Below are positions 1-64,000 of a DNA stretch of 64,000 nt, in pieces. The position numbers and the translations under genes were made by a program. The notes below the pieces were generated by a model that saw only the letters and a program-made list of their open reading frames with translations, was not told the DNA's origin and did not search any database. This stretch comes from Rhodospirillum centenum SW (GTDB lineage: Bacteria > Pseudomonadota > Alphaproteobacteria > Azospirillales > Azospirillaceae): positions 3,665,001 through 3,729,000 of the forward strand of contig NC_011420.2 of NCBI RefSeq assembly GCF_000016185.1, read 5' to 3'. Every line of letters begins with the position of its first letter. The stretch's first letter is position 1.

Positions 1-1320
1 GACGACGATGCGCAGATCCTGCCCCTCGACGAACTCCTCCAGCAGCACGGTCGCATCCTGCCGCCGGGCCTCCTCGATGGCGCGGGTCATGGCGCCCGGG
101 TCGCGCACGTCCACGGTGATGCCGCGCCCCTGTTCACCGCGGGCCGGCTTCACGACGATGCGGCCGTACCGGGCCAGGAAGGCGGCATCGGCGCCCGCAT
201 CGCCTGCCACCTGCTGCGCCGGCACCGACAGGCCGGCGCGGGCCAGGACGCGCCGGGTCACCGCCTTGTCGTCGCAGCGGCTCATGGCGACGGCGCTGGT
301 CAACTCGCTCAGGGATTCGCGGCAGACGATGCTGCGGCCCCCGGCGGTCAGGCTGACATAGCCCGCCTCGGCGTCCAGGACCTCGACCCCGATCCCCCGC
401 CGGCGCGCCTCGCGCACGATGATCCCGGCATAGGGGTTCAGCCGGTCCTCCCCGTCGCAGGCGGGACCGATGAACAGCGGCTCGTTGATCGGGCTGCGCG
501 TCTTCACGGCGAAGGCCGGGATGCGGCGGAATCCCAGCTTCTCGTAGAGTGCGATGGCGTGCTCGTTGTCATGCAGGACGGACAGATCCATGAAGGACCG
601 GCCGCGCTCCCGGAACCGCGCCGCCAGCCCGCGCACCAGCCCCTCGCCGATGCCGGGCAGCGAGGCCTGGGGATCGACGGCCAGGCACCAGAGGGAACTG
701 CCGTTCTCCGGATCGGCGAAGGCGCCGTGATGGTCCACGCCGGTGACGCAGCCGAGCACCTGCCCGGTCGCATCGTCCAGCGCCACCAGATGCAGCAGCG
801 CGCCTCCGTTCCGGGATCGCGGGCTGTGCCGGGCCTCCAGCAGGAACGCCGGCGATGGCGCCACCATGCCGCGGCTGGCATGGATGCGGGCGACGGCCTC
901 GGCCTCCGCGGCGGTCTCCAGGGGGCGGAGGGCGCAGCCGGGCGGGCGGCGCTCCTCCGGCATGCCGGGGCCGAGATCCAGCCGGAAGGTGTGCGAGGGG
1001 TCGAGGAACAGCTCCTGCGGCGCCAGCGCCAGCGCCACATGCGGGTCCTGGAGGTAGAGCGCGATGTCGCGCTTGCCCGGCTCCTCCGCGCGCAGGCAGC
1101 GGACCAGCCGGTCCAGGTCGGTGAAGGTCTGGGCGAAGACCAGCCGCCCCCAGCCGCAGTCGATCCAGGCTTCGGCGCGGGCATCCTCGGGTGCGGTCGC
1201 GGCCGGGGATGCCTCGTCCCCAGCCGGCCGGGCGCCGGCGGCGGGGCGGGCGGCAGAGGGCGACAGCGACGGGGGCGAGGGGGGCGGGACATCGGTCCCG
1301 GGCATCCGCAGGACACTCAT
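1..1320 (-). CDS. ngg: N-acetylglutaminylglutamine synthetase, 3' part missing (runs off left edge)
   Basis: Translating down from the ATG at 1320 gives 440 uninterrupted residues to the window edge, so the C-terminus is lost. After a Pro/Ala-rich N-terminus (about 40 residues), roughly residues 60-280 read as a GNAT acetyltransferase (LVALDDATGQVLGCVTGVD, then a LPGIGEGLVRGL acetyl-CoA loop and LYEKLGF). From about residue 290 an ATP-grasp half begins (RYGRIVVKPARGEQGRGI, then VLLEEFVEGQDLRIVV at the edge). This GNAT plus ATP-grasp architecture is that of the enzyme joining and acetylating two glutamines in the osmolyte N-acetylglutaminylglutamine amide pathway. The start overlaps the stop of the upstream amidotransferase as ATGA, implying translational coupling. 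Confidence 0.88.
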   Translation of the reverse strand, partial: MSVLRMPGTDVPPPSPPSLSPSAARPAAGARPAGDEASPAATAPEDARAEAWIDCGWGRLVFAQTFTDLDRLVRCLRAEEPGKRDIALYLQDPHVALALAPQELFLDPSHTFRLDLGPGMPEERRPPGCALRPLETAAEAEAVARIHASRGMVAPSPAFLLEARHSPRSRNGGALLHLVALDDATGQVLGCVTGVDHHGAFADPENGSSLWCLAVDPQASLPGIGEGLVRGLAARFRERGRSFMDLSVLHDNEHAIALYEKLGFRRIPAFAVKTRSPINEPLFIGPACDGEDRLNPYAGIIVREARRRGIGVEVLDAEAGYVSLTAGGRSIVCRESLSELTSAVAMSRCDDKAVTRRVLARAGLSVPAQQVAGDAGADAAFLARYGRIVVKPARGEQGRGITVDVRDPGAMTRAIEEARRQDATVLLEEFVEGQDLRIVV

Positions 1321-3095
1321 AGGCCATGCTCCTGGAACCAGAATTCCAGCAGGGCGACCTGCCAGAGCTTCGATCCGCGCAAGGGCGTGAGATGGGCTTC
1401 GGGATCGGCCAGCAGGCGCTCGACATGGGCCGGATTGAACAGGCCGCGCCGCCGCGCCCGTTCCCCCGTCGCCAGATCGCGCACCCGTTCCAGGAAGGGG
1501 CCGCGCAGGTACTTCAGCGCCGGAACGGGGAAATAGCCCTTGGGCCGGTCGATCACCTCGGCCGGAAGGACGCGCCGGGCCGCCTCCTTCAGCACATGCT
1601 TGCCGCCACCGGCCAGCTTCAGTTCGGCCGGGATGCGGGCGGCCAGTTCCACCAGTTCGTGGTCCAGGAAGGGGACGCGCGCCTCCAGCCCGGCCGCCAT
1701 GGTCATGGTGTCCACCCGCTTCACCGGGTCGTCCACCAGCATCACCGTGGTGTCCAGGCGCAGCGCCTTGTCCACGGGACGCTCGGCGCCGGGCCGGGCG
1801 AAGTGCGCGGCGACGAAGGCCCGCGCCTCGTCCTCCCCGGACAGCAGGCCGGGGGACAGGATGTCGGCCATCTCCGCCCGGTCGCGGTCGAAGAAGACGC
1901 GCGCATAGTCGTCCACCGCGTCGCGGCTCTCCAGCAGCGGCGGATACCAGTGATAGCCGCCGAACACCTCGTCCGCCCCCTGGCCGGACTGCACCACCTT
2001 CACGTGGCGGGCGACCTCGCGGGACAGCAGGAAGAAGCCGATGCAGTCGTGACTGACCATCGGCTCGGCCATGGCGCGGACGCAGTCGGTCAGCGCGGGC
2101 AGGGCCTCGGCGCTGTCCACGAACAGGCGGGTGTGGTCGGTGCCGAAGCGCCGGGCCACGATGTCGGAATACTGGAACTCGTCACCGGCCTCGCCGCCGA
2201 CGCTCTCAAACCCGATGGAGAAGGTCTTGAGGCCGGTCTGGCCCTGTTCGGCCAGCAGTGCGGTGATGAGGGAGCTGTCCAGCCCGCCGGACAGCAGCAC
2301 CCCCACCGGCACGTCCGCCACCGTGCGGCGGCGCACCGCCGTGCGCAGGGCGTCCAGCACCGCCTCCTGCCACTCGGCCGCGCTGCGTCGGGCATCCCCG
2401 TCGTGCGGGCCGAAGGTCAGCGACCAGTACGGCGTCTCCCGCCGGGAGCCATCGGGCTCCAGCGTCAGCAGGGTGGCCGGCGGCAGCTTGCGCACGCCCT
2501 TCAGGATGGTGCGGGGCGCCGGCACGACGGCATGGAAGCTCATGTAGTGCTGCAACGCCACCGGATCGACGGCGGTGTCGATCCCGCCGCCCGCCAGCAG
2601 GGCCGGCAGGGTGGAGGCGAAGCGGAAGGCGCCGTCCACCTCCGCCCAGTAGAGCGGTTTGATGCCCAGCCGGTCGCGTCCCAGGACGGCACGGCCGCTG
2701 TCGCGTTCCACGATGGCGAAGGCGAACATGCCGTGCAGCCGCTCGACGAAGCGGTCGCCCCAGGCGTGATACGCCTTCACCAGGACTTCGGTGTCGCCCT
2801 TGGAGAAGAAGCGGTATCCCTTCGCCTCCAGTTCGGCGCGCAGGTCGGCATGGTTGTAGATGCAGCCGTTGAAGACGATGGCGAGCCCCAGTTCCGGGTC
2901 CACCATCGGTTGCTGCGACGCCTCGGACAGATCGATGATCTTCAGGCGCCGGTGCCCCAGGGCGGCGCGCCCCTGCACATGAAGGCCGTGGCCGTCCGGC
3001 CCCCGGTCCGTCATCCGGCCGCTCATGGCGGCAACGGCTGTCACGTTCGGAGGCCCCGCGTCGGCGCCCCGGATCTCCCCACTTATTCCACACAT
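1317..3095 (-). CDS. asnO: N-acetylglutaminylglutamine amidotransferase (asparagine synthase-like)
   Basis: A 592-residue class II glutamine amidotransferase of the asparagine synthetase B type. The N-terminus MCGISGEIRG provides the catalytic Cys2; the glutaminase half follows (GHRRLKIIDLSEASQQPM, VFNGCIYNHADLR). The synthetase half has the PP-loop SGGLDSS near residue 265 and a GQGADEVFGGY segment. Its coupling by ATGA overlap to the GNAT/ATP-grasp gene downstream marks it as the enzyme that amidates N-acetylglutaminylglutamine, an osmoprotectant, rather than as an asparagine synthetase. A general AsnB role is the alternative but is less likely given the neighbour. Confidence 0.88.
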   Translation of the reverse strand: MCGISGEIRGADAGPPNVTAVAAMSGRMTDRGPDGHGLHVQGRAALGHRRLKIIDLSEASQQPMVDPELGLAIVFNGCIYNHADLRAELEAKGYRFFSKGDTEVLVKAYHAWGDRFVERLHGMFAFAIVERDSGRAVLGRDRLGIKPLYWAEVDGAFRFASTLPALLAGGGIDTAVDPVALQHYMSFHAVVPAPRTILKGVRKLPPATLLTLEPDGSRRETPYWSLTFGPHDGDARRSAAEWQEAVLDALRTAVRRRTVADVPVGVLLSGGLDSSLITALLAEQGQTGLKTFSIGFESVGGEAGDEFQYSDIVARRFGTDHTRLFVDSAEALPALTDCVRAMAEPMVSHDCIGFFLLSREVARHVKVVQSGQGADEVFGGYHWYPPLLESRDAVDDYARVFFDRDRAEMADILSPGLLSGEDEARAFVAAHFARPGAERPVDKALRLDTTVMLVDDPVKRVDTMTMAAGLEARVPFLDHELVELAARIPAELKLAGGGKHVLKEAARRVLPAEVIDRPKGYFPVPALKYLRGPFLERVRDLATGERARRRGLFNPAHVERLLADPEAHLTPLRGSKLWQVALLEFWFQEHGL

Positions 3096-3393
3096 CGGCG
3101 GTCAGTTCCCCGGCCGGTTCCAGAAACGGACCATGGCGGCGTTCTGGGCGCCGGCATGGTCTGGCTCGTGACGCGGAACGGCCTCAGGACGGTTCAGCCG
3201 GGAGCCTGCCGACCGATGCGGCCGTCCGGAGGCGGTGCCGCGCCGGGGAAGAAACAGCCGAAAGTCGGATTTGTGCCCCGAAAGGTGCAAACGATAGGCG
3301 GAAACGATTACAGGGATCGTGACAATCGATTTCACCCTTGATCCGGGTCCCGGTAGGCTGATGGGGTGGATAACCGCCAGGGGCAATGCAGCC

Positions 3394-3564
3394 ATGTCAC
3401 CGCGCAAGCAAGTCCGCGAGCTGATCGACCGACTGGAGACCGCCGGGGTCCGACTCGAGGTCACCGGCGAGCGCCTTCTCATTCATGGCGATGCCCCGCC
3501 GGCCCTGCTGATGCGGGTGCAGCGTCACCGCCGGGCCTTGCTGGCTGCGGCGCGGAGGACCTGA
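3394..3564 (+). CDS. small TubC N-terminal docking-domain-like protein
   Basis: A 56-residue protein if started at the ATG at 3394, chosen because residues before it look non-coding and an AGGGG stretch lies 9-13 bases upstream; an upstream in-frame ATG at 3319 would give 81 residues. The body (VRELIDRLETAGVRLEVTGE, followed by RLLIHGDAPPALL and a helix RVQRHRRALLAA) has the helix-strand-strand-helix pattern of the TubC docking domain found at the start of some NRPS/PKS proteins. Here it stands alone with no megasynthase nearby. It ends 69 bp before the ferrochelatase start and may be co-transcribed with it. Function unknown; the family call is by pattern only. Confidence 0.55.
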   Translation: MSPRKQVRELIDRLETAGVRLEVTGERLLIHGDAPPALLMRVQRHRRALLAAARRT

Positions 3565-3633
3565 CCGATGGATACTCTTGCTTTTCCGCGGGAATGCCCA
3601 ATCTCTGAACGGTCCTCGGATAGAATCAGGACC

Positions 3634-4785
3634 ATGGCCGATCTCCGCACCCACCCCACCGCCGCCGAAACCCGGCACCGCCCGCCCGGTCATGTGACCG
3701 TGCCGGCCCGCCGTATCGGCGTCCTGCTGCTGAACCTCGGCACGCCGGAGGGCACCGACTACTGGTCGATGCGGCGCTATCTCAAGGAATTCCTGTCCGA
3801 TCCGCGGGTCATCGAGATCCCGAAGCTGATCTGGCAGCCGCTGCTCCAGACGCTGGTCCTGACCACCCGCCCGCAGAAGAGCGGCAAGGCCTACGCCTCC
3901 ATCTGGAACCGGGAGCGCAACGAATCCCCGCTCAAGACCATCACCCGCGATCAGGCCGACGGCCTGCGCGCCGCCATCCAGGCGCAGTACGGGGAGACGG
4001 TGGTGGTGGACTGGGCCATGCGCTACGGCCAGCCGGCCATCCAGCCGGCGGTGCAGCGGCTGAAGGACGCAGGCTGTGACCGCATCCTGCTGTTCCCGCT
4101 CTACCCGCAGTACAGCGCCACGACCACGGCGACGGCCTGCGATCAGGCTTTCCGCAAGCTCATGTCCATGCGCTGGCAGCCGGCCATCCGCACGGTGCCC
4201 AGCTATCACGACGATCCCGCCTACATCGACGCGCTGGCGCGCTCGGTGGAGCGGCATCTGACAGAGCTGCCGTGGGTGCCGGACATGCTGCTGGTCTCCT
4301 TCCACGGCCTGCCCGAGCGCAACCTGGAACTGGGCGACCCGTACTACTGCTTCTGCCTGAAGACGGCGCGCCTGCTGCGGGAGCGGCTGGGCTGGCCGGA
4401 GACGCGGGTGCGCCACAGCTTCCAGTCCCGTTTCGGCCGGACCGAGTGGCTGAAGCCCTACACCGACGCGACGGTGACGGCTCTGGCGGAGGAGGGGGTG
4501 AAGCGGCTGGCCGTGATCGCTCCCGGCTTCGCGGCCGACTGCGTCGAGACGCTGGAGGAGCTGGACGGTGAGAACCGGGAGCTGTTCCTGGAGCATGGCG
4601 GGGAGGCTTTCTCCTTCGTTCCCTGCCTTAACGCCCATCCGGACCATATCGAGATGCTGAAGGGCATCGTGGAGCGGGAGCTGTCCGGCTGGCTGCCCGC
4701 GGCGCGTCAGGCGGCCCACCATCCGGTGGTCCATCCCGTGCCCGCCCAGGCCCTGCCGCGACCCTTGCGCGCCGCCCACGGCTGA
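3634..4785 (+). CDS. hemH: ferrochelatase
   Basis: Inserts ferrous iron into protoporphyrin IX, the last step of haem synthesis. The frame is open from an ATG at 3568, but the ATG at 3634 (MADLRTHP) gives a family-like length of 383 residues and is preceded by a weak AGG. Ferrochelatase hallmarks are present: IGVLLLNLGTPEG near the start, LFPLYPQYSATTT, the active-site His in LLVSFHGLPER, HSFQSRFGRTEWLKPYT, and the acidic ETLEELDGEN segment. The tail after about residue 355 is Ala/Pro/His-rich and unlike the core. Confidence 0.95.
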   Translation: MADLRTHPTAAETRHRPPGHVTVPARRIGVLLLNLGTPEGTDYWSMRRYLKEFLSDPRVIEIPKLIWQPLLQTLVLTTRPQKSGKAYASIWNRERNESPLKTITRDQADGLRAAIQAQYGETVVVDWAMRYGQPAIQPAVQRLKDAGCDRILLFPLYPQYSATTTATACDQAFRKLMSMRWQPAIRTVPSYHDDPAYIDALARSVERHLTELPWVPDMLLVSFHGLPERNLELGDPYYCFCLKTARLLRERLGWPETRVRHSFQSRFGRTEWLKPYTDATVTALAEEGVKRLAVIAPGFAADCVETLEELDGENRELFLEHGGEAFSFVPCLNAHPDHIEMLKGIVERELSGWLPAARQAAHHPVVHPVPAQALPRPLRAAHG

Positions 4786-4818
4786 CGCTCCTCCGCGTCC
4801 CTTCCGATCCCGGCCCGA

Positions 4819-4844
4819 CGCCCTTCCCCTCGCGGGGGAGGGCG
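4819..4844 (+). terminator. hairpin after hemH
   Basis: An 11-bp stem (4819-4829 with 4834-4844, one G-T pair) with a 4-base loop lies 34 bp after the hemH stop and is followed by TTGTGCTGT. It is a reasonable factor-independent terminator, though the T-tract is weak. Confidence 0.5.
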
Positions 4845-5292
4845 TTGTGCTGTCTGCCACCGGACAGCGGCGAGCCCGATCCCCGGGGACCTGCCCGGCG
4901 CCCACCTGTCGGGGGGCTGGCCAGCCTGGTCCCGGGAGGGGCGCAGGCGCCCTCCGCGGACACGCCCCCCTCGCATCCCTTCGGAAGTCTTCTTGACGAC
5001 CATCGCTCCCTGGATCGGCTCTGCCCTGCCTCCGCTGCGGCAGGCACCGCCAGGACAGGATGAGACGGGGCAGGAAGGAGCGGGATGGAGTTTGAAGGGG
5101 CAAAAGGCCGTCTGCCCGCGGAGCCATGGCGCCGGTCCGGTCCCGGGGGCTGCAAAAGCGAAAGGGGACCGGCGCTGCTGCCGGTCCCCCGTCTCTCAAC
5201 CCAATGCCTGATACTGACCAATGCCTGACGATGAACTCTTTATCGGGCGGCCTCTGGCGGGCCGTTTCCTCCCCTGCTGGTGACGGGCCGGA
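4845..5292. other. intergenic region without a recognisable gene
   Basis: This stretch separates convergent hemH and the catalase gene. Open frames on both strands here lack ribosome-binding sites and recognisable sequence. Only the hairpin at 5164-5189 stands out. Confidence 0.5.
5164..5189 (-). terminator. catalase gene terminator
   Basis: Perfect 10-bp stem (5164-5173 with 5180-5189) with a 6-base loop. On the minus strand it is followed by TTTCGCTTTTGC, a good U-rich tract, about 100 bp after the catalase stop codon. Confidence 0.7.
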
Positions 5293-6756
5293 TCACTCCG
5301 CCGCCATCGGGGCCGTCGAGCGGCCGAGGGCGCGGCGGACGCCGGCGCCGTAGGCCGGATCGACGCGGTCGAAATGGCCGAGCTGGCGCTCGATGATGAA
5401 GTCCGGAACGCCCGCCATGGCGGCGGCGATGTTCCTGAACAGCCGCTCCTTCTGGTCGGGCGTGAACAGGCGGAAGAGTGCGGCGGGCTGGGTGTAGTCG
5501 TCGTTGCCCTCGCGGTGGCTCCAGCGGTCGGCGTCGCCCACGAGGCGGAGCGGCGGCTCCGCCACCGACGGGTCCTGGGCCGGGCCGTTGAAGCTGTTCG
5601 GCTCGTAGAAGGCGTCGGGGTTGCCCGGATCGTTGCGGAAGAACCGCATCGCGCCGTCCTTGTGGTAGTGGTGGACGGGGCAGCGCGGCGCGTTGACCGG
5701 CAGCGCCTCGTAATGCGTGCCCAGCCGGTAGCGGTGCGCGTCGGCGTAGGAGAAGATGCGGGCCTGGAGCATCCGGTCCGGGCTGAAGCCGATGCCGGGC
5801 ACGATGTTCGACGGGCTGAAGGCGGCCTGCTCGATCTCCGCGAAATAGTTCTCCGCGTTCCGGTTCAGCTCCATCACGCCGACCTCGATCAGCGGATAGT
5901 CGGCATGCGGCCAGACCTTGGTCAGATCGAACGGGTTATAGGGCGTCTTCTCCGCGTCCATCTCCGGCATGACCTGCACGAACAGCGTCCAGCGCGGGAA
6001 GTCGCCGCCGGCGATGGCGCCGAACAGGTCTTCCTGGTAGGTCTCGCGGCTTCTGCCGATCACCTCGGCCGACTCCTCGTTCGTCAGGAAGCGGTGGCCC
6101 TGCCGGGTCTTGAAGTGGAACTTCACCCAGAACCGCTCGCCGTCCGCGTTCCAGAAGCTGTAGGTGTGGCTGCCGTAGCCGTTCATGAAGCGGGGGCTGG
6201 GGGGCAGGCCGCGGTCGCTGAACAGGATGGTGAGCTGGTGCAGGCTCTCCGGGCTGAGCGACCAGAAATCCCACATCGCCGTCGGGCTGCGCAGGTTGGT
6301 CTGCGGATGCCGCTTCTGGGTGTGGATGAAATCCGGGAACTTCAGCGGATCGCGGACGAAGAAGACCGGCGTGTTGTTGCCCACCAGGTCCCAGTTGCCC
6401 TCCTCGGTGTAGAATTTGAGGGCGAAGCCGCGCACGTCGCGCTCGGCATCCGCGGCGCCCTGCTCACCGGCGACGGTGGAGAAGCGCGCCAGCATCGGCG
6501 TCGTCTTGCCCACGCTGTCGAAGATGCGGGCACGGGTGTAGCGGCTGACGTCGTTGGTGACGGTGAAGGTGCCGAAAGCGCCCCAGCCCTTGGCATGCAC
6601 CACCCGCTCGGGGATGCGCTCGCGGTTCTGATGCGCCAGCTTCTCGATGAGCTGCCAGTCCTGCATCAGGACGGGGCCGCGCGGACCCGCGGTGAGGCTG
6701 TTCTGATTGTCGGCGACGGGGGCGCCGGCGGTCGTGGTCAGCCGCGTCGTGCTCAT
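5293..6756 (-). CDS. katA: catalase (monofunctional haem catalase, small-subunit type)
   Basis: Decomposes hydrogen peroxide. The 487-residue length fits small-subunit catalases. Visible motifs are the distal His54 in [16 protein letters not shown], Asn127 in [11 protein letters not shown], the family signature around [20 protein letters not shown], and the haem-ligand Tyr in [14 protein letters not shown]. It is transcribed divergently from oxyR, with an OxyR-type dyad in the 190-bp gap, so peroxide induction is likely. A terminator lies downstream at 5164-5189. Confidence 0.96.
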
Positions 6757-6882
6757 GGCCGTTCTCCCTGTGGTTCTGCGGTTGCGCCTGTGGCGAAATG
6801 GAGTGTGGCGTTGTGGCGTGTGGCGTTGGAGAAAGGCTAAGGGAGACGGCGCCTACCGGGAAATCGATAGTTGGGATTGTTG

Positions 6883-6901
6883 CGATAGTTCCTGCCTATC
6901 G
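6883..6901. promoter_or_regulatory. putative OxyR operator between katA and oxyR
   Basis: A perfect dyad CGATAG-N7-CTATCG sits in the katA-oxyR gap, 46 bp before the oxyR start. It contains ATAG-N7-CTAT, the half of the known OxyR site ATAG-N7-CTAT-N7-ATAG-N7-CTAT. A further ATAG lies 18 bp upstream at 6867, a little off the usual 22-bp register. It also fits the T-N11-A pattern of LysR-type sites. Binding is inferred. Confidence 0.7.
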
Positions 6902-6946
6902 AATATGCTGTCGGCCTTCGGGTAATGGTGGGACGGAACGGGTTTC

Positions 6947-7885
6947 GTGAATCTGCGTGATCTCCGCTATGTCGTGGCGATCGCCGAGCATCGCCATTTC
7001 GGCCGGGCGTCGGAGGCCTGCCATGTCAGCCAGCCGACGCTGAGCGGTCAGCTCCGCAAGCTGGAAGACCGGCTGGGCGCGCCCCTGTTCGAGCGCACCA
7101 GCAAATGGGTGGTCCCCACCGCGCTGGGCCAGCAGGTGGTGCGCCATGCGCGCGCCGCGCTGGAGCAGGCGGACGCGATCGAGGCGCTGGCCCGCGCCGC
7201 CCGCGATCCCCTTGCGGGGCCGCTGCGCCTGGGCGTGATCCCGACCCTGTCGCCCTATCTGATGCCGCTGGTGCTGCCGGAGCTGCGCCAGCGCCATCCG
7301 GGCCTGACCCTGGTCCTGTGGGAGGACCTGACCGCCAATCTGATCGAGCGGCTGCGCCGGCACGAGCTGGACGCCGCCCTGATCGCCACCGGCACCGACG
7401 GCGAGGACCTGATCGGGGTTGACCTGTTCGTCGAGCCCTTCCTGGCGGCCGTGCCGACGGGGCATCCGCTGGCGGCGCGCGACTGGGTGTCGGAGGACGA
7501 CCTGCAGCGGGCCGACATGCTGGTGCTGGCGGACGGCCACTGTCTGCGCGAACAGGCGCTGGGCGTCTGCGGGGCGCCGCCGCCGGGCGGCGACGATCTG
7601 CGCGCTGCCAGCCTGGACACGCTGGTCAGCATGGTGTCCGCGGGCTATGGCTGCACCCTGGTCCCGGCCCTGGCGGCACCGGGGCTGGAGCGCCGCGGGC
7701 TGGTGCTGCGGCCGGTGGATTCTTTCGGGGCCTGCCGCACCGTGCGGCTGGTCTGGCGGCCGACCTTCCCGCGCCAGAAGGCGCTGGACGCCCTGGCGGA
7801 GCTGGTGCGCAGCGTGGTCCCGGCGGACCTTGCGGACGGCAGTCCCGAGGACTGCGTGAGCAGCCACGCCCTGGCCCGGGACTGA
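6947..7885 (+). CDS. oxyR: hydrogen peroxide-inducible LysR-type activator OxyR
   Basis: A 312-residue LysR-type regulator starting at GTG (6947). The N-terminal winged helix-turn-helix reads MNLRDLRYVVAIAEHRHFGR and SQPTLSGQLRKLEDRLG. The effector domain contains ADGHCLREQALGVCG, which places cysteines at residues 199 and 208, the same numbers as the redox pair of E. coli OxyR. This separates it from other LysR regulators and indicates peroxide sensing by disulfide formation. It is divergent from katA and probably activates it while repressing itself. Confidence 0.93.
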   Translation: MNLRDLRYVVAIAEHRHFGRASEACHVSQPTLSGQLRKLEDRLGAPLFERTSKWVVPTALGQQVVRHARAALEQADAIEALARAARDPLAGPLRLGVIPTLSPYLMPLVLPELRQRHPGLTLVLWEDLTANLIERLRRHELDAALIATGTDGEDLIGVDLFVEPFLAAVPTGHPLAARDWVSEDDLQRADMLVLADGHCLREQALGVCGAPPPGGDDLRAASLDTLVSMVSAGYGCTLVPALAAPGLERRGLVLRPVDSFGACRTVRLVWRPTFPRQKALDALAELVRSVVPADLADGSPEDCVSSHALARD

Positions 7886-7967
7886 CGCGCCGCCGGCCGG
7901 AGCCGGTCCGACTCCCCTCCGGTGGGGTTATGATGCCTGTGTCTCCCCGCTGCCGTCCGTGCCGACC

Positions 7968-8714
7968 ATGCCCCTGCTTCCCGTCCTGTCCCCCTCGGGC
8001 CGCCTGATCGATCTGGCCCGCCGCGAGATCGTGCTGCTGGCTGCCGTGCTGATCGCGGCGGCGACGCTGCTGCTGTTCCTGGAGGTGGCGGAGTCCGTGC
8101 AGGAGGGGGAGACCCACGCCATCGACCGCGCCCTGATGCTGGCTCTGCGCGACCCGGCCGACCCGGCGGTGCCGCTGGGACCATCCTGGCTGCATGAGGT
8201 CGGGCGCGACATCACCGCCCTGGGCGGCAACGCCGTCCTGACACTGGTGACGGCCGGATCGACCCTGTACCTGCTGCTGGTGCGCAAGCGGGCGGCGGCG
8301 GTCCTGCTGCTGGTCTCGGTGCTGGGGGGCATGCTGCTCAGCACGACCCTGAAGCTGGGCTTCGACCGGCCGCGGCCCGACCTCGTGCCCCACGGGATGG
8401 AGGTCTTCACCGCCAGCTTCCCCAGCGGCCATGCCCTGCTGTCCGCCGTCACCTATCTGACGCTGGGGACGCTGCTGGCCCGGTTGCAGCCGCGCCGGCG
8501 GCTGAAGGCCTTCTTCCTGGGTGTCGCCGTCCTGATCGCCGGCATGGTCGGCGTCAGCCGGGTCTATCTGGGCGTCCACTGGCCCAGCGACGTGCTGGCC
8601 GGCTGGTGCATCGGGGCGGCCTGGGCCATGCTGTGCTGGACGGTGGCGCTGCTGCTCCAGCGGCGCGGCACGGTGGAGCCGACACCCGCCACCCTGCCCG
8701 ACGACAGTCCCTGA
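7968..8714 (+). CDS. PAP2-superfamily membrane phosphatase
   Basis: A 248-residue membrane protein with the three acid-phosphatase motifs of the PAP2 family: KLGFDRPRPD, FPSGH and SRVYLGVHWPSD. Hydrophobic segments lie at about residues 22-45, 83-100, 105-122, 170-190 and 205-225. The start is taken at ATG 7968 (MPLLPVLS), although a GTG at 7959 is in frame and neither has a clear ribosome site. Such enzymes dephosphorylate lipid phosphates (phosphatidate, undecaprenyl diphosphate); the substrate here cannot be told. Confidence 0.87.
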   Translation: MPLLPVLSPSGRLIDLARREIVLLAAVLIAAATLLLFLEVAESVQEGETHAIDRALMLALRDPADPAVPLGPSWLHEVGRDITALGGNAVLTLVTAGSTLYLLLVRKRAAAVLLLVSVLGGMLLSTTLKLGFDRPRPDLVPHGMEVFTASFPSGHALLSAVTYLTLGTLLARLQPRRRLKAFFLGVAVLIAGMVGVSRVYLGVHWPSDVLAGWCIGAAWAMLCWTVALLLQRRGTVEPTPATLPDDSP

Positions 8715-9357
8715 CGGCAGCCCCAGACGGCAGCGCCAAGGCCCGAGTCGCGGCCTCGTTCGCGGGGGCATCGCGGCTCGGGACAACCCGGCGCCGGTGC
8801 GGCGGAAATGACGCGGCGGCCGGGATTCGGCAGGGGCGGGGGAGCCGCCGCCGCTTGCCGGGCTGCGCCGGTGCCCCCACTTCGCCATCATGTACTGCGC
8901 ACGATCATGCATGCGGTCAGGCCGGAGGGCGGAACAGTTCTGCTTCCTTAACCATCCCCCGGCAACATGGTGTCGTGCAGACACGGGAGGCTGGTCCGGT
9001 GCCGGAAACGGAAGACCCAGGAGAGCCACGCCGTCCCCGCGGGGGGACCGGACCGATCGGAGCGTGCCATGAGCGGCGCGATCCGCGGTGCCCATCCGAA
9101 TTCCGGGCCCCGGTAGTCCGCCGGGCAGGCTGCACCGTTTTTATCCAGGAGACCGCGAACCTCCCGGGGTTGCCGTCGTTGTCCAGACAGAGGGACGGGA
9201 CGTGCCGCGCCTGGACCGGCCAGGACCCGGACGTCCCGGCGTCCTCTCTGGCCCGGCGTCCGGTCCGGCCCGGCCGATGCAAAGCAGGAGCCGCGACGTC
9301 CACAGGACGGCCCCCGACGGATACCTCCGCGACACGCCCGCCTAGAGGAGAGTGCCC
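8715..9357. other. 640-bp intergenic leader upstream of prkA
   Basis: No convincing protein gene is seen; open frames here are without ribosome sites and out of character. The region must hold the promoter of the prkA operon. A 15-codon open frame with ATG at 9069 is present but unsupported. No canonical sigma-70, sigma-54 or EcfG promoter could be read with confidence. Confidence 0.4.
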
Positions 9358-11304
9358 ATGAGCCCGGCCGAAGACCTGTTCAGGAGCTATTCCCAGACCT
9401 ACGAGACCAGACGCGACGTCGAGATGTCGCTCATTGAATATCTCGAAGGATGCCGCGACGACCCGATGATGTTCGCCACCGCCGCCGAACGCATACTGGA
9501 GGCGATCGGCGAGCCCGAAGTGGTCGATACGTCGCGCGACGCGCGCATGGCGCGCATCTTCATGAACCGCACGATCAAGATCTATCCAGCCTTCTCCGAA
9601 TTCTACGGCATGGAGGAGACGATCGAGCGCATCGTCGGCTTCTTCCGCCATGCCGCCCAGGGGCTGGAGGAACGCAAGCAGATCCTCTACCTGCTCGGCC
9701 CCGTCGGCGGCGGCAAATCCTCCATGGCGGAGCGGCTGAAGGCGCTGATGGAGGAATGCCCGATCTATGTGCTGAAAGCCGGCGATCAGGTCAGCCCCGT
9801 GTTCGAAAGCCCCCTGGGGCTGTTCGACCCCTCGCAGATGGGGGCGGTGCTGGAGGAACGCTACGGCATCCCGCGCCGCCGCCTGACCGGGCTGATGAGC
9901 CCGTGGGCGATCAAGCGGCTGGACGAGTTCGACGGCGACATCCGCCGCTTCAAGGTCGTGAAGCTGCGCCCGTCGCGGCTGCGCCAGATCGCAGTGTCGA
10001 AGACCGAACCGGGCGACGAGAACAACCAGGACATCTCTTCGCTGGTCGGCAAGGTCGATATCCGGAAGCTGGAGCTGTACCCGCAGAACGATCCCGACGC
10101 CTACAGCTACTCCGGCGGCCTGAACCGGGCGAACCAGGGCATCCTGGAGTTCGTCGAGATGTTCAAGGCGCCGATCAAGATGCTGCACCCGCTGCTGACG
10201 GCGACCCAGGAAGGCAACTACATCGGCACCGAGAACATCGGGGCGCTGCCCTACCAGGGCATCATCATGGCGCACTCGAACGAGGCCGAGTGGCAGAGCT
10301 TCAAGAACAACAAGAACAACGAAGCCTTCATCGACCGCATCTGCGTCATCAAGGTCCCGTACTGCCTGCGGGTGACGGAGGAGCAGCGCATCTACGAGAA
10401 GCTGATCCGCGGCTCCGAACTGGCGGCGGCGCCCTGCGCCCCGGCCACGCTGGAGATGCTGGCCCGCTTCACCGTGCTGTCCCGCCTGCGTGAGCATGAG
10501 AACTCCAACCTGTTCTCGAAGATGCGCATCTATGACGGCGAGAGCCTGAAGGAGACGGATCCGAAGGCGAAGACCTTGCAGGAATACAAGGACGCCGCCG
10601 GCGTGGACGAGGGCATGACCGGCGTCTCCACCCGTTTCGCCTTCAAGGTCCTGGCCTCCACCTTCAACTACGACAACAACGAGGTCGCGGCCGATCCGGT
10701 GCATCTCATGTACGTGCTGGAACAGGCCATCCGGCGCGAGCAGTTCCCGGATGAGACCGAGAAGCGCTATGTCGAGTTCATCAAGGCGGAGCTGGCGCCG
10801 CGCTATGCCGAGTTCATCGGCAACGAGATCCAGAAGGCCTATCTGGAATCCTACCACGACTATGGCCAGAACCTGTTCGACCGCTATGTCGATTACGCCG
10901 ACGCCTGGATCGAGGACCAGGACTTCAAGGACCCCGATACGGGCCAGCTCCTGAACCGCGACCTGCTGAACCAGGAGCTGACGAAGATCGAGAAGCCGGC
11001 CGGGATCGCCAACCCGAAGGACTTCCGCAACGAGGTCGTGAAGTTCGTCCTGCGCGCCCGCGCCGCCAACGGCGGCCGCAACCCGCCCTGGACCAGCTAC
11101 GAGAAGCTCCGCGACGTCATCGAGAAGCGGATGTTCAGCCAGGTCGAGGAACTGCTGCCGGTGATCAGCTTCGGCAGCAAGAAGGACAGCGATACCGAGA
11201 AGAAGCACACGGAGTTCCTGTCCCGGATGACCCGCCGGGGCTACACGGAGCGCCAGGTGCGCCGTCTGGTGGAATGGTACATGCGCGTGAAGCAGGCAGG
11301 CTGA
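9358..11304 (+). CDS. prkA: PrkA family serine protein kinase (YeaG-like, AAA+ domain)
   Basis: A 648-residue protein starting at ATG 9358, chosen because GAGGAG lies 8 bases upstream; the in-frame GTG at 9352 is too close to it. The AAA+ half has a Walker A motif (LLGPVGGGKSS, about residue 118) and family sequences such as ELYPQNDPDAYSYSGG and NRANQGILEFVEMFKAP. PrkA/YeaG proteins act in stationary-phase and nitrogen- or carbon-starvation responses and in Bacillus sporulation. It heads a three-gene operon with the DUF444 and SpoVR genes, the standard prkA-yeaH-spoVR arrangement. Confidence 0.95.
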   Translation: MSPAEDLFRSYSQTYETRRDVEMSLIEYLEGCRDDPMMFATAAERILEAIGEPEVVDTSRDARMARIFMNRTIKIYPAFSEFYGMEETIERIVGFFRHAAQGLEERKQILYLLGPVGGGKSSMAERLKALMEECPIYVLKAGDQVSPVFESPLGLFDPSQMGAVLEERYGIPRRRLTGLMSPWAIKRLDEFDGDIRRFKVVKLRPSRLRQIAVSKTEPGDENNQDISSLVGKVDIRKLELYPQNDPDAYSYSGGLNRANQGILEFVEMFKAPIKMLHPLLTATQEGNYIGTENIGALPYQGIIMAHSNEAEWQSFKNNKNNEAFIDRICVIKVPYCLRVTEEQRIYEKLIRGSELAAAPCAPATLEMLARFTVLSRLREHENSNLFSKMRIYDGESLKETDPKAKTLQEYKDAAGVDEGMTGVSTRFAFKVLASTFNYDNNEVAADPVHLMYVLEQAIRREQFPDETEKRYVEFIKAELAPRYAEFIGNEIQKAYLESYHDYGQNLFDRYVDYADAWIEDQDFKDPDTGQLLNRDLLNQELTKIEKPAGIANPKDFRNEVVKFVLRARAANGGRNPPWTSYEKLRDVIEKRMFSQVEELLPVISFGSKKDSDTEKKHTEFLSRMTRRGYTERQVRRLVEWYMRVKQAG

Positions 11305-11356
11305 CGGCGGCCGGCGGCGGCACGCCTTACCCGAACTCTTGGGGGCGACCCACGTG

Positions 11357-12673
11357 ATGAACATCATCGACCGGCGGCTGAACCCGAAGGGCAAGAGCCT
11401 GGCCAACCGCCAGCGCTTCCTCCGCCGTGCCAAGGCCCAGGTCATGCGCGCGGTGCGGGATGCTTCGGGCAAGCGCCGCATCCGGGACATCGACACGGGC
11501 GGCGACGTGACCATCGCCCCGGACGGGGTGAAGGAGCCGACCTTCCACCGGGCCTCGTCGGGCGGCATCCGCGACGTGGTGGTGCCGGGCAACAAGGACT
11601 TCATCGAAGGCGACCGGATTCCCCGGCCCCCCTCCGGCGGGGGGCGGGGCGGGCGCGAGGGCAGCCCCGACGGGGAGGGCGAGGACGAGTTCCGCTTCGT
11701 CCTCAGCCGCGAGGAATTCATTGACATGTTCCTGGAGGACCTGGAACTGCCCGATCTGGCCAAGCGCAAGCTGGCCACCATCGAGGATTATTCCTGGAGC
11801 CGGGCGGGCTATTCGGTCACCGGCTCGCCGGCCAACCTCAACCTCGTGCGCACCATGCGCAACAGCCTGTCGCGCCGGATCGCGCTGAAGCGCCCCAAAG
11901 CCGACGAGGTGCAGCGCCTGCGCGAGGAGATCGACGCGCTGGAACGCGCGGACAGCCATGACGCCGAGGCCCTGTCCACGCTGCGCGCGGAGCTGGAGCT
12001 GCTGCTCCGGCGCAGCCAGCGCATCCCCTACATCGACCCGATCGACGTCCGCTACAACCGCTTCCAGGCGACGCCGAAGCCGGTGGCGCAGGCGGTGATG
12101 TTCTGCCTGATGGATGTCTCGGGCTCCATGACCGAGCACATGAAGGATCTGGCGAAGCGCTTCTTCATGCTGCTCTACCTGTTCCTGACCCGCCGCTACA
12201 AGAACGTGGAGGTGGTCTTCATCCGCCATACGCACCGGGCGCAGGAGGTGGACGAGGACACCTTCTTCTACAGCACGGAGACGGGCGGCACCGTCGTCTC
12301 CACCGCGCTGGAGGAGATGCTGCGGGTGCTGCGCGAGCGCTACCCGCCGGACGACTGGAACATCTATGCCGCGCAGGCGTCGGACGGCGACAACACCAGC
12401 TACGACAACGCCCGCACCCTGCATCTCCTGTCCGAGGAGATCCTGCCGCTCTGCCAGTACTATGCCTATATCGAGGTCGGTTCCGATCCCGAGATGGTGC
12501 CGGTGAGCTTCAGCTCCTCCGGCCGCGAGTCCGACCTCTGGCAGACCTACAAGGGCCTGCAACAGTCCGGTGGCCCCTTCGCGATGAAGCGGGTGCGCCA
12601 CCGGCGCGAGATCTACCCCGTCTTCCGCGAATTGTTCGCCCGCGATCAGGCCGCCACGGGAGTGTCCGCATGA
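11357..12673 (+). CDS. yeaH: DUF444 family protein, YeaH type (VWA-like)
   Basis: A 438-residue protein. The start at 11357 (MNIIDRRLNPKGKSLANRQR) matches the typical start of the family; an in-frame start 18 bp upstream is disfavoured. The middle (VMFCLMDVSGSMTEHMKD) is a von Willebrand A-type MIDAS D-x-S-G-S motif. An Arg-rich N-terminus and a Gly-rich linker around residues 90-110 are seen. The family always accompanies PrkA and SpoVR; its biochemical role is unsettled. The stop overlaps the spoVR start as ATGA. Confidence 0.93.
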   Translation: MNIIDRRLNPKGKSLANRQRFLRRAKAQVMRAVRDASGKRRIRDIDTGGDVTIAPDGVKEPTFHRASSGGIRDVVVPGNKDFIEGDRIPRPPSGGGRGGREGSPDGEGEDEFRFVLSREEFIDMFLEDLELPDLAKRKLATIEDYSWSRAGYSVTGSPANLNLVRTMRNSLSRRIALKRPKADEVQRLREEIDALERADSHDAEALSTLRAELELLLRRSQRIPYIDPIDVRYNRFQATPKPVAQAVMFCLMDVSGSMTEHMKDLAKRFFMLLYLFLTRRYKNVEVVFIRHTHRAQEVDEDTFFYSTETGGTVVSTALEEMLRVLRERYPPDDWNIYAAQASDGDNTSYDNARTLHLLSEEILPLCQYYAYIEVGSDPEMVPVSFSSSGRESDLWQTYKGLQQSGGPFAMKRVRHRREIYPVFRELFARDQAATGVSA

Positions 12674-14235
12674 CCACCACCGATCTGGCCGTCCGCCCGC
12701 TGTATGAGGGCGCAGACTGGGATTTCGACCGGCTGCACACCGTCTTCGCCGCCATCGAGGAAGTGGGGCTGAAGGACCTGGGTCTCGACATCTATCCGAA
12801 CCAGATCGAGGTCATCACGTCCGAGCAGATGCTGGACGCCTATTCCTCCATCGGCATGCCGCTGCTCTACCGGCACTGGTCGTTCGGCAAGCACTTCGCC
12901 CGCGATGAGGTGCTGTACCGCAAGGGCCTGCGCGGTCTGGCCTATGAGATCGTCATCAATTCCAACCCCTGCATCAGCTACATCATGGAAGAGAACACCA
13001 TGACGATGCAGGCGCTGGTCATCGCGCACGCCGCGTTCGGGCATAACCACTTCTTCAAGAACAACTATCTGTTCAAGCAGTGGACGGATGCCGACGGCAT
13101 CCTGGATTATCTCAGCTTCGCCAAGGAGTATGTCTCCCGCTGCGAGGAACGCTACGGTCTGACGGCGGTGGAGCGGGTGCTGGACGCCGCGCACGCCCTG
13201 ATGAACCACGGCGTCCACCGCTATCCGCGGCGCCGCGCTCTGGATCTCCGGCTGGAGGAGAAGCGCCAGAAGGAACGGCGCGAGCACGAGGAGCGGATGT
13301 TCAACGACCTCTGGCGGACGGTGCCCGCCAAGGCCGATACCTTCAGCCCCTTCAGCGACCGCGACCGGCGCCGCGCCCTGCTCGGCCTGCCGGAAGAGAA
13401 CATCCTCTATTTCCTGGAGAAGCGGGCGCCGCGGCTGCAATCCTGGCAGCGGGAGCTGCTGCGCATCGTCCGCCATCTGTCGCAGTATTTCTACCCGCAG
13501 CGCCAGACCAAGGTGATGAACGAGGGCTGTGCCACCTACTGCCACTACCGCATCCTGGGCCTGATGCATGAGCGCGGGCTGATCACGGACGGCGCCTGGC
13601 TGGAGGTGCTGCACTCCCACACCAACGTGATCTTCCAGCCCGAGTTCGACGACCCGCGCTATGGCGGCATCAATCCCTATGCGCTGGGCTTCGCCATGAT
13701 GCAGGACATCGAGCGCATCGCCACCGCCCCCACGGCCGAGGACCGCGAGTGGTTCCCGGACTTCGCCGGCCACGGCGACGCCATGGCCGTGCTGCGCGAC
13801 GCCTGGGCCAACTTCCGCGACGAGAGCTTCGTGCTCCAGTACCTCAGCCCGGCCCTGATCCGGAAGCTGAAGCTCTTCCATGTGCAGGACAATGCCCGCG
13901 AACCGACCATGGTGGTGGAGGCGATCCACAACGAGCGGGGGTACCGGGAAATCCGCAAGTCCCTGGCGCGGCAGTACGATATCGCCTGGGCGGAGGCCGA
14001 TCTCCAGATCGTGGACGTGGACCTGTCCGGCGACCGCAAGCTGGTGCTGGAGCACCGGGCGATGAACCAGGTCGTGCTGGACGAGGACGATGCCCGCGCC
14101 GTCCTCCAGCACCTTGCCGACCTCTGGGGCTACGAGGTGGTGCTGGAGGAGATCGACAGCGCCAGCGGGGCGCGGCTGAAGAAGCACACGGTCGGCCCCC
14201 GCACCATCATCGGGCAGGCCACCGTCGGGGCCTGA
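12670..14235 (+). CDS. spoVR: SpoVR family protein
   Basis: A 521-residue SpoVR/YcgB-family protein with characteristic blocks: YPNQIEVITSEQMLDAYSSI, MPLLYRHWSFGKHFARDE, NSNPCISYIMEENTMTMQAL, HAAFGHNHFFKNNY and MNEGCATYCHYRI. The family was first linked to Bacillus spore cortex formation but is widespread in non-sporing bacteria as part of the PrkA starvation operon. Its start overlaps the yeaH stop by 4 bp. In a cyst-forming relative a link to encystment would be a natural idea, but that is inference. Confidence 0.94.
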   Translation: MTTTDLAVRPLYEGADWDFDRLHTVFAAIEEVGLKDLGLDIYPNQIEVITSEQMLDAYSSIGMPLLYRHWSFGKHFARDEVLYRKGLRGLAYEIVINSNPCISYIMEENTMTMQALVIAHAAFGHNHFFKNNYLFKQWTDADGILDYLSFAKEYVSRCEERYGLTAVERVLDAAHALMNHGVHRYPRRRALDLRLEEKRQKERREHEERMFNDLWRTVPAKADTFSPFSDRDRRRALLGLPEENILYFLEKRAPRLQSWQRELLRIVRHLSQYFYPQRQTKVMNEGCATYCHYRILGLMHERGLITDGAWLEVLHSHTNVIFQPEFDDPRYGGINPYALGFAMMQDIERIATAPTAEDREWFPDFAGHGDAMAVLRDAWANFRDESFVLQYLSPALIRKLKLFHVQDNAREPTMVVEAIHNERGYREIRKSLARQYDIAWAEADLQIVDVDLSGDRKLVLEHRAMNQVVLDEDDARAVLQHLADLWGYEVVLEEIDSASGARLKKHTVGPRTIIGQATVGA

Positions 14236-14243
14236 TGCGACTG

Positions 14244-14279
14244 CCGCCGGCCGCCGTCCACCCGGGACGGGGCCGGCGG
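14244..14279. terminator. hairpin between convergent spoVR and enoyl-CoA hydratase genes
   Basis: Outer 9-bp stem (14244-14252 with 14271-14279) continues, after one bulged G, into a 6-bp inner stem (14254-14259 with 14265-14270) with a 5-base loop. It fills the 49-bp gap between the two stops and could serve both strands, though no T-tract follows. Confidence 0.5.
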
Positions 14280-14284
14280 GTCGA

Positions 14285-15061
14285 TCAGCCCTTCGCGGCG
14301 GCCTTCATGAAGAAGGCCTGGAAGGCGGCGACCGCTTCCGGGGAGCGCAGCAGTTCACCGAAGATGCGCCCTTCCGTGGCCATGGTCGCCAGCACGGCGT
14401 CGCGGTCGTGCGCGCGCATCAGCGCCTTGGTCCGGCGCAGCGCACCGGGCGGCTTCGCGGCCAGTGCCGCGGCCTTGGCGCGGGCGGTCGCCAGCAGGTC
14501 CCCCGACGGGACCACGGCGTTGACCAGCCCGACCGCTGCCGCCTGCTCGCCGCTCAGCGGCTCGCCCAGCATCAGCATCTGCGCCGCCCGCTGGTGGCCG
14601 ATCAGCTTCGGCAGCAACAGGCTGCTGCCCGCCTCCGGCACCAGACCCAGGTCGATGAAGGGCAGGTGCAGCCGGGCGTCCGGCGTGGCGTAGACCAGAT
14701 CGCAGTGCAGCAGCATCGTCGTGCCGACGCCCACGGCCGGCCCCTCCACCGCGGCCACGATCGGCACGGCGCAGGTGGCGATGGCCTGGAGGAAGCGGGA
14801 GACGGCGCTGTCCTCCGCGATCGGCGGGTTGTTCAGGAAGTCCTTCAGGTCGTTGCCGCCGGTGAAGGCGCCGCCGGCGCCGGCGATCAGCACCACCCGC
14901 ACGCCCTCGGCGCTGTCGGCACCGGCCAGGGCCGCGGCCAGGGTTTCGTACATCTCCACGGTCAGCGCGTTGCGCTTGTCCGGGCGGTTCAGGGTGATGC
15001 TGCGGATGCCGTCGGCATCCTCGACACGCACATGCCCGGTGGCGGACGTCACGGTGGTCAT
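14285..15061 (-). CDS. enoyl-CoA hydratase/isomerase family protein
   Basis: A 258-residue crotonase-fold protein. Landmarks are the N-terminal ITLNRPDKRNALT, the oxyanion-hole segment GAGGAFTGGNDLKDF, and the second oxyanion region IVAAVEGPAVGVGTTMLLHCDLVYA followed by FIDLGLVPEAGSS, where Glu of PEAG fits a catalytic position. The C-terminus LRSPEAVAAFQAFF is typical. Reactions in this family include hydration and isomerisation of acyl-CoA, so the exact substrate is undetermined. It stands alone between a spoVR operon and a DUF1329 gene. Confidence 0.88.
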   Translation of the reverse strand: MTTVTSATGHVRVEDADGIRSITLNRPDKRNALTVEMYETLAAALAGADSAEGVRVVLIAGAGGAFTGGNDLKDFLNNPPIAEDSAVSRFLQAIATCAVPIVAAVEGPAVGVGTTMLLHCDLVYATPDARLHLPFIDLGLVPEAGSSLLLPKLIGHQRAAQMLMLGEPLSGEQAAAVGLVNAVVPSGDLLATARAKAAALAAKPPGALRRTKALMRAHDRDAVLATMATEGRIFGELLRSPEAVAAFQAFFMKAAAKG

Positions 15062-15202
15062 TCGGCGGTTTCCTCCCTTGCTTCGCGCAGAGGAGGCCGC
15101 AGGCCCGGCGGGGGCGTCAAGCCCGTTCCGCGTCGGCCGGTGCCCGCCAGGCCGGGCGATCCGCCCTGCGGTGCGGGCCCGTGCAGAGGTGGGAAAAGAG
15201 AC

Positions 15203-15226
15203 GGGCGGCCGGTTGTCCGGCCGCCC
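15203..15226 (-). terminator. terminator of the DUF1329 gene
   Basis: Perfect 10-bp GC stem (15203-15212 with 15217-15226) with a 4-base loop, followed on the minus strand by TCTCTTTTCCC, about 78 bp past the DUF1329 stop. Confidence 0.6.
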
Positions 15227-15303
15227 GCGAGGTTGCGGCTCCTGCCTCTGATCCCAGTGGCCCCTCTGACCTCAGCGGTCTCGGGGTCCAGCGACCTCTG
15301 ATC

Positions 15304-16644
15304 TCAACGGATGCCCGCCCGGCGCAGCGAGTCGGGCGAGAAGTCCGACTTGGTGAAGCGCTTGTCCAGCGAGAAGACCTGATCCTCGTTGTCCAGCCCG
15401 AAGGCCCAGTAGCGGCCGGACTGGAGATCGTAGCTGGTGACCACGGTCTGCCAGAAGGTCGGGACCTCGTAGTAGTTGATCGCGTGCATCTCCCCCACGC
15501 GCCACAGCTCGCCGCGGCCGTCATAGTGATCGGCCACCATGATCTGCCAGCTGTCCTCGTCGATGTAGAAGACGCGGCGGGCATAGATGTGGCTGGTCCC
15601 CTGGCGCAGCTTGCCCTCGACCACATGCACACGGTGCAGCTCGTAGCGGGCCAGATCCTGATTGATATGGCGCGGCTTGATCATGTCCGTGTACTTCACG
15701 TCCGCGCTGTGCATCTTGTAGGAGTTGTAGGGGATGTACATCTCCCTGGTGCCCAGAAAGGTCCACTCGTAGCGGTCGGGGGCGCCGTTGAACATGTCGA
15801 GCTGGTCGGAGGTGCGCAGCCCGTCCGAGGCCGTACCGGGATTGTCGTAGGCGACGTTCGGGGCGCGGCGCACGCGGCGCTGGCCCGGATTGTAGGTCCA
15901 GGCCGAGCGCGGTTCCGCCACCTGGTTGATGGTGTCATGGACCAGCAGCATCTCGCCCGCCAGCCGTGCGGGGGAGAGGATCTCCTCCAGGAAGTAGATG
16001 GAGGTGTTGCCGTCCGGCCCGTTCTCGGAGGCGTAGACGAAGTCCACCGACTGCTTGACCTTGATCAGGGTGTAGGCCCCGTCGGCCTGCGGGTTGGCGA
16101 CGCCGATGATCCCTTCACCGGCCACGCCACGCCAGCGCAGCAGGTGGTTCCAGACCATCTCGATCCCGGTTTCCGCCAGCGGGAACGGGATGCCGATCTT
16201 GGCGCCGGTCACCCCGTTGCCGCCGTCGGCCAGTTTGGCCCGGGTGGCGTTCGCCTTCGTCTCGTCATAGACGAACTGCGGGGCGGAGGTGGTCCGGCGC
16301 GACGGGTAGACGGGCAGCCTGTAGGTATCCGGATAGGCCCGGAGCATGGCCTTCAGCCCCTCCGGCAGCTTGTCCGCATACTGGTCCATGTTCTGTGCCG
16401 TGATGGTGAACAGGACCTTGTCGTCGGGGAAGGGATCGGGGTGGTGCGTTCCCTTCACATAGGTCGGCGGCGGCGCGGTGATGCCGCCGGTCCATTCCGG
16501 AATGCTGCCGTCGGCATTGCCGGCCCGCTGCGCCCCGAAGGGGGTGAGCGTCTTGCCGAGATCGTCAGCACTCTTGGACCAGGCGGGGAAGGCAAGGCAT
16601 AGAGCAACGACACCGCCCAGCAGGGCGGTCTTGGCACGGGTCAT
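15304..16644 (-). CDS. secreted DUF1329 protein (outer-membrane lipoprotein-sorting-like fold)
   Basis: A 446-residue exported protein. The start at 16644 is chosen because GGAGG lies 6 bases upstream; the upstream in-frame GTG would overlap that site. MTRAKTALLGGVVALCLAFP followed by AWS is a signal peptide. The mature part shows family blocks GKTLTPFGAQRAGNADGSIP, EWTGG, and IYFLEEILSPARLAGEM, and ends with repeated strands (YIDEDSWQIMVADHYDGRG). DUF1329 proteins often sit beside RND transporters and hopanoid or lipid genes, but no such neighbour occurs here. Location is probably periplasm or outer membrane; molecular role unknown. Confidence 0.88.
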   Translation of the reverse strand: MTRAKTALLGGVVALCLAFPAWSKSADDLGKTLTPFGAQRAGNADGSIPEWTGGITAPPPTYVKGTHHPDPFPDDKVLFTITAQNMDQYADKLPEGLKAMLRAYPDTYRLPVYPSRRTTSAPQFVYDETKANATRAKLADGGNGVTGAKIGIPFPLAETGIEMVWNHLLRWRGVAGEGIIGVANPQADGAYTLIKVKQSVDFVYASENGPDGNTSIYFLEEILSPARLAGEMLLVHDTINQVAEPRSAWTYNPGQRRVRRAPNVAYDNPGTASDGLRTSDQLDMFNGAPDRYEWTFLGTREMYIPYNSYKMHSADVKYTDMIKPRHINQDLARYELHRVHVVEGKLRQGTSHIYARRVFYIDEDSWQIMVADHYDGRGELWRVGEMHAINYYEVPTFWQTVVTSYDLQSGRYWAFGLDNEDQVFSLDKRFTKSDFSPDSLRRAGIR

Positions 16645-16881
16645 TGGTTCCTCCCTGTTCACCGCGGCTCTTGAGGCCGCGCATCAGTGGATCATTGAAC
16701 ACGTTGCCCGCGAAGTCATCCCCATCTTTGTGCGTCTCCTGTCCACGCTGCGGTGCCGGCGCGGATTTTCGCGGGCTGTCCACCCAGCGGCGACCCGCGC
16801 CGGGGCGCCCCCCGAGACCTTGCCGCCGGCCGGCTGTTGTCCCGCACCATCCGATGACTGGAACCGACAGGAGACCCCCCC

Positions 16882-17121
16882 ATGAGCGAAGCGACGGGAA
16901 AGACCGGCAGCGAAGCGACGGGAAAGACCGACAGCGAAGCGACGGGACATCCCGCCAGCGGGAAGCACAAGCCCGGCCCCCCGGCCCGCGACGACGGGCG
17001 CCGCCCCGCGGACACCTCCGCCGGGGACGGGGCCATCGGGGACGCGGCCCTGACCGAGAAGTCCGGCCAGGACCCCGAGGTGGACCGGTCGAAGACGCCC
17101 GGCCGCGACTACGACGTCTAG
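16882..17121 (+). CDS. small hydrophilic repeat-containing protein, unknown
   Basis: A 79-residue very hydrophilic protein, preceded by AGGAG 8-12 bases before the ATG. Residues 2-24 are built from tandem copies of SEATGKT(G/D); the rest is Gly/Asp/Lys/Pro-rich and ends DPEVDRSKTPGRDYDV. It ends 11 bp before the flavoprotein gene, so co-transcription is likely. The composition suggests an intrinsically disordered, perhaps stress-related protein, but nothing identifies a function. Confidence 0.6.
   Translation: MSEATGKTGSEATGKTDSEATGHPASGKHKPGPPARDDGRRPADTSAGDGAIGDAALTEKSGQDPEVDRSKTPGRDYDV
16885..16947 (+). repeat. 24-bp tandem repeat within small gene
   Basis: Two 24-bp units (16885-16908, 16909-16932, one mismatch) and a 15-bp partial third unit at 16933-16947. 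The period is a multiple of three, so the duplication keeps frame and yields repeated SEATGKTG. Confidence 0.8.
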
Positions 17122-17132
17122 GGCGCCGGCCG

Positions 17133-18068
17133 ATGCCCGGTGACGTCCTTGACGCCCTTGTCATCGGTGGCGGTCCGGCCGGGCTGACCGCCGCCATCTA
17201 TCTGGCCCGCTACCGGCGCAACTTCCTGGTGGTCGATGCCGCCAACGCCCGTTGCGCCTGGATACCGCGCAGCCACAACCATCCGGGATTCCCCGACGGG
17301 ATCAACGGGGTGGAACTCATCCAGCGGATGCGCTGCCAGGCCGAACGCTACGGTGCCGCCGTGCAGCGGGGCCGTATCGTCCGGCTGGACCGGACGTCAG
17401 ACGGCTTCGTGGCGGAGGCGGCGGACGGCGATGTCTGGCGGGCGCCGCTGGTGCTGCTGGCCACCGGCGTCATCGACATCGACCCCGGCCTGCCGGACCA
17501 GTATGAGAGCGTGCGTAAGGGGCTGGTGCGCTACTGTCCGATCTGCGACGGCTACGAGGTGACGGGAGAGCGGGTCGCCGTCGTCGGCAGCGGCGAGCAC
17601 GCCGTCCGCGAAGCGGAGTTCATCCGGCCCTATGCCGGCACGCTGACCCTGCTGACCCTGGGCGGGCGTCTGACCGCCGGGCAGCACGACCGGCTGGTCG
17701 CCGCCGGGATCGGGCTGGAGCAGGGGCGCCCCCTGCGCGTGACGGTCGAGGCGGGGCGGGTGGAGGCGTTCCATTTCCCCGGCGGCCGCTGTCTGGATTT
17801 CGACAGCGTCTATTCCGCCATGGGCATCGCCCCCCGCAACGAACTGGCGCGCGGGCTCGGCGCCGATCTGGCCGAGGACGGGCGGGTGCGGGCCGACCCG
17901 CACCAGGAGACCAGCATCCCCGGCCTGTTCGCCGCGGGGGACATCGCCCCCGGTCTGAACCAGATCACCATCGCCCAGGCCCAGGGCGCCATCGCGGCCA
18001 CCGCCATGCATAACCGCCTGCGGGAGCATCCACGGGGGCGCCTGCGGGAGCATCCGCGGGGGCGGTAG
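17133..18068 (+). CDS. thioredoxin reductase-like FAD/NAD(P)-dependent oxidoreductase
   Basis: A 311-residue flavoprotein starting at ATG 17133 (the frame is open further upstream, but over the preceding small gene). The FAD-binding GGGPAGLTAAIYLARYRRN near the N-terminus, the redox-active CPICDGYE around residue 138, the NAD(P)-binding VAVVGSGEHAVREAEF and a C-terminal FAAGDIAPGLNQITIAQAQGA follow the thioredoxin reductase order. The pyridine-nucleotide motif GSGEHA is not the classical GxGxxA, so partner and cofactor may differ from true TrxB. Its C-terminus carries a duplicated LREHPRGR. Confidence 0.87.
   Translation: MPGDVLDALVIGGGPAGLTAAIYLARYRRNFLVVDAANARCAWIPRSHNHPGFPDGINGVELIQRMRCQAERYGAAVQRGRIVRLDRTSDGFVAEAADGDVWRAPLVLLATGVIDIDPGLPDQYESVRKGLVRYCPICDGYEVTGERVAVVGSGEHAVREAEFIRPYAGTLTLLTLGGRLTAGQHDRLVAAGIGLEQGRPLRVTVEAGRVEAFHFPGGRCLDFDSVYSAMGIAPRNELARGLGADLAEDGRVRADPHQETSIPGLFAAGDIAPGLNQITIAQAQGAIAATAMHNRLREHPRGRLREHPRGR
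18015..18062 (+). repeat. 24-bp tandem duplication at the end of the flavoprotein gene
   Basis: Two 24-bp units (18015-18038 and 18039-18062) differ at one base and encode LREHPRGR twice just before the stop. It appears to be a recent slippage-type duplication. Confidence 0.85.
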
Positions 18069-18078
18069 ACGCGGCCGG

Positions 18079-21054
18079 TCAGGCCGCGGGCCGGCGGGGT
18101 GGCCGCAGGGCCGCGGAGGCGCTGACCGCGGGGGGCAGGCGCAGGATGACGCAGAGCCTGCCGCAGCCCGTCTCTCCCAGTTCCATCTGTCCCTGCAAGG
18201 GACCGGTGACGACGGCGTGGACGATCTGGAGGTCCAGAAGACCGCCGGTGATTTCTCCGTTCAGGGCCCCCGAGGCCAGGGCCCCCGAGGCCAGGACAGA
18301 GGCCGCCCCCCCCGGGACCGTTGCCTCCGGGGCCAGCGTGGAGAAGAGGGGGTCGAAGGCACGGGCACGGTTCTCCCGCACCGGGTCCTCGTCGGTGACG
18401 GCACCGTCGTCGGCCATGGTGATGCTGGCGCCACCGTCGGGGGTCGGGGTGACGGTCACGCTCAGCACCTGGCTGCCGCTTCCGGGCAATCCGTCGGTTC
18501 CGGACAGAGCGCGGCCGGCCGCGTTCTGCACCAGACTGGCCACGGCCTGCGCCAGCAGTCCGGGGCAGGTGGTGATCCGCAGCCCCTCCGGCCCGGCGAG
18601 CCGGATCTCCGCGCCCGCGGGACGCAGCAGCGGTTCCGCTGTCGCCAGCACTTCGCGCAGATAGTCCGTCAGGTCGATCTCCCGCGCCCCGTCACTGCCA
18701 CGGTCGGCAGCGACAGTGTGGAAGGCGTCCAGCAGGCCGATGACGCGGCGGGCGGTGGCGGCCATCATGCGGCTGCTCTCCTCCACCGTGTCCAGGAACT
18801 CGCGCAGCACCGGCCGCGGCACCGGACCGGCTCCCGCCCGGTTGCGCAGGCGTCCCACCTCTGCCGCGACGAACCCGGCGAGCCCGGCCACGGTGCCGAC
18901 CGGCGTCGCCACCTCGCGCGCCATGCCGGCGACGAGCTGGCCGAGCGAGGCCAGCCGCTCCTGCTGCATCAGCCGGCCGCGGGCGTCGCGCAGATCCGCC
19001 ACCACGGCATCGAGCGAGCGATAGGCTTCGGCGTTCGCCAGCGCGATGGCGCCGTAGGCGCCCAGGGTCCGGATGATCTGAAGCTCGCGCGGGCCATAGG
19101 CTTCCGGCCGGTCGGACTGGACCGACAGCACGCCCATCACCCGGTCGCCGACGGCCAGGGGCCGGAACAGCATCGTCAGCATTGCCCGGGTGCCGGGAAT
19201 GTGGCTGGCTTCCTCGATACCGCGGCCGCGTTTCAGCAGGATCTCCCGGTTCTCCCGCACCGACAGCACGGAATAGGAGATGGGATCGTCCAGTGCCAGG
19301 GTGCTGGGCGGCAGCCGCCGCCCGTCCTCGATGCGGAAGCGCATCTCCAGCCGCCGGCTTTCCGGGTCGATCAGCCCGATCAGCATGGCCGGGGCGTGCA
19401 GCAGCTCGTTCATGTGCCGGTGCAGCGCCTCGAACACCGCCTCGGTATCCAGGCTCGCGGTGATCGCCTGTCCGATCCGGCCCAGCAGTTCCAGCGTCGT
19501 GTTCGCCTCGTCCAGCATGGCCGCCCGCGCCGTCTCGGCCTGGGCCAGGGCCTTCAGGTGCTCGGCCTCCTCGCGGGCCCGCTGCGTCTCGAAACGGAGC
19601 TGGGCCGCCAGCAGCCGGTCGTTGGTCTCCTGGTTGTAGACGGCCTGGAAGGACTGCCGCGCCCGCCGTTCGTAGTGCAGAGCCCGGTCCAGGTCGCCGC
19701 GCCGCTCATGGTCCGCGGACAGCTCCGCCAGGACCTCCGCCGGCACCGTATAGCCCTCCAGCGTTTCCCCGATGGCGATGGCGCGCTCCAGGTGCTCGGT
19801 CGCCTGCCGGGCGGGGTCGGGCACCGCGGGGCCGGGCGGCAGGCGCCGGAGAATGTCCGCCGTCACCCGCAGCACGGCGATTTCCTGATAGCGGTTGTCG
19901 TTCTGCCGCGCCCGGTCGAGCGCGGTCCGTGCCGGAACCAGCGCCTCGGCCGGGCGGTCCAGCCGGGCCAGCGCCTCGGCCGTGCCGCGCACGGCGTTCA
20001 GTTCCACGTCCGGGTGGCCCAGCTTCACCGCCGTGTCGCGCGCCGTCTCGAACCAGTCCAGCGCCTCCTGGTGCCGGCCGCAGGCCAGATGCAGGTTGCC
20101 CAGGGCGATCCCGGTGATGACATAGCGCCGGCTGCGGGACAGCGGCTCCAGATAGTCCAGGGCCCGGTCGAACAGGGTGCGGGCGCGGTCGTGCTGGCCC
20201 AGCGCCACCGTCGTCTCTGCCAGTGAGCCCAGGGTGGAGCCCATCAGTTCCGGCCAGCCGGTGTCCAGGGCGACGGCGTGCGCCTTTTCCTTCCATTCGA
20301 TGGCACTGGCATAGTCGTGCAGGTTGGCGAAGGCCGCCCCGATCACGTTCATGGTGTTGACGGCCAGCCAGAGCTGGCCGATCTCCGTCGCCGCCTCCAC
20401 GACGCGCTGCCAGTGCCGGATGGCACCGACAAAGTCGCTGCGCTGGAAGCACTGGCCGCCCTCGAAGTTGGCGATCTGCGCCAGCACGGCGGGGTGGCGC
20501 ACATCGTCGGGACGGTGCAGGTGGTTCCACCAGCGCTGGTACGCCTGCGCCGCGTTGGCATAGGTCTCCAGCCGGGCCGTCCAGGCCTCGACACAGCGCA
20601 GCCGCACCGGGTCGCGCGCTGCCCGGAAGAACCCCTGAGCCCGCGCCAGATGGTGGTCCTGGCCGATCCGGTCGCCCTTGAAGGTGCAGAGGTCGGCCAT
20701 GAAGGTTTCGGTGTCCCCCTGGCCCGTGGGGTCGGAAATGGCGGCGAAGCCGTCGCGCGCCTCCCGCACCGCGGTTTCCGCGTCCTCCAGCCGGGCCAGC
20801 AGCCGGTAGGTTTCGGCCGTCGTCAGGCAGAGCCGGCTCGTCATCCGCAGCCGCTCGATCGGCGGTACGTCGGGGCTCAGCGCCAGACGGTGCTGGGTTT
20901 CCGCCGCCAGCGCCAGCGCCCGCCGGGTATCCCGCTGGCGCAGATACCAGGACAGGGCGACGCCGGCCCGCAACCCCTCCAGCCCGGACTGTTCCTGCCG
21001 GAGCCGGGCTTCCAGGTGCGAAACCTGATCGGGAAGACCGAACGGGTCGAGCAT
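18079..21054 (-). CDS. TPR-GAF protein with degenerate histidine-kinase module
   Basis: A 991-residue cytosolic protein. The start at 21054 (MLDPFGLPDQVSHLEARLRQ) has GGAG 5-8 bases upstream; sequence before it in the open frame is low-quality. About residues 20-480 form TPR-like helices; a coiled-coil stretch at about 490-540 leads to a GAF domain (about 545-690, with GLIDPESRRLEM and GVLSVQSDRPEAY). The end resembles a histidine kinase, but the H-box reads GQLVAGMAREVATP with Arg at the phospho-acceptor position (about residue 713). The N-box keeps Asn (LVQNAAGRAL), while the G1 box (ITMADDGAVTDE) is degenerate. It is third in the minus-strand cluster with the repeat peptide and methyltransferase, 112 bp downstream. 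Confidence 0.82.
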   Translation of the reverse strand: MLDPFGLPDQVSHLEARLRQEQSGLEGLRAGVALSWYLRQRDTRRALALAAETQHRLALSPDVPPIERLRMTSRLCLTTAETYRLLARLEDAETAVREARDGFAAISDPTGQGDTETFMADLCTFKGDRIGQDHHLARAQGFFRAARDPVRLRCVEAWTARLETYANAAQAYQRWWNHLHRPDDVRHPAVLAQIANFEGGQCFQRSDFVGAIRHWQRVVEAATEIGQLWLAVNTMNVIGAAFANLHDYASAIEWKEKAHAVALDTGWPELMGSTLGSLAETTVALGQHDRARTLFDRALDYLEPLSRSRRYVITGIALGNLHLACGRHQEALDWFETARDTAVKLGHPDVELNAVRGTAEALARLDRPAEALVPARTALDRARQNDNRYQEIAVLRVTADILRRLPPGPAVPDPARQATEHLERAIAIGETLEGYTVPAEVLAELSADHERRGDLDRALHYERRARQSFQAVYNQETNDRLLAAQLRFETQRAREEAEHLKALAQAETARAAMLDEANTTLELLGRIGQAITASLDTEAVFEALHRHMNELLHAPAMLIGLIDPESRRLEMRFRIEDGRRLPPSTLALDDPISYSVLSVRENREILLKRGRGIEEASHIPGTRAMLTMLFRPLAVGDRVMGVLSVQSDRPEAYGPRELQIIRTLGAYGAIALANAEAYRSLDAVVADLRDARGRLMQQERLASLGQLVAGMAREVATPVGTVAGLAGFVAAEVGRLRNRAGAGPVPRPVLREFLDTVEESSRMMAATARRVIGLLDAFHTVAADRGSDGAREIDLTDYLREVLATAEPLLRPAGAEIRLAGPEGLRITTCPGLLAQAVASLVQNAAGRALSGTDGLPGSGSQVLSVTVTPTPDGGASITMADDGAVTDEDPVRENRARAFDPLFSTLAPEATVPGGAASVLASGALASGALNGEITGGLLDLQIVHAVVTGPLQGQMELGETGCGRLCVILRLPPAVSASAALRPPRRPAA
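18264..18293 (-). repeat. 15-bp tandem duplication inside the TPR-GAF gene
   Basis: Two identical 15-bp units (18264-18278, 18279-18293) encode the duplicated ASGAL in the degenerate ATPase region, further evidence that this part of the protein is not under strong catalytic constraint. Confidence 0.75.
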
Positions 21055-21166
21055 GGCACTCCAGTCGGGCGGACACTCGGGGCCGGGGCGGTCCGCGGGT
21101 CGCCCCCCTCTGCCTGAGTATCCTACCCAAGCATCGGGCTTCCACGAACAGACTTTCCCTGTCCGG

Positions 21167-22381
21167 TCAGGCGGTTTCCCCCTCTGACGGGGCGTCGCCG
21201 CCATTGCCGTTGCCTGCTTCGTCCACCGTGGGGGGCGCCCCTTCCGGCGGCGGCGCCGTCACCGCGTTCAGCGGTCCGGCCCGGCGCGAGAGCAGGGCCT
21301 TGCGTTCGGCCGGGGTCAGGTCGGGGTGCAGATCCACCAGCCGGGCCGGGTCCTTGCGGTAGACGGCGGCGACCGACGGCGTTCCGGCCAGCAGCGTCAT
21401 CACCCGTTGCAGCGCCTTCGATGCCGTGCGGGGGCGCCAGGTCGGGGAAGGACGGTAATGGTCCAGCGCGGCGATGGCCTGCGCCTCGAACGGGCCGTAA
21501 CTGTCGGGGCCGGCGGGGACCGGCGCGTCGGGGCCGACCAGGGCGGACATGCCCAGCTTCTCCGCCATCGCCATGTCGGTCGGCAGCATGTCCTTCGCCG
21601 GGATGTAGAGCGTGCCGGCCGGCGGCACCGAGGCCAGCACCTTTGGATCGCGGTAGGCCCCCAGCGGCCGCACCACGGCCTGCCCGTCGAGACCCGGATA
21701 TGTCGCCGCCAGATAGAGGACGCTGCGGTGTTCCTCGCCATAGGCCTCGATCAGCCGCTCGAACAGCACGGCCCGCTTGGCATGGCGGAAGCCGGCCGTG
21801 AAGGAGAAGGCCGAATCGCCCACCGACCCCACCTGGAGGATGATGACGTGGCCGGAGGTGATGATGGGCCGGTTGCGCAGCAGCAGGTCCGTCGCCTCCA
21901 GGATCTGGCAGCCGTTGACGCTGGGATCGACCCGCAGGTCGGCCATCAGGCAGTCCAGGGAGGAGATGCCCGGCAGCATCACCGCCCGGTAGCCCTCCTT
22001 GCGGGCGATCGAGAGGATGCGACGCGCGGGAAAGACGAAGAAACCCGGATGGCCGTAGAAGACGGCGGTGACGGCGCTGCCCGCGCGCACCTCGCGCAGG
22101 ATCACCTCCGACATCTGGACATAGGTCTGCTTCCGCCGCTTGTCCTCGCCGTAATACTGCGTCAGGTCCACGGCTTCCGGATTGATGTCCCGGATCTGCC
22201 GGGCGGTTACGCCGTCCGGCACGCTGAAGAAGACGCGGTCGGCGTCGCGGATGTGGGAGATCGCCTCCAGCGTCATGTGCGAGAGGGCGCGCAGGCCGGT
22301 GCCGACAACGGTCAGGCTGCCGCGGGGCCGCTCGGGCGCCGACGGGGAGGGGGCGGCGGGGGGTGTCTCTGTCTCGGCCAT
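21167..22381 (-). CDS. borosin-type peptide-backbone N-methyltransferase (tetrapyrrole methylase family)
   Basis: 404 residues from ATG 22381; an ATG at 22396 would add five, and neither has a strong ribosome site. Residues about 21-260 are a tetrapyrrole-methylase-fold SAM enzyme (GSLTVVGTGLRALS). Its closest remembered relatives are borosin alpha-N-methyltransferases such as fungal OphMA and bacterial SonM: shared blocks are LTQYYGEDKRR, the Arg/Tyr pair in RRKQTY (R82/R83, Y87), FYGHPGFF with Tyr109, PGISSLDCLMADL and FQVG-like LQVGSVGDSAF. About residues 300-375 (ASKALQRVMTLL, HPDLTPAERKALLS) resemble the substrate-binding clasp/borosin-binding domain. No hydrophobic core peptide follows; the tail is Pro/Glu/Gly-rich. 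The repeat peptide encoded just upstream is the obvious candidate substrate. A corrin methylase role is unlikely since no cobalamin genes are near. Confidence 0.85.
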   Translation of the reverse strand: MAETETPPAAPSPSAPERPRGSLTVVGTGLRALSHMTLEAISHIRDADRVFFSVPDGVTARQIRDINPEAVDLTQYYGEDKRRKQTYVQMSEVILREVRAGSAVTAVFYGHPGFFVFPARRILSIARKEGYRAVMLPGISSLDCLMADLRVDPSVNGCQILEATDLLLRNRPIITSGHVIILQVGSVGDSAFSFTAGFRHAKRAVLFERLIEAYGEEHRSVLYLAATYPGLDGQAVVRPLGAYRDPKVLASVPPAGTLYIPAKDMLPTDMAMAEKLGMSALVGPDAPVPAGPDSYGPFEAQAIAALDHYRPSPTWRPRTASKALQRVMTLLAGTPSVAAVYRKDPARLVDLHPDLTPAERKALLSRRAGPLNAVTAPPPEGAPPTVDEAGNGNGGDAPSEGETA

Positions 22382-22414
22382 CGGGGCGGCTCTCATGGGG
22401 ACGGATGATGCAGA

Positions 22415-22438
22415 AAGGGCGCCCGCAGGGGCGCCCTT
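22415..22438 (-). terminator. attenuator-like hairpin between repeat peptide and methyltransferase
   Basis: Perfect 10-bp stem (22415-22424 with 22429-22438), 4-base loop, followed on the minus strand by TTTCTGC. It lies 52 bp after the repeat-peptide stop and 33 bp before the methyltransferase start. A partial terminator here would give much more precursor than enzyme transcript, as is usual in ribosomal-peptide operons. Confidence 0.6.
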
Positions 22439-22490
22439 CCGTTCATTACGGTGACTCAGTCGGGCCGCACGGCGGGACGGCCGGCCGGTG

Positions 22491-22868
22491 TCAGAGATCG
22501 AAGGTGTTGATGATGCCGATCTCGGCCACGTCCAGCTCGCCGCCGGAGAGTTCGGCCACGTCCAGCTCGCCGCCGGAGAGTTCGGCCACGTCCAGCTCAC
22601 CGCCGGAAAGCTCGGCCACGTCCAGCTCACCGCCGGAAAGCTCGGCAACATCCAGCTCGCCGCCGGAAAGCTCGGCCACGTCCAGCTCGCCGCCGGAAAG
22701 CTCGGCCACGTCCAGCTCGCCACCGGAGAGTTCGGCCACGTCCAGCTCGCCGCCGAAGAGTTCGGCCACGTCCAGCTCGCCACCGGAAAGCTCGGCAACA
22801 TCCAGCTCGCCGCCGGAGAGTTCGATGACGTCGGGCTGGTCGAGTTCGGTCGGGACGATGGTCGTCAT
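22491..22868 (-). CDS. acidic 10 x 10-residue repeat peptide, putative borosin precursor
   Basis: A 125-residue protein: a 17-residue leader (MTTIVPTELDQPDVIEL), ten copies of SGGELDVAEL (the third has F for S, the last loses its final L), and a tail ending IGIINTFDL. GGAG lies 7 bases before the ATG. Within the repeats, every base difference between units is a synonymous third-position change in this frame except one S-to-F, which shows this frame is the one selected. The gene lies directly upstream of the borosin-type methyltransferase. Period-five spacing of Glu-Leu also recalls pentapeptide repeats, the main alternative. That it is methylated is inference. Confidence 0.8.
   Translation of the reverse strand: MTTIVPTELDQPDVIELSGGELDVAELSGGELDVAELFGGELDVAELSGGELDVAELSGGELDVAELSGGELDVAELSGGELDVAELSGGELDVAELSGGELDVAELSGGELDVAEIGIINTFDL
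22521..22820 (-). repeat. ten tandem 30-bp units
   Basis: Ten contiguous 30-bp units, starting at 22521 and repeating every 30 bases, with a diverged partial unit at 22821-22830. Units differ at one to four positions only. Variants fall at six kinds of codon change (GAG/GAA, GAC/GAT, GTG/GTT, GGC/GGT at two sites, CTC/CTT) plus one TCC to TTC. Confidence 0.97.
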
Positions 22869-22974
22869 GGGCGCGCTCCGGAGCGAGGGTTCAGCAGGGA
22901 TGCGCCGGCCGCTTCCTGCAGGGCCGTCCGCGGAAGGGCCGGACCCGTCAGGGCCGTCCGGCCTCTGACCCAGC

Positions 22975-23004
22975 GCTATACACTCGCCCCCCGTGTAGCG
23001 GCAA
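22975..23004 (-). promoter_or_regulatory. candidate promoter of the repeat-peptide operon
   Basis: On the minus strand TTGCCG (22999-23004) and TATAGC (22975-22980) are separated by 18 bp, about 106 bp upstream of the repeat-peptide start. It fits a sigma-70-type promoter, read by eye. Confidence 0.45.
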
Positions 23005-23230
23005 GTGGATTCACGCGAAAGAGGGTGCGGTTTTCGTGCGGATGGCGAGAAGCCGACCGCTTTGCACGCAACTGTGTGCGGCGACCCTGCGTCCTCGCCT
23101 GTCCCTGACCGTCACGGCCGGCGGGGACCCGCAGGGTTCTGGCTGGCTTCTGGCAGGGCCGGGCTGGCAGGGCCGGGCGGCCGGGAGCGGCGGAAGCGCC
23201 GACCCGGCCCCGGGGGGACCAACAGGACCG
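23005..23230. other. intergenic stretch between PEP synthase and the repeat-peptide operon
   Basis: Part of the 410-bp gap 22869-23278. Apart from the candidate promoter and the terminator-like hairpin listed separately, no gene or further signal is seen. Confidence 0.4.
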
Positions 23231-23256
23231 CCGGGCGGGGAAGGTTCCCCGCCCGG
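23231..23256 (-). terminator. hairpin after PEP synthase gene
   Basis: Perfect 12-bp palindromic stem (23231-23242 with 23245-23256) with a 2-base loop as written (so slightly shorter in practice), 22 bp past the PEP synthase stop. No T-tract follows, so it may be an RNA-end stabiliser or a factor-assisted terminator. Confidence 0.5.
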
Positions 23257-23278
23257 ACCGGCCTCCCGGTCCTTCAGG

Positions 23279-25705
23279 TCATCCGGCTGCCTGCGTCCGC
23301 GGGGCGATGCCCAGTTCGCGCTCGATCTCCAGGATCGCCGGCAGGGTGCGCAGCACGCTGTCCGGGGTCAGGCTGATGCTGTCGATGCCGTGGCGCACCA
23401 GGAACTTGGCGATCTCCGGATAGTCGCTGGGCGCCTGTCCGCAGATGCCGCTGTGCCGGTGGTTGCGCTTGCAGCCCTCCACCGCCAGCCGCAGCATCTC
23501 CATCACGCCGGGGTCGTTCTCGTCGAAGCTGGGAGCGACCAGCGGGCTGTCGCGGTCCACGCCGAGCGTGAGCTGCGTCAGGTCGTTCGACCCGATGGAG
23601 AAGCCGTCGAACAGCCGGGCGAAGGCGTCGATCTGGATGACGTTGTTAGGGATCTCGCACATCACGTAGATCTCCAGCCCGTCCGCCCCGCGCTTCAGCC
23701 CGTGCTGCTCCAGCGTGGCCAGCACCTTCTCCCCTTCCGTCACGGTGCGGCAGAAGGGAACCATCAGCTTCAGGTTGGTCAGGCCCATCTCGTTGCGCAC
23801 CCGGGCCAGCGCCTTGCATTCCAGCGCGAAGCCGTCGGCATAGGCCGGGTGGGCATAGCGCGAGGCGCCACGGAACCCGATCATCGGGTTCTCCTCGTCC
23901 GGCTCGAAGCCGCGGCCGCCGAGCAGGGCGGCATACTCGTTCGACTTGAAGTCGGACAGCCGGATGATGACCGGGCGCGGCCAGAAGGCGGCGCAGATGG
24001 TGCCCACGCCCTCCGACAGCTTCTGCACGAAATAGGCCTCGCCCGACGGATAGCCGCGGGTGACGGCGGCGATGGCGGCGCGGTCGGCCGGGTCGGTCAC
24101 CCGGTCCGGGTGGGCGAGCGCCATCGGGTGGACCTTGATGCTCTCGCTGACGATGAACTCCATGCGCGCGAGGCCGACACCGTCCACCGGCAGGAAGCTG
24201 GTCTGGAAGGCCAGTTCCGGGTTGCCCAGATTGACCATCACATGGGTGCGCGGCCGGCCCAGTTTCGACAGGTCCGTCCGCACCACCTCGAAGGGCAGTA
24301 TGCCTTCGTAGACACGGCCCGCATCGCCCTCGGCACAGGAGATGGTGACCTCCTGCCCGTCGCACAGGGTCTCGGTCGCCGCTTCCGCCCCGACCACGGC
24401 GGCGATGCCCAGCTCGCGGCTGACGATGGCCGCGTGGCAGGTGCGGCCGCCCCGGTTGGTGACGATGGCGGCGGCCTTCTTCATCACCGGCTCCCAGTCC
24501 GGCGTCGTCGTGTCGGCCACCAGCACCTCGCCGGGCCGGAAGGCGCTCAGCTCCTTGGCGGAGCGCACGATCCGCACGCGGCCCGTCGTGATGCGGGTGC
24601 CGACGGCGCGGCCGGTGACCAGCACGGGGCCCTGACCCCGCATCTCATAGGTCTCCAGCACCGCCCCGGTCTTCTGCGAGGCCACCGTCTCCGGTCGCGC
24701 CTGGACGATGTAGAGCTGTCCGTCCGTGCCGTCGAGCGCCCATTCCATGTCCATGGGCATCGCGTGGCCGCGGCGGCGGGTATAGTGGTCCTCGATCTTG
24801 ATGGCATAGTCGGCCAGCGTCAGCACCTGCTCGTCCGTCAGGCAGAAGCGCTGGCGGTCGGCCTTCGGTGTCGGGCGGTTGACCACGGGTTCGCGGGTGC
24901 GGCCCTGGGCATAGACCATCTTCATCTGCTTCTCGCCCAGCACCCGCCGCAGCACGGCGCGGTGGCCGCTGCGGAAGGCGGGCTTGTGGACATAGAACTC
25001 GTCCACGTCCACGGCGCCCTGCACGACGTTCTCACCCAGGCCCCAGGCGCCGGTGACGAACACCGCGTCCTGGAAACCCGTCTCGGTGTCGATGGAGAAC
25101 ATGACACCGGCGGCCGCGAGGTCGGAGCGCACCATCTTCTGCACACAGACCGACAGCGCCACCTTGAAGTGGTCGAAGCCCTTGTCGATGCGGTAGCTGA
25201 TGGCGCGGTCGGTGAACAGGCTGGCGTTGCAGCGCTTCACCGCGTCGATCAGCATCTCCTCGCCGTGGATGTTCAGGTAGGTGTCGTGCTGCCCGGCGAA
25301 GCTGGCGTTGGGCAGATCCTCCGCCGTGGCGCTGGAGCGCACGGCGACCGACAGCTCGTCCCCGTACTCCTCCCGCATGGTGCGGTAGGCACGCAGGATC
25401 TGGTCGCGCGTCTCGTCCGTCAGGCCGGCGGCGTAGACCAGTTCGCGCGCCCGCTGCCCGGCCCGGGCCAGGGCGTCGGTGTCATTCTTGTCCAGCCGGT
25501 CGAGCAGCCGGTGCAGCTCGTCCCAGGCCCCGGCGGCCGTCACCGCGGTGCGGTAGGCGTCCGCGATCACGGCGAAGCCATTCGCCTGGCGGACCCCCAG
25601 CGGCGTCAGCTCGCGGTACATTTCGCCCAGCGAGGCGTTCTTGCCGCCCACCAGCGGCACGTCGTCGATGGTGAGGTCCTTGAACCAGCGGATGTAGTCG
25701 GTCAT
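23279..25705 (-). CDS. ppsA: phosphoenolpyruvate synthase (pyruvate, water dikinase)
   Basis: Makes PEP from pyruvate and ATP for gluconeogenesis. At 808 residues it has the family length and order: N-terminal ATP-grasp (LVGGKNASLGEMYREL, VRSSATAEDLPNASFAGQHD), the central phosphohistidine domain with His in TNRGGRTCHAAIVSRELGI, and a C-terminal PEP/pyruvate TIM barrel ending with the catalytic Cys in GICGQAPSDYPE. The gene is monocistronic by spacing. An FNR/CRP-like palindrome at 25882-25897 lies upstream. Confidence 0.95.
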   Translation of the reverse strand: MTDYIRWFKDLTIDDVPLVGGKNASLGEMYRELTPLGVRQANGFAVIADAYRTAVTAAGAWDELHRLLDRLDKNDTDALARAGQRARELVYAAGLTDETRDQILRAYRTMREEYGDELSVAVRSSATAEDLPNASFAGQHDTYLNIHGEEMLIDAVKRCNASLFTDRAISYRIDKGFDHFKVALSVCVQKMVRSDLAAAGVMFSIDTETGFQDAVFVTGAWGLGENVVQGAVDVDEFYVHKPAFRSGHRAVLRRVLGEKQMKMVYAQGRTREPVVNRPTPKADRQRFCLTDEQVLTLADYAIKIEDHYTRRRGHAMPMDMEWALDGTDGQLYIVQARPETVASQKTGAVLETYEMRGQGPVLVTGRAVGTRITTGRVRIVRSAKELSAFRPGEVLVADTTTPDWEPVMKKAAAIVTNRGGRTCHAAIVSRELGIAAVVGAEAATETLCDGQEVTISCAEGDAGRVYEGILPFEVVRTDLSKLGRPRTHVMVNLGNPELAFQTSFLPVDGVGLARMEFIVSESIKVHPMALAHPDRVTDPADRAAIAAVTRGYPSGEAYFVQKLSEGVGTICAAFWPRPVIIRLSDFKSNEYAALLGGRGFEPDEENPMIGFRGASRYAHPAYADGFALECKALARVRNEMGLTNLKLMVPFCRTVTEGEKVLATLEQHGLKRGADGLEIYVMCEIPNNVIQIDAFARLFDGFSIGSNDLTQLTLGVDRDSPLVAPSFDENDPGVMEMLRLAVEGCKRNHRHSGICGQAPSDYPEIAKFLVRHGIDSISLTPDSVLRTLPAILEIERELGIAPRTQAAG

Positions 25706-25881
25706 GGGGGGAACTCCGGGTCAGCTCTATGGATGCCGCAGACGGCACCGGGGGCACTCCCTGTCCGGTGACACCGCCCGACCCCGGTCCAGCCCTGGAC
25801 CCTTCCCCCGGCGGTGTCTCCGGCGCCGTCCCTCCGGACGCTGCTGACCCCAGCACAGTTGCGAAGGACTTGCGGCCCCGC

Positions 25882-25897
25882 CTTGACCTGGGTCAAG
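25882..25897. promoter_or_regulatory. FNR/CRP-family-like palindrome upstream of ppsA
   Basis: Perfect inverted repeat CTTGAC-CTGG-GTCAAG, close to the TTGAT-N4-ATCAA consensus of FNR/FixK-type regulators. It lies 177 bp before the ppsA start and 47 bp after the cbpM stop. No -10 element could be placed with confidence, so the target is uncertain. Confidence 0.45.
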
Positions 25898-25943
25898 ACG
25901 GCCGGCGATCCTCCGGTGCGCGGTTCCCGCCGGGGACCGGCGC

Positions 25944-26300
25944 TCAGGCCCTGTCCCCGCCGCTGTCCCCGCCGTTGTCCGGGTCGGCCTCCAGCAGGCG
26001 GCGGCAGAGTGCCGTCCGGTGCGGTTCCGGCAGCTCCATCAGCGCCTCCGTCAGAAGCCTCATCCGGCGGCGCAGGCCGTGGACCTGATCCAGCAGCGAC
26101 AGCACCACGGGCATCGCCTCGGGGTCGATGCCCAGGTCCCGCTCCAGCTCGACGATCAACCGGGCGCGGGCCAGATCGGTCTCGCTGAAGCTCGGGCCGG
26201 TCTCGTCGCGCAGGGGCAGCAGCCAGCGCCGCTCCACCCAGATGTCCACGTCGCCGGCGGCGACCCCGCAGCGGGCGGCGAATTCCATGATCCGGATCAT
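25944..26300 (-). CDS. cbpM: chaperone modulator CbpM
   Basis: A 118-residue protein with an N-terminal MerR-like DNA-binding-type fold (MIRIMEFAARCGVAAGDVDI, WVERRWLLP) and a helical, Leu/Arg-rich C-terminal half. It follows cbpA with a 4-bp ATGA overlap, the standard arrangement. CbpM binds the J domain of CbpA and inhibits its co-chaperone activity. Confidence 0.85.
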   Translation of the reverse strand: MIRIMEFAARCGVAAGDVDIWVERRWLLPLRDETGPSFSETDLARARLIVELERDLGIDPEAMPVVLSLLDQVHGLRRRMRLLTEALMELPEPHRTALCRRLLEADPDNGGDSGGDRA

Positions 26301-27247
26301 GGCCTGGTCCCCCCTCCGGACAGTTCCGAGCGGACATCCTGGTCGCCGCCGGCCCAGCCTTCGACGAAGCGGATCAGCTCGGGATCGGGCCTTTCCGGCA
26401 GCATCACCTTCAGCCGCACATACTGGTCACCGCCGGGCTGATTCCCGGAAGGCTGGCCGCCCGCCGGTCCGCCTGCGCGGCCGGGCACGCCCTTGCCGCG
26501 CAGGCGCAGGGTGGTGCCGGTGTTCGATCCCCTGGGCACGGTCAGCATCACCGGGCCGCTTACCGTGGGCACCTGGATGCGGGCGCCCAGCACCGCCTCC
26601 TTCAGGGTCACCGGCACCTCGACATGGATGTCGGAATCCTTGCGGGTGAAGACGGCATGCGGCTGCACATGCACCTCGACATAGGCGTCCCCGGCTGGCC
26701 CCCCGCCGAAGCCGGGCTGGCCCTGGCCCTTCAGGCGCAGGGTCTGGCGGTCGTGGGTGCCGGGCGGGATCGCCACCTCCAGTTCCCGCCCGTCGGGCAG
26801 GGTCAGCCGCCGCCGGCCGCCGTTCACGGCATCCAGGAAATCGACCCGCAGGGTATAGGACACGTCCGCGCCGCGGGCCTTCACCCCTGCACGCCCGCCG
26901 GCCCCGCCCATGCGTCCGAACAGTTCGGCGAACAGGTCCTCGGCCGACAGGTCGGGGCCGCCGGTATAGGTCGCCCCGCCCGGCCCCTCCGCGAAGTCGC
27001 GGTAGAAGCCACGGGCCGGCCGTTCCTGCCCGTCCTGGTCGATCTCGCCGCGGTCGAAGCGGGCGCGTTTCTCCGGATCGGAGAGCAGGTCGTGGGCGGC
27101 GGCGATCTCGCGGAAACGGTCGGCCGCCGCCGTATCGCCCGGATTCAGGTCGGGATGGTGCTTCTTGGCCAGCTTGCGGTAGGCGGCCTTGATCTGTTCG
27201 GGCGTGGCATCGCGCGCCAGCCCCAGCACCGTATAGGGATCGGTCAT
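26297..27247 (-). CDS. cbpA: DnaJ-class co-chaperone CbpA
   Basis: A 316-residue DnaJ-like protein; the start at 27247 (MTDPYTVLGLARDATPEQIK) matches the family better than the ATG five codons upstream. J domain at residues 1-70 with the essential HPD in KKHHPDLNPGD, a Gly-rich linker, and two C-terminal beta domains (VDFLDAVNGGRRRLTLPDGR, VPVTLKEAVLGARIQVPTV). It lacks the Cys-rich zinc domain, which distinguishes CbpA from DnaJ. It is the middle gene of trxC-cbpA-cbpM. Confidence 0.93.
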   Translation of the reverse strand: MTDPYTVLGLARDATPEQIKAAYRKLAKKHHPDLNPGDTAAADRFREIAAAHDLLSDPEKRARFDRGEIDQDGQERPARGFYRDFAEGPGGATYTGGPDLSAEDLFAELFGRMGGAGGRAGVKARGADVSYTLRVDFLDAVNGGRRRLTLPDGRELEVAIPPGTHDRQTLRLKGQGQPGFGGGPAGDAYVEVHVQPHAVFTRKDSDIHVEVPVTLKEAVLGARIQVPTVSGPVMLTVPRGSNTGTTLRLRGKGVPGRAGGPAGGQPSGNQPGGDQYVRLKVMLPERPDPELIRFVEGWAGGDQDVRSELSGGGTRP

Positions 27248-27301
27248 CGTCGGTCCGGCCATGGGCTTCCGCCCTCCTGCCTTTCTGCCTCTGCTCTGGT
27301 G

Positions 27302-27790
27302 TCAGAGCGTGACGCCGGCCCGGCTCAGCTCCTGCCGGGTCCAGGCGATCAGATGGGCGGCGGGCAGGGCGCCGCTGCTGCGCGCCAGCTCCCGCCCGCC
27401 GTGGAACAGCACCAGCGTGGGGATGCTGCGGATACCGAGCTGCTGTGCCGCCGCGGGTTCGGCATCCGAGTCGAGCTTGCCCAGCCGGACATGCGGCTCC
27501 AGCTCCGCCGCGGCACGGGCGAAGTCCGGCGCCATGGCCCGGCAGGGACCGCACCAGGGCGCCCACACGTCCAGCAGCAGGGGGATGTCGTCCACCTTCA
27601 GGTGATGGACCAGGGCGGCGGCGGTCAGATCGACGGGCCGCCCCTGGAACAACGGCGCCTTGCAGCTTCCGCAGTGACCGCCGGAGTCGAGCCGGTCACG
27701 GGGCAGGCGGTTGGTCGTGCCGCAGGACGGGCAGACCAGATGAAGCCGGTCCGCCCTGGGCGGATGGGGGGCAGGGTGATTGTCGCTCAT
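27302..27790 (-). CDS. trxC: thioredoxin 2 (zinc-finger thioredoxin TrxC)
   Basis: A 162-residue thioredoxin with an extra N-terminal zinc-binding part formed by CPSC (LVCPSCGTTNRLPRD) and CGSC. The thioredoxin fold carries the active site WAPWCGPCRAMAPDF and the cis-proline in IRSIPTLVLFHGG. This layout defines TrxC, which in E. coli is oxidative-stress induced and under OxyR. It heads the operon with cbpA and cbpM. Confidence 0.94.
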   Translation of the reverse strand: MSDNHPAPHPPRADRLHLVCPSCGTTNRLPRDRLDSGGHCGSCKAPLFQGRPVDLTAAALVHHLKVDDIPLLLDVWAPWCGPCRAMAPDFARAAAELEPHVRLGKLDSDAEPAAAQQLGIRSIPTLVLFHGGRELARSSGALPAAHLIAWTRQELSRAGVTL

Positions 27791-28214
27791 GGCCGTGTCC
27801 CCTTCATCGCGCTTCCGGCCTGTCCGCCGTGCCCGTGCCTACCGTGCCCGTGTCTACCGTTCCCGTGTCTACCGCACGGGGCCTGCCGCACGGGGCCGGC
27901 CACTCTGCCGCCTTTCTCTCGCCGCCTTCATCCCGCTAAGGATAGACGGTGGCCGGTCGAACCGGCCGGCCCGGCGGCTGCCGGGTCTCCAGTTTCACGA
28001 GCGGAATCTATGCCGTCCAGATCGAGCCCGTCCACCCCGGCGTTCCCCGCCTCCCGGTCGCAGGGGGGCTGTGCCGTACCGGCCCGGGGGCCGCATGCCG
28101 CCGGTTCCGCTGCGACCGATGCTGTGACCGATGCGGTCCGGGACAGTGGTGCGACCTTGCGCGCCAGGGGTCGGCTGGGGCAAACAGACCCCGGCTTCCA
28201 GTGCGCAACAGCGG
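27791..28214. other. intergenic region between divergent trxC operon and lipoprotein gene
   Basis: Holds the promoters of two divergent units and, at 27827-27871, a short tandem repeat. No gene is supported; frames through it are out of character. Confidence 0.4.
27827..27871. repeat. three 15-bp tandem units
   Basis: Units at 27827-27841, 27842-27856 and 27857-27871 share CCG-TGCCCGTGTCTA with one or two mismatches. It lies just upstream of the trxC start. Confidence 0.75.
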
Positions 28215-28649
28215 ATGACGGCGACCATGGCATGGCGTCCTGGCCGGGGCGGAGCGATCCCGGCGGCGGTCCTTCTCTTCCTTCTGGCCGGCTGCGCCTC
28301 GCGCCCGCCGGAGGCGCCTCCGGCACCGCCGCCCGCGCCGGCGGCACCGACCGCGATCGTGATGGATGCGGCGGACAATGCCGGCCTGCAAGGCGCCCTG
28401 CGGCAGGTTGCCGCAAAGCCGGTGGACGAGGTCGTCGGCTGGGCCAACCCGGACAGCGGCAAGCGCGGTGCGGTCAAGATTCTGCGCGACGGCTACGATT
28501 CCGACAACCGGCCCTGCCGCGAGTTCCATTCGGTGGTCATCCTGGACAAGCTGTACCAGCACGCCACGGGCTTCCTCTGCCGCCAGCCCGACGGGGCCTG
28601 GGAGGTCGCGGACCTGCGCGAATTCCCGCTGTTCCGTCGCCCGGACTGA
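28215..28649 (+). CDS. small surface-antigen-like lipoprotein
   Basis: 144 residues from ATG 28215 (an alternative ATG is four codons on). A positively charged start, hydrophobic AIPAAVLLFLLAGC and the lipobox LAGC mark a lipoprotein. After a Pro/Ala linker, the domain has WANPDSGKRGAVKILRDGYD, a CREFHSV segment and CRQPDGAWEV, which is the pattern of the RT0821/Lpp0805-like outer-membrane 17-kDa antigen family. Likely an outer-membrane lipoprotein; function unknown. It is followed 31 bp later by the beta-lactamase-fold gene. Confidence 0.8.
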   Translation: MTATMAWRPGRGGAIPAAVLLFLLAGCASRPPEAPPAPPPAPAAPTAIVMDAADNAGLQGALRQVAAKPVDEVVGWANPDSGKRGAVKILRDGYDSDNRPCREFHSVVILDKLYQHATGFLCRQPDGAWEVADLREFPLFRRPD

Positions 28650-28680
28650 TGGTTCCGGCCTCCGCACGGGGGGGACGGGC

Positions 28681-29934
28681 ATGAGACGGGGGATCATCGG
28701 CGCTGCTGCCGTTCTTGCCGCGGGCGCTGCGGCCGCCCTGCTGCTGTGGGAGCGGGGGGACGGGGGGCCGCGGCCGCAAGGTCCGCAGGGAGCCTCGACC
28801 GCCATCGTGCTGCCACCCGGCCCGGTGCTGCCGGACGCTGCCTCCGGCCCGGCCCTGGCCGAGGTCGCGGGAACGGAAGGCGCGCTGCTGCCCGTCGCCG
28901 CCCCCGATGCCCGCAGCCTGGACGCGGCGGGGCTGGCCGCCATCGCCGAGACTGCCCGGCGCACCGGCACGGATGCCCTGCTGATCTGGCACGACGGCGC
29001 CCTGCAGCTTGAACAGTACGGGCCGAACGTCCGCCCCTTCGACCGGCTGCCCGGCCGCGGTCTGGAAGGGGCCGTGCTGGCCATGCTGGCCGGCCGTGCC
29101 GTCGCCGACGGGCTGCTGCCCTCGCTGGACGAGCCGCTCTCGCGCTGGCTGCCCGAATGGGCGTCCGATCCGCGCGGGCGGATCACGGTGCGCCAGCTCG
29201 CGCTGGGGACCAGCGGCCTCGGCCCGGCCCCGGCGGACCCGGCGGACGATCTCACGGCACGGCTGCTGGCGGCACCGTTGCAGGTGGTGCCCGGCAGCCG
29301 TTTCGCGCCCGCCGCGGTGGAGACGGACCTGCTGGGGCTGGTGCTGGCCCGCGCCGGTGGCCGCCCCCTGGCGGATCATCTCTCGGATACGCTGTGGCGG
29401 CCGCTGGGGGCCCGCACCGCCGGAATGCGCCTGGACCGGGCCGGGGGCACGGCGCAGGCATCCAGCCTCCAGGCAACGCCGCGCGACTGGCTGCGGCTGG
29501 GTCTGCTGTTGCTGGAGGACGGTGCCGTCGGGGGTGCCCCCCTGGTGCCGGCCGACTGGCTGGCAGAGATGCAGCGCCCCACTCCCTATGCCCGCAACGA
29601 CGGTTACCGGGTGCGACTCGGCTGGCCCCACGACCGTAACGGTCCGCTGCACGCCGCCGAGCCCTTCATCGAGCCCGACATGGTGTTCCTGGCGGGGGAG
29701 GGGGGGCAGCGCCTCTATGTCTCCCGCGCGGCGGGACTGGTCGTGCTGCGCCTGGGCGGGCCGGTGGCCGGCTGGGACGAATCGGCGCTGCCGAACCTGA
29801 TCGCGCGCGCCGTGGTGGCGACGCCCGGCCGGAAGACCTCTGCCCGGCCCGGTGCCGGGCAGGAACTGCCGCCGATCACGAAGCCCCCGCCGGTGCCGGC
29901 CGTCGAGGCGGTGCCGCTGGACCCGCAGCCCTGA
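28681..29934 (+). CDS. beta-lactamase-fold (class C-like) protein lacking catalytic motifs
   Basis: A 417-residue protein starting at ATG 28681, with an N-terminal signal anchor (IIGAAAVLAAGAAAALLLW). The fold is evident from PSLDEPLSRWLPEWASDPRG, ITVRQLALGTSGLG, LLGLVLARAGGRPLADHLSD and WRPLGARTAGMRLD, all typical of serine beta-lactamase-like hydrolases. Where the SxxK motif should stand the sequence reads PGRGLEGAVLAML, and the YxN motif is replaced by RFAPAAVETD. It therefore looks like a pseudo-enzyme, perhaps a binding protein in the cell envelope. C-terminal 40 residues are Pro-rich. Confidence 0.78.
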   Translation: MRRGIIGAAAVLAAGAAAALLLWERGDGGPRPQGPQGASTAIVLPPGPVLPDAASGPALAEVAGTEGALLPVAAPDARSLDAAGLAAIAETARRTGTDALLIWHDGALQLEQYGPNVRPFDRLPGRGLEGAVLAMLAGRAVADGLLPSLDEPLSRWLPEWASDPRGRITVRQLALGTSGLGPAPADPADDLTARLLAAPLQVVPGSRFAPAAVETDLLGLVLARAGGRPLADHLSDTLWRPLGARTAGMRLDRAGGTAQASSLQATPRDWLRLGLLLLEDGAVGGAPLVPADWLAEMQRPTPYARNDGYRVRLGWPHDRNGPLHAAEPFIEPDMVFLAGEGGQRLYVSRAAGLVVLRLGGPVAGWDESALPNLIARAVVATPGRKTSARPGAGQELPPITKPPPVPAVEAVPLDPQP

Positions 29935-29984
29935 TCCGGGGCCGACGCGTCTCCGACCGGGGCCGACCCGTCAGGAACCGGCGA

Positions 29985-30857
29985 TCAGGCGCGGACGCCT
30001 TCGCCCCACTCCGGGTTGGGAATGGTGGCGAGCGCCTCGCCGATGCCGGTCGCCGTCTCCCGCAGGCGGGGGAGATAGGTCGTCACCAGATCCTTGGAGG
30101 TGACGGCCGAGGCGATGTACCGCATGGCGAGATAGCCGATCGGGCTGTCTGCGACATGGATCGGCACCGATACCGTCGCCTCCTTGTTGGGCGGACGGTG
30201 ATAGATGGCGTAGCCCTGGCTGCGGGACAGGTCCAGTTCGCGTTCGAACTCGCCCCGGTTCCGCAGCGGGCTGTCGGGGCGAGTGGACATCCGCTCCAGG
30301 ATGTCCAGCATCGCCTGCCGGTGGGAGGGCGCGCTGAGCGCCAGATGCAGGCGGCCGGAGGCCGAATAGATCATCGGCACCCGCACGCCTGCGGAATAGC
30401 GCTCCAGCGCCAGCGGACTCTGCCTGTCCGTCGTCTCCCGCACCAGCATGGTGAGGCCGGACGGTGTGGCCAGGGCCATCGGGTAGAGCACCTGTCGGCA
30501 CAAGGCATCCAGGGCCGGCTTGGCGATCTCCCGCACCCAGCTCTGGTCACCGAACCCGTCGGACAGGGACCGCACCAGGATGGTGGCGCGGTAGCGTTCA
30601 TCCAGCGGGTCACGGATGACATAGCCGCCGTCGCACAGAGTCTCCAGGATCCGGTGGGCGGTGGTGCGGGGCAGCTTCGCCGCGCGGGCGATTTCGCTGA
30701 CCGTCACACCGTCCCTGGTGTTCAGCACCATCAGACACTGAAGCCCGCGCAACAGCGACCGGATGGGACGCAACGACGGACGTCCCTCGTCGTCGTCGTC
30801 CGCATCGCGGCTGTTCGCAGGAAGATCGTCCAAAGCCTTCGGCAGCCGCACGTCCAT
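29985..30857 (-). CDS. IclR family transcriptional regulator
   Basis: A 290-residue regulator: an acidic N-terminal tail, then a winged helix-turn-helix (RGLQCLMVLNTRDGVTVSEI, AKLPRTTAHRILETLCDGGY), and a GAF-like IclR effector domain (VPMIYSASGRLHLALSAP, VSVPIHVADSPIGYLAMR). The family commonly controls aromatic-acid or acyl degradation genes nearby, but none adjoins, so the regulon cannot be guessed. Confidence 0.9.
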   Translation of the reverse strand: MDVRLPKALDDLPANSRDADDDDEGRPSLRPIRSLLRGLQCLMVLNTRDGVTVSEIARAAKLPRTTAHRILETLCDGGYVIRDPLDERYRATILVRSLSDGFGDQSWVREIAKPALDALCRQVLYPMALATPSGLTMLVRETTDRQSPLALERYSAGVRVPMIYSASGRLHLALSAPSHRQAMLDILERMSTRPDSPLRNRGEFERELDLSRSQGYAIYHRPPNKEATVSVPIHVADSPIGYLAMRYIASAVTSKDLVTTYLPRLRETATGIGEALATIPNPEWGEGVRA

Positions 30858-30959
30858 TGAAAGACCCCTAACCGCAGCAGGAGACTGGATATTTAGCGAG
30901 AAGCTTAACCAGTTTCCAGTGCGGTGCGGGACGGTCGTGCGTCCATCCCCCCAGAACGG

Positions 30960-31274
30960 TCAGCGTGACTTGAAGACCTTGAGCTGCTTGTTGAAATTGG
31001 AGGCCAGCTTCTCCATGCGTTCGGATGCTTCGTTGTAGCGGCGGGTCGCGTCGCCCGTCGGCCGTCCCTTGCTCTCGAACTCGATGCACTGCAGGAATTC
31101 CTGCGTCTCCGCAACGTAGGCTTTAATGGCCTGCTGCGCGGAGACCATTTCGGCTTCCGTCGCGGAGGTCCCGTCCGGAACGGTAGGCGGATCGCCCACG
31201 GTGCAGTCGGCGGCAGCGGTGCCGGCGAATCCGAGCGTCAGCAGCATGGCAGTCGTCGCAAGAGTCTTCTTCAC
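30960..31274 (-). CDS. small secreted protein of unknown function
   Basis: A 104-residue protein with a clear Sec signal peptide (MKKTLATTAMLLTLGFAGTA, cleavage after AAA) and GAGGAG 7-12 bases before the ATG. The mature part has two cysteines (C-TVGD and L-QCIEF) that could form a disulfide, and a helical charged C-terminus ending KLASNFNKQLKVFKSR. It is less GC-rich than neighbours. No family recognised. Confidence 0.75.
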   Translation of the reverse strand: MKKTLATTAMLLTLGFAGTAAADCTVGDPPTVPDGTSATEAEMVSAQQAIKAYVAETQEFLQCIEFESKGRPTGDATRRYNEASERMEKLASNFNKQLKVFKSR

Positions 31275-31601
31275 GGTCTTCTCCTCGTCAGCCCTCGCAG
31301 AAGCAGACTGCCGCAGAAGTCAGCAACGGCAGTCAATCTTCGCACTCCAGTAGATATCTAAAATTGCAGGTAATGCCCCCGCATTCCTCAAGCGGCTGTC
31401 CCGTCGGCGGGTTGCTAACCGCAATCAGATTTTCCTAACATTCTGAGGTATAGCTATGCGAAAGTGGTACACGCAGGCAAGGGCTTCTTGGTGAGCCCTT
31501 CTCCTGCACTTTAAGAAGAATTTTATAGGTTGGCTGATCGAACGATCCGCGGTAGGTGCGCTCCCGCTGGTCGGTGCAGACGGAAGACGAGGCGAAAAAC
31601 T
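31275..31601. other. AT-richer divergent promoter region
   Basis: A 327-bp gap between the secreted-protein gene and the chemoreceptor, markedly AT-richer than the rest of the window. It contains a 7-bp stem (31479-31485 with 31494-31500, 8-base loop) followed by TCTCCTGCACTTTAAG. Several TATA-like hexamers occur (31459, 31526), but no promoter can be fixed. Confidence 0.4.
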
Positions 31602-33287
31602 ATGGCGACTGTTGCGAACGGTTTGGCAAACAAGGCTGCCGCAGCGGCGGGCGGCGGATTCCTGGGGACCGGAAAATGGTCCATCAGCAAGAAGATCGCT
31701 GTCGCGATCGCCATCCCCATCATCCTCGGCCTTGTCCTCGTCATCGTGATGAGCGCATCAGCCATGCGCGGATCGATGCTCAGGCAGGCGGAACTGTCCG
31801 ACCAGCTCGTGACCGAGATGATGGCCGCGCAGATGAGCGCGGCGGTCCGGTTCAAGCAGCAGGCGGCCATCGCCGACAGCTATGCCGACCTTGCAAAGGC
31901 CAAGAGCGCCAGCCTGGCCAGCCTCCAGGTCTATGACGCCGACGGCGAACTGCTGGACGAGTTCAAGTCCACCGCCATCACGCCGGTGGACATCGCCGGT
32001 TCCGGTCTGCCCAAGACGGTGAAGGAGATGACCTCGGTCGAACGCGACGGGGTCATGATCATTTCCGCCCCGGTCCGGGCCGGCGCCAACCGCGATCTGG
32101 TCGGCACCGTGACCGTGGCCTGGAGCCGCGCCAGCCTGGAGGAGACGATCTCCGGCACCGTGCTGCAGAACGCCATCGTCTCGGTGATCGTGCTGGTGGG
32201 CCTGATCGGGCTGCTGGTCTTCCTGCTGCACCGCATGGTCGGCACGCCGCTGAAGACCCTCCAGACGGCCATGACGACGCTCGCCAACGGCGATCTGAGC
32301 GTTCAGGTCACCGGCACCGAGCGCGGTGACGAGGTCGGCGCCATGGCCCGGTCGGTCCAGGTGTTCAAGGAGAACGCGCTGGAGGTCGAGCGCCTGAAGC
32401 GGGTGCAGCAGGAGGCCGAGCGCCGCGCGGCGGAGGAGAAGCGCCAGTCCATGCAGAAGCTGGCCGGCGCCTTCGAGGCCAGCGTGAAGGGCGTCGTCGC
32501 CGAACTGTCCTCCGCGTCGGACCGGATGCAGGAGACGGCGGAAGCCCTATCCACCTCGGCCGAGCAGAGCCGCTCGCAGACCAGCGCCGTCGCCGCTGCC
32601 ACGCAGCAGGCCAGCGCCAACGTGCAGTCCGTCGCCAGCGCCACCGAGGAACTGGCCGGCTCGCTTGCCGAGATCAGCACCCAGGTCGGCCAGTCCGCCC
32701 GCATCGCCAAGGCCGCTGCCGCCACCGCCGAGAAGACCAACGGCACCGTGCAGTCGCTGGCCAGCCGGGCGCAGAGCATCGGCGACGTCGTGAAGCTGAT
32801 CTCCGACATCGCCAGCCAGACGAACCTGCTGGCGCTGAACGCGACCATCGAGGCCGCCCGCGCCGGCGAGGCCGGCAAGGGTTTCGCCGTCGTGGCGAGC
32901 GAAGTGAAGAGCCTTGCCAACCAGACGGCGAAGGCCACGGAGGAGATCGCCTCGCAGATCACCACCATGCAGGATGCGACGCGCGAGGCGGTGGACGCGA
33001 TCATCACCATCAGCCGCACCATCTCGGAGATCAACGAGATCTCCGACCAGGTCTCCCACTCCGTCGAGGAGCAGGACGCGGCCACCAAGGAGATCGCGCG
33101 CAACGTGCAGCAGGCGTCCATGGGCACCATGGAGGTCACCCGCAACATCACCTCGCTGGAAACCGCGGCGCAGGAGACCGGGCAGACCGCCAACGAGATG
33201 CTGGACGCGGCGCGCGCCCTGTCCAAGCAGTCGGAGGCCCTGTCGGTGCAGGTCGAGCGCTTCCTGGTGCAGGTCCGCGCCGCCTGA
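31602..33287 (+). CDS. methyl-accepting chemotaxis protein
   Basis: A 561-residue transmembrane chemoreceptor starting at ATG 31602 (GAGG-like site upstream). Membrane segments are about residues 31-53 and 186-208, enclosing a roughly 130-residue periplasmic sensor domain of single-Cache size ([34 protein letters not shown]). A HAMP domain ([20 protein letters not shown]) and a signalling domain follow; the tip contains [20 protein letters not shown]. No C-terminal pentapeptide for CheR docking is present. It is followed by its own terminator and then by a secreted protein of sensor-domain type. Confidence 0.95.
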
Positions 33288-33320
33288 GGACATCCGCGGC
33301 CCGCGTCAACGTCTTCCGGA

Positions 33321-33343
33321 CCCCCGCGCCCACGGCGCGGGGG
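33321..33343 (+). terminator. chemoreceptor gene terminator
   Basis: Perfect 10-bp GC stem (33321-33330 with 33334-33343), 3-base loop, followed by TTCAACTTT, 33 bp after the stop. Confidence 0.75.
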
Positions 33344-33465
33344 TTCAACTTTAAAGACGTCATTAACCAGAAATCTTAGCCGATTATTACGACACCCCTG
33401 CGTATGCAGAAGGTCCTGCGCCCGCCGGCTTGCCCTCGGCGGGCGAACCGTCAAGGGAGGACCTG

Positions 33466-34080
33466 ATGCGTAAATTGCTGGCAGCGGCCCTGGCAGCCCT
33501 CTCGCTGGGCGCCGTGCTGCCGTCGGGAAGCGGCCATTCCATGCTGGCACCCGCGGCCGCGATCGACCCCGCGGCCCTGCGGCCTCTGGTCGAGAAATAC
33601 CTGAAGGAGGAGGCCACGGCCATTGCCGCCGATCCCCGCGTGATCGCTGCGATCACGGCGGCGAACGCGGATCATGCCGCGCTGGACGATGCGGCCATCC
33701 AGGCGCTGGACCGGCAGTGGCGGCAGGAGGCGAAGGCCGGCAGCGGCCCCTTGATCAAGGATACCCTGTCCAGACCCGTTTCGGCCGCGCTGCGGGACTA
33801 CCAGGCGAAATCCCTGGGCCTGATGGCGGAGATCTTCGTCATCTCCGCCAAGGGCCTGAATGTCGGCCAGACCGGCGTGACCAGCGACTATTTCCAGGGC
33901 GACGAACCGAAGTGGCAGGAGACCTTCCCGAAGGGGCCGGGCGCCCTGCTGGTGGAAGACCCCAACTTCGACGAGTCCGTCAACACCTTCGTCTCGACCG
34001 CCAGCATCACCATCGCCGACCCCGCGACGGGGGCTGCCATCGGCGTGCTGACGGTCAACATCGACCTCGGCCGTCTCTGA
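33466..34080 (+). CDS. secreted Cache-like sensor-domain protein
   Basis: A 204-residue protein; ATG 33466 is chosen because GGGAGGA lies just upstream. Residues 1-24 are a signal peptide (MRKLLAAALAALSLGAVLP). The mature part starts with a long helix and continues with IFVISAKGLNVGQTGVTSDY, FQGDEPKWQETFP and a final strand pair (ASITIADPATGAAIGVLTVN). This is the pattern of periplasmic Cache/PDC ligand-binding domains, here without a membrane anchor or output domain. It may bind a ligand and hand it to the chemoreceptor encoded just upstream, which is inference. Confidence 0.75.
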   Translation: MRKLLAAALAALSLGAVLPSGSGHSMLAPAAAIDPAALRPLVEKYLKEEATAIAADPRVIAAITAANADHAALDDAAIQALDRQWRQEAKAGSGPLIKDTLSRPVSAALRDYQAKSLGLMAEIFVISAKGLNVGQTGVTSDYFQGDEPKWQETFPKGPGALLVEDPNFDESVNTFVSTASITIADPATGAAIGVLTVNIDLGRL

Positions 34081-34111
34081 TCCGGCCCGGCCGGAAAGCG
34101 CCGCCGTCGGG

Positions 34112-34138
34112 CGGGCCGGGTCCTGGCGATCCGGCCCG
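34112..34138 (+). terminator. hairpin after the secreted sensor gene
   Basis: 8-bp stem (34112-34119 with 34131-34138) with an 11-base loop, followed by TCTTCTCC, 31 bp after the stop. Confidence 0.5.
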
Positions 34139-34145
34139 TCTTCTC

Positions 34146-34184
34146 CGTGTTCAGGGAGCCCGTGTTCAGGGTCCCCGTGTTCAG
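34146..34184. repeat. three copies of CGTGTTCAG at 15-bp period
   Basis: Copies start at 34146, 34161 and 34176; the third overlaps the pyrE stop codon. The spacer between copies varies. It resembles the 15-bp repeats near trxC and in the TPR-GAF gene. Confidence 0.7.
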
Positions 34185-34855
34185 GCGGGTTCCGTGCCGC
34201 CGTTGGCGGCCGACCACGCCTCGGGCGCGTGCAGGAACTTCTCCACCTCGGCCAGCGTCGCCGGGTCGAAGCGGCCGTCCTCCCGCGCCACGCGCAGCAC
34301 ATCCCACCAGGTGCAGAGCGCGTGCAGCTTCACGCCCAGCCCCGCCATCGTCTCCAGCGAGCGCGGGAAGATGCCGTAGTGGAAGACCACGAAGGCATGC
34401 TCCACGACAGCGCCGGCCTGCCGCACGGCGTTCACGAAATTGACCTTGCTGCCGGCATCGGTGGTCAGATCCTCCACCAGCAGGACCCGCGCCCCCTCCT
34501 TCAGGTCGCCCTCGATCTGGGCGTTGCGGCCGAAACCCTTGGGCTTCTTGCGCACATAGAGCATCGGCAGGTCCAGCGCCTCGGACAGGAAGGCGGCATA
34601 GGGAATGCCCGCCGTCTCGCCGCCGGCCACACAGTCGAACTGCTCGAAGCCGGCGTCGCGCAGCAGCATGTCCTTGGCCGCCTGCACGATGAAGCGCCGC
34701 GCCCGCGGGAAGCTGATGATCTTGCGGCAGTCGATGTAGACCGGGCTGGCCCGGCCCGAGGTCAGGATGAAGGGCTGCGCCGCGTTGAAGTGGACGGCCT
34801 TGATCTCCAGCAGGATCTTGGCGGTCTCGGTGGCGGCGGTCTGGGCGTCGATCAT
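34181..34855 (-). CDS. pyrE: orotate phosphoribosyltransferase
   Basis: Joins orotate to PRPP in pyrimidine synthesis. The 224-residue protein has the PRPP-binding motif in [18 protein letters not shown], the catalytic-loop [14 protein letters not shown], and N-terminal [20 protein letters not shown]. It lies downstream of pyrC on the same strand with a 93-bp gap, probably as one transcript. Confidence 0.94.
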
Positions 34856-34948
34856 GGGGCGGGGTCCGTTGCTGGAGTCCGTTGGGGCGTCCGTCGCGGG
34901 GCATCGGCGCTCGCAGCGCGTGCCGGCCGCCGGAAGGGCGGGCGTGGT

Positions 34949-36007
34949 TTACCCTTCCACCACCCGCCAGTCCAGCCGTTCGCCCGAGCGGAAGGGCATG
35001 ACGGCGATGTTCCCGTCCACGGCGACGGGTTCGGGCGCCACCGTTCCCGACCGCTCCAGCACGATGCGGTCGTCGTTCGGCGGCAGGCGGTAGAAGGCGG
35101 GACCGTTCAGGCTGGCGAACGCCTCCAGCCGGTCGAGCGCGCCCTCCTCCTCGAAGACCTGGGCGTACAGCTCGATGGCCGTGGCGGCGGTGAAGATGCC
35201 GGCGCAGCCGCAGGCGCTCTCCTTGGCGCCGACCGGGTGCGGCGCGCTGTCGGTGCCCAGGAAGAACCAGGGCTCCCCGCCCGTCGCCGCGCGCCGCAGG
35301 GCCAGCCGGTGCTTCTCCCGCTTGGCGATGGGCAGGCAGTAGAGGTGCGGCCGGATGCCGCCGGCGAACAGGTGCGAGCGGTTGATCATCAGATGGTGCG
35401 CCGTGATCGTGCAGCCGATCCGGCCCGAGGGGCCGTGCCGGCGCACGAAGGCGACCGCTTCCTCCGTCGTCGCGTGCTCCAGCACCACCCGCAGGGCCGG
35501 ATAGCGTTGCAGCAGGGGCTCCAGCACCCGGTCCAGGAACACGGCCTCGCGGTCGAAGATGTCCACCGCCGGGTCGGTCACCTCGCCATGCACCAGGAGG
35601 GGCAGGCCGATCTCCTGCATCCGCTCCAGCACCGGCGCCACGGTGCGCAGGTCGGTGACGCCGTGGGCGGAATTGGTGGTGGCGTGCTGGGGATAGAGCT
35701 TCACCGCCGTGAACAGCCCGTCGCGGAAGCCGGCCGCCAGATCGTCCGCGTCCGTGTGGTCGGTCAGATAGGCCGTCATCAGCGGGCGGAAACCGCTGCC
35801 CGGCGGCAGGGCGGCCAGGATCTCGTCACGGTAGGCGCGCGCCCGCGCCGTGTCCGTCACCGGCGGCAGCAGGTTCGGCATGACGATGGCCCGGCCCATC
35901 TGCCGCGCGGTGAAGGGCAGCACCGCCCGCAGCATGGCGCCGGAGCGCAGGTGCAGGTGCCAGTCGTCGGGGCGGCGGAGGGTCAGGCGCTGCGGCTGCT
36001 CGGTCAT
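34949..36007 (-). CDS. pyrC: dihydroorotase (class II)
   Basis: Cyclises N-carbamoyl-aspartate to dihydroorotate. The 352-residue length and the metal-binding DDWHLHLRSG near the N-terminus identify the class II enzyme; further ligands appear in PLLVHGEVTD, VVLEHATTEEAV and the Asp in LGTDSAPH. It precedes pyrE in the same direction and is divergent from hisS. Confidence 0.95.
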   Translation of the reverse strand: MTEQPQRLTLRRPDDWHLHLRSGAMLRAVLPFTARQMGRAIVMPNLLPPVTDTARARAYRDEILAALPPGSGFRPLMTAYLTDHTDADDLAAGFRDGLFTAVKLYPQHATTNSAHGVTDLRTVAPVLERMQEIGLPLLVHGEVTDPAVDIFDREAVFLDRVLEPLLQRYPALRVVLEHATTEEAVAFVRRHGPSGRIGCTITAHHLMINRSHLFAGGIRPHLYCLPIAKREKHRLALRRAATGGEPWFFLGTDSAPHPVGAKESACGCAGIFTAATAIELYAQVFEEEGALDRLEAFASLNGPAFYRLPPNDDRIVLERSGTVAPEPVAVDGNIAVMPFRSGERLDWRVVEG

Positions 36008-36177
36008 GGCGGTCCGTCCGGAGGGGATGTCCCATTCGTAGGCGGTTCCGCGCCGGGGCTCAACCCCCGCCCGGCGCGTCCCCGGCAGCGTGGCCAGCGG
36101 GGCAGGGGGTACTGGCGCACGCCGCCCCGAGGGGCTAAACAGTCCCGCCTGAGGTCTCCGAACGAGCAGCCCCCGCG

Positions 36178-37530
36178 ATGTCCCTGATCACCCCCCGCAC
36201 GCCCCCCGGCACCATGGAACTGCTGCCGCGCCGCCAGATCGCCTTCCAGCGGATGCTGGACACGATCCGCCGCGGCTATGAGCGCTTCGGCTTCCTGCCG
36301 GTGGAGACGCCGGTGTTCGAGGTGGCGGACGTGCTGCTCTCCAAGTCCGGCGGGGAGACGGAGAAACAGGTCTATTTCGTGCAGTCCACGGGCGCCATCG
36401 AGCAGGGCCACCGGCCCGATCTGGCGCTGCGCTTCGACCTGACGGTGCCGCTCGCCCGCTATGTCGCGGAGCACGAGCGCGACCTCGCCTTCCCCTTCCG
36501 CCGCTACCAGATGCAGCGCGTCTACCGCGGCGAGCGGGCGCAGAAGGGCCGTTACCGCGAATTCTACCAGTGCGACATCGACGTGATCGGCAAGGACAGC
36601 CTGCCCGTCGTCTTCGACGCAGAGATGCCGGCCGTCATCTACACGATCTTCAGCGAACTGGATGTCGGGCCGTTCCGGATCAACTTCAACAACCGCAAGA
36701 TCCTGCTGGGCCTGTTCGAGAGCCTGGGCATCAATGAGCCGGAGACGCGGGCGCTGGTGCTGCGGCAGGTGGACAAGCTGGACAAGCTGTCCCGCGACGA
36801 GGTGGTCGGGCTGTTGCAGGGCGACGGGATCGGGCTGGACGCCGCCACCGCCGGCCGCGTGCTGGACATGATCGGGTTCGCCGGCCCCGCCGCGGACACG
36901 CTGGCGCATCTGGAAGGGCTGGGCGTGGACACCCCGACCTTCCGCACGGGCCTTGCCGAACTGTCGGAGGTCGTCGCGGCCCTGAAGGCGTTCGGCGTGC
37001 CGGAGACGCACTGGCGCGTGAACCTCGCCATCGCCCGCGGGCTCGACTACTACACCGGCACGGTCTACGAGACCTTCCTGACCGACCATCCCGGTCTCGG
37101 CAGCGTCTGCTCCGGCGGGCGGTACGAGAACCTCGCGGGGCTCTATACGAAGTCGAAGCTGCCCGGCGTCGGCATCTCCATCGGGCTGACCCGCCTGTTC
37201 TACGCGCTGGAGCAGGCCGGGATCGTCACGGACGGGCCCAGCACGGTGCAGGTGCTGGTGACCCAGTTCGATTCCGCGCTGCTGCCCGACTATCTCGCCA
37301 TCGGGGCGGAGCTGCGGGCCGCCGGGATCAACACCGAGATCCAGCTCGAACCCGCAAAGCCGAAGAAGCAGTTCGCCTATGCCGACAAGGCCGGCATCCG
37401 CTTCGCCGTCATCATGGGCCCGGACGAGAAGGCCAGGGGCGAGGTCACCGTGAAGGACATGGTGAGCGGCGAACAGGCCGCCGTGGCCCGGGCCGGGCTG
37501 GCGGACTGGCTGCGCACCCGCACGGGCTGA
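36178..37530 (+). CDS. hisS: histidine-tRNA ligase
   Basis: A 450-residue class II synthetase. Motif 1 region is [20 protein letters not shown], motif 2 is [20 protein letters not shown], and motif 3 with the His-binding loop appears in [15 protein letters not shown] and [15 protein letters not shown]. The C-terminal anticodon-binding domain begins near [10 protein letters not shown]. It starts 170 bp from the divergent pyrC start. Confidence 0.94.
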
Positions 37531-37715
37531 GGCCGCTCCCCTTTCTGTCACGGCATCCGTCGGGTGTGCCCGGAATCGTGGATTCCCTGTCACACTTCCG
37601 GGGCCTGCGTCGTTCCGTCCGGATGGGCATTGAAAGCGCCCGTCCGGAGGGTCGATACTGCGTCCCGATGCGATGCATCCTTCGAACCGAAAGCGCTTCT
37701 TAACCAGGATATCCC

Positions 37716-40700
37716 ATGGTTGCCCGGACGGACTTCTCTTCGGGGGCGGGGGAACGGCGGGTCATGGCTGGAGCGCGGTGGGTCCGGGGACTTGCCTGGG
37801 GGGTCGCGCTCGTGCTGGCCGGGGCAGCAGGTGCTGCGGGCTGGTACGAGATGCGGACCTCCGTCCTGCAATCCGCCGTCCTGTCGCGGATCGGGCGCGA
37901 CCTGACCTACCGGGTGGAGCCCGGCCCCAATCCCGACATCCGGTTCCCCGGCTCCGGCCCCTATGACGTGCGCCTGGGGTACACCCGGCTGCCGGACTTC
38001 ATCGAGCGGCTGACCGCGGGTTCCTACCGGGTCGAGGCGCAGGCCCGGCCGACGCCGCAGTTCCGCGACTATGTCGAGTTCGGCGGCTTCGCCCCCTATC
38101 GGGAGAAGACGAGTGCCGGCCTGCGCATCGCCGACCGCACGGGTGGCCAGCTTCATGGTGCGCGCTTCCCCGAACGCACCTATGCCGGCTTCGCCGAGGT
38201 GCCGCCGCTCGTCGTCCGCACCCTGCTCTATATCGAGAACCGGGAGCTGCTGGACACCGCCAACCCGATGCGCAATCCCGCGGTGGAATGGGACCGCTTC
38301 GCCCTGGCGCTGGCCAACATTCCGCTCAAGTTCATCGACCCGGACAATCCGCGGGCCGGCGGTTCCACGCTGGCCACGCAGATCGAGAAGTACCGCCATT
38401 CGCCCGACGGGCGCACCGCCACGGGCGTGGAGAAGCTGCGGCAGATGATGTCGGCGTCGGTCCGGGCCTATCTGGACGGTCCGGAGACCAGCACGGTGCG
38501 CCATCGGATCGTCGTGGACTATCTGAACTCCACGCCGCTTTCCGCCCGCGCCGGCATCGGTGAGGTGAACGGGCTGGGCGACGGGCTGTGGGCGTGGTTC
38601 GGCACCGACTTCGCCGTGGCCAACCGCATCCTTTCGACGCCTCCGCGGAACGAGACGGAACTCGCCGTCCAGGCCGTGGTCTACAAGCAGGTGCTCAGCC
38701 TGCTGCTGGCCCAGCGCCGCCCCAGCTATTATCTGGCGCAGGACCGTGGCGCGCTGGAGCGGCTGGCGAACGAGCATCTGCGCGTGCTGGACCGCGCCGG
38801 GGTGATCGACCCGGCGCTGGCGGACGCCGCGCAGAACTTCCATCTGCGCTTCCATCCGGAACCGCCGGCCCTGCCGGAACCGTCCTTCGTGGCGCAGAAG
38901 GCGACCAACGCCATCCGCAGCCGGCTGCTGTCGCTGCTGGGCGTGCGCAGCCTCTATGAGCTGGACCGGCTGGATCTGGCGGTGGAGACGACGCTGGACC
39001 AGCCGTCGCAGGAGCGGGTGACGCAGGTGCTGCAACGGCTGCGCGATCCGGCAGCGGCGGCGGAGCTGGGGCTGGTCGGTGACCGCCTGCTGAATCAGGC
39101 CGATCCGTCGAAGGTCGTCTACAGCGTGACCCTCTACGAGCGGACGCCGACGGCGAACCTCGTGCGGGTCCAGGTCGATACGCTGGACCAGCCGCTCGAT
39201 CTCAACGAAGGCGCCAAGCTGGACCTGGGCTCTACCGCCAAGCTGCGCACGCTGGCGACCTATCTGGAGATCGTCGCCAAGCTGCACGGACGGGTTCCGC
39301 GACCTCTCCCCGCCCGAGCTTGAGGCCGTGGCGGCCGACGCGCCGGACCGGATGACCCAGTGGGTCGCCCGGACGATGGCGCAGCTCCGCGCCCAGGGGC
39401 AGGCCGCCGGCCTCCAGGCGATGCTCGCCCTTGCCATGGAACGGCAGTACTCGGCCAGCCCGGCCGAACGGTTCTTCACCGGCGGCGGCCTGCACACCTT
39501 CGGGAACTTCGACGACAAGGACAACGGCCGCGTCATGACCGTGGCGGAGGCGTTCCGCCATTCCGTCAATCTGGTCTTCATCCGGATGATGCGGGACATC
39601 GTGAACCACTTCATCGCGGAGGGGCCGGCCCGCAAGGACGACCTGCTGGACGACCCGCGCCATCCGGTGCGGCAGACCTATCTGGCCCGCTTCGCCGATC
39701 AGGAGGGGACCGAGTTCCTCAACAGGTTCTGGTCCGACTACAAGGACATGACGCCCGATCAGGCGCTGGACCGTCTGGCCGGCCGGATCGCGGCGCAGCC
39801 CGACCGTCTGGCCGCTGCCTTCCGCTCGGTCCGGCCCAATGCCGGCCCGCGCGAACTGGCGGCCTTCCTGGGCAAGCGCCTGCCCACCGGCGCCCCGCCC
39901 CAGGCGCAGGTGGAGGCGCTGTACCAGAAGTACGATCCGGCGGCGTGGTCGCTGAACGACCGCGGCTACATCGCAAAGGTGCATCCGCTGGAGCTGTGGC
40001 TCGTCGCCTATCTCCAGGACACGCCGCAGGCGCCGCGCCGGCAGATGCTGAAGGAAAGCTCATCCTCCCGGCAGGAGAGCTATGAATGGCTGTTCAAGAC
40101 CCGGCACAAGAGCGCCCAGGACAGCCGCATCGGCATCGTGCTGGAGGAAGAGGCGTTCGACCGCATCCATGCGGAATGGCGCCGGCTGGGCTATCCCTTC
40201 GAAAGCCTGATCGCCAGCTACGCCACGTCGATCGGCAGTTCCGCCGACCGTCCGGGTGCCCTGGCCGAACTGATGGGCATCATCCTGAACGACGGCGTGC
40301 GCCTGCCCACGGCCCGCATCACCGGGCTGCACTTCGCTGCCGGCACACCCTATGAAACGCGGTTCGCGCTGACGGACCGGGAGGAGGCAGAGCAGGTGAT
40401 GCAGCCCGAGGTGGCCGCCACCCTGCGCCGCCACCTCATGGACATCGTGGAGAACGGCACCGCCCGCCGGGTCCGGGGCGCCTTCACGACCGTTGACGGC
40501 GCACCGCTCCCCATCGGCGGCAAGACGGGAACCGGCGATCACCGCTTCGAACGCTACGGTGCGGGCGGCGTGGTGCTGGAAAGCCGCGTCGTGAACCGGA
40601 CGGCGACCTTCGTCTTCTATATCGGGGACCGTTTCTTCGGCGTCATCACGGCCCATGTCCACGGGCCAGACGCCGCGAAGTACCGCTTCACCTCGGCCCT

Positions 40701-40794
40701 GCCGTCGCAGCTTCTGAAGATCCTGGCGCCGGCGTTGCAGCCGCTGGTCAGCCCCGGCGATCCGCAGACGGCCGACCGGGGGCCCACGCTGTAG
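37716..40794 (+). pseudogene. class A penicillin-binding protein (GT51 + transpeptidase) split by a frameshift
   Basis: Two consecutive frames encode one protein. The first (37716-39323) has a membrane anchor (VRGLAWGVALVLAGAAGAAG), a glycosyltransferase-51 part (LLYIENRELLDT, AGGSTLATQIEKYRHSP) and the transpeptidase SxxK in LGSTAKLRTLATYLE. The second, shifted by one base, continues without a start of its own: skipping one G in the GGG run at 39292-39294 turns the junction into LHGRFRDLSPPELEAVAADA. It then carries SxN (FRHSVNLVFIR) and KTG (GGKTGTGDHRFERYG). Joined, it would be about 1,025 residues. All catalytic motifs are intact, so the lesion is either very recent, a sequencing error, or a programmed site; the last is least likely since the run is short. 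Confidence 0.85.
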
Positions 40795-40802
40795 CCGCCG
40801 CC

Positions 40803-41801
40803 TCAGGCGGCGGTGGGCGCCGGAACCTCGGCCGGGACCTCGGCGGGGGCGGGCAGTGTCTCCGCCATGAAGGCGTCGATGTCCGCCCAGACGCGGTCAC
40901 GGATGCTGTCCACCTCCATCATCAGTTCGTGCTGCGCTCCCGGATAGACCCTGACCCGGCCTTGCGGCAGCCGGGTGGCGAAGGCCTGCTGCCGGGCGGA
41001 CAGAACGATGCGGTCGCCGCCGGCGGACAGCACCAGCACCGGGAGCGTGAGCGACGCCACCCGGGCGTCGCGCCAGAGCCGCCGCATCGAGCGGAAGGCC
41101 GCGTCCAGCCAGCCCCAGGTCACGCCGCCCAGGGCCAGCTCCGGGTCGTCGCGGTAGGCGACATGCCCGACCAGGAAGCGCGCGGGGTCGGAGGTCAGGG
41201 GATTGCCGGCGAAGGGCGGGTCCGCCGGCAGCCAGTCGGTCTGGCCCAGGGCATAGTGCTCGCCCAGCCCGCGGCGCACCATGGCGGCGGCGACCATGCG
41301 GGCCAGGGGTTCCGGCAGGGGGGCGGTGCGGATGCCCAGCATGGGCGCGCAGGCGACGGCGGCGGCGAAGGGGTGCGGCCGTTCCGCCAGGAAGCGCAGC
41401 AGGATATGCCCGCCCATGCTGTGCCCGAAAGCGACCGCCGGGCGTGGCGTCCCTGCCGGCAGCAGCACGGGCAGGGCGGCCGCCAGATCGTCCAGGTAGA
41501 GGTCGAAGTCGCTGACATGGCCCTTGTGGGCGTTGGGCAGGAAGCGGGAGGACCCGCCCTGACCGCGCCAGTCCAGCCCGACGGTGGCGAAGCCGCGCCG
41601 GGTCCAGTCCGCCGCCTGCTCGGCATACTTCTCCAGCGTCTCGCAGCGCCCGGGCAGCAGCAGGACGCTGCCGCGGGGCATGGACGGGGCCGGCCAGAAC
41701 CCCAGCCGGAGACGCCCGCCATCCGCCGTGGGCAGACGCTGGAAGCGCCAGCGCTCCATGCCGTCCGTCGTGTCGTGGCCGTCCCCGCTTTGCCCGTTCA
41801 T
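40803..41801 (-). CDS. alpha/beta hydrolase, lysophospholipase-like
   Basis: A 332-residue serine hydrolase of the monoacylglycerol lipase/PldB type. The oxyanion region is SVLLLPGRCETLEKYAEQAA, followed by GLDWRGQGGSSR, the nucleophile elbow in AFGHSMGGHILL, an Asp in LSAGGDRIV and His in PGAQHELMME completing the triad. The Ala/Pro/Glu-rich C-terminus (APAEVPAEVPAPTAA) is repetitive. No signal peptide, so cytosolic; substrate not known. Confidence 0.9.
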   Translation of the reverse strand: MNGQSGDGHDTTDGMERWRFQRLPTADGGRLRLGFWPAPSMPRGSVLLLPGRCETLEKYAEQAADWTRRGFATVGLDWRGQGGSSRFLPNAHKGHVSDFDLYLDDLAAALPVLLPAGTPRPAVAFGHSMGGHILLRFLAERPHPFAAAVACAPMLGIRTAPLPEPLARMVAAAMVRRGLGEHYALGQTDWLPADPPFAGNPLTSDPARFLVGHVAYRDDPELALGGVTWGWLDAAFRSMRRLWRDARVASLTLPVLVLSAGGDRIVLSARQQAFATRLPQGRVRVYPGAQHELMMEVDSIRDRVWADIDAFMAETLPAPAEVPAEVPAPTAA

Positions 41802-41989
41802 GCGCCCGCCCTCGCCGATCCGACCCTCGCAGGCTAAGCCGCTGCCCGCGGGGCTTCAAGGCCGCGGCTGTCTTCGGCATAGGTCCCGCGCCCCGGAATG
41901 TCCCCGGCTTTGACCGGGTCCCCCTGCGGGCGTACTGTGTGCGCCGCACGCGGTCTTTGCCGCACTGCCGCAAAGGACATCCGGGTTCC

Positions 41990-42469
41990 ATGGACACGAT
42001 CACGCGCCGCACCGGCCTAGACCCTGCCGACCTCACGGGTTTCTACCTGGAGGACATGCATGTCGGCCTGAAGGGGGTCTATGCCAGGACCATCACGGAA
42101 ACGGACATCGTCATGTTCGCCGGCATCTCCGGCGACACCAACCCGATGCACCTGAACGAGGAGTATGCCCGTCAGACGCCGTTCAAGGGCCGCATCGCCC
42201 ACGGCATGCTGTCGGCCTGCTTCATCACCACGGTGCTGGGCACGCGCATGCCGGGGCCGGGCTGCATCTACCTCTCGCAGAACCTGAAGTTCCGCGCCCC
42301 CGTGCGGATCGGCGAGACCGTGACCACCACGGTGACGGTGACCGAGATCATGCCGGAGAAGCGGCGGGTGGCGCTGTCCACCAACTGCACCGTCGCCGGC
42401 AAGGTGGTGATCGAGGGCGATGCGCTGGTCATGGTGCCCACCCGCGAACCGCCGCCCGTCTCCGCCTGA
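41990..42469 (+). CDS. MaoC-like (R)-specific enoyl-CoA hydratase
   Basis: A 159-residue hot-dog-fold protein. ATG 41990 (MDTITRRTG) is preferred over a farther upstream frame start. The hydratase-2 motif is clear: ISGDTNPMHLNEEYARQTPF followed by KGRIAHGML supplies the Asp/His pair. Such enzymes (PhaJ type) hydrate trans-2-enoyl-CoA to the R-3-hydroxy form, feeding polyhydroxyalkanoate synthesis or the reverse. An insertion sequence has landed at its stop codon: the 10-bp target duplication begins at 42466 and includes the TGA, so the coding region is intact. Confidence 0.9.
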   Translation: MDTITRRTGLDPADLTGFYLEDMHVGLKGVYARTITETDIVMFAGISGDTNPMHLNEEYARQTPFKGRIAHGMLSACFITTVLGTRMPGPGCIYLSQNLKFRAPVRIGETVTTTVTVTEIMPEKRRVALSTNCTVAGKVVIEGDALVMVPTREPPPVSA

Positions 42470-42475
42470 TCCTGC

Positions 42476-43742
42476 CAGGGCTTCGAATCCAAGTTAAGGG
42501 ATGGCGGGGTTGAGGAGAGAGGCGAGGTAGTCGTCCGACCATCCTGCCATTTTTCGGCGCGTCTTGAGCGACTTTCGGTCGTTGGCTGCGCGGATGAGGT
42601 TGAGGGCGAAGTGGCGGACGACGGCCATGTTTTTGGCACCGTGGCCGGTTCGCAAGCGCGAGAGATCGTCCTTGAAGAGGACGTCGAGCACCCAGTGCAG
42701 CCTGTTCTCGATGCCCCAGTGCCCGCGGACGGCGTCGGCGGCGCGTTCGGCGGTGAGCGGGGCGGAGGAGATGAAGTAGCGGGTGTCGGTCCGCGTCCGG
42801 TCGCCGATGTGGGCTGTGGTGTGGACGCGGACGATGGCGGCGACGTCGGGCAGGCGCATCTCCCCAGGAAACCGGCGCGTGCCGGAGAGCCAGTCGACCT
42901 CACGGATCACGCTCACGTGGCGTTCTTCGACCCGGCCGTGCCCCTTGTCGAGGTCGTGGTGGTGGTCGGCGCCGTCGCCGACGGCGAACGCCACCTCGAG
43001 CTCCGCGCGCAGCGTGGGCTGGTTGGCCTTGACGGCGAGGAGGTAGTCGGCGCCCTGGCCCCGGATCGCGGCGGCGATGGTCGGGTTGGTGGCGATGGCG
43101 TCGATGGAGACGAGGGCGCCGGCCAACCCGCCGTTCTCGCCGAGCCGGTCGAGCAGCACCGGAATCGCCGCAAGCTCGTTGGCCTTGTCGGGGACCGCCT
43201 CCTGGGCGAGCACCAGGCGGGAGGTCGTCGCGAAGGCGGATACGAGGTGGATCGGCGCGGTCCCGGCGCGGCGGTCGTGGCTACGCCGCGAGGTCTTGCC
43301 GTCGATGGCGACGAAGTCGGCCCGCCCCGGAAAGGTCGCACGTACCCACGCGGTGAAGGCGGCCGAGAACAGCGCCGGATCGATCCGGTTCATCAGGATC
43401 GTCAGCCACCGCTCGCCGGGAACGCCGTGCGCGTAGGGCAGATGCCGACGCAGGAACGGCAGGTGCGCCGCACCCCAGGCCGCGATGTTCTCGTAGTCGT
43501 CGCAGTCCGCCATCGTGCCGCACACCACCAAAAGCAGGATCTCCGGCAGCGGATGCAGGATCCGCCGCTCATCCCGCGGGTCCTCTATCCGGCTGAAATG
43601 CTCCAAAAGCACCCGAAGCCGCGACTTCGAACCCCAATCGTCCTCGTCCATGACGCCGATCCCGTGCCGTCCGATAACACCGGCCCACAGAATCAGCAGT
43701 TCCGCAATCTGTCACCCGCTGTCACATGAGTTCAGTGCCCTG
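42476..43742 (-). mobile_element. complete ISAs1-family insertion sequence (first of two)
   Basis: 1,267 bp with imperfect terminal inverted repeats beginning CAGGGC at both ends (14 of 22 bases match) and flanked by a perfect 10-bp direct repeat, CTGATCCTGC, at 42466-42475 and 43743-43752. One transposase gene fills it. The exact target duplication indicates a fairly recent insertion between the MaoC gene and ribF. Confidence 0.93.
42494..43651 (-). CDS. ISAs1-family transposase
   Basis: A 385-residue DDE transposase. Typical blocks are FSRIEDPRDERRILHPLPEI, FVAIDGKTSRRSHDR (first Asp), ALVSIDAIATNPTIAAAI (second Asp), YLLAVKANQP, and HWGIENRLHWVLDVLFKDD with the late Glu. No frameshift or stop is seen, so it may be active. 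It shares only family-level similarity with the second element's transposase at 58124-59245. Confidence 0.94.
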   Translation of the reverse strand: MDEDDWGSKSRLRVLLEHFSRIEDPRDERRILHPLPEILLLVVCGTMADCDDYENIAAWGAAHLPFLRRHLPYAHGVPGERWLTILMNRIDPALFSAAFTAWVRATFPGRADFVAIDGKTSRRSHDRRAGTAPIHLVSAFATTSRLVLAQEAVPDKANELAAIPVLLDRLGENGGLAGALVSIDAIATNPTIAAAIRGQGADYLLAVKANQPTLRAELEVAFAVGDGADHHHDLDKGHGRVEERHVSVIREVDWLSGTRRFPGEMRLPDVAAIVRVHTTAHIGDRTRTDTRYFISSAPLTAERAADAVRGHWGIENRLHWVLDVLFKDDLSRLRTGHGAKNMAVVRHFALNLIRAANDRKSLKTRRKMAGWSDDYLASLLNPAIP

Positions 43743-43825
43743 CTGATCCTGCGCCCGGGCTGGACCGCGGGGCGCGGGCCGACTATACCCCGAGATCCGA
43801 CGTACCGATCCGGACACCGGGCCGC

Positions 43826-44770
43826 ATGAAGCTGTACCGCCACACCACCGACCTCGCCCCGGAACTGCGCGGCTGTGCCGTCGCCCTGGGCAACTTCGAC
43901 GGCGTCCATCGCGGCCACCGGGCCGTGATCGCGGCGACACAGGAGAAGGCGGCGGCGCTGGGCGGGGCCACCGTGGTGCTGACCTTCGAGCCGCACCCGC
44001 GCAGCCTGTTCCGCCCCGGCGATCCGCCCTTCCGCCTGACGCCCTTCCGCATCAAGGCGCGGCTGATCGAGGCGCTGGGCGTGGATGCCCTGTTCGTCAT
44101 CCATTTCGACGAGGCCTTCTCCCGCCGCACGGCGGAGGAGTTCGTCGAGCATGTGCTGATCCAGGAACTGGGCGCCGCCCATGTCGTCGCCGGCTACGAC
44201 TTCGTCTTCGGCCACAAGCGGGGCGGCGACATGGCGCTGCTGCGCCGGATGGGGGAGGAGCGGGGCTTCGGCGTGACGGAGGTCCGCCCCGTGGCCGATG
44301 CGGGGGGGACCGTCTTCTCCTCCACCCGGGTGCGGGAACTGTTGCAGGCCGGCGAGCCGCAGGCCGCGTCCGGCATCCTGGGCCACCCCTTCGAGCTGGA
44401 GGGGCGGGTGGAACACGGCGACAAGCGCGGCCGCACCATCGGCTTTCCCACCGCCAACGTGGAGTTGGGCGAGTATCTCCGCCCCCGCTTCGGGGTCTAC
44501 GCCGTGCTGGCCGGCATCGACCAGGGCGGCGGCACCGTCTGGCACAAGGGTGTCGCCAACCTGGGCCGCCGCCCGACCGTGGGCGGCCATGTCGAGCGGC
44601 TGGAGGTCCATCTGTTCGATTTCGATGGCGATCTCTACGGCCGGCACCTGCGGGTGCAGCTCCTGCACTTCCTGCGCCCGGAGCTGAAGTTCGACGGTCT
44701 CGATGCGCTGAAGGCCCAGATCGCCGCCGACGCCCTGGCCGCCCGCGGCCTGCTGGCGGCGGAGGGGTGA
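43826..44770 (+). CDS. ribF: bifunctional riboflavin kinase/FAD synthetase
   Basis: A 314-residue enzyme converting riboflavin to FMN and FAD. The N-terminal adenylyltransferase half has AVALGNFDGVHRGHRAV and AGYDFVFGHKRGGD followed by SSTRVRELL; the C-terminal kinase half has DKRGRTIGFPTANVEL and the GVANLGRRPTVGG strand. The insertion sequence ends 83 bp before its start, so its original promoter may have been displaced unless it lay in the remaining 73 bp. Confidence 0.95.
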   Translation: MKLYRHTTDLAPELRGCAVALGNFDGVHRGHRAVIAATQEKAAALGGATVVLTFEPHPRSLFRPGDPPFRLTPFRIKARLIEALGVDALFVIHFDEAFSRRTAEEFVEHVLIQELGAAHVVAGYDFVFGHKRGGDMALLRRMGEERGFGVTEVRPVADAGGTVFSSTRVRELLQAGEPQAASGILGHPFELEGRVEHGDKRGRTIGFPTANVELGEYLRPRFGVYAVLAGIDQGGGTVWHKGVANLGRRPTVGGHVERLEVHLFDFDGDLYGRHLRVQLLHFLRPELKFDGLDALKAQIAADALAARGLLAAEG

Positions 44771-44845
44771 GGGCTGCATTCTCCGGTGGTGGACTTCCCG
44801 GACCCGAGATACCCTGGTGGCGTCCCCGACGGAGGTGACCATCCG

Positions 44846-45178
44846 ATGGATCGCCATGAACCACGCAGTCCGCTCCCCCACGGACCGAGCTCCCCGGGTT
44901 CGGCTCCGCCGGCATCGGGCGACAAGGGCTGGACGATGGATCAGGTGCGGGCCTTCCCCGGGGAGTTGATCGGGCGCGCCCTCGTCGATGGACCGCAGCA
45001 TATCCTGGGGCCTGAAGGGGAAAGGCTGGAACTGCGCCTGATCGCTCCCGCAAGCACCGGAACGGAGGCAGCGCGCCCTGGCATCGTTGCGGCGATGGCC
45101 GCCTGTCCCGACCCGGAGTTCGTCTTCGGTGAGGACGGCCCTTTCCCCGCCGCTCCACCGGAGCCGCTGCATTTCTGA
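44846..45178 (+). CDS. Phd/YefM-like antitoxin (divergent)
   Basis: 110 residues from ATG 44846, chosen for the ideal GGAGGTGA 7 bases upstream. After a Pro/Ser-rich 30-residue start, the sequence KGWTMDQVRAFPGELIGRAL and DGPQHILGPEGERLELRLIA follows the Phd pattern (W-x-L-x-x-A-R ... F-x-E-L-V-x-x-A ... GPQ-x-I). It precedes a PIN-domain toxin by 18 bp, the usual antitoxin-toxin order. The long N-terminal extension and Pro-rich C-terminus are unusual for the family. Confidence 0.68.
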   Translation: MDRHEPRSPLPHGPSSPGSAPPASGDKGWTMDQVRAFPGELIGRALVDGPQHILGPEGERLELRLIAPASTGTEAARPGIVAAMAACPDPEFVFGEDGPFPAAPPEPLHF

Positions 45179-45196
45179 CGGCGGGGCCGGCTGGGC

Positions 45197-45637
45197 ATGA
45201 TCTTTCTTCTGGACACCAATATTCTGTCCGAGCTCGTGCGTCCCCGACCGTCGTCCGCCGTGCTGGCCTGGCTGGGTGCCCGTGGCGACGATTGCTTCCG
45301 GATCAGTGTCGTGACCCTGGCGGAGCTGCGTTACGGGATCGACCGTCTGGGAGAGTCAGAGCGCAGGCTGTCCCTGGACCGATGGTACCGGCAGGACGTG
45401 CTGGCCGCCTTCGCAGGCCGCATCATGGAAATCGACCTCCCCGTCCTGGTCGAGGCGCGGCACATCATCGACCGGTTGAAGCTGGCCGGCCTGACGGTCA
45501 GCTATGCGGACCTCCTCATCGCCGCCACCGCGCGGCGGCACGGGCTGGTGCTGGCGACGCGCAACGTCCGCGATTTCGAGGCGACCGGCGTGACCCTTGC
45601 CAATCCCTGGCAGGGGACCGCCGATACGCCGCCTTGA
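45197..45637 (+). CDS. vapC: PIN-domain ribonuclease toxin (VapC/FitB-like)
   Basis: A 146-residue PIN-domain protein. The metal-binding acidic residues appear in FLLDTNILSELVRP, TLAELRYGIDRL, VSYADLLIAATARRHG and LATRNVRDFEATGV. VapC toxins cleave RNA and are neutralised by the antitoxin encoded immediately upstream. Length, motifs and the DFEATGV ending are normal for the FitB-like subgroup. Confidence 0.92.
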   Translation: MIFLLDTNILSELVRPRPSSAVLAWLGARGDDCFRISVVTLAELRYGIDRLGESERRLSLDRWYRQDVLAAFAGRIMEIDLPVLVEARHIIDRLKLAGLTVSYADLLIAATARRHGLVLATRNVRDFEATGVTLANPWQGTADTPP

Positions 45638-45718
45638 CCGCCGCGCGACCGCTGCTATCCTCCGCCCCATGTCGCCGATCCTGCGCCTGACGGCCGCCCG
45701 CGCCCCGCGAATTACCGG

Positions 45719-45777
45719 CCCGGTCCTCTGAGGGGGGCCGGGACAGGGGAGGGTGCGCGCCCGGCCGTGACCGGGCG
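45719..45777 (+). other. two hairpins in the ileS leader
   Basis: An 8-bp stem with one G-T pair (45719-45726 with 45735-45742) and a 7-bp stem (45758-45764 with 45771-45777) lie between vapC and ileS. The first could terminate vapC; neither has a T-tract. Confidence 0.35.
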
Positions 45778-45865
45778 GTGCGGCCTCCCGCCTTGAGTTT
45801 GCCACGCAGGCGATGATAGATGGCCCGCGGCCGAAGTCCGTGCCGGCCCCGTTCGACAGGCGATC

Positions 45866-48754
45866 ATGACCGATACTCCCGAGAAGGCCGCTCCGGCCCG
45901 AGACTACAAGACCACCGTCTTCCTGCCGCGCACCGAGTTCCCGATGCGCGCCGGCCTGCCCCAGAAGGAGCCCGGGCTGCTGCAGCGCTGGGACGAGATG
46001 GGGCTCTACAGGCGGCTGCGGGAGGAGGCGAAGGAGCGTCCGCTCTATGTCCTGCACGACGGTCCGCCCTACGCGAACGGCAACATCCACATCGGCCATG
46101 CGCTGAACAAGATCCTGAAGGACGTGGTCAACCGCTCCCAGCAGATGCTGGGCCGCAACGCGCCCTACGTCCCCGGCTGGGACTGCCACGGTCTGCCCAT
46201 CGAATGGAAGATCGAGGAGAAGTACCGCGCCGCCGGCAAGGACAAGGACGAGGTGCCGATCGTCCAGTTCCGCGACGAATGCCGCAAGTTCGCCGCCGAC
46301 TGGGTGCGCGTGCAGGCCGGGGAGTTCCGCCGCCTGGGCGTGGAGGGCGACTGGGACAATCCCTACACCACCATGACCAACCGGGCGGAATCCCGGATCG
46401 TCCGCGAGATCCACAGGTTCCTGCTGAACGGCGGACTCTACAAGGGCGCCAAGCCGGTGCTCTGGTCGGTGGTGGAGAAGACCGCCCTGGCCGAGGCGGA
46501 GGTCGAGTACCACGACCTGACCAGCACCACCATCTGGGTGCGCTTCCCCGTCGTCACCGCCACCCTGCCGGCGCTGGACGGGGCGTCCGTGGTGATCTGG
46601 ACCACCACGCCCTGGACCATGCCGGGCAACCGCGCCGTCGCCTACGGCGAGGAGATCGGCTACGGCCTCTACGCGGTGACCGCCGCGGAGGAGGGCAGCC
46701 TCGCCCGCGTCGGTGAGCGGCTGGTGCTGGCCCGCACCCTGGCGGACTCGGTCGCCGCCGGGGCCAAGGCCACCCTGTCGCTGGTGCAGGAACTGGACGG
46801 TACGGCGCTGGCCGGCACCGTCTGCGCGCATCCGCTGCGCGGCCAGGGCTACGACTTCGACGTGCCGCTGCTGCCCGGCGACCATGTCACCGACGATGCC
46901 GGCACGGGCTTCGTCCACACCGCCCCCGGCCACGGCGAGGAGGACTTCGATGTCGGCCGCCGCTTCGGGCTGGAGGTGCCGCAGACCGTCGGCCCCGACG
47001 GGCGCTTCTATGACCATGTGCCGCTGTTCGCCGGCGCCTGGGTCTACAAGCCGGATGGCAGGCACGGTGACGCCAACCCGCGCGTGCTGGACGCGCTGAA
47101 GGCCGCGGGCGGCCTGCTGGCGCACGGCCGGCTGAAGCACAGCTACCCGCACAGCTGGCGCTCCAAGGCGCCGCTGATCTTCCGCACGACGCCGCAATGG
47201 TTCATCTCCATGGAGACGAACGGGCTGCGGCAGACGGCGCTGGCCGCCATCGACCAGACCACCTGGGTACCGCCACAGGGCCGCAACCGCATCCACAGCA
47301 TGGTCGAGAGCCGGCCCGACTGGTGCATCAGCCGCCAGCGTGCCTGGGGCGTGCCGATCGCGCTGTTCGTGCGCAAGTCCGACGGCCAGCCGCTGAAGGA
47401 CCCGGCGGTGCTGGAGCGCATCGGCGCCATCTTCGAGGCGGAGGGGTCGGACTCCTGGTATTCCCGCCCGCCGGCGGACTTCCTGGGCGACGGCTACGAT
47501 CCGGACGAGTTCGAACAGGTCTTCGACATCGTGGACGTCTGGTTCGAGAGCGGATCGACCCATGCCTTCGTGCTGGAGGACCGGCCGGAGCTGAAGCGGC
47601 CGGCCGACCTCTATCTGGAAGGCTCGGACCAGCACCGCGGCTGGTTCCATTCCTCGCTGCTGGAATCCTGCGGCACGCGCGGTCGCGCGCCGTATGAGGC
47701 GGTGCTGACCCACGGCTTCACGCTGGACCAGAACGGCGAGAAGATGTCGAAGTCCAAGGGCAACACCGTGGCGCCCCAGGACGTCATCAAGGAGTTCGGC
47801 GCCGACATCCTCCGCCTCTGGGTCGTCAGCACCGACTTCACGGAGGACCAGCGGATCGGGCCGAAGATCCTCCAGGCCCAGGCCGACCTGTACCGCCGCC
47901 TGCGCAACACGCTGCGCTACCTGCTGGGCGCCCTGGCCGACTGGACGGAGGCCGAGCGCCTGCCGGCGGCCGAGATGCCGGAGCTGGAGCGCTGGGTGCT
48001 GCACCGGCTGGCGGAAATGGACGGGGCCGTGCGCCAGTCCATTGCGGACTACGATCTGCACCGGCTGGCGACGGAGCTGCACAATTTCTGCGCCGTCGAT
48101 CTCTCCGCCTTCTATTTCGACGTGCGCAAGGACAGCCTCTACTGCGACCGGCCGGACTCGGTGCGGCGCCGGGCGACCCGCACGGTGATGGTCCACCTGT
48201 TCGAGTGCCTGACCGCCTGGCTGGCCCCCGTGCTCTGCTTCACGGCGGAGGAGGCGTGGCTGGAGTGGCTGAAGCAGGGCGGGGCCACGGGCCCGGAGAG
48301 CGTGCATCTGCGCCTCTTCCCGGAGGTCCCGGCCGACTGGCGCGACGACGCGCTGGCCGCGAAGTGGCAGAAGGTCCGCGCCGTCCGCCGTGTCGTCACC
48401 GGCGCTCTGGAGGTCAAGCGCGCCGACAAGACCATCGGCTCCTCGCTCCAGGCCGCACCGACGCTCCATCTCGGTGGTGCCTGGGTCGAGGGAGTGGGCG
48501 ACACCGATCTGACGGAGGTCTGCATCACCTCCGGGCTCATCGTGCTGGAAGGCCCGGTTCCGGCCGGCGCCTTCACCCTGCCCGACGTGCCCGACGTGGG
48601 CGTCGTCTTCGGCCATGCGCCGGGCGACCGCTGCGACCGCTGCTGGAAGGTGCTGCCGGAGGTCGGATCGGTGGCGGATCATCCCACCCTCTGCACGCGC
48701 TGCGCCGAGGCCGTGGACCATCTGGATGCCACGGCGGCGGGAGGGGCGGCATGA
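45866..48754 (+). CDS. ileS: isoleucine-tRNA ligase
   Basis: A 962-residue class I synthetase. The HIGH motif is in PYANGNIHIGHALNK, the KMSKS loop in NGEKMSKSKGNTVAPQD, the editing domain holds TTTPWTMPGNRAVAY, and the C-terminal zinc site uses DRCDRCWKVLPEVG and CTRCAEAV. The stop overlaps the lspA start as ATGA, the ileS-lspA pairing common in Proteobacteria. Confidence 0.97.
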   Translation: MTDTPEKAAPARDYKTTVFLPRTEFPMRAGLPQKEPGLLQRWDEMGLYRRLREEAKERPLYVLHDGPPYANGNIHIGHALNKILKDVVNRSQQMLGRNAPYVPGWDCHGLPIEWKIEEKYRAAGKDKDEVPIVQFRDECRKFAADWVRVQAGEFRRLGVEGDWDNPYTTMTNRAESRIVREIHRFLLNGGLYKGAKPVLWSVVEKTALAEAEVEYHDLTSTTIWVRFPVVTATLPALDGASVVIWTTTPWTMPGNRAVAYGEEIGYGLYAVTAAEEGSLARVGERLVLARTLADSVAAGAKATLSLVQELDGTALAGTVCAHPLRGQGYDFDVPLLPGDHVTDDAGTGFVHTAPGHGEEDFDVGRRFGLEVPQTVGPDGRFYDHVPLFAGAWVYKPDGRHGDANPRVLDALKAAGGLLAHGRLKHSYPHSWRSKAPLIFRTTPQWFISMETNGLRQTALAAIDQTTWVPPQGRNRIHSMVESRPDWCISRQRAWGVPIALFVRKSDGQPLKDPAVLERIGAIFEAEGSDSWYSRPPADFLGDGYDPDEFEQVFDIVDVWFESGSTHAFVLEDRPELKRPADLYLEGSDQHRGWFHSSLLESCGTRGRAPYEAVLTHGFTLDQNGEKMSKSKGNTVAPQDVIKEFGADILRLWVVSTDFTEDQRIGPKILQAQADLYRRLRNTLRYLLGALADWTEAERLPAAEMPELERWVLHRLAEMDGAVRQSIADYDLHRLATELHNFCAVDLSAFYFDVRKDSLYCDRPDSVRRRATRTVMVHLFECLTAWLAPVLCFTAEEAWLEWLKQGGATGPESVHLRLFPEVPADWRDDALAAKWQKVRAVRRVVTGALEVKRADKTIGSSLQAAPTLHLGGAWVEGVGDTDLTEVCITSGLIVLEGPVPAGAFTLPDVPDVGVVFGHAPGDRCDRCWKVLPEVGSVADHPTLCTRCAEAVDHLDATAAGGAA

Positions 48755-49296
48755 TCGGAGAGGCCGTGGCGCCGGCGGAGATCCGCCGGCGCATGCTGGG
48801 GCTGGGGTTCGCCATCGCCGCCCTGGTGATGCTGGCGGACCAGCTCAGCAAATGGTGGGTGCTCGCCTCCGCCCTGCCGTGCCTGAGCGGCCCGCCGGGG
48901 CCGTGGTGCGCCGTGCAGGCGCCGCCCATCGAGGTCACCTCCTTCTTCAACCTCGTCATGGCCTGGAACCGGGGCGTCAGCTTCGGCCTGTTCTCGCACG
49001 AGGCGGAGTTCATGCCCTATGTCCTGATCGGCGTGGCGCTGGCCATCAGCGCCGTGCTGGTCCTCTGGCTCCGCCGCACCGACCGCGCCTTCCAGGCGGC
49101 CAGCATCGGCCTTGTCATCGGCGGTGCCCTGGGCAACGTGATCGACCGGCTGCGCTTCGGTGCCGTGGCGGACTTCCTGGATTTCCATCTGTCGGGATGG
49201 CACTGGCCGGCCTTCAACGTGGCCGACAGCGCCATCGTCGTGGGGGTCGCGCTGATCGTTGCGGACGGGCTGTTCCCGCGGCCCGCGACGCGGTAG
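48751..49296 (+). CDS. lspA: lipoprotein signal peptidase
   Basis: A 181-residue inner-membrane aspartyl protease that cleaves prolipoprotein signal peptides. Motifs are MLADQLSKWW, FFNLVMAWNRGVSFGLF, GGALGNVIDRLRFGAVADFLDF and WPAFNVADSAIVVG, the latter two holding the catalytic Asp pair. Four hydrophobic segments are visible. It starts within the ileS stop codon and is followed by a gene for a lipoprotein that would be its substrate. Confidence 0.95.
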   Translation: MIGEAVAPAEIRRRMLGLGFAIAALVMLADQLSKWWVLASALPCLSGPPGPWCAVQAPPIEVTSFFNLVMAWNRGVSFGLFSHEAEFMPYVLIGVALAISAVLVLWLRRTDRAFQAASIGLVIGGALGNVIDRLRFGAVADFLDFHLSGWHWPAFNVADSAIVVGVALIVADGLFPRPATR

Positions 49297-49340
49297 GGTG
49301 TGGCCCGCCCGGGAGAGCCCCGGGCGAACCCGGAGAGTTA

Positions 49341-49958
49341 ATGCGAAAGGTCATGGATCGGATCATGGTCGAGAGGGTCAAGGGAATTCGGGCGGCCGTG
49401 CTGCTGACGGCGGCTGCGGGGCTGCTCTCCGGGTGCGGCCTGGGCAGCTTCCTCGGTCTGGATCGCGCCAGCCCGGACGAGTTCCGGGTCGTCTCGCGCG
49501 CCCCGCTGGAGATGCCGCCGGACTACAATCTGCGCCCGCCGCAGCCCGGCAGCCCGCGCCCGCAGGAGCTGGAGCGCGACACCCGCGCGGCGTCCAGCAT
49601 GTTCGGCGCCGCCAGCCAGGGCGGCCTGTTCGATCCGCGCACCAGCGCGCAGCAGACCCAGGGCGAAGCGGCGCTGCTGTCGCAGGCCGGTGCCGACCAG
49701 GCCGATCCGGGGATCCGTGCCATCGTGGACCGGGAGAATCCCGGCGTCGTCGTCGGTGACCGGTCGCTGATCGACCGCCTGATGTTCTGGAAGGATGACC
49801 AGCCCCCGGCCCAGACCGTCCACCAGGGCGCTCCGCCGACCATCACCCGGACCGGCAGCACCCAGGCCAACGCTCCGACCGAACCGGCGGCGCAGCCCGC
49901 CCCCGGTACGGAGGCGCCGCAGGGCCTGCCGCTCACCCTGCCGGGCATGGGCCAGTAA
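49341..49958 (+). CDS. DUF3035 lipoprotein (BamF-like)
   Basis: A 205-residue lipoprotein; GGAG precedes ATG 49341. The signal peptide ends in the lipobox LLSGC. The mature start GLGSFLGLDRASPDEFRVVS, followed by RAPLEMPPDYNLRPPQPG, is the DUF3035 signature, seen in alphaproteobacterial outer-membrane lipoproteins, some of which are subunits of the beta-barrel assembly complex. The rest is low-complexity, Pro/Gln/Ala-rich. Placed after lspA and before the M16 peptidases, a common alphaproteobacterial order. Confidence 0.82.
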   Translation: MRKVMDRIMVERVKGIRAAVLLTAAAGLLSGCGLGSFLGLDRASPDEFRVVSRAPLEMPPDYNLRPPQPGSPRPQELERDTRAASSMFGAASQGGLFDPRTSAQQTQGEAALLSQAGADQADPGIRAIVDRENPGVVVGDRSLIDRLMFWKDDQPPAQTVHQGAPPTITRTGSTQANAPTEPAAQPAPGTEAPQGLPLTLPGMGQ

Positions 49959-50124
49959 CACGTTCCGCCGGGTCCGTTGCGGCCGCCCGCGGGCGGCTGC
50001 CGGCCGGGCGCACCGGGCGGGGGCCCGGAACGATTCCCCCGCCAGCCGCCGAATCCCCGGGGCGCGGCGAGTGTTCCGGAGATCGGTGGCAGCACCGCCA
50101 ACCCGCACCGCTCCGGAGGTCCGC

Positions 50125-51570
50125 TTGACCCGGTTCCCCGTTCCCCGTCCGATGCCCCGCCTGCGGTCGGCAGCGGCCGGTGCCGCCCTGCTGGCGCTGG
50201 TCGCTCTCTCCCCGCCGGCCGTTGCCAAGGTCTTCGAGCCCGAGACCTTCACCCTGTCCAACGGCATGCAGGTGGTGGTGGTGACCAACCGCCGGGCGCC
50301 GGTGGTCAGCCACATGCTCTGGTACAAGGTCGGTGCGGCCGACGAGCCGCCGGGCCGCTCGGGCATCGCGCACTACCTCGAACACCTGATGTTCAAGGGC
50401 ACGGACGATATCCCGTCGGGCGAGTTCTCCAAGATCATCGCCCGCAACGGCGGGCGCGACAACGCCTTCACCTCCTACGACTACACGGCCTATTTCCAGA
50501 ACATCGCCCGCGACCGGCTGGACCTGGTGATGAAGATGGAGGCGGACCGCATGGCCGACCTCAGCTTCACCGAGGAGGTCGCCAAGCCGGAACTGGCCGT
50601 GGTGATGGAGGAGCGCCGCCAGCGCACGGAGAACGACCCCGCCTCCCGCCTGTGGGAACAGCAGCAGAGCATGCTGTTCGTCCATCACCCCTACGGCGTG
50701 CCGATCATCGGCTGGATGCATGAGATCGCCAGGCTGGGCCGGGACGACGCCTTCGCTTTCTACCGGACCTGGTACGCGCCGAACAACGCGGTGCTGGTGG
50801 TTTCGGGCGATATCACCGCGGCGGAGCTGAAGCCGCTGGCGGAGAAGTACTACGGCGCCGTCGCGGCCCGTCCGGTGCCGCCGCGCCAGCGCACGGAGGA
50901 GCCGCCGACGGAGGGCGAGCGCCGCATCACCCTGCACGACGCGCAGGTCCGGCAGCCGAGCTGGTCGCGCGTCTGGAAGGCGCCGTCCTACACGACCGGC
51001 GCCAAGGAGCACGCCTACGCCTTGCAGGTGCTCGAAACCGTCCTGAGCGGCGGCGCCACCAGCCGGCTGTACCGCACCCTGGTGGTGGAGCAGAAGGTGG
51101 CGGCCGGCGTCTCCATGTCCTATTCGCCGACCAGCCTCGATCTCGGCACGCTCGGCGTCTCGGCCACGCCGATGCCGGGCACCGACGTCGCAGCCCTGGA
51201 GACGGCGGTCGAGGCCGTGCTGGCGTCCGTTCTGAAGGACGGCGTGACGGCCGAGGAGGTGGCGACGGCGAAGACCCGCATGGTACGCGAGGCCACCTTC
51301 GCCCGCGACAGCCTGCAGGGTCCGGCCTATGCCTTCGGCATGGCGCTGACGACGGGTCAGACCGTGGCGGACGTGGAGGCGTGGCCCGACCGCATCGCGG
51401 CGGTGACGGCCGAGCAGGTGAACGCCGCCGCCCGCGCCGTGCTGGGCCGCGACGACCATGTCACTGGGGTGCTGCTGCCCGAGGCGGCTGCCCCCGCCGG
51501 CGCTTCGCCGGCCGCCGCAGCCCCGTCTTCCCCCGTTCCGCCGACCACCGCCGGGAGCCACACCCGATGA
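50125..51570 (+). CDS. M16 family zinc metallopeptidase (catalytic member)
   Basis: 481 residues if translated from TTG 50125, which has GGAGGT just upstream; the next in-frame ATG at 50152 lacks a ribosome site. A signal peptide (RLRSAAAGAALLALVALSPP) indicates a periplasmic protein. The inverted zinc motif HYLEH with its downstream Glu (EVAKPELAVVMEE) shows an active M16 peptidase. Ala/Pro-rich C-terminus. Its stop overlaps the next M16 gene's start, so the two are probably made together as a heterodimer. Confidence 0.9.
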   Translation: MTRFPVPRPMPRLRSAAAGAALLALVALSPPAVAKVFEPETFTLSNGMQVVVVTNRRAPVVSHMLWYKVGAADEPPGRSGIAHYLEHLMFKGTDDIPSGEFSKIIARNGGRDNAFTSYDYTAYFQNIARDRLDLVMKMEADRMADLSFTEEVAKPELAVVMEERRQRTENDPASRLWEQQQSMLFVHHPYGVPIIGWMHEIARLGRDDAFAFYRTWYAPNNAVLVVSGDITAAELKPLAEKYYGAVAARPVPPRQRTEEPPTEGERRITLHDAQVRQPSWSRVWKAPSYTTGAKEHAYALQVLETVLSGGATSRLYRTLVVEQKVAAGVSMSYSPTSLDLGTLGVSATPMPGTDVAALETAVEAVLASVLKDGVTAEEVATAKTRMVREATFARDSLQGPAYAFGMALTTGQTVADVEAWPDRIAAVTAEQVNAAARAVLGRDDHVTGVLLPEAAAPAGASPAAAAPSSPVPPTTAGSHTR

Positions 51571-52922
51571 GCGCCTTCGCCCGCGTCCTCCGCAGCGGTT
51601 TCGCCCTGCTGCTGCTCGGCCTTCTGGCCCTGCCCGCCCGGGCCGCCATCGACATCGAGCGGGTCGTCAGCCCCGGCGGCATCGAGGCGTGGCTGGTCCG
51701 GGACGAGAAGAACCCGATCATCGCCGTTCAGTTCGCCTTCGACGGCGGGACGGAACTGGATCCCGCCGGCCGCTACGGACTGGCGACCATGGTGTCCGCA
51801 CTGCTGGACGAGGGGGCCGGCGACCTGGACAGCCAGGCCTTCCAGAAACGGCTGGAAGACAACTCCATCTCCCTGGGCTTCAGCGCCGGCCGCGACGGCT
51901 TCTTCGGCAGCCTGACGACGCTGACGGAGACCCGCGACACCGCCTTCGACCTGCTGCGGCTGGCCCTGACCCGGCCCCGTTTCGATGCGGACGCGGTCGA
52001 GCGGATGCGCAGCCAGCTCACTGCCAGCCTGAAGCGCAGCCTGTCCGATCCCGGCTATATCGGTCAGCTCACCTTCGCGGAGACCGTGTTCGGCGACCAT
52101 CCCTATGCCAAGCCGGCCAGCGGCACGCTGGAGACGCTGGCCGCCGTCACCCGCGATGATCTGAAGGGCTTCGTGGCGGCGCGGCTGGGCCGGGACCGGC
52201 TGAAGATCGCCGTGGCCGGCGACATCACCGCGGCCGAGCTGGGCAAGGTGCTGGACCGGGTGTTCGGCGGCCTGCCGGCCAAGGCGGCGCCGTTCCAGGT
52301 GCCGGAGATCGTGCCCAAGGGGGCCGGCGCCGTCATCGCCGCCCCGCGTCCGATCCCGCAGACCCTGATGCTCATGGGCCTGCCCGGCATCAAGCGCGAC
52401 GATCCCGACTGGTTCGCCGCCACGGTGCTGAACTACGTGCTGGGCGGCGGCGGCTTCTCCTCCCGGCTGATGGAGGAGGTGCGGGAGAAGCGCGGCCTGA
52501 CCTATGGCGTCTCCTCCAGCCTCCAGGCGTTCGACCATGCCGGACTGATGACGGTCAGCGGCTCCACCTCCAACGACAAGGCGGCCCAGGCGATCGACCT
52601 GATCCGGCAGATTCTGGGGGATGTCGGCAAGGCCGGCATAACGCAGAAGGAGCTGGATGATGCCAAGACCTACCTGACCGGCTCCTTCCCGCTCCAGTTC
52701 ACCTCCAACCGGGCGATCGCCAGCATCCTCCTGTCGGTGCAGCGGGACGGGCTGGGCATCGACTACCTGAACCGGCGCAACGGTCTGATCGAGGCGGTGA
52801 CGCTGGAGGATGTGCAGCGGGTCGCCCGCCGCCTGCTCGATCCCGCACGCATCGCCATCGTGCTGGTCGGCCAGCCCGGCGGCATCAAGCCGACGGCGAC
52901 GGTCAGCGGCGACCGGAGCTGA
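51567..52922 (+). CDS. M16 family peptidase-like protein, non-catalytic partner
   Basis: A 451-residue exported M16 protein (signal peptide RVLRSGFALLLLGLLALPAR). The position of the zinc motif reads MVSALLDEGAG, with no HxxEH, so it cannot bind zinc in the usual way. It keeps the C-terminal M16 arm (GGGGFSSRLMEEVREKRGLT, YGV) used to grip substrate. The ATGA overlap with the catalytic partner matches known alphaproteobacterial M16 pairs. Confidence 0.9.
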   Translation: MSAFARVLRSGFALLLLGLLALPARAAIDIERVVSPGGIEAWLVRDEKNPIIAVQFAFDGGTELDPAGRYGLATMVSALLDEGAGDLDSQAFQKRLEDNSISLGFSAGRDGFFGSLTTLTETRDTAFDLLRLALTRPRFDADAVERMRSQLTASLKRSLSDPGYIGQLTFAETVFGDHPYAKPASGTLETLAAVTRDDLKGFVAARLGRDRLKIAVAGDITAAELGKVLDRVFGGLPAKAAPFQVPEIVPKGAGAVIAAPRPIPQTLMLMGLPGIKRDDPDWFAATVLNYVLGGGGFSSRLMEEVREKRGLTYGVSSSLQAFDHAGLMTVSGSTSNDKAAQAIDLIRQILGDVGKAGITQKELDDAKTYLTGSFPLQFTSNRAIASILLSVQRDGLGIDYLNRRNGLIEAVTLEDVQRVARRLLDPARIAIVLVGQPGGIKPTATVSGDRS

Positions 52923-52987
52923 CGGCTTCTGGCACGGGGGTTGCTTCTTGCCTGCGATCAGTCTTCCGGCAAGAGGCAGCCCCCGCC

Positions 52988-53326
52988 ATGTCCCGCTTGA
53001 TCCGACCGCGGCCGCAGGCCGCCGACGACCCGTCGCAGCGCGTGTCCGGGTCCCTGTCCGACAGCCTTCCCGACCGTCTGGACGATCTCCGGCTCGGGTC
53101 GCTGGTCGCGGCGCTGGCGGGCGACCGCCGGGATGCGGACCAGCGCCTGCACGATGTCGAAGCCGCGATCCGGCACCACTGGACCACCCTGCAGAGCCTC
53201 GTGCGCGAGCATGAGACCCTGGTTGCCGCCGCCCGCACCCGGCCCGCGGCCCCCGCCCCGGACAGGCCGCAGGCTCCGGCGTCCGGCAAGCTCCGCCTGC
53301 TGGTGCCGCCGCGCCACCACCCCTGA
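52988..53326 (+). CDS. hypothetical protein, unknown
   Basis: A 112-residue open frame with normal GC-rich codon use, no signal peptide, a helical centre (LGSLVAALAGDRRDADQRLH, HWTTLQSLVREHETL) and a Pro/Ala-rich end. A 7-bp stem (52947-52953 with 52969-52975) precedes it and may terminate the M16 operon. No ribosome site at good distance. It fills the gap between the M16 and SMP-30 genes; family not recognised. Confidence 0.5.
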   Translation: MSRLIRPRPQAADDPSQRVSGSLSDSLPDRLDDLRLGSLVAALAGDRRDADQRLHDVEAAIRHHWTTLQSLVREHETLVAAARTRPAAPAPDRPQAPASGKLRLLVPPRHHP

Positions 53327-53336
53327 TCCGGGCGGT

Positions 53337-54272
53337 TCAGGCGCTGAATGCCAGGGGCAGGCCGGGACGCGGCCAGTCCAGGGCGACCACGCGGCCCGTG
53401 GCGGACAGGGTTACGAAGGCCGTCCGCAGGTCCGGGCCGCCGAAGCAGAGGTTGGTGGTGTAGGGATCGCCTGTGGGCAGGAACTCCGCCAGACGTCCGT
53501 CCGGGGCATAGACGCTGATGCCGCCCTCTCCGGGGGTGGCGACGCAGACATGCCCCTCCGCATCGACGGCCAGACTGTCGAAGAAGCGGAACCCTTCCGC
53601 CCCCGCCAGAAAGCGGCCGCCATGGGGGAAGAAGCCGGGGGCCGGGCGGATTCTGCCGGGTCCCTCCAGATCGAAGGCCCAGAGTTGCCGGGTATAGGTT
53701 TCCGCCACGTAGAGCGTGCCCCCGTCCGGCGACAGGCCGACGCCGTTCGCGCTGTCCAGCCCCCAGGCCACCTCGCGGACTGCGTTGCCGCCAGCATTGC
53801 AATAATACACACCCGAGCGGTCGCGCTCCCGCGCGCGGTGCTTGCCCAGGTCGCTGAACCAGAAGCCGCCGGTGGCGTCGAAGACGATGTCGTTGGGACC
53901 GTTCAACGGCCGCTCCACCCCGTCGGCTCCCACCGTGCGGGTGAACAGCGTCTCCACCGCGCCTGTGCGCAGGTCCACCCGCTGCACGCTGCCGCCGGCA
54001 TAGTCGGGCGGCTGTTCGCCCGGGAACAGCAGCCCCTCCATCCGGTGCCAGGCGAAGCCGCCGTTGTTGCAGACATGGACATGCCCGTCCGGCCCGATGG
54101 CGGCGCCGTTGGGACCGCCGCCCAGATCCGCCACCACGGACAGGGTGCCGTCCGGGGCGATGCGGGTCAGGGTGCCGCGGGCGATCTCCACCACCAGAAG
54201 GCTGCCGTCCGCCAGGGCCACCGGCCCTTCCGGGAATGCCAGTCCCGACGCGACCTCGCGCATCCGCATCAT
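53337..54272 (-). CDS. SMP-30/gluconolactonase family protein
   Basis: 311 residues from ATG 54272, chosen because GGGAGGA lies 6 bases upstream. A six-bladed propeller enzyme: metal ligands are suggested by FPEGPVALADGSLLVVE (Glu), RPLNGPNDIVFD (Asn) and FDSLAVDAEGHVCVA (Asp). Other family blocks are DGHVHVCNNGG and FSDLGKH. Members hydrolyse sugar lactones; the substrate here is unknown. Confidence 0.88.
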   Translation of the reverse strand: MMRMREVASGLAFPEGPVALADGSLLVVEIARGTLTRIAPDGTLSVVADLGGGPNGAAIGPDGHVHVCNNGGFAWHRMEGLLFPGEQPPDYAGGSVQRVDLRTGAVETLFTRTVGADGVERPLNGPNDIVFDATGGFWFSDLGKHRARERDRSGVYYCNAGGNAVREVAWGLDSANGVGLSPDGGTLYVAETYTRQLWAFDLEGPGRIRPAPGFFPHGGRFLAGAEGFRFFDSLAVDAEGHVCVATPGEGGISVYAPDGRLAEFLPTGDPYTTNLCFGGPDLRTAFVTLSATGRVVALDWPRPGLPLAFSA

Positions 54273-54493
54273 GATGATCCTCCCTGGTCGTTTCTGCATT
54301 ATGGAGACACCAGTCTGCGCACCCGCCGGCCCGGCCGCACAAGCCCCGGCGCGGAACCCGTCCGCCCGGAGGGCACCCGGCCGCGCCGGCGGGGGGGGAG
54401 GGCGCGGCCCTTCCGCCCAGGCCCGCCGGCCGGTTTGAGGCCCCCCGCGGGCGTGTTATCAATGGACTGCCGATCCTCAGTGAAGGAACCGCC

Positions 54494-56140
54494 ATGGTCG
54501 CCCACGCCCTGACCCGTTCGCCCGCCTGGATCGCCCTGGCGGAACACCGTGCCGCGCTGGAGGGGACGCCGCTACGGGCGCTGTTCGCCGACGATCCGGA
54601 CCGGGCCGGACGGTTCACCCTGCGGCTGGGCGACATGCGGCTGGACTATGCGAAGAACCGGATCACCGACCGGACGCTCGCGCTGCTGATGGACCTGGCC
54701 CGCGCCCAGGACCTTGAGGGCTGGCGCGACCGCATGTTCGCGGGCGCGCGCATCAACACCACCGAGGACCGGGCGGTGCTGCACACCGCCCTGCGCAACC
54801 GTTCCGACCGGCCGGTCCGGGTGGACGGCCATGACGTGATGCCGGAGGTGCGCGCCGTGCTGGACCGCATGGCCGGCTTCGCGGCCCGTGTCCGCGGGGG
54901 CGCCTGGACCGGCCGCACCGGCCGGCCCATCACCGACATCGTGAACATCGGCATCGGCGGCTCCGACCTGGGGCCGGCGATGGCGACGCTGGCCCTGACG
55001 CCCTGGCACCATCCCCGGCTGACGGCGCACTTCGTCTCCAACGTGGACGGCACCCACATCGCTGAGGTGCTGAAGCGGGTGGACCCGGAGACGACGCTGT
55101 TCATCGTCGCCTCCAAGACCTTCACGACGCAGGAGACCCTGACCAACGCGTACAGCGCGCGGGACTGGTTCCTGGGCTCCGGCGCGGCGGAGGACGACAT
55201 CGCCCGGCACTTCGTCGCCGTCTCCACCAACGAGGCGGAGGTGCGGAAGTTCGGCATCGACCCGGACAACATGTTCGGCTTCTGGGACTGGGTCGGCGGC
55301 CGCTACAGCCTGTGGTCGGCCATCGGCCTGCCACTGATGCTGATGATCGGACCGGATGCCTTCGCGGAGTTCCTGGCCGGCGGCCACGCCATGGACGAGC
55401 ATTTCCGGACGGCACCGCTGGAGCGGAACATGCCGGTGCTGCTGGGCATGCTGGGCGTCTGGTACGTCAATTTCTGGGGAGCCTCGGCCCATGCCGTGCT
55501 GCCCTACGACCAGTACCTCGCGCGCTTTCCGGCCTATCTCCAGCAGCTCGACATGGAGAGCAACGGCAAGGGCGTGGACCGCGACGGCAACCCGGTGGAC
55601 TACGACACCGGCCCGGTCATCTTCGGCGAACCGGGCACCAACGGCCAGCACGCCTTCTACCAGCTCATCCATCAGGGGACGCGGCTGATCCCCTGCGATT
55701 TCATCGCCACGGCGGAGACGCTGAACCCGATCGGCCGGCACCACCCGATCCTGCTGTCCAACGCGCTGGCGCAGACCGAGGCGCTGATGCGCGGCAGGAC
55801 GGCGGAGGAGGCGCGGGCCGAGCTGGCGGCGGAGGGGCGCAGCGGCGCGGACCTGGAGTCCCTGCTGCCGCACAAGCTGTTCCCCGGCAACCGGCCGACC
55901 AACACGATCCTGCTGAAGCGGCTGGACCCGCACGCGCTGGGCATGCTGATTGCGCTCTACGAGCACAAGGTCTTCGTCCAGGGCATCGTCTGGAACATCA
56001 ACAGCTTCGACCAGTGGGGGGTGGAACTGGGCAAGCAGCTCGCCAAGGCCATTCTGCCCGAACTGGAAGGCGGTCCCGCCCGGCCGCACGACGCCAGCAC
56101 GGCCGGGCTGATCGCCGCGATCCGGGAGGCACGGGGCTGA
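54494..56140 (+). CDS. pgi: glucose-6-phosphate isomerase
   Basis: Interconverts glucose 6-phosphate and fructose 6-phosphate. 548 residues with both signatures: [19 protein letters not shown] and [19 protein letters not shown], the latter holding the catalytic Glu and His region, plus the C-terminal Lys in [25 protein letters not shown] lies 6-11 bases before the ATG. Confidence 0.97.
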
Positions 56141-56255
56141 GGCGGGGACGCATCTCTTCCGGCGCAACGGTTGCAGAGTACGGCCGTTGCCAAGGCCGTC
56201 GCGCTTCCGGCATGCTCTCTTCCGGGGAGGTCGGCGGCCCGCCGGCCGGGGCACC

Positions 56256-57569
56256 ATGGCGCGCACCATGATGGAGAGACGCCAGCTCGTCCGCATCACC
56301 CAGGACCAGCTCGACCAGGTGATCGAACGGCATGAGATGTTCCGCAACGCCCGCGCGGGCGGGGCGCGCGCGGTGCTGTCCCATTTCGATCTCTCGGGCC
56401 TGTCGCTCGCCGGCCGCGACCTTGCCCATGCCGACTTCACCGCAACCGCGCTCAGTGCTGCCGACCTGGCCGGCACGGTGCTGGACTGCGCCACCCTCTA
56501 TGCCTGCGATCTCCGGCAGGCCGATCTGACCGGCGCCTCGCTGGTGAAGGCCGATCTGCGCGGGGCCAGCCTGCGGGGCGCCGACCTGACCGGCGCCAAC
56601 CTGTTCGACGCCGACCTCCAGGACGGGTCGCTGGCCTCGAAGCAGAAGGACGGCGGGACCGTCGTGCTGGCGATCGAGAAGCGGCCGTCCGACCTGCAGT
56701 GGGCCAATCTTTCCAACGCCAACCTGACCAACGCCCGCCTCTCCGGGGCGGTGGCGCTGCACACGGATTTCAGCGATGCCGTGATGCGGGGGGCCCGGCT
56801 GATCCGGGCCAACCTGCGCAACGCCACCCTGAACGGCGCCATCCTGGAGGGGGCGGACCTGTCCGGGGCCGATGCCCGCGGGGCCAGCCTGCGCGGGGCC
56901 GTGCTGACCGGCGCCACCATGACGCTGACGGAACTGGCGGGGGCCGATCTCAGCGGGGCGCTGACCGACAGGCCGGCGGGCAAGCCGCTGGACACGCTGC
57001 CCCGCCCGTTGGCGGACCTGCTGAAGCAGCATGCCCTCTGGGTCGGCAGCGCCGGGCAGGAGGGGATGCCGCTGGATCTCTCGGGTATCGACGTCCGCGG
57101 GGCCGGGTCGCTGTCGCGCCAGTGCCTGACCCGCATGGTCGCCTGCGGGGCCATCTTCTACGGGGTGGACCTGTCCGGTGCGCAGATCCAGGTCGGGCAG
57201 CTCCAGGATGCCGACCTGCGGGGGGCCGACCTCTCTGCGGCCGACCTGCGCGGCATCAATCTGCGCAACGCGAAACTGAACAACGCCGATCTTCGCGGTG
57301 CCAACCTGGATTTCCTTCAGATCGACGAGACCCGGGCCGTGCCCAGCGATCTGTCGGGGATCCGGATGCGCTATGCGGACCTGACGGGCGCGCGCCTCAC
57401 CAGGGCGAAGCTGGTGGGCGCCGATCTCTCCTTCGCCGATCTCTCCCAGGCCGATCTGCGGGGGGCCGATCTCGGCCGCGCCATCCTGACGGGGGCGAAG
57501 CTGGACCGGACCCAGCTTGCCGGTGCGATGCTGGAAGGTTCGACCGGCCTGCCGCCGGGCGTTGCCTGA
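56256..57569 (+). CDS. pentapeptide-repeat protein
   Basis: 437 residues from ATG 56256; ATGs at 56268 and 56271 are alternatives. From about residue 40 on, two blocks of A(D/N)LXX repeats (DLTGASLVKADLRGASLRGA, DLSGADARGASLRGAVLTGA) form a right-handed beta helix, split by a non-repeat segment around residues 240-290 (ADLLKQHALWVGSAGQEGMP). No enzymatic domain is visible. Pentapeptide proteins include gyrase mimics and scaffolds; function unassigned. Confidence 0.9.
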   Translation: MARTMMERRQLVRITQDQLDQVIERHEMFRNARAGGARAVLSHFDLSGLSLAGRDLAHADFTATALSAADLAGTVLDCATLYACDLRQADLTGASLVKADLRGASLRGADLTGANLFDADLQDGSLASKQKDGGTVVLAIEKRPSDLQWANLSNANLTNARLSGAVALHTDFSDAVMRGARLIRANLRNATLNGAILEGADLSGADARGASLRGAVLTGATMTLTELAGADLSGALTDRPAGKPLDTLPRPLADLLKQHALWVGSAGQEGMPLDLSGIDVRGAGSLSRQCLTRMVACGAIFYGVDLSGAQIQVGQLQDADLRGADLSAADLRGINLRNAKLNNADLRGANLDFLQIDETRAVPSDLSGIRMRYADLTGARLTRAKLVGADLSFADLSQADLRGADLGRAILTGAKLDRTQLAGAMLEGSTGLPPGVA

Positions 57570-57584
57570 CCCCGCACGGGGCGC

Positions 57585-58061
57585 CTACCGCCGCTCCCGG
57601 AAGAAGCGGCGCAGCAGGTCCGCCGCCTCCCTCTCCGCGATCCCGCCATAGACATCCGGCGCATGGTGGCAGGTCGTCCGGGTGAAGAAGCGCGGCCCGT
57701 GGTCCACGCCGCCGCCCTTGGGGTCGTAGGCGCCGAAATAGACCCGGCGCAGCCGCGCGAAACTGATCGCCGCCGCGCACATCGCGCAGGGCTCCAGCGT
57801 GACGTAGAGGTCGAGCCCCGGCAGCCGCGGCGCCCCCAGGACCGCGCAGGCGGCGCGGATCGCCAGCACCTCCGCATGCGCGGTGGGATCGGCCAGTTCC
57901 TCCGTCCGGTTGCCGGCCGCGGCGACGACGGCCCCGGTGGCCGGGTCCACGATCACGGCGCCCACGGGCACCTCGCCCCGTTGGCCGGCGGCCTCGGCCT
58001 CGGCCAGGGCCTGCCGCATGGCAGGGGTGGGGGCGGGGGAAGGGATGTCGCCGGGGCTCAT
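57585..58061 (-). CDS. tadA: tRNA-specific adenosine deaminase
   Basis: A 158-residue deaminase that makes inosine at position 34 of tRNA-Arg. Zinc motifs are DPTAHAEVLAIRAA (His and catalytic Glu) and LEPCAMCAAAISFAR. The start is set at ATG 58061; the frame continues upstream only into insertion-sequence DNA. The second insertion sequence ends 57 bp upstream of this start, so the promoter now lies in or next to the element. Confidence 0.93.
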   Translation of the reverse strand: MSPGDIPSPAPTPAMRQALAEAEAAGQRGEVPVGAVIVDPATGAVVAAAGNRTEELADPTAHAEVLAIRAACAVLGAPRLPGLDLYVTLEPCAMCAAAISFARLRRVYFGAYDPKGGGVDHGPRFFTRTTCHHAPDVYGGIAEREAADLLRRFFRERR

Positions 58062-58118
58062 GGCGCGGCAGGCTGCGCTGCGGCTGCGCCTCCCGTCAAG
58101 CCTCCGCCCCCGAGGGAC

Positions 58119-59330
58119 CACGGCTATCGCATTTGCCCGAGGATGGTTCGGGCATAGTCGTCGGACCATCCGGCGCGTTTTCTGCGGAGGCGGATGGAAT
58201 CCTGGTTGTTGGCGGAGCGGACGACGTTGAGTGCGAGTTTTCGGAGTGTGGCGAGGTTTTCCGGGCCATGGTCCTTGCGGTTACGGGCGCGGTCTTCGTC
58301 GAAGGAGGTGTCGAGCACCCAATGGACGGCGGCCTCGATGCTCCAGTGGGCGCGGACGGCGCGGGCGAGCGTCTTGGGCTCCAGCGCGGCGGAGGAGAGA
58401 TAGAGGGTTCGGGTGGCGGTAGTGCGGCCGTCGGGGCTCGTGACCGTGCGTTCGACCAGGCCCAGGATCTTCAGGCCCGGCAGTACGGCCTCGTCGGGGA
58501 AACGTCGGTCGGAGGCGAGCCAGGCCACGTCGTGGCTTACCCAGTGGCGGCGCACCTCGATACGACCGTGGTCGGCATCGGTGGTGACATGGGGCACGGC
58601 CAGAACCGTTGCCGGGTCCGCGAAGTAGCGCTCAACCTCGGCCCGTAGCGCAGGGCGGTTGTCTTTCAGCGGAAAAAGCCAGTCGCCGCCCCGCTCCAGG
58701 ATGGTCTGCGCCGTCCGCTCCTGCGCGTGCAGAGCGTCACCGGTTACCAGCACACCCTTGAGATCGAACAGTTCCAGCAACGCCCGCGCCGCCACGATCT
58801 CGTTCTCGCCCGCGGCCACCGCCCGCTGCCCCACGATCATCCGCGCGCCGGACGCAAACGCGCTCACCACATGTAGAGCCGAACGCCCCGCCGCCCGGTC
58901 GAAGGAGCGCCGTAGCGTCTTGCCGTCAATGGCCAGGACCCCGGCCCCATCCTCCCCCAGATGATCAAGGAACTGCTGGAAACAGCGGGAAAACGCCACC
59001 GGGTCCAGAAGCCGGAATACCCGTGAAAACGTGTCGTGGCTGGGCAGCCCGCCGGGAAGCTCGAGGAACTCCTCGAACAAGGCCCGCCGGTCCCGCGCGA
59101 AGGTCGCAAAGTCCACGCAGCTTTCCGCCCCGCAGATCGACGCCGTCAACGCAATCGTCAGAACATCCAGAAGAGCGTGACGCCGCGCATTCCCTGTCCG
59201 CGGATCGGGAAGACCTTGAAACGAAATCCGAAAAATTCCAGCCATCGACCCCTCCCATAGATCAGGGCCGACATACAGAATCCATTTCCCAACACCGCGC
59301 TACAAAACTTTCCCTAATGCGATTCCCGTG
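58119..59330 (-). mobile_element. complete ISAs1-family insertion sequence (second, different element)
   Basis: 1,212 bp. Ends carry inverted repeats CACGG(C/G)(T/A)ATCGCATT, and a perfect 10-bp direct repeat, CCCGAGGGAC, flanks it at 58109-58118 and 59331-59340. Its terminal repeats and transposase differ from the first element, so these are two separate IS types rather than copies. Confidence 0.93.
58124..59245 (-). CDS. ISAs1-family transposase
   Basis: A 373-residue DDE transposase: LPDPRTGNARRHALLDVLTI, GVLAIDGKTLRRSFDRAAG (first Asp), KGVLVTGDALHAQERTAQ (second Asp), DWLFPLKDNRP, and HWSIEAAVHWVLDTSFDEDR (Glu). Intact frame. Its stop is 5 bp from the left end of the element. Confidence 0.94.
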   Translation of the reverse strand: MAGIFRISFQGLPDPRTGNARRHALLDVLTIALTASICGAESCVDFATFARDRRALFEEFLELPGGLPSHDTFSRVFRLLDPVAFSRCFQQFLDHLGEDGAGVLAIDGKTLRRSFDRAAGRSALHVVSAFASGARMIVGQRAVAAGENEIVAARALLELFDLKGVLVTGDALHAQERTAQTILERGGDWLFPLKDNRPALRAEVERYFADPATVLAVPHVTTDADHGRIEVRRHWVSHDVAWLASDRRFPDEAVLPGLKILGLVERTVTSPDGRTTATRTLYLSSAALEPKTLARAVRAHWSIEAAVHWVLDTSFDEDRARNRKDHGPENLATLRKLALNVVRSANNQDSIRLRRKRAGWSDDYARTILGQMR

Positions 59331-59401
59331 CCCGAGGGACCGGGAACGCCGGCCCCCGGCTCCTGTTGGCGGGGCGGACCGAAACGGAAGAGGAGCCGAC
59401 C

Positions 59402-59956
59402 ATGGCCCAGCAGGCACAGACCGCGCAGCCGGGGGACGAGCGGGCGGAGAAGCTCTGGCACATGATCAAGGATGTGGACGTCGCCATGATGACCACGCAT
59501 GACGGGGGGCTGCTGCGGTCCCGCCCGATGTGGACCCTGCAGCAGGGGGGATTCGACGGGAGGCTGCACTTCTTCACCCGTGCCTCCTCCGCCAAGGCGG
59601 GAGAGATCGGGCGCGACCACGAGGTGGCGTTGAGCTACGCCGATCCGAAGACCCAGAGCTATGTCAGCGTCTCCGGCACGGCCCGCCTCGGCCGCGACGG
59701 GGACCTGATCCGCCGCTTCTGGGCGGAGCCGATGCGGACCTGGTTCCCGCAGGGGCCCGAGGACCCGGACCTCGCGCTGCTGACCGTGGAGGTGGAGGCG
59801 GCGGAGTACTGGGACAGCCCGTCCAGCGCCATGGTCCACCTCTACGGCTACGCCAAGGCGGCGCTCACCGGCAGGCCGCCGCATCCCGGTGACACCGCAC
59901 GACTGGACTTCCAGGGCGGCGGCGCCCCGGCGGGCGGACGCGGCCGGCCGGGCTGA
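59402..59956 (+). CDS. pyridoxamine 5'-phosphate oxidase-like general stress protein
   Basis: 184 residues from ATG 59402, with GAGGAG upstream. The split-barrel flavin-binding fold shows in LWHMIKDVDVAMMTTHDGGL, RSRPMWTLQQG, LHFFTRASSAKAGEI and VALSYADPKTQSYVSVSG, characteristic of the general stress protein 26 group. Cofactor may be FMN or F420-like; role unknown. The insertion sequence ends 71 bp upstream. Confidence 0.88.
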   Translation: MAQQAQTAQPGDERAEKLWHMIKDVDVAMMTTHDGGLLRSRPMWTLQQGGFDGRLHFFTRASSAKAGEIGRDHEVALSYADPKTQSYVSVSGTARLGRDGDLIRRFWAEPMRTWFPQGPEDPDLALLTVEVEAAEYWDSPSSAMVHLYGYAKAALTGRPPHPGDTARLDFQGGGAPAGGRGRPG

Positions 59957-60030
59957 TCCGCCTTCCGGACACGGGTGCGGCCGCGGGCGGCGCTTGCCGG
60001 GCGGGCGGCCGACGCGTATTGTCCCGCGCC

Positions 60031-61686
60031 ATGTCCCAGGACCCTGCCGACCTGCCCGCTCCGGACCATCCCGAGGATGGCCCGGACGCCACCGCTTCCG
60101 CCCCCGACGACCAGGGCGGGGAGCGCATTTCCAAGCGCCTTTCCCGCGCCGGCCTGTGCTCGCGCCGCGATGCCGAACGCTGGATCGCCGAAGGGCGCGT
60201 CAGCGTCAACGGCCGCGTGCTGGACACGCCGGCCGTCACCGTCCGCCCCGGCGACCGCATCGTCGTGGACGGCCAGCCCGTGCCCGAGCCGGAGCCGACC
60301 CGCGTCTGGCGCTACCACAAGCCCGACGGGCTGGTGACGACGGCGCGGGACGAGAAGGGCCGGCCGACGGTGTTCGACAACCTGCCGCCGGAGTTGCCGC
60401 GCGTCGTCTCCGTCGGTCGCCTGGACCTGACCTCCGAAGGGCTGCTGCTGCTGACCAACGACGGCGCGCTTGCCCGCCACCTGGAACTGCCGGTCACCGG
60501 CTGGCTGCGGCGCTACCGGGTCCGCGTCCATGGTGCCCCCGACGAGGCGCAGATCGCCAAGCTGGCGCAGGGCATCATCATTGAGGGCATCGAGTACGGC
60601 CCGATCGAGACCGTGGTGGACCGCAGCGTCGGCGCCAACACCTGGCTGACCGTCAGCCTGCGGGAGGGCCGCAACCGCGAGGTCCGCCGGGTGATGGAGC
60701 ATCTGGGGCTGCCCGTCTCCCGCCTGATCCGCGTCGCCTACGGCCCGTTCCAGCTCGGCAAGCTGGAGCCCGGCCAGGTGGAGGAGGTGCCGCGCCGCGT
60801 CCTGCGCGACCAGCTTCCGGGTTTCTTCGCCGCCGAGGACGCCGCTGCCGCCGACGGCCGCCCGGCGGCCGGGCCGGTGCGGATGCGTTACGACCGCCTG
60901 CCGCGCGCCGCCCGCGACGCGGCCCCGCCGTCCGCCACCAAGGGCGGCCGTGCCCCCGCGCGGGAGGCGGGCGGGCAGGAGCAGGCCCGCCGGGGGCCGC
61001 GCGCCAAGCCCAGCGCGCGCTCCGCCCGCGAGGCGGTGCAGCGGCTGCTGGGCGACAGCCGCCCGCCCGAGCGGGAACGGCCCGCCCGCCGGCCCCGGCC
61101 GGAGGAGCGTGCGGCTCTGCGCGCCGAAGGGCGCGGCGAGGGGCGTGATCGGGATTTCCGGCGGGACGAGGACTCCCGGCAGGGCGGCGCAGCGCGCGGT
61201 CCGCGCCGGCCCGGCGGCTTCCGCGACCGTCCGGAGGCGGCTCCGGGCGGGGAGGAGGCGCGCCAGCCCGGCGCCGGCATCCGCCTGCGCTCCACCCGTC
61301 GCACCCGTCCCGGCTACGAGACGGAGCGGCGCGAGCGCGAGGCCGAACGCCGCCAGCAGGACCGGACCCAGGCCGGCCCCGACCGCGCGTCGCGCGGTCC
61401 GGACGAGCGGCGTTTCGCTGAACGCTCCGAAGCTCGGGGCGACCGTGGCGGTTTCCAGGAGCCGCGGCGCGAGCGCGGTCCCGGCGGTGCCCCCCGGGGC
61501 GGCTCCGACCGGGGGCCGCGCGGCTTCGGCGGGGACCGGCCCGGGGGCGACCGTCCCAGGGGTGACCAGCCGAGGGGCGACAGGTCCGGCCGTGACAGGC
61601 CGGGAGGGGACAGGCCGGGCGGCGACCGGCCGGGCAGGCCGCGTCCGGGCGGGCCGGGAGGCAAGGGTGCGGATCGTCGGCGGTAG
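60031..61686 (+). CDS. rluB: 23S rRNA pseudouridine synthase with long RG-rich tail (RluB-like)
   Basis: 551 residues from ATG 60031. An S4 RNA-binding domain (ISKRLSRAGLCSRRDAERWI) is followed by the RsuA/RluB catalytic domain with the Asp in VGRLDLTSEGLLLLTND and LREGRNREVRRVMEHLGLPV. From about residue 270 to the end the protein is disordered and rich in Arg, Gly, Asp and Pro, with many GDRPG-type repeats near the C-terminus, giving about 280 extra residues over the enzyme core. The end overlaps rsmD by 20 bp. Confidence 0.92.
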   Translation: MSQDPADLPAPDHPEDGPDATASAPDDQGGERISKRLSRAGLCSRRDAERWIAEGRVSVNGRVLDTPAVTVRPGDRIVVDGQPVPEPEPTRVWRYHKPDGLVTTARDEKGRPTVFDNLPPELPRVVSVGRLDLTSEGLLLLTNDGALARHLELPVTGWLRRYRVRVHGAPDEAQIAKLAQGIIIEGIEYGPIETVVDRSVGANTWLTVSLREGRNREVRRVMEHLGLPVSRLIRVAYGPFQLGKLEPGQVEEVPRRVLRDQLPGFFAAEDAAAADGRPAAGPVRMRYDRLPRAARDAAPPSATKGGRAPAREAGGQEQARRGPRAKPSARSAREAVQRLLGDSRPPERERPARRPRPEERAALRAEGRGEGRDRDFRRDEDSRQGGAARGPRRPGGFRDRPEAAPGGEEARQPGAGIRLRSTRRTRPGYETERREREAERRQQDRTQAGPDRASRGPDERRFAERSEARGDRGGFQEPRRERGPGGAPRGGSDRGPRGFGGDRPGGDRPRGDQPRGDRSGRDRPGGDRPGGDRPGRPRPGGPGGKGADRRR

Positions 61687-62230
61687 GCACCGCGGCCGGC
61701 GCATCGCGCCGCCCGTGGGCCGCGATGTCCGCCCGACCTCCGACCGCACGCGGGAGAGCCTGTTCAACATCCTGGCCCATGGCGGCTGGGGGATGGGCGG
61801 CGCCTCCCCGCTGGTGGATGCGGTCGTGCTGGACGCCTTCTGCGGCACCGGGGCGCTGGGGCTGGAGGCGCTGTCGCGCGGGGCGGCGCAGGCCGTGCTG
61901 CTGGACCGCAACCGCGCCTCCCTGGACCTCGCCCGGAGCAATGCCGGGCAGTTGGGGGAGGCGGCGGCCTGCCGCTTCCTGCTGGCGGATGCGCTGAAGC
62001 CGCCGCCCGCAGCCGCACCGGCCGACATTCTCTTCCTCGATCCGCCCTACGGCCAGGACCTCGCCCCGCGGGCGCTCGCGGCCCTGGCCGGGGCCGGCTG
62101 GGTCCGGCCGGGAACGCTGGCCTGCGTCGAGGTCGGCGACCGCGACCCCTTCGCCCCGCCTGCCGGCTTCGAGCCCCTGGACGACCGCGCCTACAGCCAC
62201 GCCCGGCTGCTGTTCCTGCGGGCGGGGTGA
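61667..62230 (+). CDS. rsmD: 16S rRNA (guanine-966-N2)-methyltransferase
   Basis: 187 residues from GTG 61667, which has GGGAGG 5 bases upstream, inside the end of rluB. Motifs are VRIVGGRHRGRRI, PTSDRTRESLFNIL, the SAM-binding VVLDAFCGTGALGLEALSRG and the catalytic FLDPPYGQDL. The rluB-rsmD pairing makes an rRNA-modification operon. Confidence 0.94.
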   Translation: MRIVGGRHRGRRIAPPVGRDVRPTSDRTRESLFNILAHGGWGMGGASPLVDAVVLDAFCGTGALGLEALSRGAAQAVLLDRNRASLDLARSNAGQLGEAAACRFLLADALKPPPAAAPADILFLDPPYGQDLAPRALAALAGAGWVRPGTLACVEVGDRDPFAPPAGFEPLDDRAYSHARLLFLRAG

Positions 62231-62322
62231 GGGGACGCCGCGACGACGGCAGGACGATTCCGGGGTATGCTCCGGTCCGCGGGTCTGCGACGGTTGCAAA
62301 CCCAAGCGCCTGGGTTCATGCT

Positions 62323-62763
62323 ATGCCCAACATCGCCAAGGGACCCGGATTCCGAATCGACGTCCTGACGAATGGGGAGCATTGCCCGCCACACGTCCAT
62401 GTCGACTGTCCCGGCGAGGGCTGGGTGGCGCGCTTCACCTTCTCCTTCGCTGACGACCGGATCGCTCTCTGGGACATCGTTCCGGTCAGGAAGCGGCCTA
62501 CCGCGGCGGTGCTGGAGTCCGTCCGGACCATCATCGCGGCGAACCTGAAGCGGGCCAGGGATGCCTGGTGGGGAAACCTGCCCCGGCTCGGCACCTGCCT
62601 GGAGAACCGCTGGGTGGATCTTGCCGGCGGGGACATTGTTGTTCTGGACCGGCGTCGGCCGGGGCCGCGCGTGAAACAGGTGGTCCGGGCGGTCTACGAT
62701 CCGGGGACGGGAACCGTCCGCTGTACGTTCAGCGATGGCTCCGACCGTCTGGTCAGGCCATGA
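62323..62763 (+). CDS. DUF4160 family protein
   Basis: 146 residues from ATG 62323; the frame is open upstream but the family start motif is MPNIAKGPGFRIDVLTNGEH. The His-rich CPPHVHVDCPGEGWVARFTF matches DUF4160, usually followed by a DUF2442 gene as here, 10 bp downstream. The C-terminal half (VYDPGTGTVRCTFSDGSDRL) is itself reminiscent of DUF2442, so this may be a fused form. Such pairs have been proposed to be toxin-antitoxin-like; that is unproven. Confidence 0.75.
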   Translation: MPNIAKGPGFRIDVLTNGEHCPPHVHVDCPGEGWVARFTFSFADDRIALWDIVPVRKRPTAAVLESVRTIIAANLKRARDAWWGNLPRLGTCLENRWVDLAGGDIVVLDRRRPGPRVKQVVRAVYDPGTGTVRCTFSDGSDRLVRP

Positions 62764-62773
62764 GGAAGGGGAC

Positions 62774-63199
62774 ATGGACATCGACGGACCGATCACCGGA
62801 CAGGACGTGGAGCGGGCGATCACCGCGGGGGAGACGCGCCGGTCCTCGTCCGCCTGGGCCGAGGATGCCGCGGTCGATGCGGCGGGGGGGCGATTGTTGC
62901 TGACCCTGTCCTCGGGGGCGGTCCTGGGCATTCCGCTCGCTGCCATCGACGCCTTCCGCGACGTTCCGCCTGCGGATCTGGCGGGTCTCGAACTCGGGAC
63001 CGGTGGCATGGCCCTCTATCTGGACAGCCGCGACATCCAGCTCGACGTGCTGGCGCTGGTCCGGCCCTTCATCCCGGTGCCGCTGGCCGCTGCCGTCACC
63101 GCCAGCCGGGGCGGGCAGGCGACCACGGCCGCGAAGCAGCAGGCGGCTCGCCTCAACGGTGCCAAGGGCGGTCGGCCCCGCAAGGCCGCCAGGCCCTGA
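62774..63199 (+). CDS. DUF2442 family protein
   Basis: 141 residues from ATG 62774, preceded by GAGGAAGGGG. The central LLLTLSSGAVLGIPLAAIDA and ALYLDSRDIQLDVLALVRPF follow DUF2442. The C-terminus QQAARLNGAKGGRPRKAARP looks like a basic DNA- or RNA-binding tail. Works as partner of the DUF4160 gene upstream; function unknown. Confidence 0.78.
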   Translation: MDIDGPITGQDVERAITAGETRRSSSAWAEDAAVDAAGGRLLLTLSSGAVLGIPLAAIDAFRDVPPADLAGLELGTGGMALYLDSRDIQLDVLALVRPFIPVPLAAAVTASRGGQATTAAKQQAARLNGAKGGRPRKAARP

Positions 63200-63206
63200 C
63201 AGCCCC

Positions 63207-64000
63207 TCAGCGCCGGCCGAACAGGCGTTCGATGTCGGCGAGTTTCAGTTCCACGTAGGTCGGGCGTCCGTGGTTGCACTGGCCGGAGTGGGGGGTGGCC
63301 TCCATCTGGCGGAGCAGGGCGTTCATCTCGTCCGCGTTCATCGGCCGGCCGGCGCGGACGGAGCCGTGGCAGGCCATGCGGGAGCAGACGGCCTCCAGCC
63401 GTTCCTTCAGGGCCAGCGCGTCGCCCAGTTCGGCCAGCTCGTCCGCCAGATCGCGCACCAGCCCCCGCACGTCGGCGCGGGCGCCCAGCAGGGCCGGCAC
63501 CTCGCGCACGACGACGCAGCCGGTGCCGAACGGCTCCAGCACCAGACCCAGCTCGGCCAGTTCCGCCGCCCGCTCGCCCAGCCGCTCGGCGTCGGCCGGG
63601 TCCAGCTCCACCACCTCGGGGATCAGCAGGCCCTGGCGCTTCACGCCGCCGGCCAGCAGGTCGTGCTTCATCCGCTCATAGACCAGCCGCTCGTGCGCGG
63701 CATGCTGGTCCACGATGACGATGCCGTCCTCCGTCTGGGCCACGATGTAGGTGGTGTGGAGCTGCGCCCGCGCAGCCCCCAGGGGGAAGGCCCGCGCCGG
63801 TTCCGTCCCGGTCGTCGCCTCCACCGGGGCGGCGGGGTGCAGGCCGTCCGGCGGCGCGGACGCCGGGACCGGCGATCCCGGCAGCGGCGCGTTGAAGGCC
63901 ATCGCCATTTCCGCCAGCCCGCGCGGCACGGCGGCCGGAGCGAAGCCGCCGGCCGGGCGCTGCCAGGGCAGGGCGGACTGCACCGGCGGCGGCAGGGGGG
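63207..64000 (-). CDS. mutL: DNA mismatch repair protein MutL, C-terminal part (runs off right edge)
   Basis: The frame is open through the right edge, so the N-terminal ATPase half is outside. The visible linker is Pro/Ala-rich, then the dimerisation domain begins at [20 protein letters not shown]. The endonuclease metal motif DQHA-x2-E-x4-E is present in [15 protein letters not shown], with ACHGSVRAG and [12 protein letters not shown] completing the site, so this is an incising MutL as expected for a bacterium without MutH. Confidence 0.95.

Follow-up and report, generated by a model that had tools for sequence, protein, structure and literature searches.

Borosins, which carry out α-N-methylation of the peptide backbone, have been described in several arrangements of enzyme, binding domain, and core. 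The fungal enzyme OphMA is a homodimer that acts on its own fused tail (sections of PMC11285071 and PMC11395268). In the type IV split borosin SonM-SonA, enzyme and precursor are encoded by separate, adjoining genes; SonM methylates two residues, from N to C, by means of conserved Tyr and Arg residues, and it has no binding domain, which sits on SonA instead together with a short core (parts of PMC8429565). According to the same parts of that article, no type IV split borosin pathway had been tied to a final product as of 2021 (PMC8429565). A further class (class 2), in which enzyme and binding domain form one protein and the core forms another, is listed in the portions of PMC11395268 considered here, where alternating acidic cores are attributed to type III borosins and the enzyme RceM is assigned to type V with reference to Imani 2022 and Cho 2022.

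In the present work, we describe a borosin-type locus of Rhodospirillum centenum SW within a window of 64,000 nucleotides (contig NC_011420.2, positions 3,665,001 to 3,729,000), by whose numbering all coordinates from this species are given. The locus is, with high probability, a split borosin of known type that represents one member of a wider module combining acidic-repeat borosins with sensor kinases.

Results

Organization of the Locus

On the minus strand, the locus consists of a peptide gene, 109 intergenic bases, a methyltransferase gene, 112 intergenic bases, and a gene for a TPR-GAF-histidine-kinase-like protein. The gene upstream of the peptide gene belongs to the PEP synthase/pyruvate phosphate dikinase family, and the PEP synthase of R. 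centenum is designated RC1_3562 in a section of PMC2890560. Between the peptide gene and the methyltransferase gene lies a weakly predicted GC-rich hairpin with UUUCU on its 3' side (22413..22440, minus strand), which may favor the precursor over the enzyme in the amounts made; the fold of the 111-nt stretch has a z-score of -1.23, and 22 of 200 shuffled sequences fold equally well. A promoter and terminator scan found none, this hairpin likewise being uncalled as a terminator, and no RNA family reached its gathering score within the window.

The Borosin-Type Methyltransferase

The putative backbone α-N-methyltransferase (22381..21167, minus strand) is 404 amino acids (aa) long, with an in-frame ATG at 22396 as a possible alternative start, and the R. 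centenum genome (contig of 4,355,543 bp) contains a single enzyme of this kind. TP_methylase is its only Pfam match (E 9.5e-20). In phmmer searches against PDB chains, OphMA is matched over residues 22-369 of the query (E 2.4e-77), MroMA with an E-value of 4.5e-72, and SonM over residues 25-282 (E 1.2e-37). Because SonM is without a binding domain and OphMA has a fused clasp, the additional OphMA match over residues 283-369 represents the binding region. The catalytic domain lies at about residues 21-263, and AlphaFold2 predicts the borosin-binding helices at about residues 322-364. The proposal of an earlier note, made from the sequence of this locus, that a borosin-type enzyme here carries its own binding region is borne out by this match through residue 369.

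For the catalytic residues, we used as references the OphA mutants named in PDB titles (viz. Y63, Y66, R72, Y76, and Y98). Four of these five have counterparts in the R. centenum enzyme (Y77, R83, Y87, and Y109 in the 404-aa numbering), and the position of OphMA Y63 is occupied by Thr, so that the statement in the earlier note that the full motif set is present was slightly too strong. The catalytic Tyr/Arg/Tyr set is present: Y77, R83, and Y87 align with OphMA Y66, R72, and Y76 and are invariant in all 11 aligned sequences. We infer an offset of +1 between the PDB chain and literature numberings of OphA. An AlphaFold2 model of the enzyme built from 11 sequences is of middling quality (pLDDT 62, pTM 0.42); its 42 best Foldseek matches are entries for OphA, dbOphMA, and MroMA, with SonM next, though over the whole chain it superposes badly on OphA (rmsd about 19-20, TM 0.55). 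The Pfam, phmmer, and Foldseek results all place the protein among TP_methylase-fold enzymes of the OphMA/SonM lineage, and, the model and its superposition being what they are, borosin membership rests on the sequence.

The Repeat Peptide and Its Tandem Array

The candidate precursor gene (22868..22491, minus strand) encodes a peptide of 125 aa that consists of 17 leading residues, ten 10-residue units, and 8 terminal residues, and that contains 35 acidic residues and no basic ones. Eight of the ten units read exactly SGGELDVAEL, one reads FGGELDVAEL, and the last is SGGELDVAEI; the self-identity of the peptide at period 10 is 0.79, compared with at most 0.23 in 200 shuffles. The underlying tandem array (22521..22824, minus strand) was detected by TRF with a 30-bp period, 10.1 copies, 91% matches, and a score of 475. 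In the acidic frame, the variable columns of the array number 1, 1, and 6 at codon positions 1, 2, and 3, respectively, and 17 of the 19 differences between units are synonymous, vs. 0/19 and 1/19 in the other sense frames. One antisense frame also yields 17/19, since the wobble position is common to both frames. The acidic frame is the coding frame of the array. Both genes described in the earlier note, including that for the ten-unit peptide, are real and lie at the positions given there, on the minus strand.

No binding domain is found on the repeat peptide, and no family in Pfam or NCBIfam is matched above its cut-off; the separate acidic precursor of the earlier note, devoid of a binding domain, is in agreement with this. 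Used alone as a query, the peptide matches all 82 genomes of the family at E 1e-3, and it is therefore useless as a lone marker, the informative part being its placement beside the enzyme. Elsewhere in the window, a frame at 56187-57569 (plus strand) with many pentapeptide repeats (ADLTGA, ADLRGA) is unrelated to the borosin.

Fused Acidic-Repeat Relatives in the Azospirillaceae

Enzyme carriers were identified in 18 of the 82 genomes of the family (E 1e-3), in 4 of its 13 genera, and a search at the order level recovered the same genomes. In a sample of the class, the enzyme was found in 4/385 genomes at E 1e-20, three of them Azospirillaceae; in a sample of the phylum it was found in 15/398, R. 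centenum included, and in 13 of the 14 others the best match extended over the catalytic part only.

In 16 of the 17 other carriers within the family, the enzyme bears an in-frame C-terminal acidic repeat tail, which occupies the position of the OphMA core. The tails of G071, G074, and G075 are shortened by the end of a contig, and the remaining enzyme, that of G073, is represented by 94 residues at the end of a contig, its tail being cut off. The repeat units differ by lineage (viz. EQDAAELSSx, AELNDA, EQHETEQHEAEQHVT, EEHDAS/EEHIAT, ENHDAG, SDTDLNVTENVPP, EDVQDQNVST, and EELNEHNDV), the best lags are 6, 9, 10, 12, 13, 14, or 15 residues or multiples of these, and the net charge of the tails ranges from -21 to -83. 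For each of the 16 tails, and likewise for the free peptide of R. centenum, repetition is higher than in any of 200 shuffles. R. centenum alone among the carriers has its repeats in a separate gene, placed before the enzyme. Its nearest relative, G067, has an enzyme of 61% identity and a tail with a similar unit, AELSS. The co-occurrence that the earlier note had set as a test is borne out, in a different form from the gene pair named there: enzyme and acidic repeats are found together in all 17 carriers with a visible tail or precursor, as a fusion in 16 and as a split pair only in R. centenum. Because these relatives carry acidic repeats fused to the enzyme, the separate peptide is the likely substrate of the R. 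centenum enzyme, and the pairing of the two genes made in that note is upheld.

The origin of the split arrangement from a fused state is the simpler view, all other members with a visible tail being fused, and it is a matter of parsimony only, since the tree allows the split enzyme as sister to the rest: a topology in which all fused enzymes together form the sister group of the R. centenum enzyme is not rejected (p-AU 0.37), in a tree from which the long rows G481 and G114 of the 21-row set were dropped and whose outgroup, the second G070 copy, has a poorly trimmed start with its first residues in the wrong frame.

Assemblies break inside the acidic tail in three loci (L004 of G075, L006 of G074, and L008 of G071), and short-read genomes may consequently under-report such precursors.

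The Neighboring Sensor Kinase

Directly after the tail or the enzyme comes a kinase gene in all 16 carriers whose sequence reaches this far (viz. R. centenum, G054, G067, G068, G070, G072, G076, G071, G074, and seven genomes of the genus g11); in G071 and G074, the contig bearing the kinase starts with the end of an acidic tail, and the sequences of G073 and G075 end before the kinase position. In R. centenum this neighbor is the TPR-GAF-histidine-kinase-like protein (18079..21054, minus strand; start assigned by homology), of which 518 aa (19501..21054, minus strand) form a predicted TPR superhelix. In the one g11 kinase scanned (G061, L069), the domains are Reg_prop, Y_Y_Y, GAF, HisKA, and HATPase. 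With a 710-residue query at E 1e-60, the TPR-kinase is detected in 11/11 carriers outside g11, in 2/64 non-carriers, and in 0/7 g11 genomes; the Fisher p of 1.6e-11 for 11/11 vs. 2/64 ignores kinship and is overstated for that reason. Ten of the 11 carriers outside g11 have a second TPR-kinase copy elsewhere in the genome. No acidic repeat array was found beside the second copies in four such regions or in two non-carrier regions, and the three acidic frames flagged in L064 are all non-repetitive. The g11 loci additionally have an SBP_bac_5 (oligopeptide-binding-type) gene that is divergent from and adjoins the enzyme in 7/7 cases, and in the 5/5 loci traced further a second kinase gene comes next.

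We aligned the R. centenum kinase with 12 relatives (9 enzyme neighbors and 3 second kinases from g11). Its H-box reads GMAREVATPVG, vs. GVAHE[VI]NTP[LI]G in the 12 relatives, the His being replaced by Arg; it has DDGAV where the others have DxGxG, and an insertion where the GLGL motif sits. The H-box His and the G-box motifs, present in 12/12 of the aligned relatives, are thus both missing from this protein. Pfam detects HATPase_c in the kinases of L050 and L069 and finds none in R. centenum up to E 0.1, and no membrane domain is among the Pfam matches of the latter. From these motifs, the output of the R. centenum kinase looks lost. Its TPR part is well preserved, with a mean AlphaFold2 pLDDT of 92; in a fold search, its top matches are LGN/Pins TPR domains, several of them peptide-bound, and Rap-Phr* appears at rank 49, which lends mild support at most to a peptide-binding role, TPR matches being promiscuous.

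Just beyond the kinase, peptides that resemble one another, each about 50 residues long and with a hydrophobic stretch at the C-terminus, are encoded in L066 (3617-5004, plus strand), L068 (5225-6478, plus strand), and L067 (3189-3341, minus strand); the one at 4852-5004 of L066 is without a Pfam or NCBIfam match.

Other Loci Observed

Several other loci attracted attention in the course of the searches. L035 of G114 (702-3951) encodes a borosin-type methyltransferase of 45% identity that is devoid of a repeat tail and lies after a small ORF ending in TWQQPVLSIDALRDTAVGAFSNADGNIAS; beyond the enzyme come a PqqD-like frame, read from the opposite strand, and one of the glutamine-amidotransferase kind (asparagine-synthetase-like). 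The layout suggests a lasso-peptide cluster that includes a backbone N-methyltransferase. A second borosin-type enzyme in G075 (L019, 1-2616, minus strand) and G070 (L020, 1-2499, minus strand) is encoded in an open frame some 1000 residues long, whose extended C-terminal part includes a DDN-rich stretch and terminates in CFLTTA...RGLPDDCEP. L036 of G481 holds another large frame. Near the g11 borosin-kinase locus, L069 (13337-15968, plus strand) encodes an 82-aa RiPP precursor of the Os1348-type NHLP group, along with a radical-SAM C-methyltransferase of RiPP biosynthesis (TIGR03975, E 6e-174); among the long g11 loci, radical SAM genes are present in 5/5 and NHLP RiPP precursors in 4/5.

Discussion

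The R. centenum pair can be compared with each of the described arrangements. It shares with OphMA and dbOphMA the catalytic domain, the binding (clasp) region, and the counterparts of Y66, R72, and Y76; unlike in these fused fungal proteins, the acidic repeats that probably serve as substrate form a peptide of their own. Enzyme and precursor genes are separate and adjoining as in SonM-SonA, but the precursor, unlike SonA, has no binding domain, and the binding region lies on the enzyme. Alternating acidic cores are a feature of type III borosins (AboMA and bacterial KchMA), which the fused relatives within the family resemble, their own tails being long and many-copy; the type III arrangement, in which the enzyme bears an acidic core at its C-terminus, is found in 16 of the 17 other carriers and is absent from R. 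centenum, where the system is split. Hence, the arrangement in R. centenum is that of class 2, with the binding domain assigned to the enzyme by homology to OphMA and the predicted helices, and the separate peptide taken as substrate on the evidence of the fusions. The R. centenum enzyme is very likely the published type V enzyme RceM, an assignment by name, in that the three-letter code fits R. centenum and the genome has a single homolog. Imani 2022 and Cho 2022 are said to have expressed several split borosin types from bacteria.

It follows that an enzyme and binding domain in one protein with a separate core is not a novelty but a listed borosin class. The earlier note had held that known borosins either fuse the core or place the binding domain on the precursor, and had treated known cores as short and hydrophobic; class 2 and type V RceM contradict the former and the acidic type III cores the latter (passages of PMC11395268). 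What is new, as far as searched, is the fusion of acidic repeat tails to 16 of the 17 other enzymes, the constant kinase neighbor, together with the oligopeptide-binding-type gene beside the enzyme in g11, and the degenerate kinase of R. centenum. The main texts of four papers on R. centenum (PMC4340629, PMC7117780, PMC4681086, and PMC2890560) mention no such enzyme, the candidate locus tags RC1_3559 to RC1_3561 are not mentioned in the literature searched, and no borosin linked to Azospirillum was found in that literature, mostly outside subscription journals. A borosin and a histidine kinase are both named in portions of PMC9505594, for different things, and a borosin-kinase link seems unreported in the same, mostly non-subscription, literature.

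By analogy with OphMA, the enzyme would most likely act as a dimer: the acidic repeat peptide would pass through the active site, and one repeat after another would receive methyl groups from S-adenosylmethionine at its backbone amides. Backbone N-methylation of the repeat peptide, suggested by the sequences of enzyme and peptide, would then occur in trans, by an enzyme carrying its own binding domain, perhaps at or next to Leu/Val, and the peptide would presumably be processed. Because a sensor kinase is the next gene in every relative in which this position is visible, the mature peptide would most likely act in, or be controlled by, signaling through the adjoining kinase.

Other interpretations of the repeats must be weighed against this substrate role. 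Two of them take the locus for something other than a split borosin. The enzyme frame extends upstream through the array as an open frame of 565 aa, and the core could on that account be a hydrophobic repeat (approximately SPAASWTWPN) that forms the N-terminal part of the enzyme itself, a fusion of the type 0 kind; however, all 19 unit differences are non-synonymous in that frame and the relatives carry acidic repeats, and the probability left to this reading, which the codon test rules out, is negligible. The peptide could also be a small pentapeptide-repeat β-helix protein unlinked to the enzyme, since AELSG/GELDV loosely fits A-[DN]-L-X-X and its best NCBIfam matches are pentapeptide families (Alr5209, E 2.5e-13). 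These matches and that to Pfam Decapeptide (E 0.0014) nevertheless all lie under the curated cut-offs, so that the peptide falls outside pentapeptide-repeat membership, and the fused tails have other sequences and lags of 6-15 residues that a five-residue helix cannot share. The fold is ruled out by the cut-offs and these differing periods, and we regard this account as very improbable.

A more serious possibility, though still an unlikely one, is that the acidic repeats, whether or not they are methylated, serve a function of their own in metal binding, solubility, or regulation, perhaps being read directly by the kinase inside the cell, and are not a released product. The tails are long, low-complexity stretches, several of them His/Glu-rich (EQHETEQHEA, EEHIAT), the TPR kinase is without a membrane domain among its Pfam matches, and the three neighboring genes scanned in R. 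centenum include neither a protease nor an exporter. On the other hand, the fused tails sit where OphMA has its core, the repeats of R. centenum form a free peptide and therefore need not be on the enzyme, an NHLP-type exporter set lies 0.8 kb upstream in one of the relatives scanned, G076 (L056), and the oligopeptide-binding-type gene adjoins the enzyme throughout the g11 loci. That the R. centenum locus is instead a decaying remnant, with a dead kinase, repeats parted from their enzyme, and a product no longer made or sensed, appears improbable to us: the loss of the H-box His and G motifs in this protein alone among 13 aligned kinases and the missing HATPase_c domain are in its favor, but the enzyme and repeat frames are intact and the repeat residues have been kept while synonymous sites vary (17/19).

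On the reading of the locus as a split borosin, the repeat peptide is a plausible signal, as suggested by the gene order among related genomes, the kinase of R. centenum itself being degenerate. The RRNPP peptide-pheromone receptors, in which a TPR receptor is paired with a peptide gene, offer a parallel in the placement of a TPR protein beside a peptide gene and in the presence of a Rap-Phr* structure among the TPR matches; they differ in occurring in other organisms, and the R. centenum TPR belongs to a GAF-kinase, with the peptide a putative RiPP. The more specific idea that borosins of this family make peptide signals, i.e., backbone-methylated acidic peptides sensed by the adjoining kinase, is speculative, and we consider it rather doubtful. 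The source of such peptides would be a self-methylating enzyme with its many-copy acidic tail or, in R. centenum, the free repeat peptide; sensing would fall to a TPR superhelix in some genera and, in another, to a kinase with a propeller domain acting jointly with an oligopeptide-binding protein.

By itself, the R. centenum pair belongs to a known type; it is the fused many-copy tails and the kinase module that merit follow-up. The variation of the repeat unit, set against a stable enzyme, provides a natural substrate panel for the backbone methylation of acidic peptides, and the constant kinase neighbor with its domain-swapped sensor part gives the acidic-repeat borosins of the Azospirillum family a testable function. 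If the signaling idea were true, bacterial borosins would gain a role in cell signaling, and the repeat sequence would represent a lineage-specific code.
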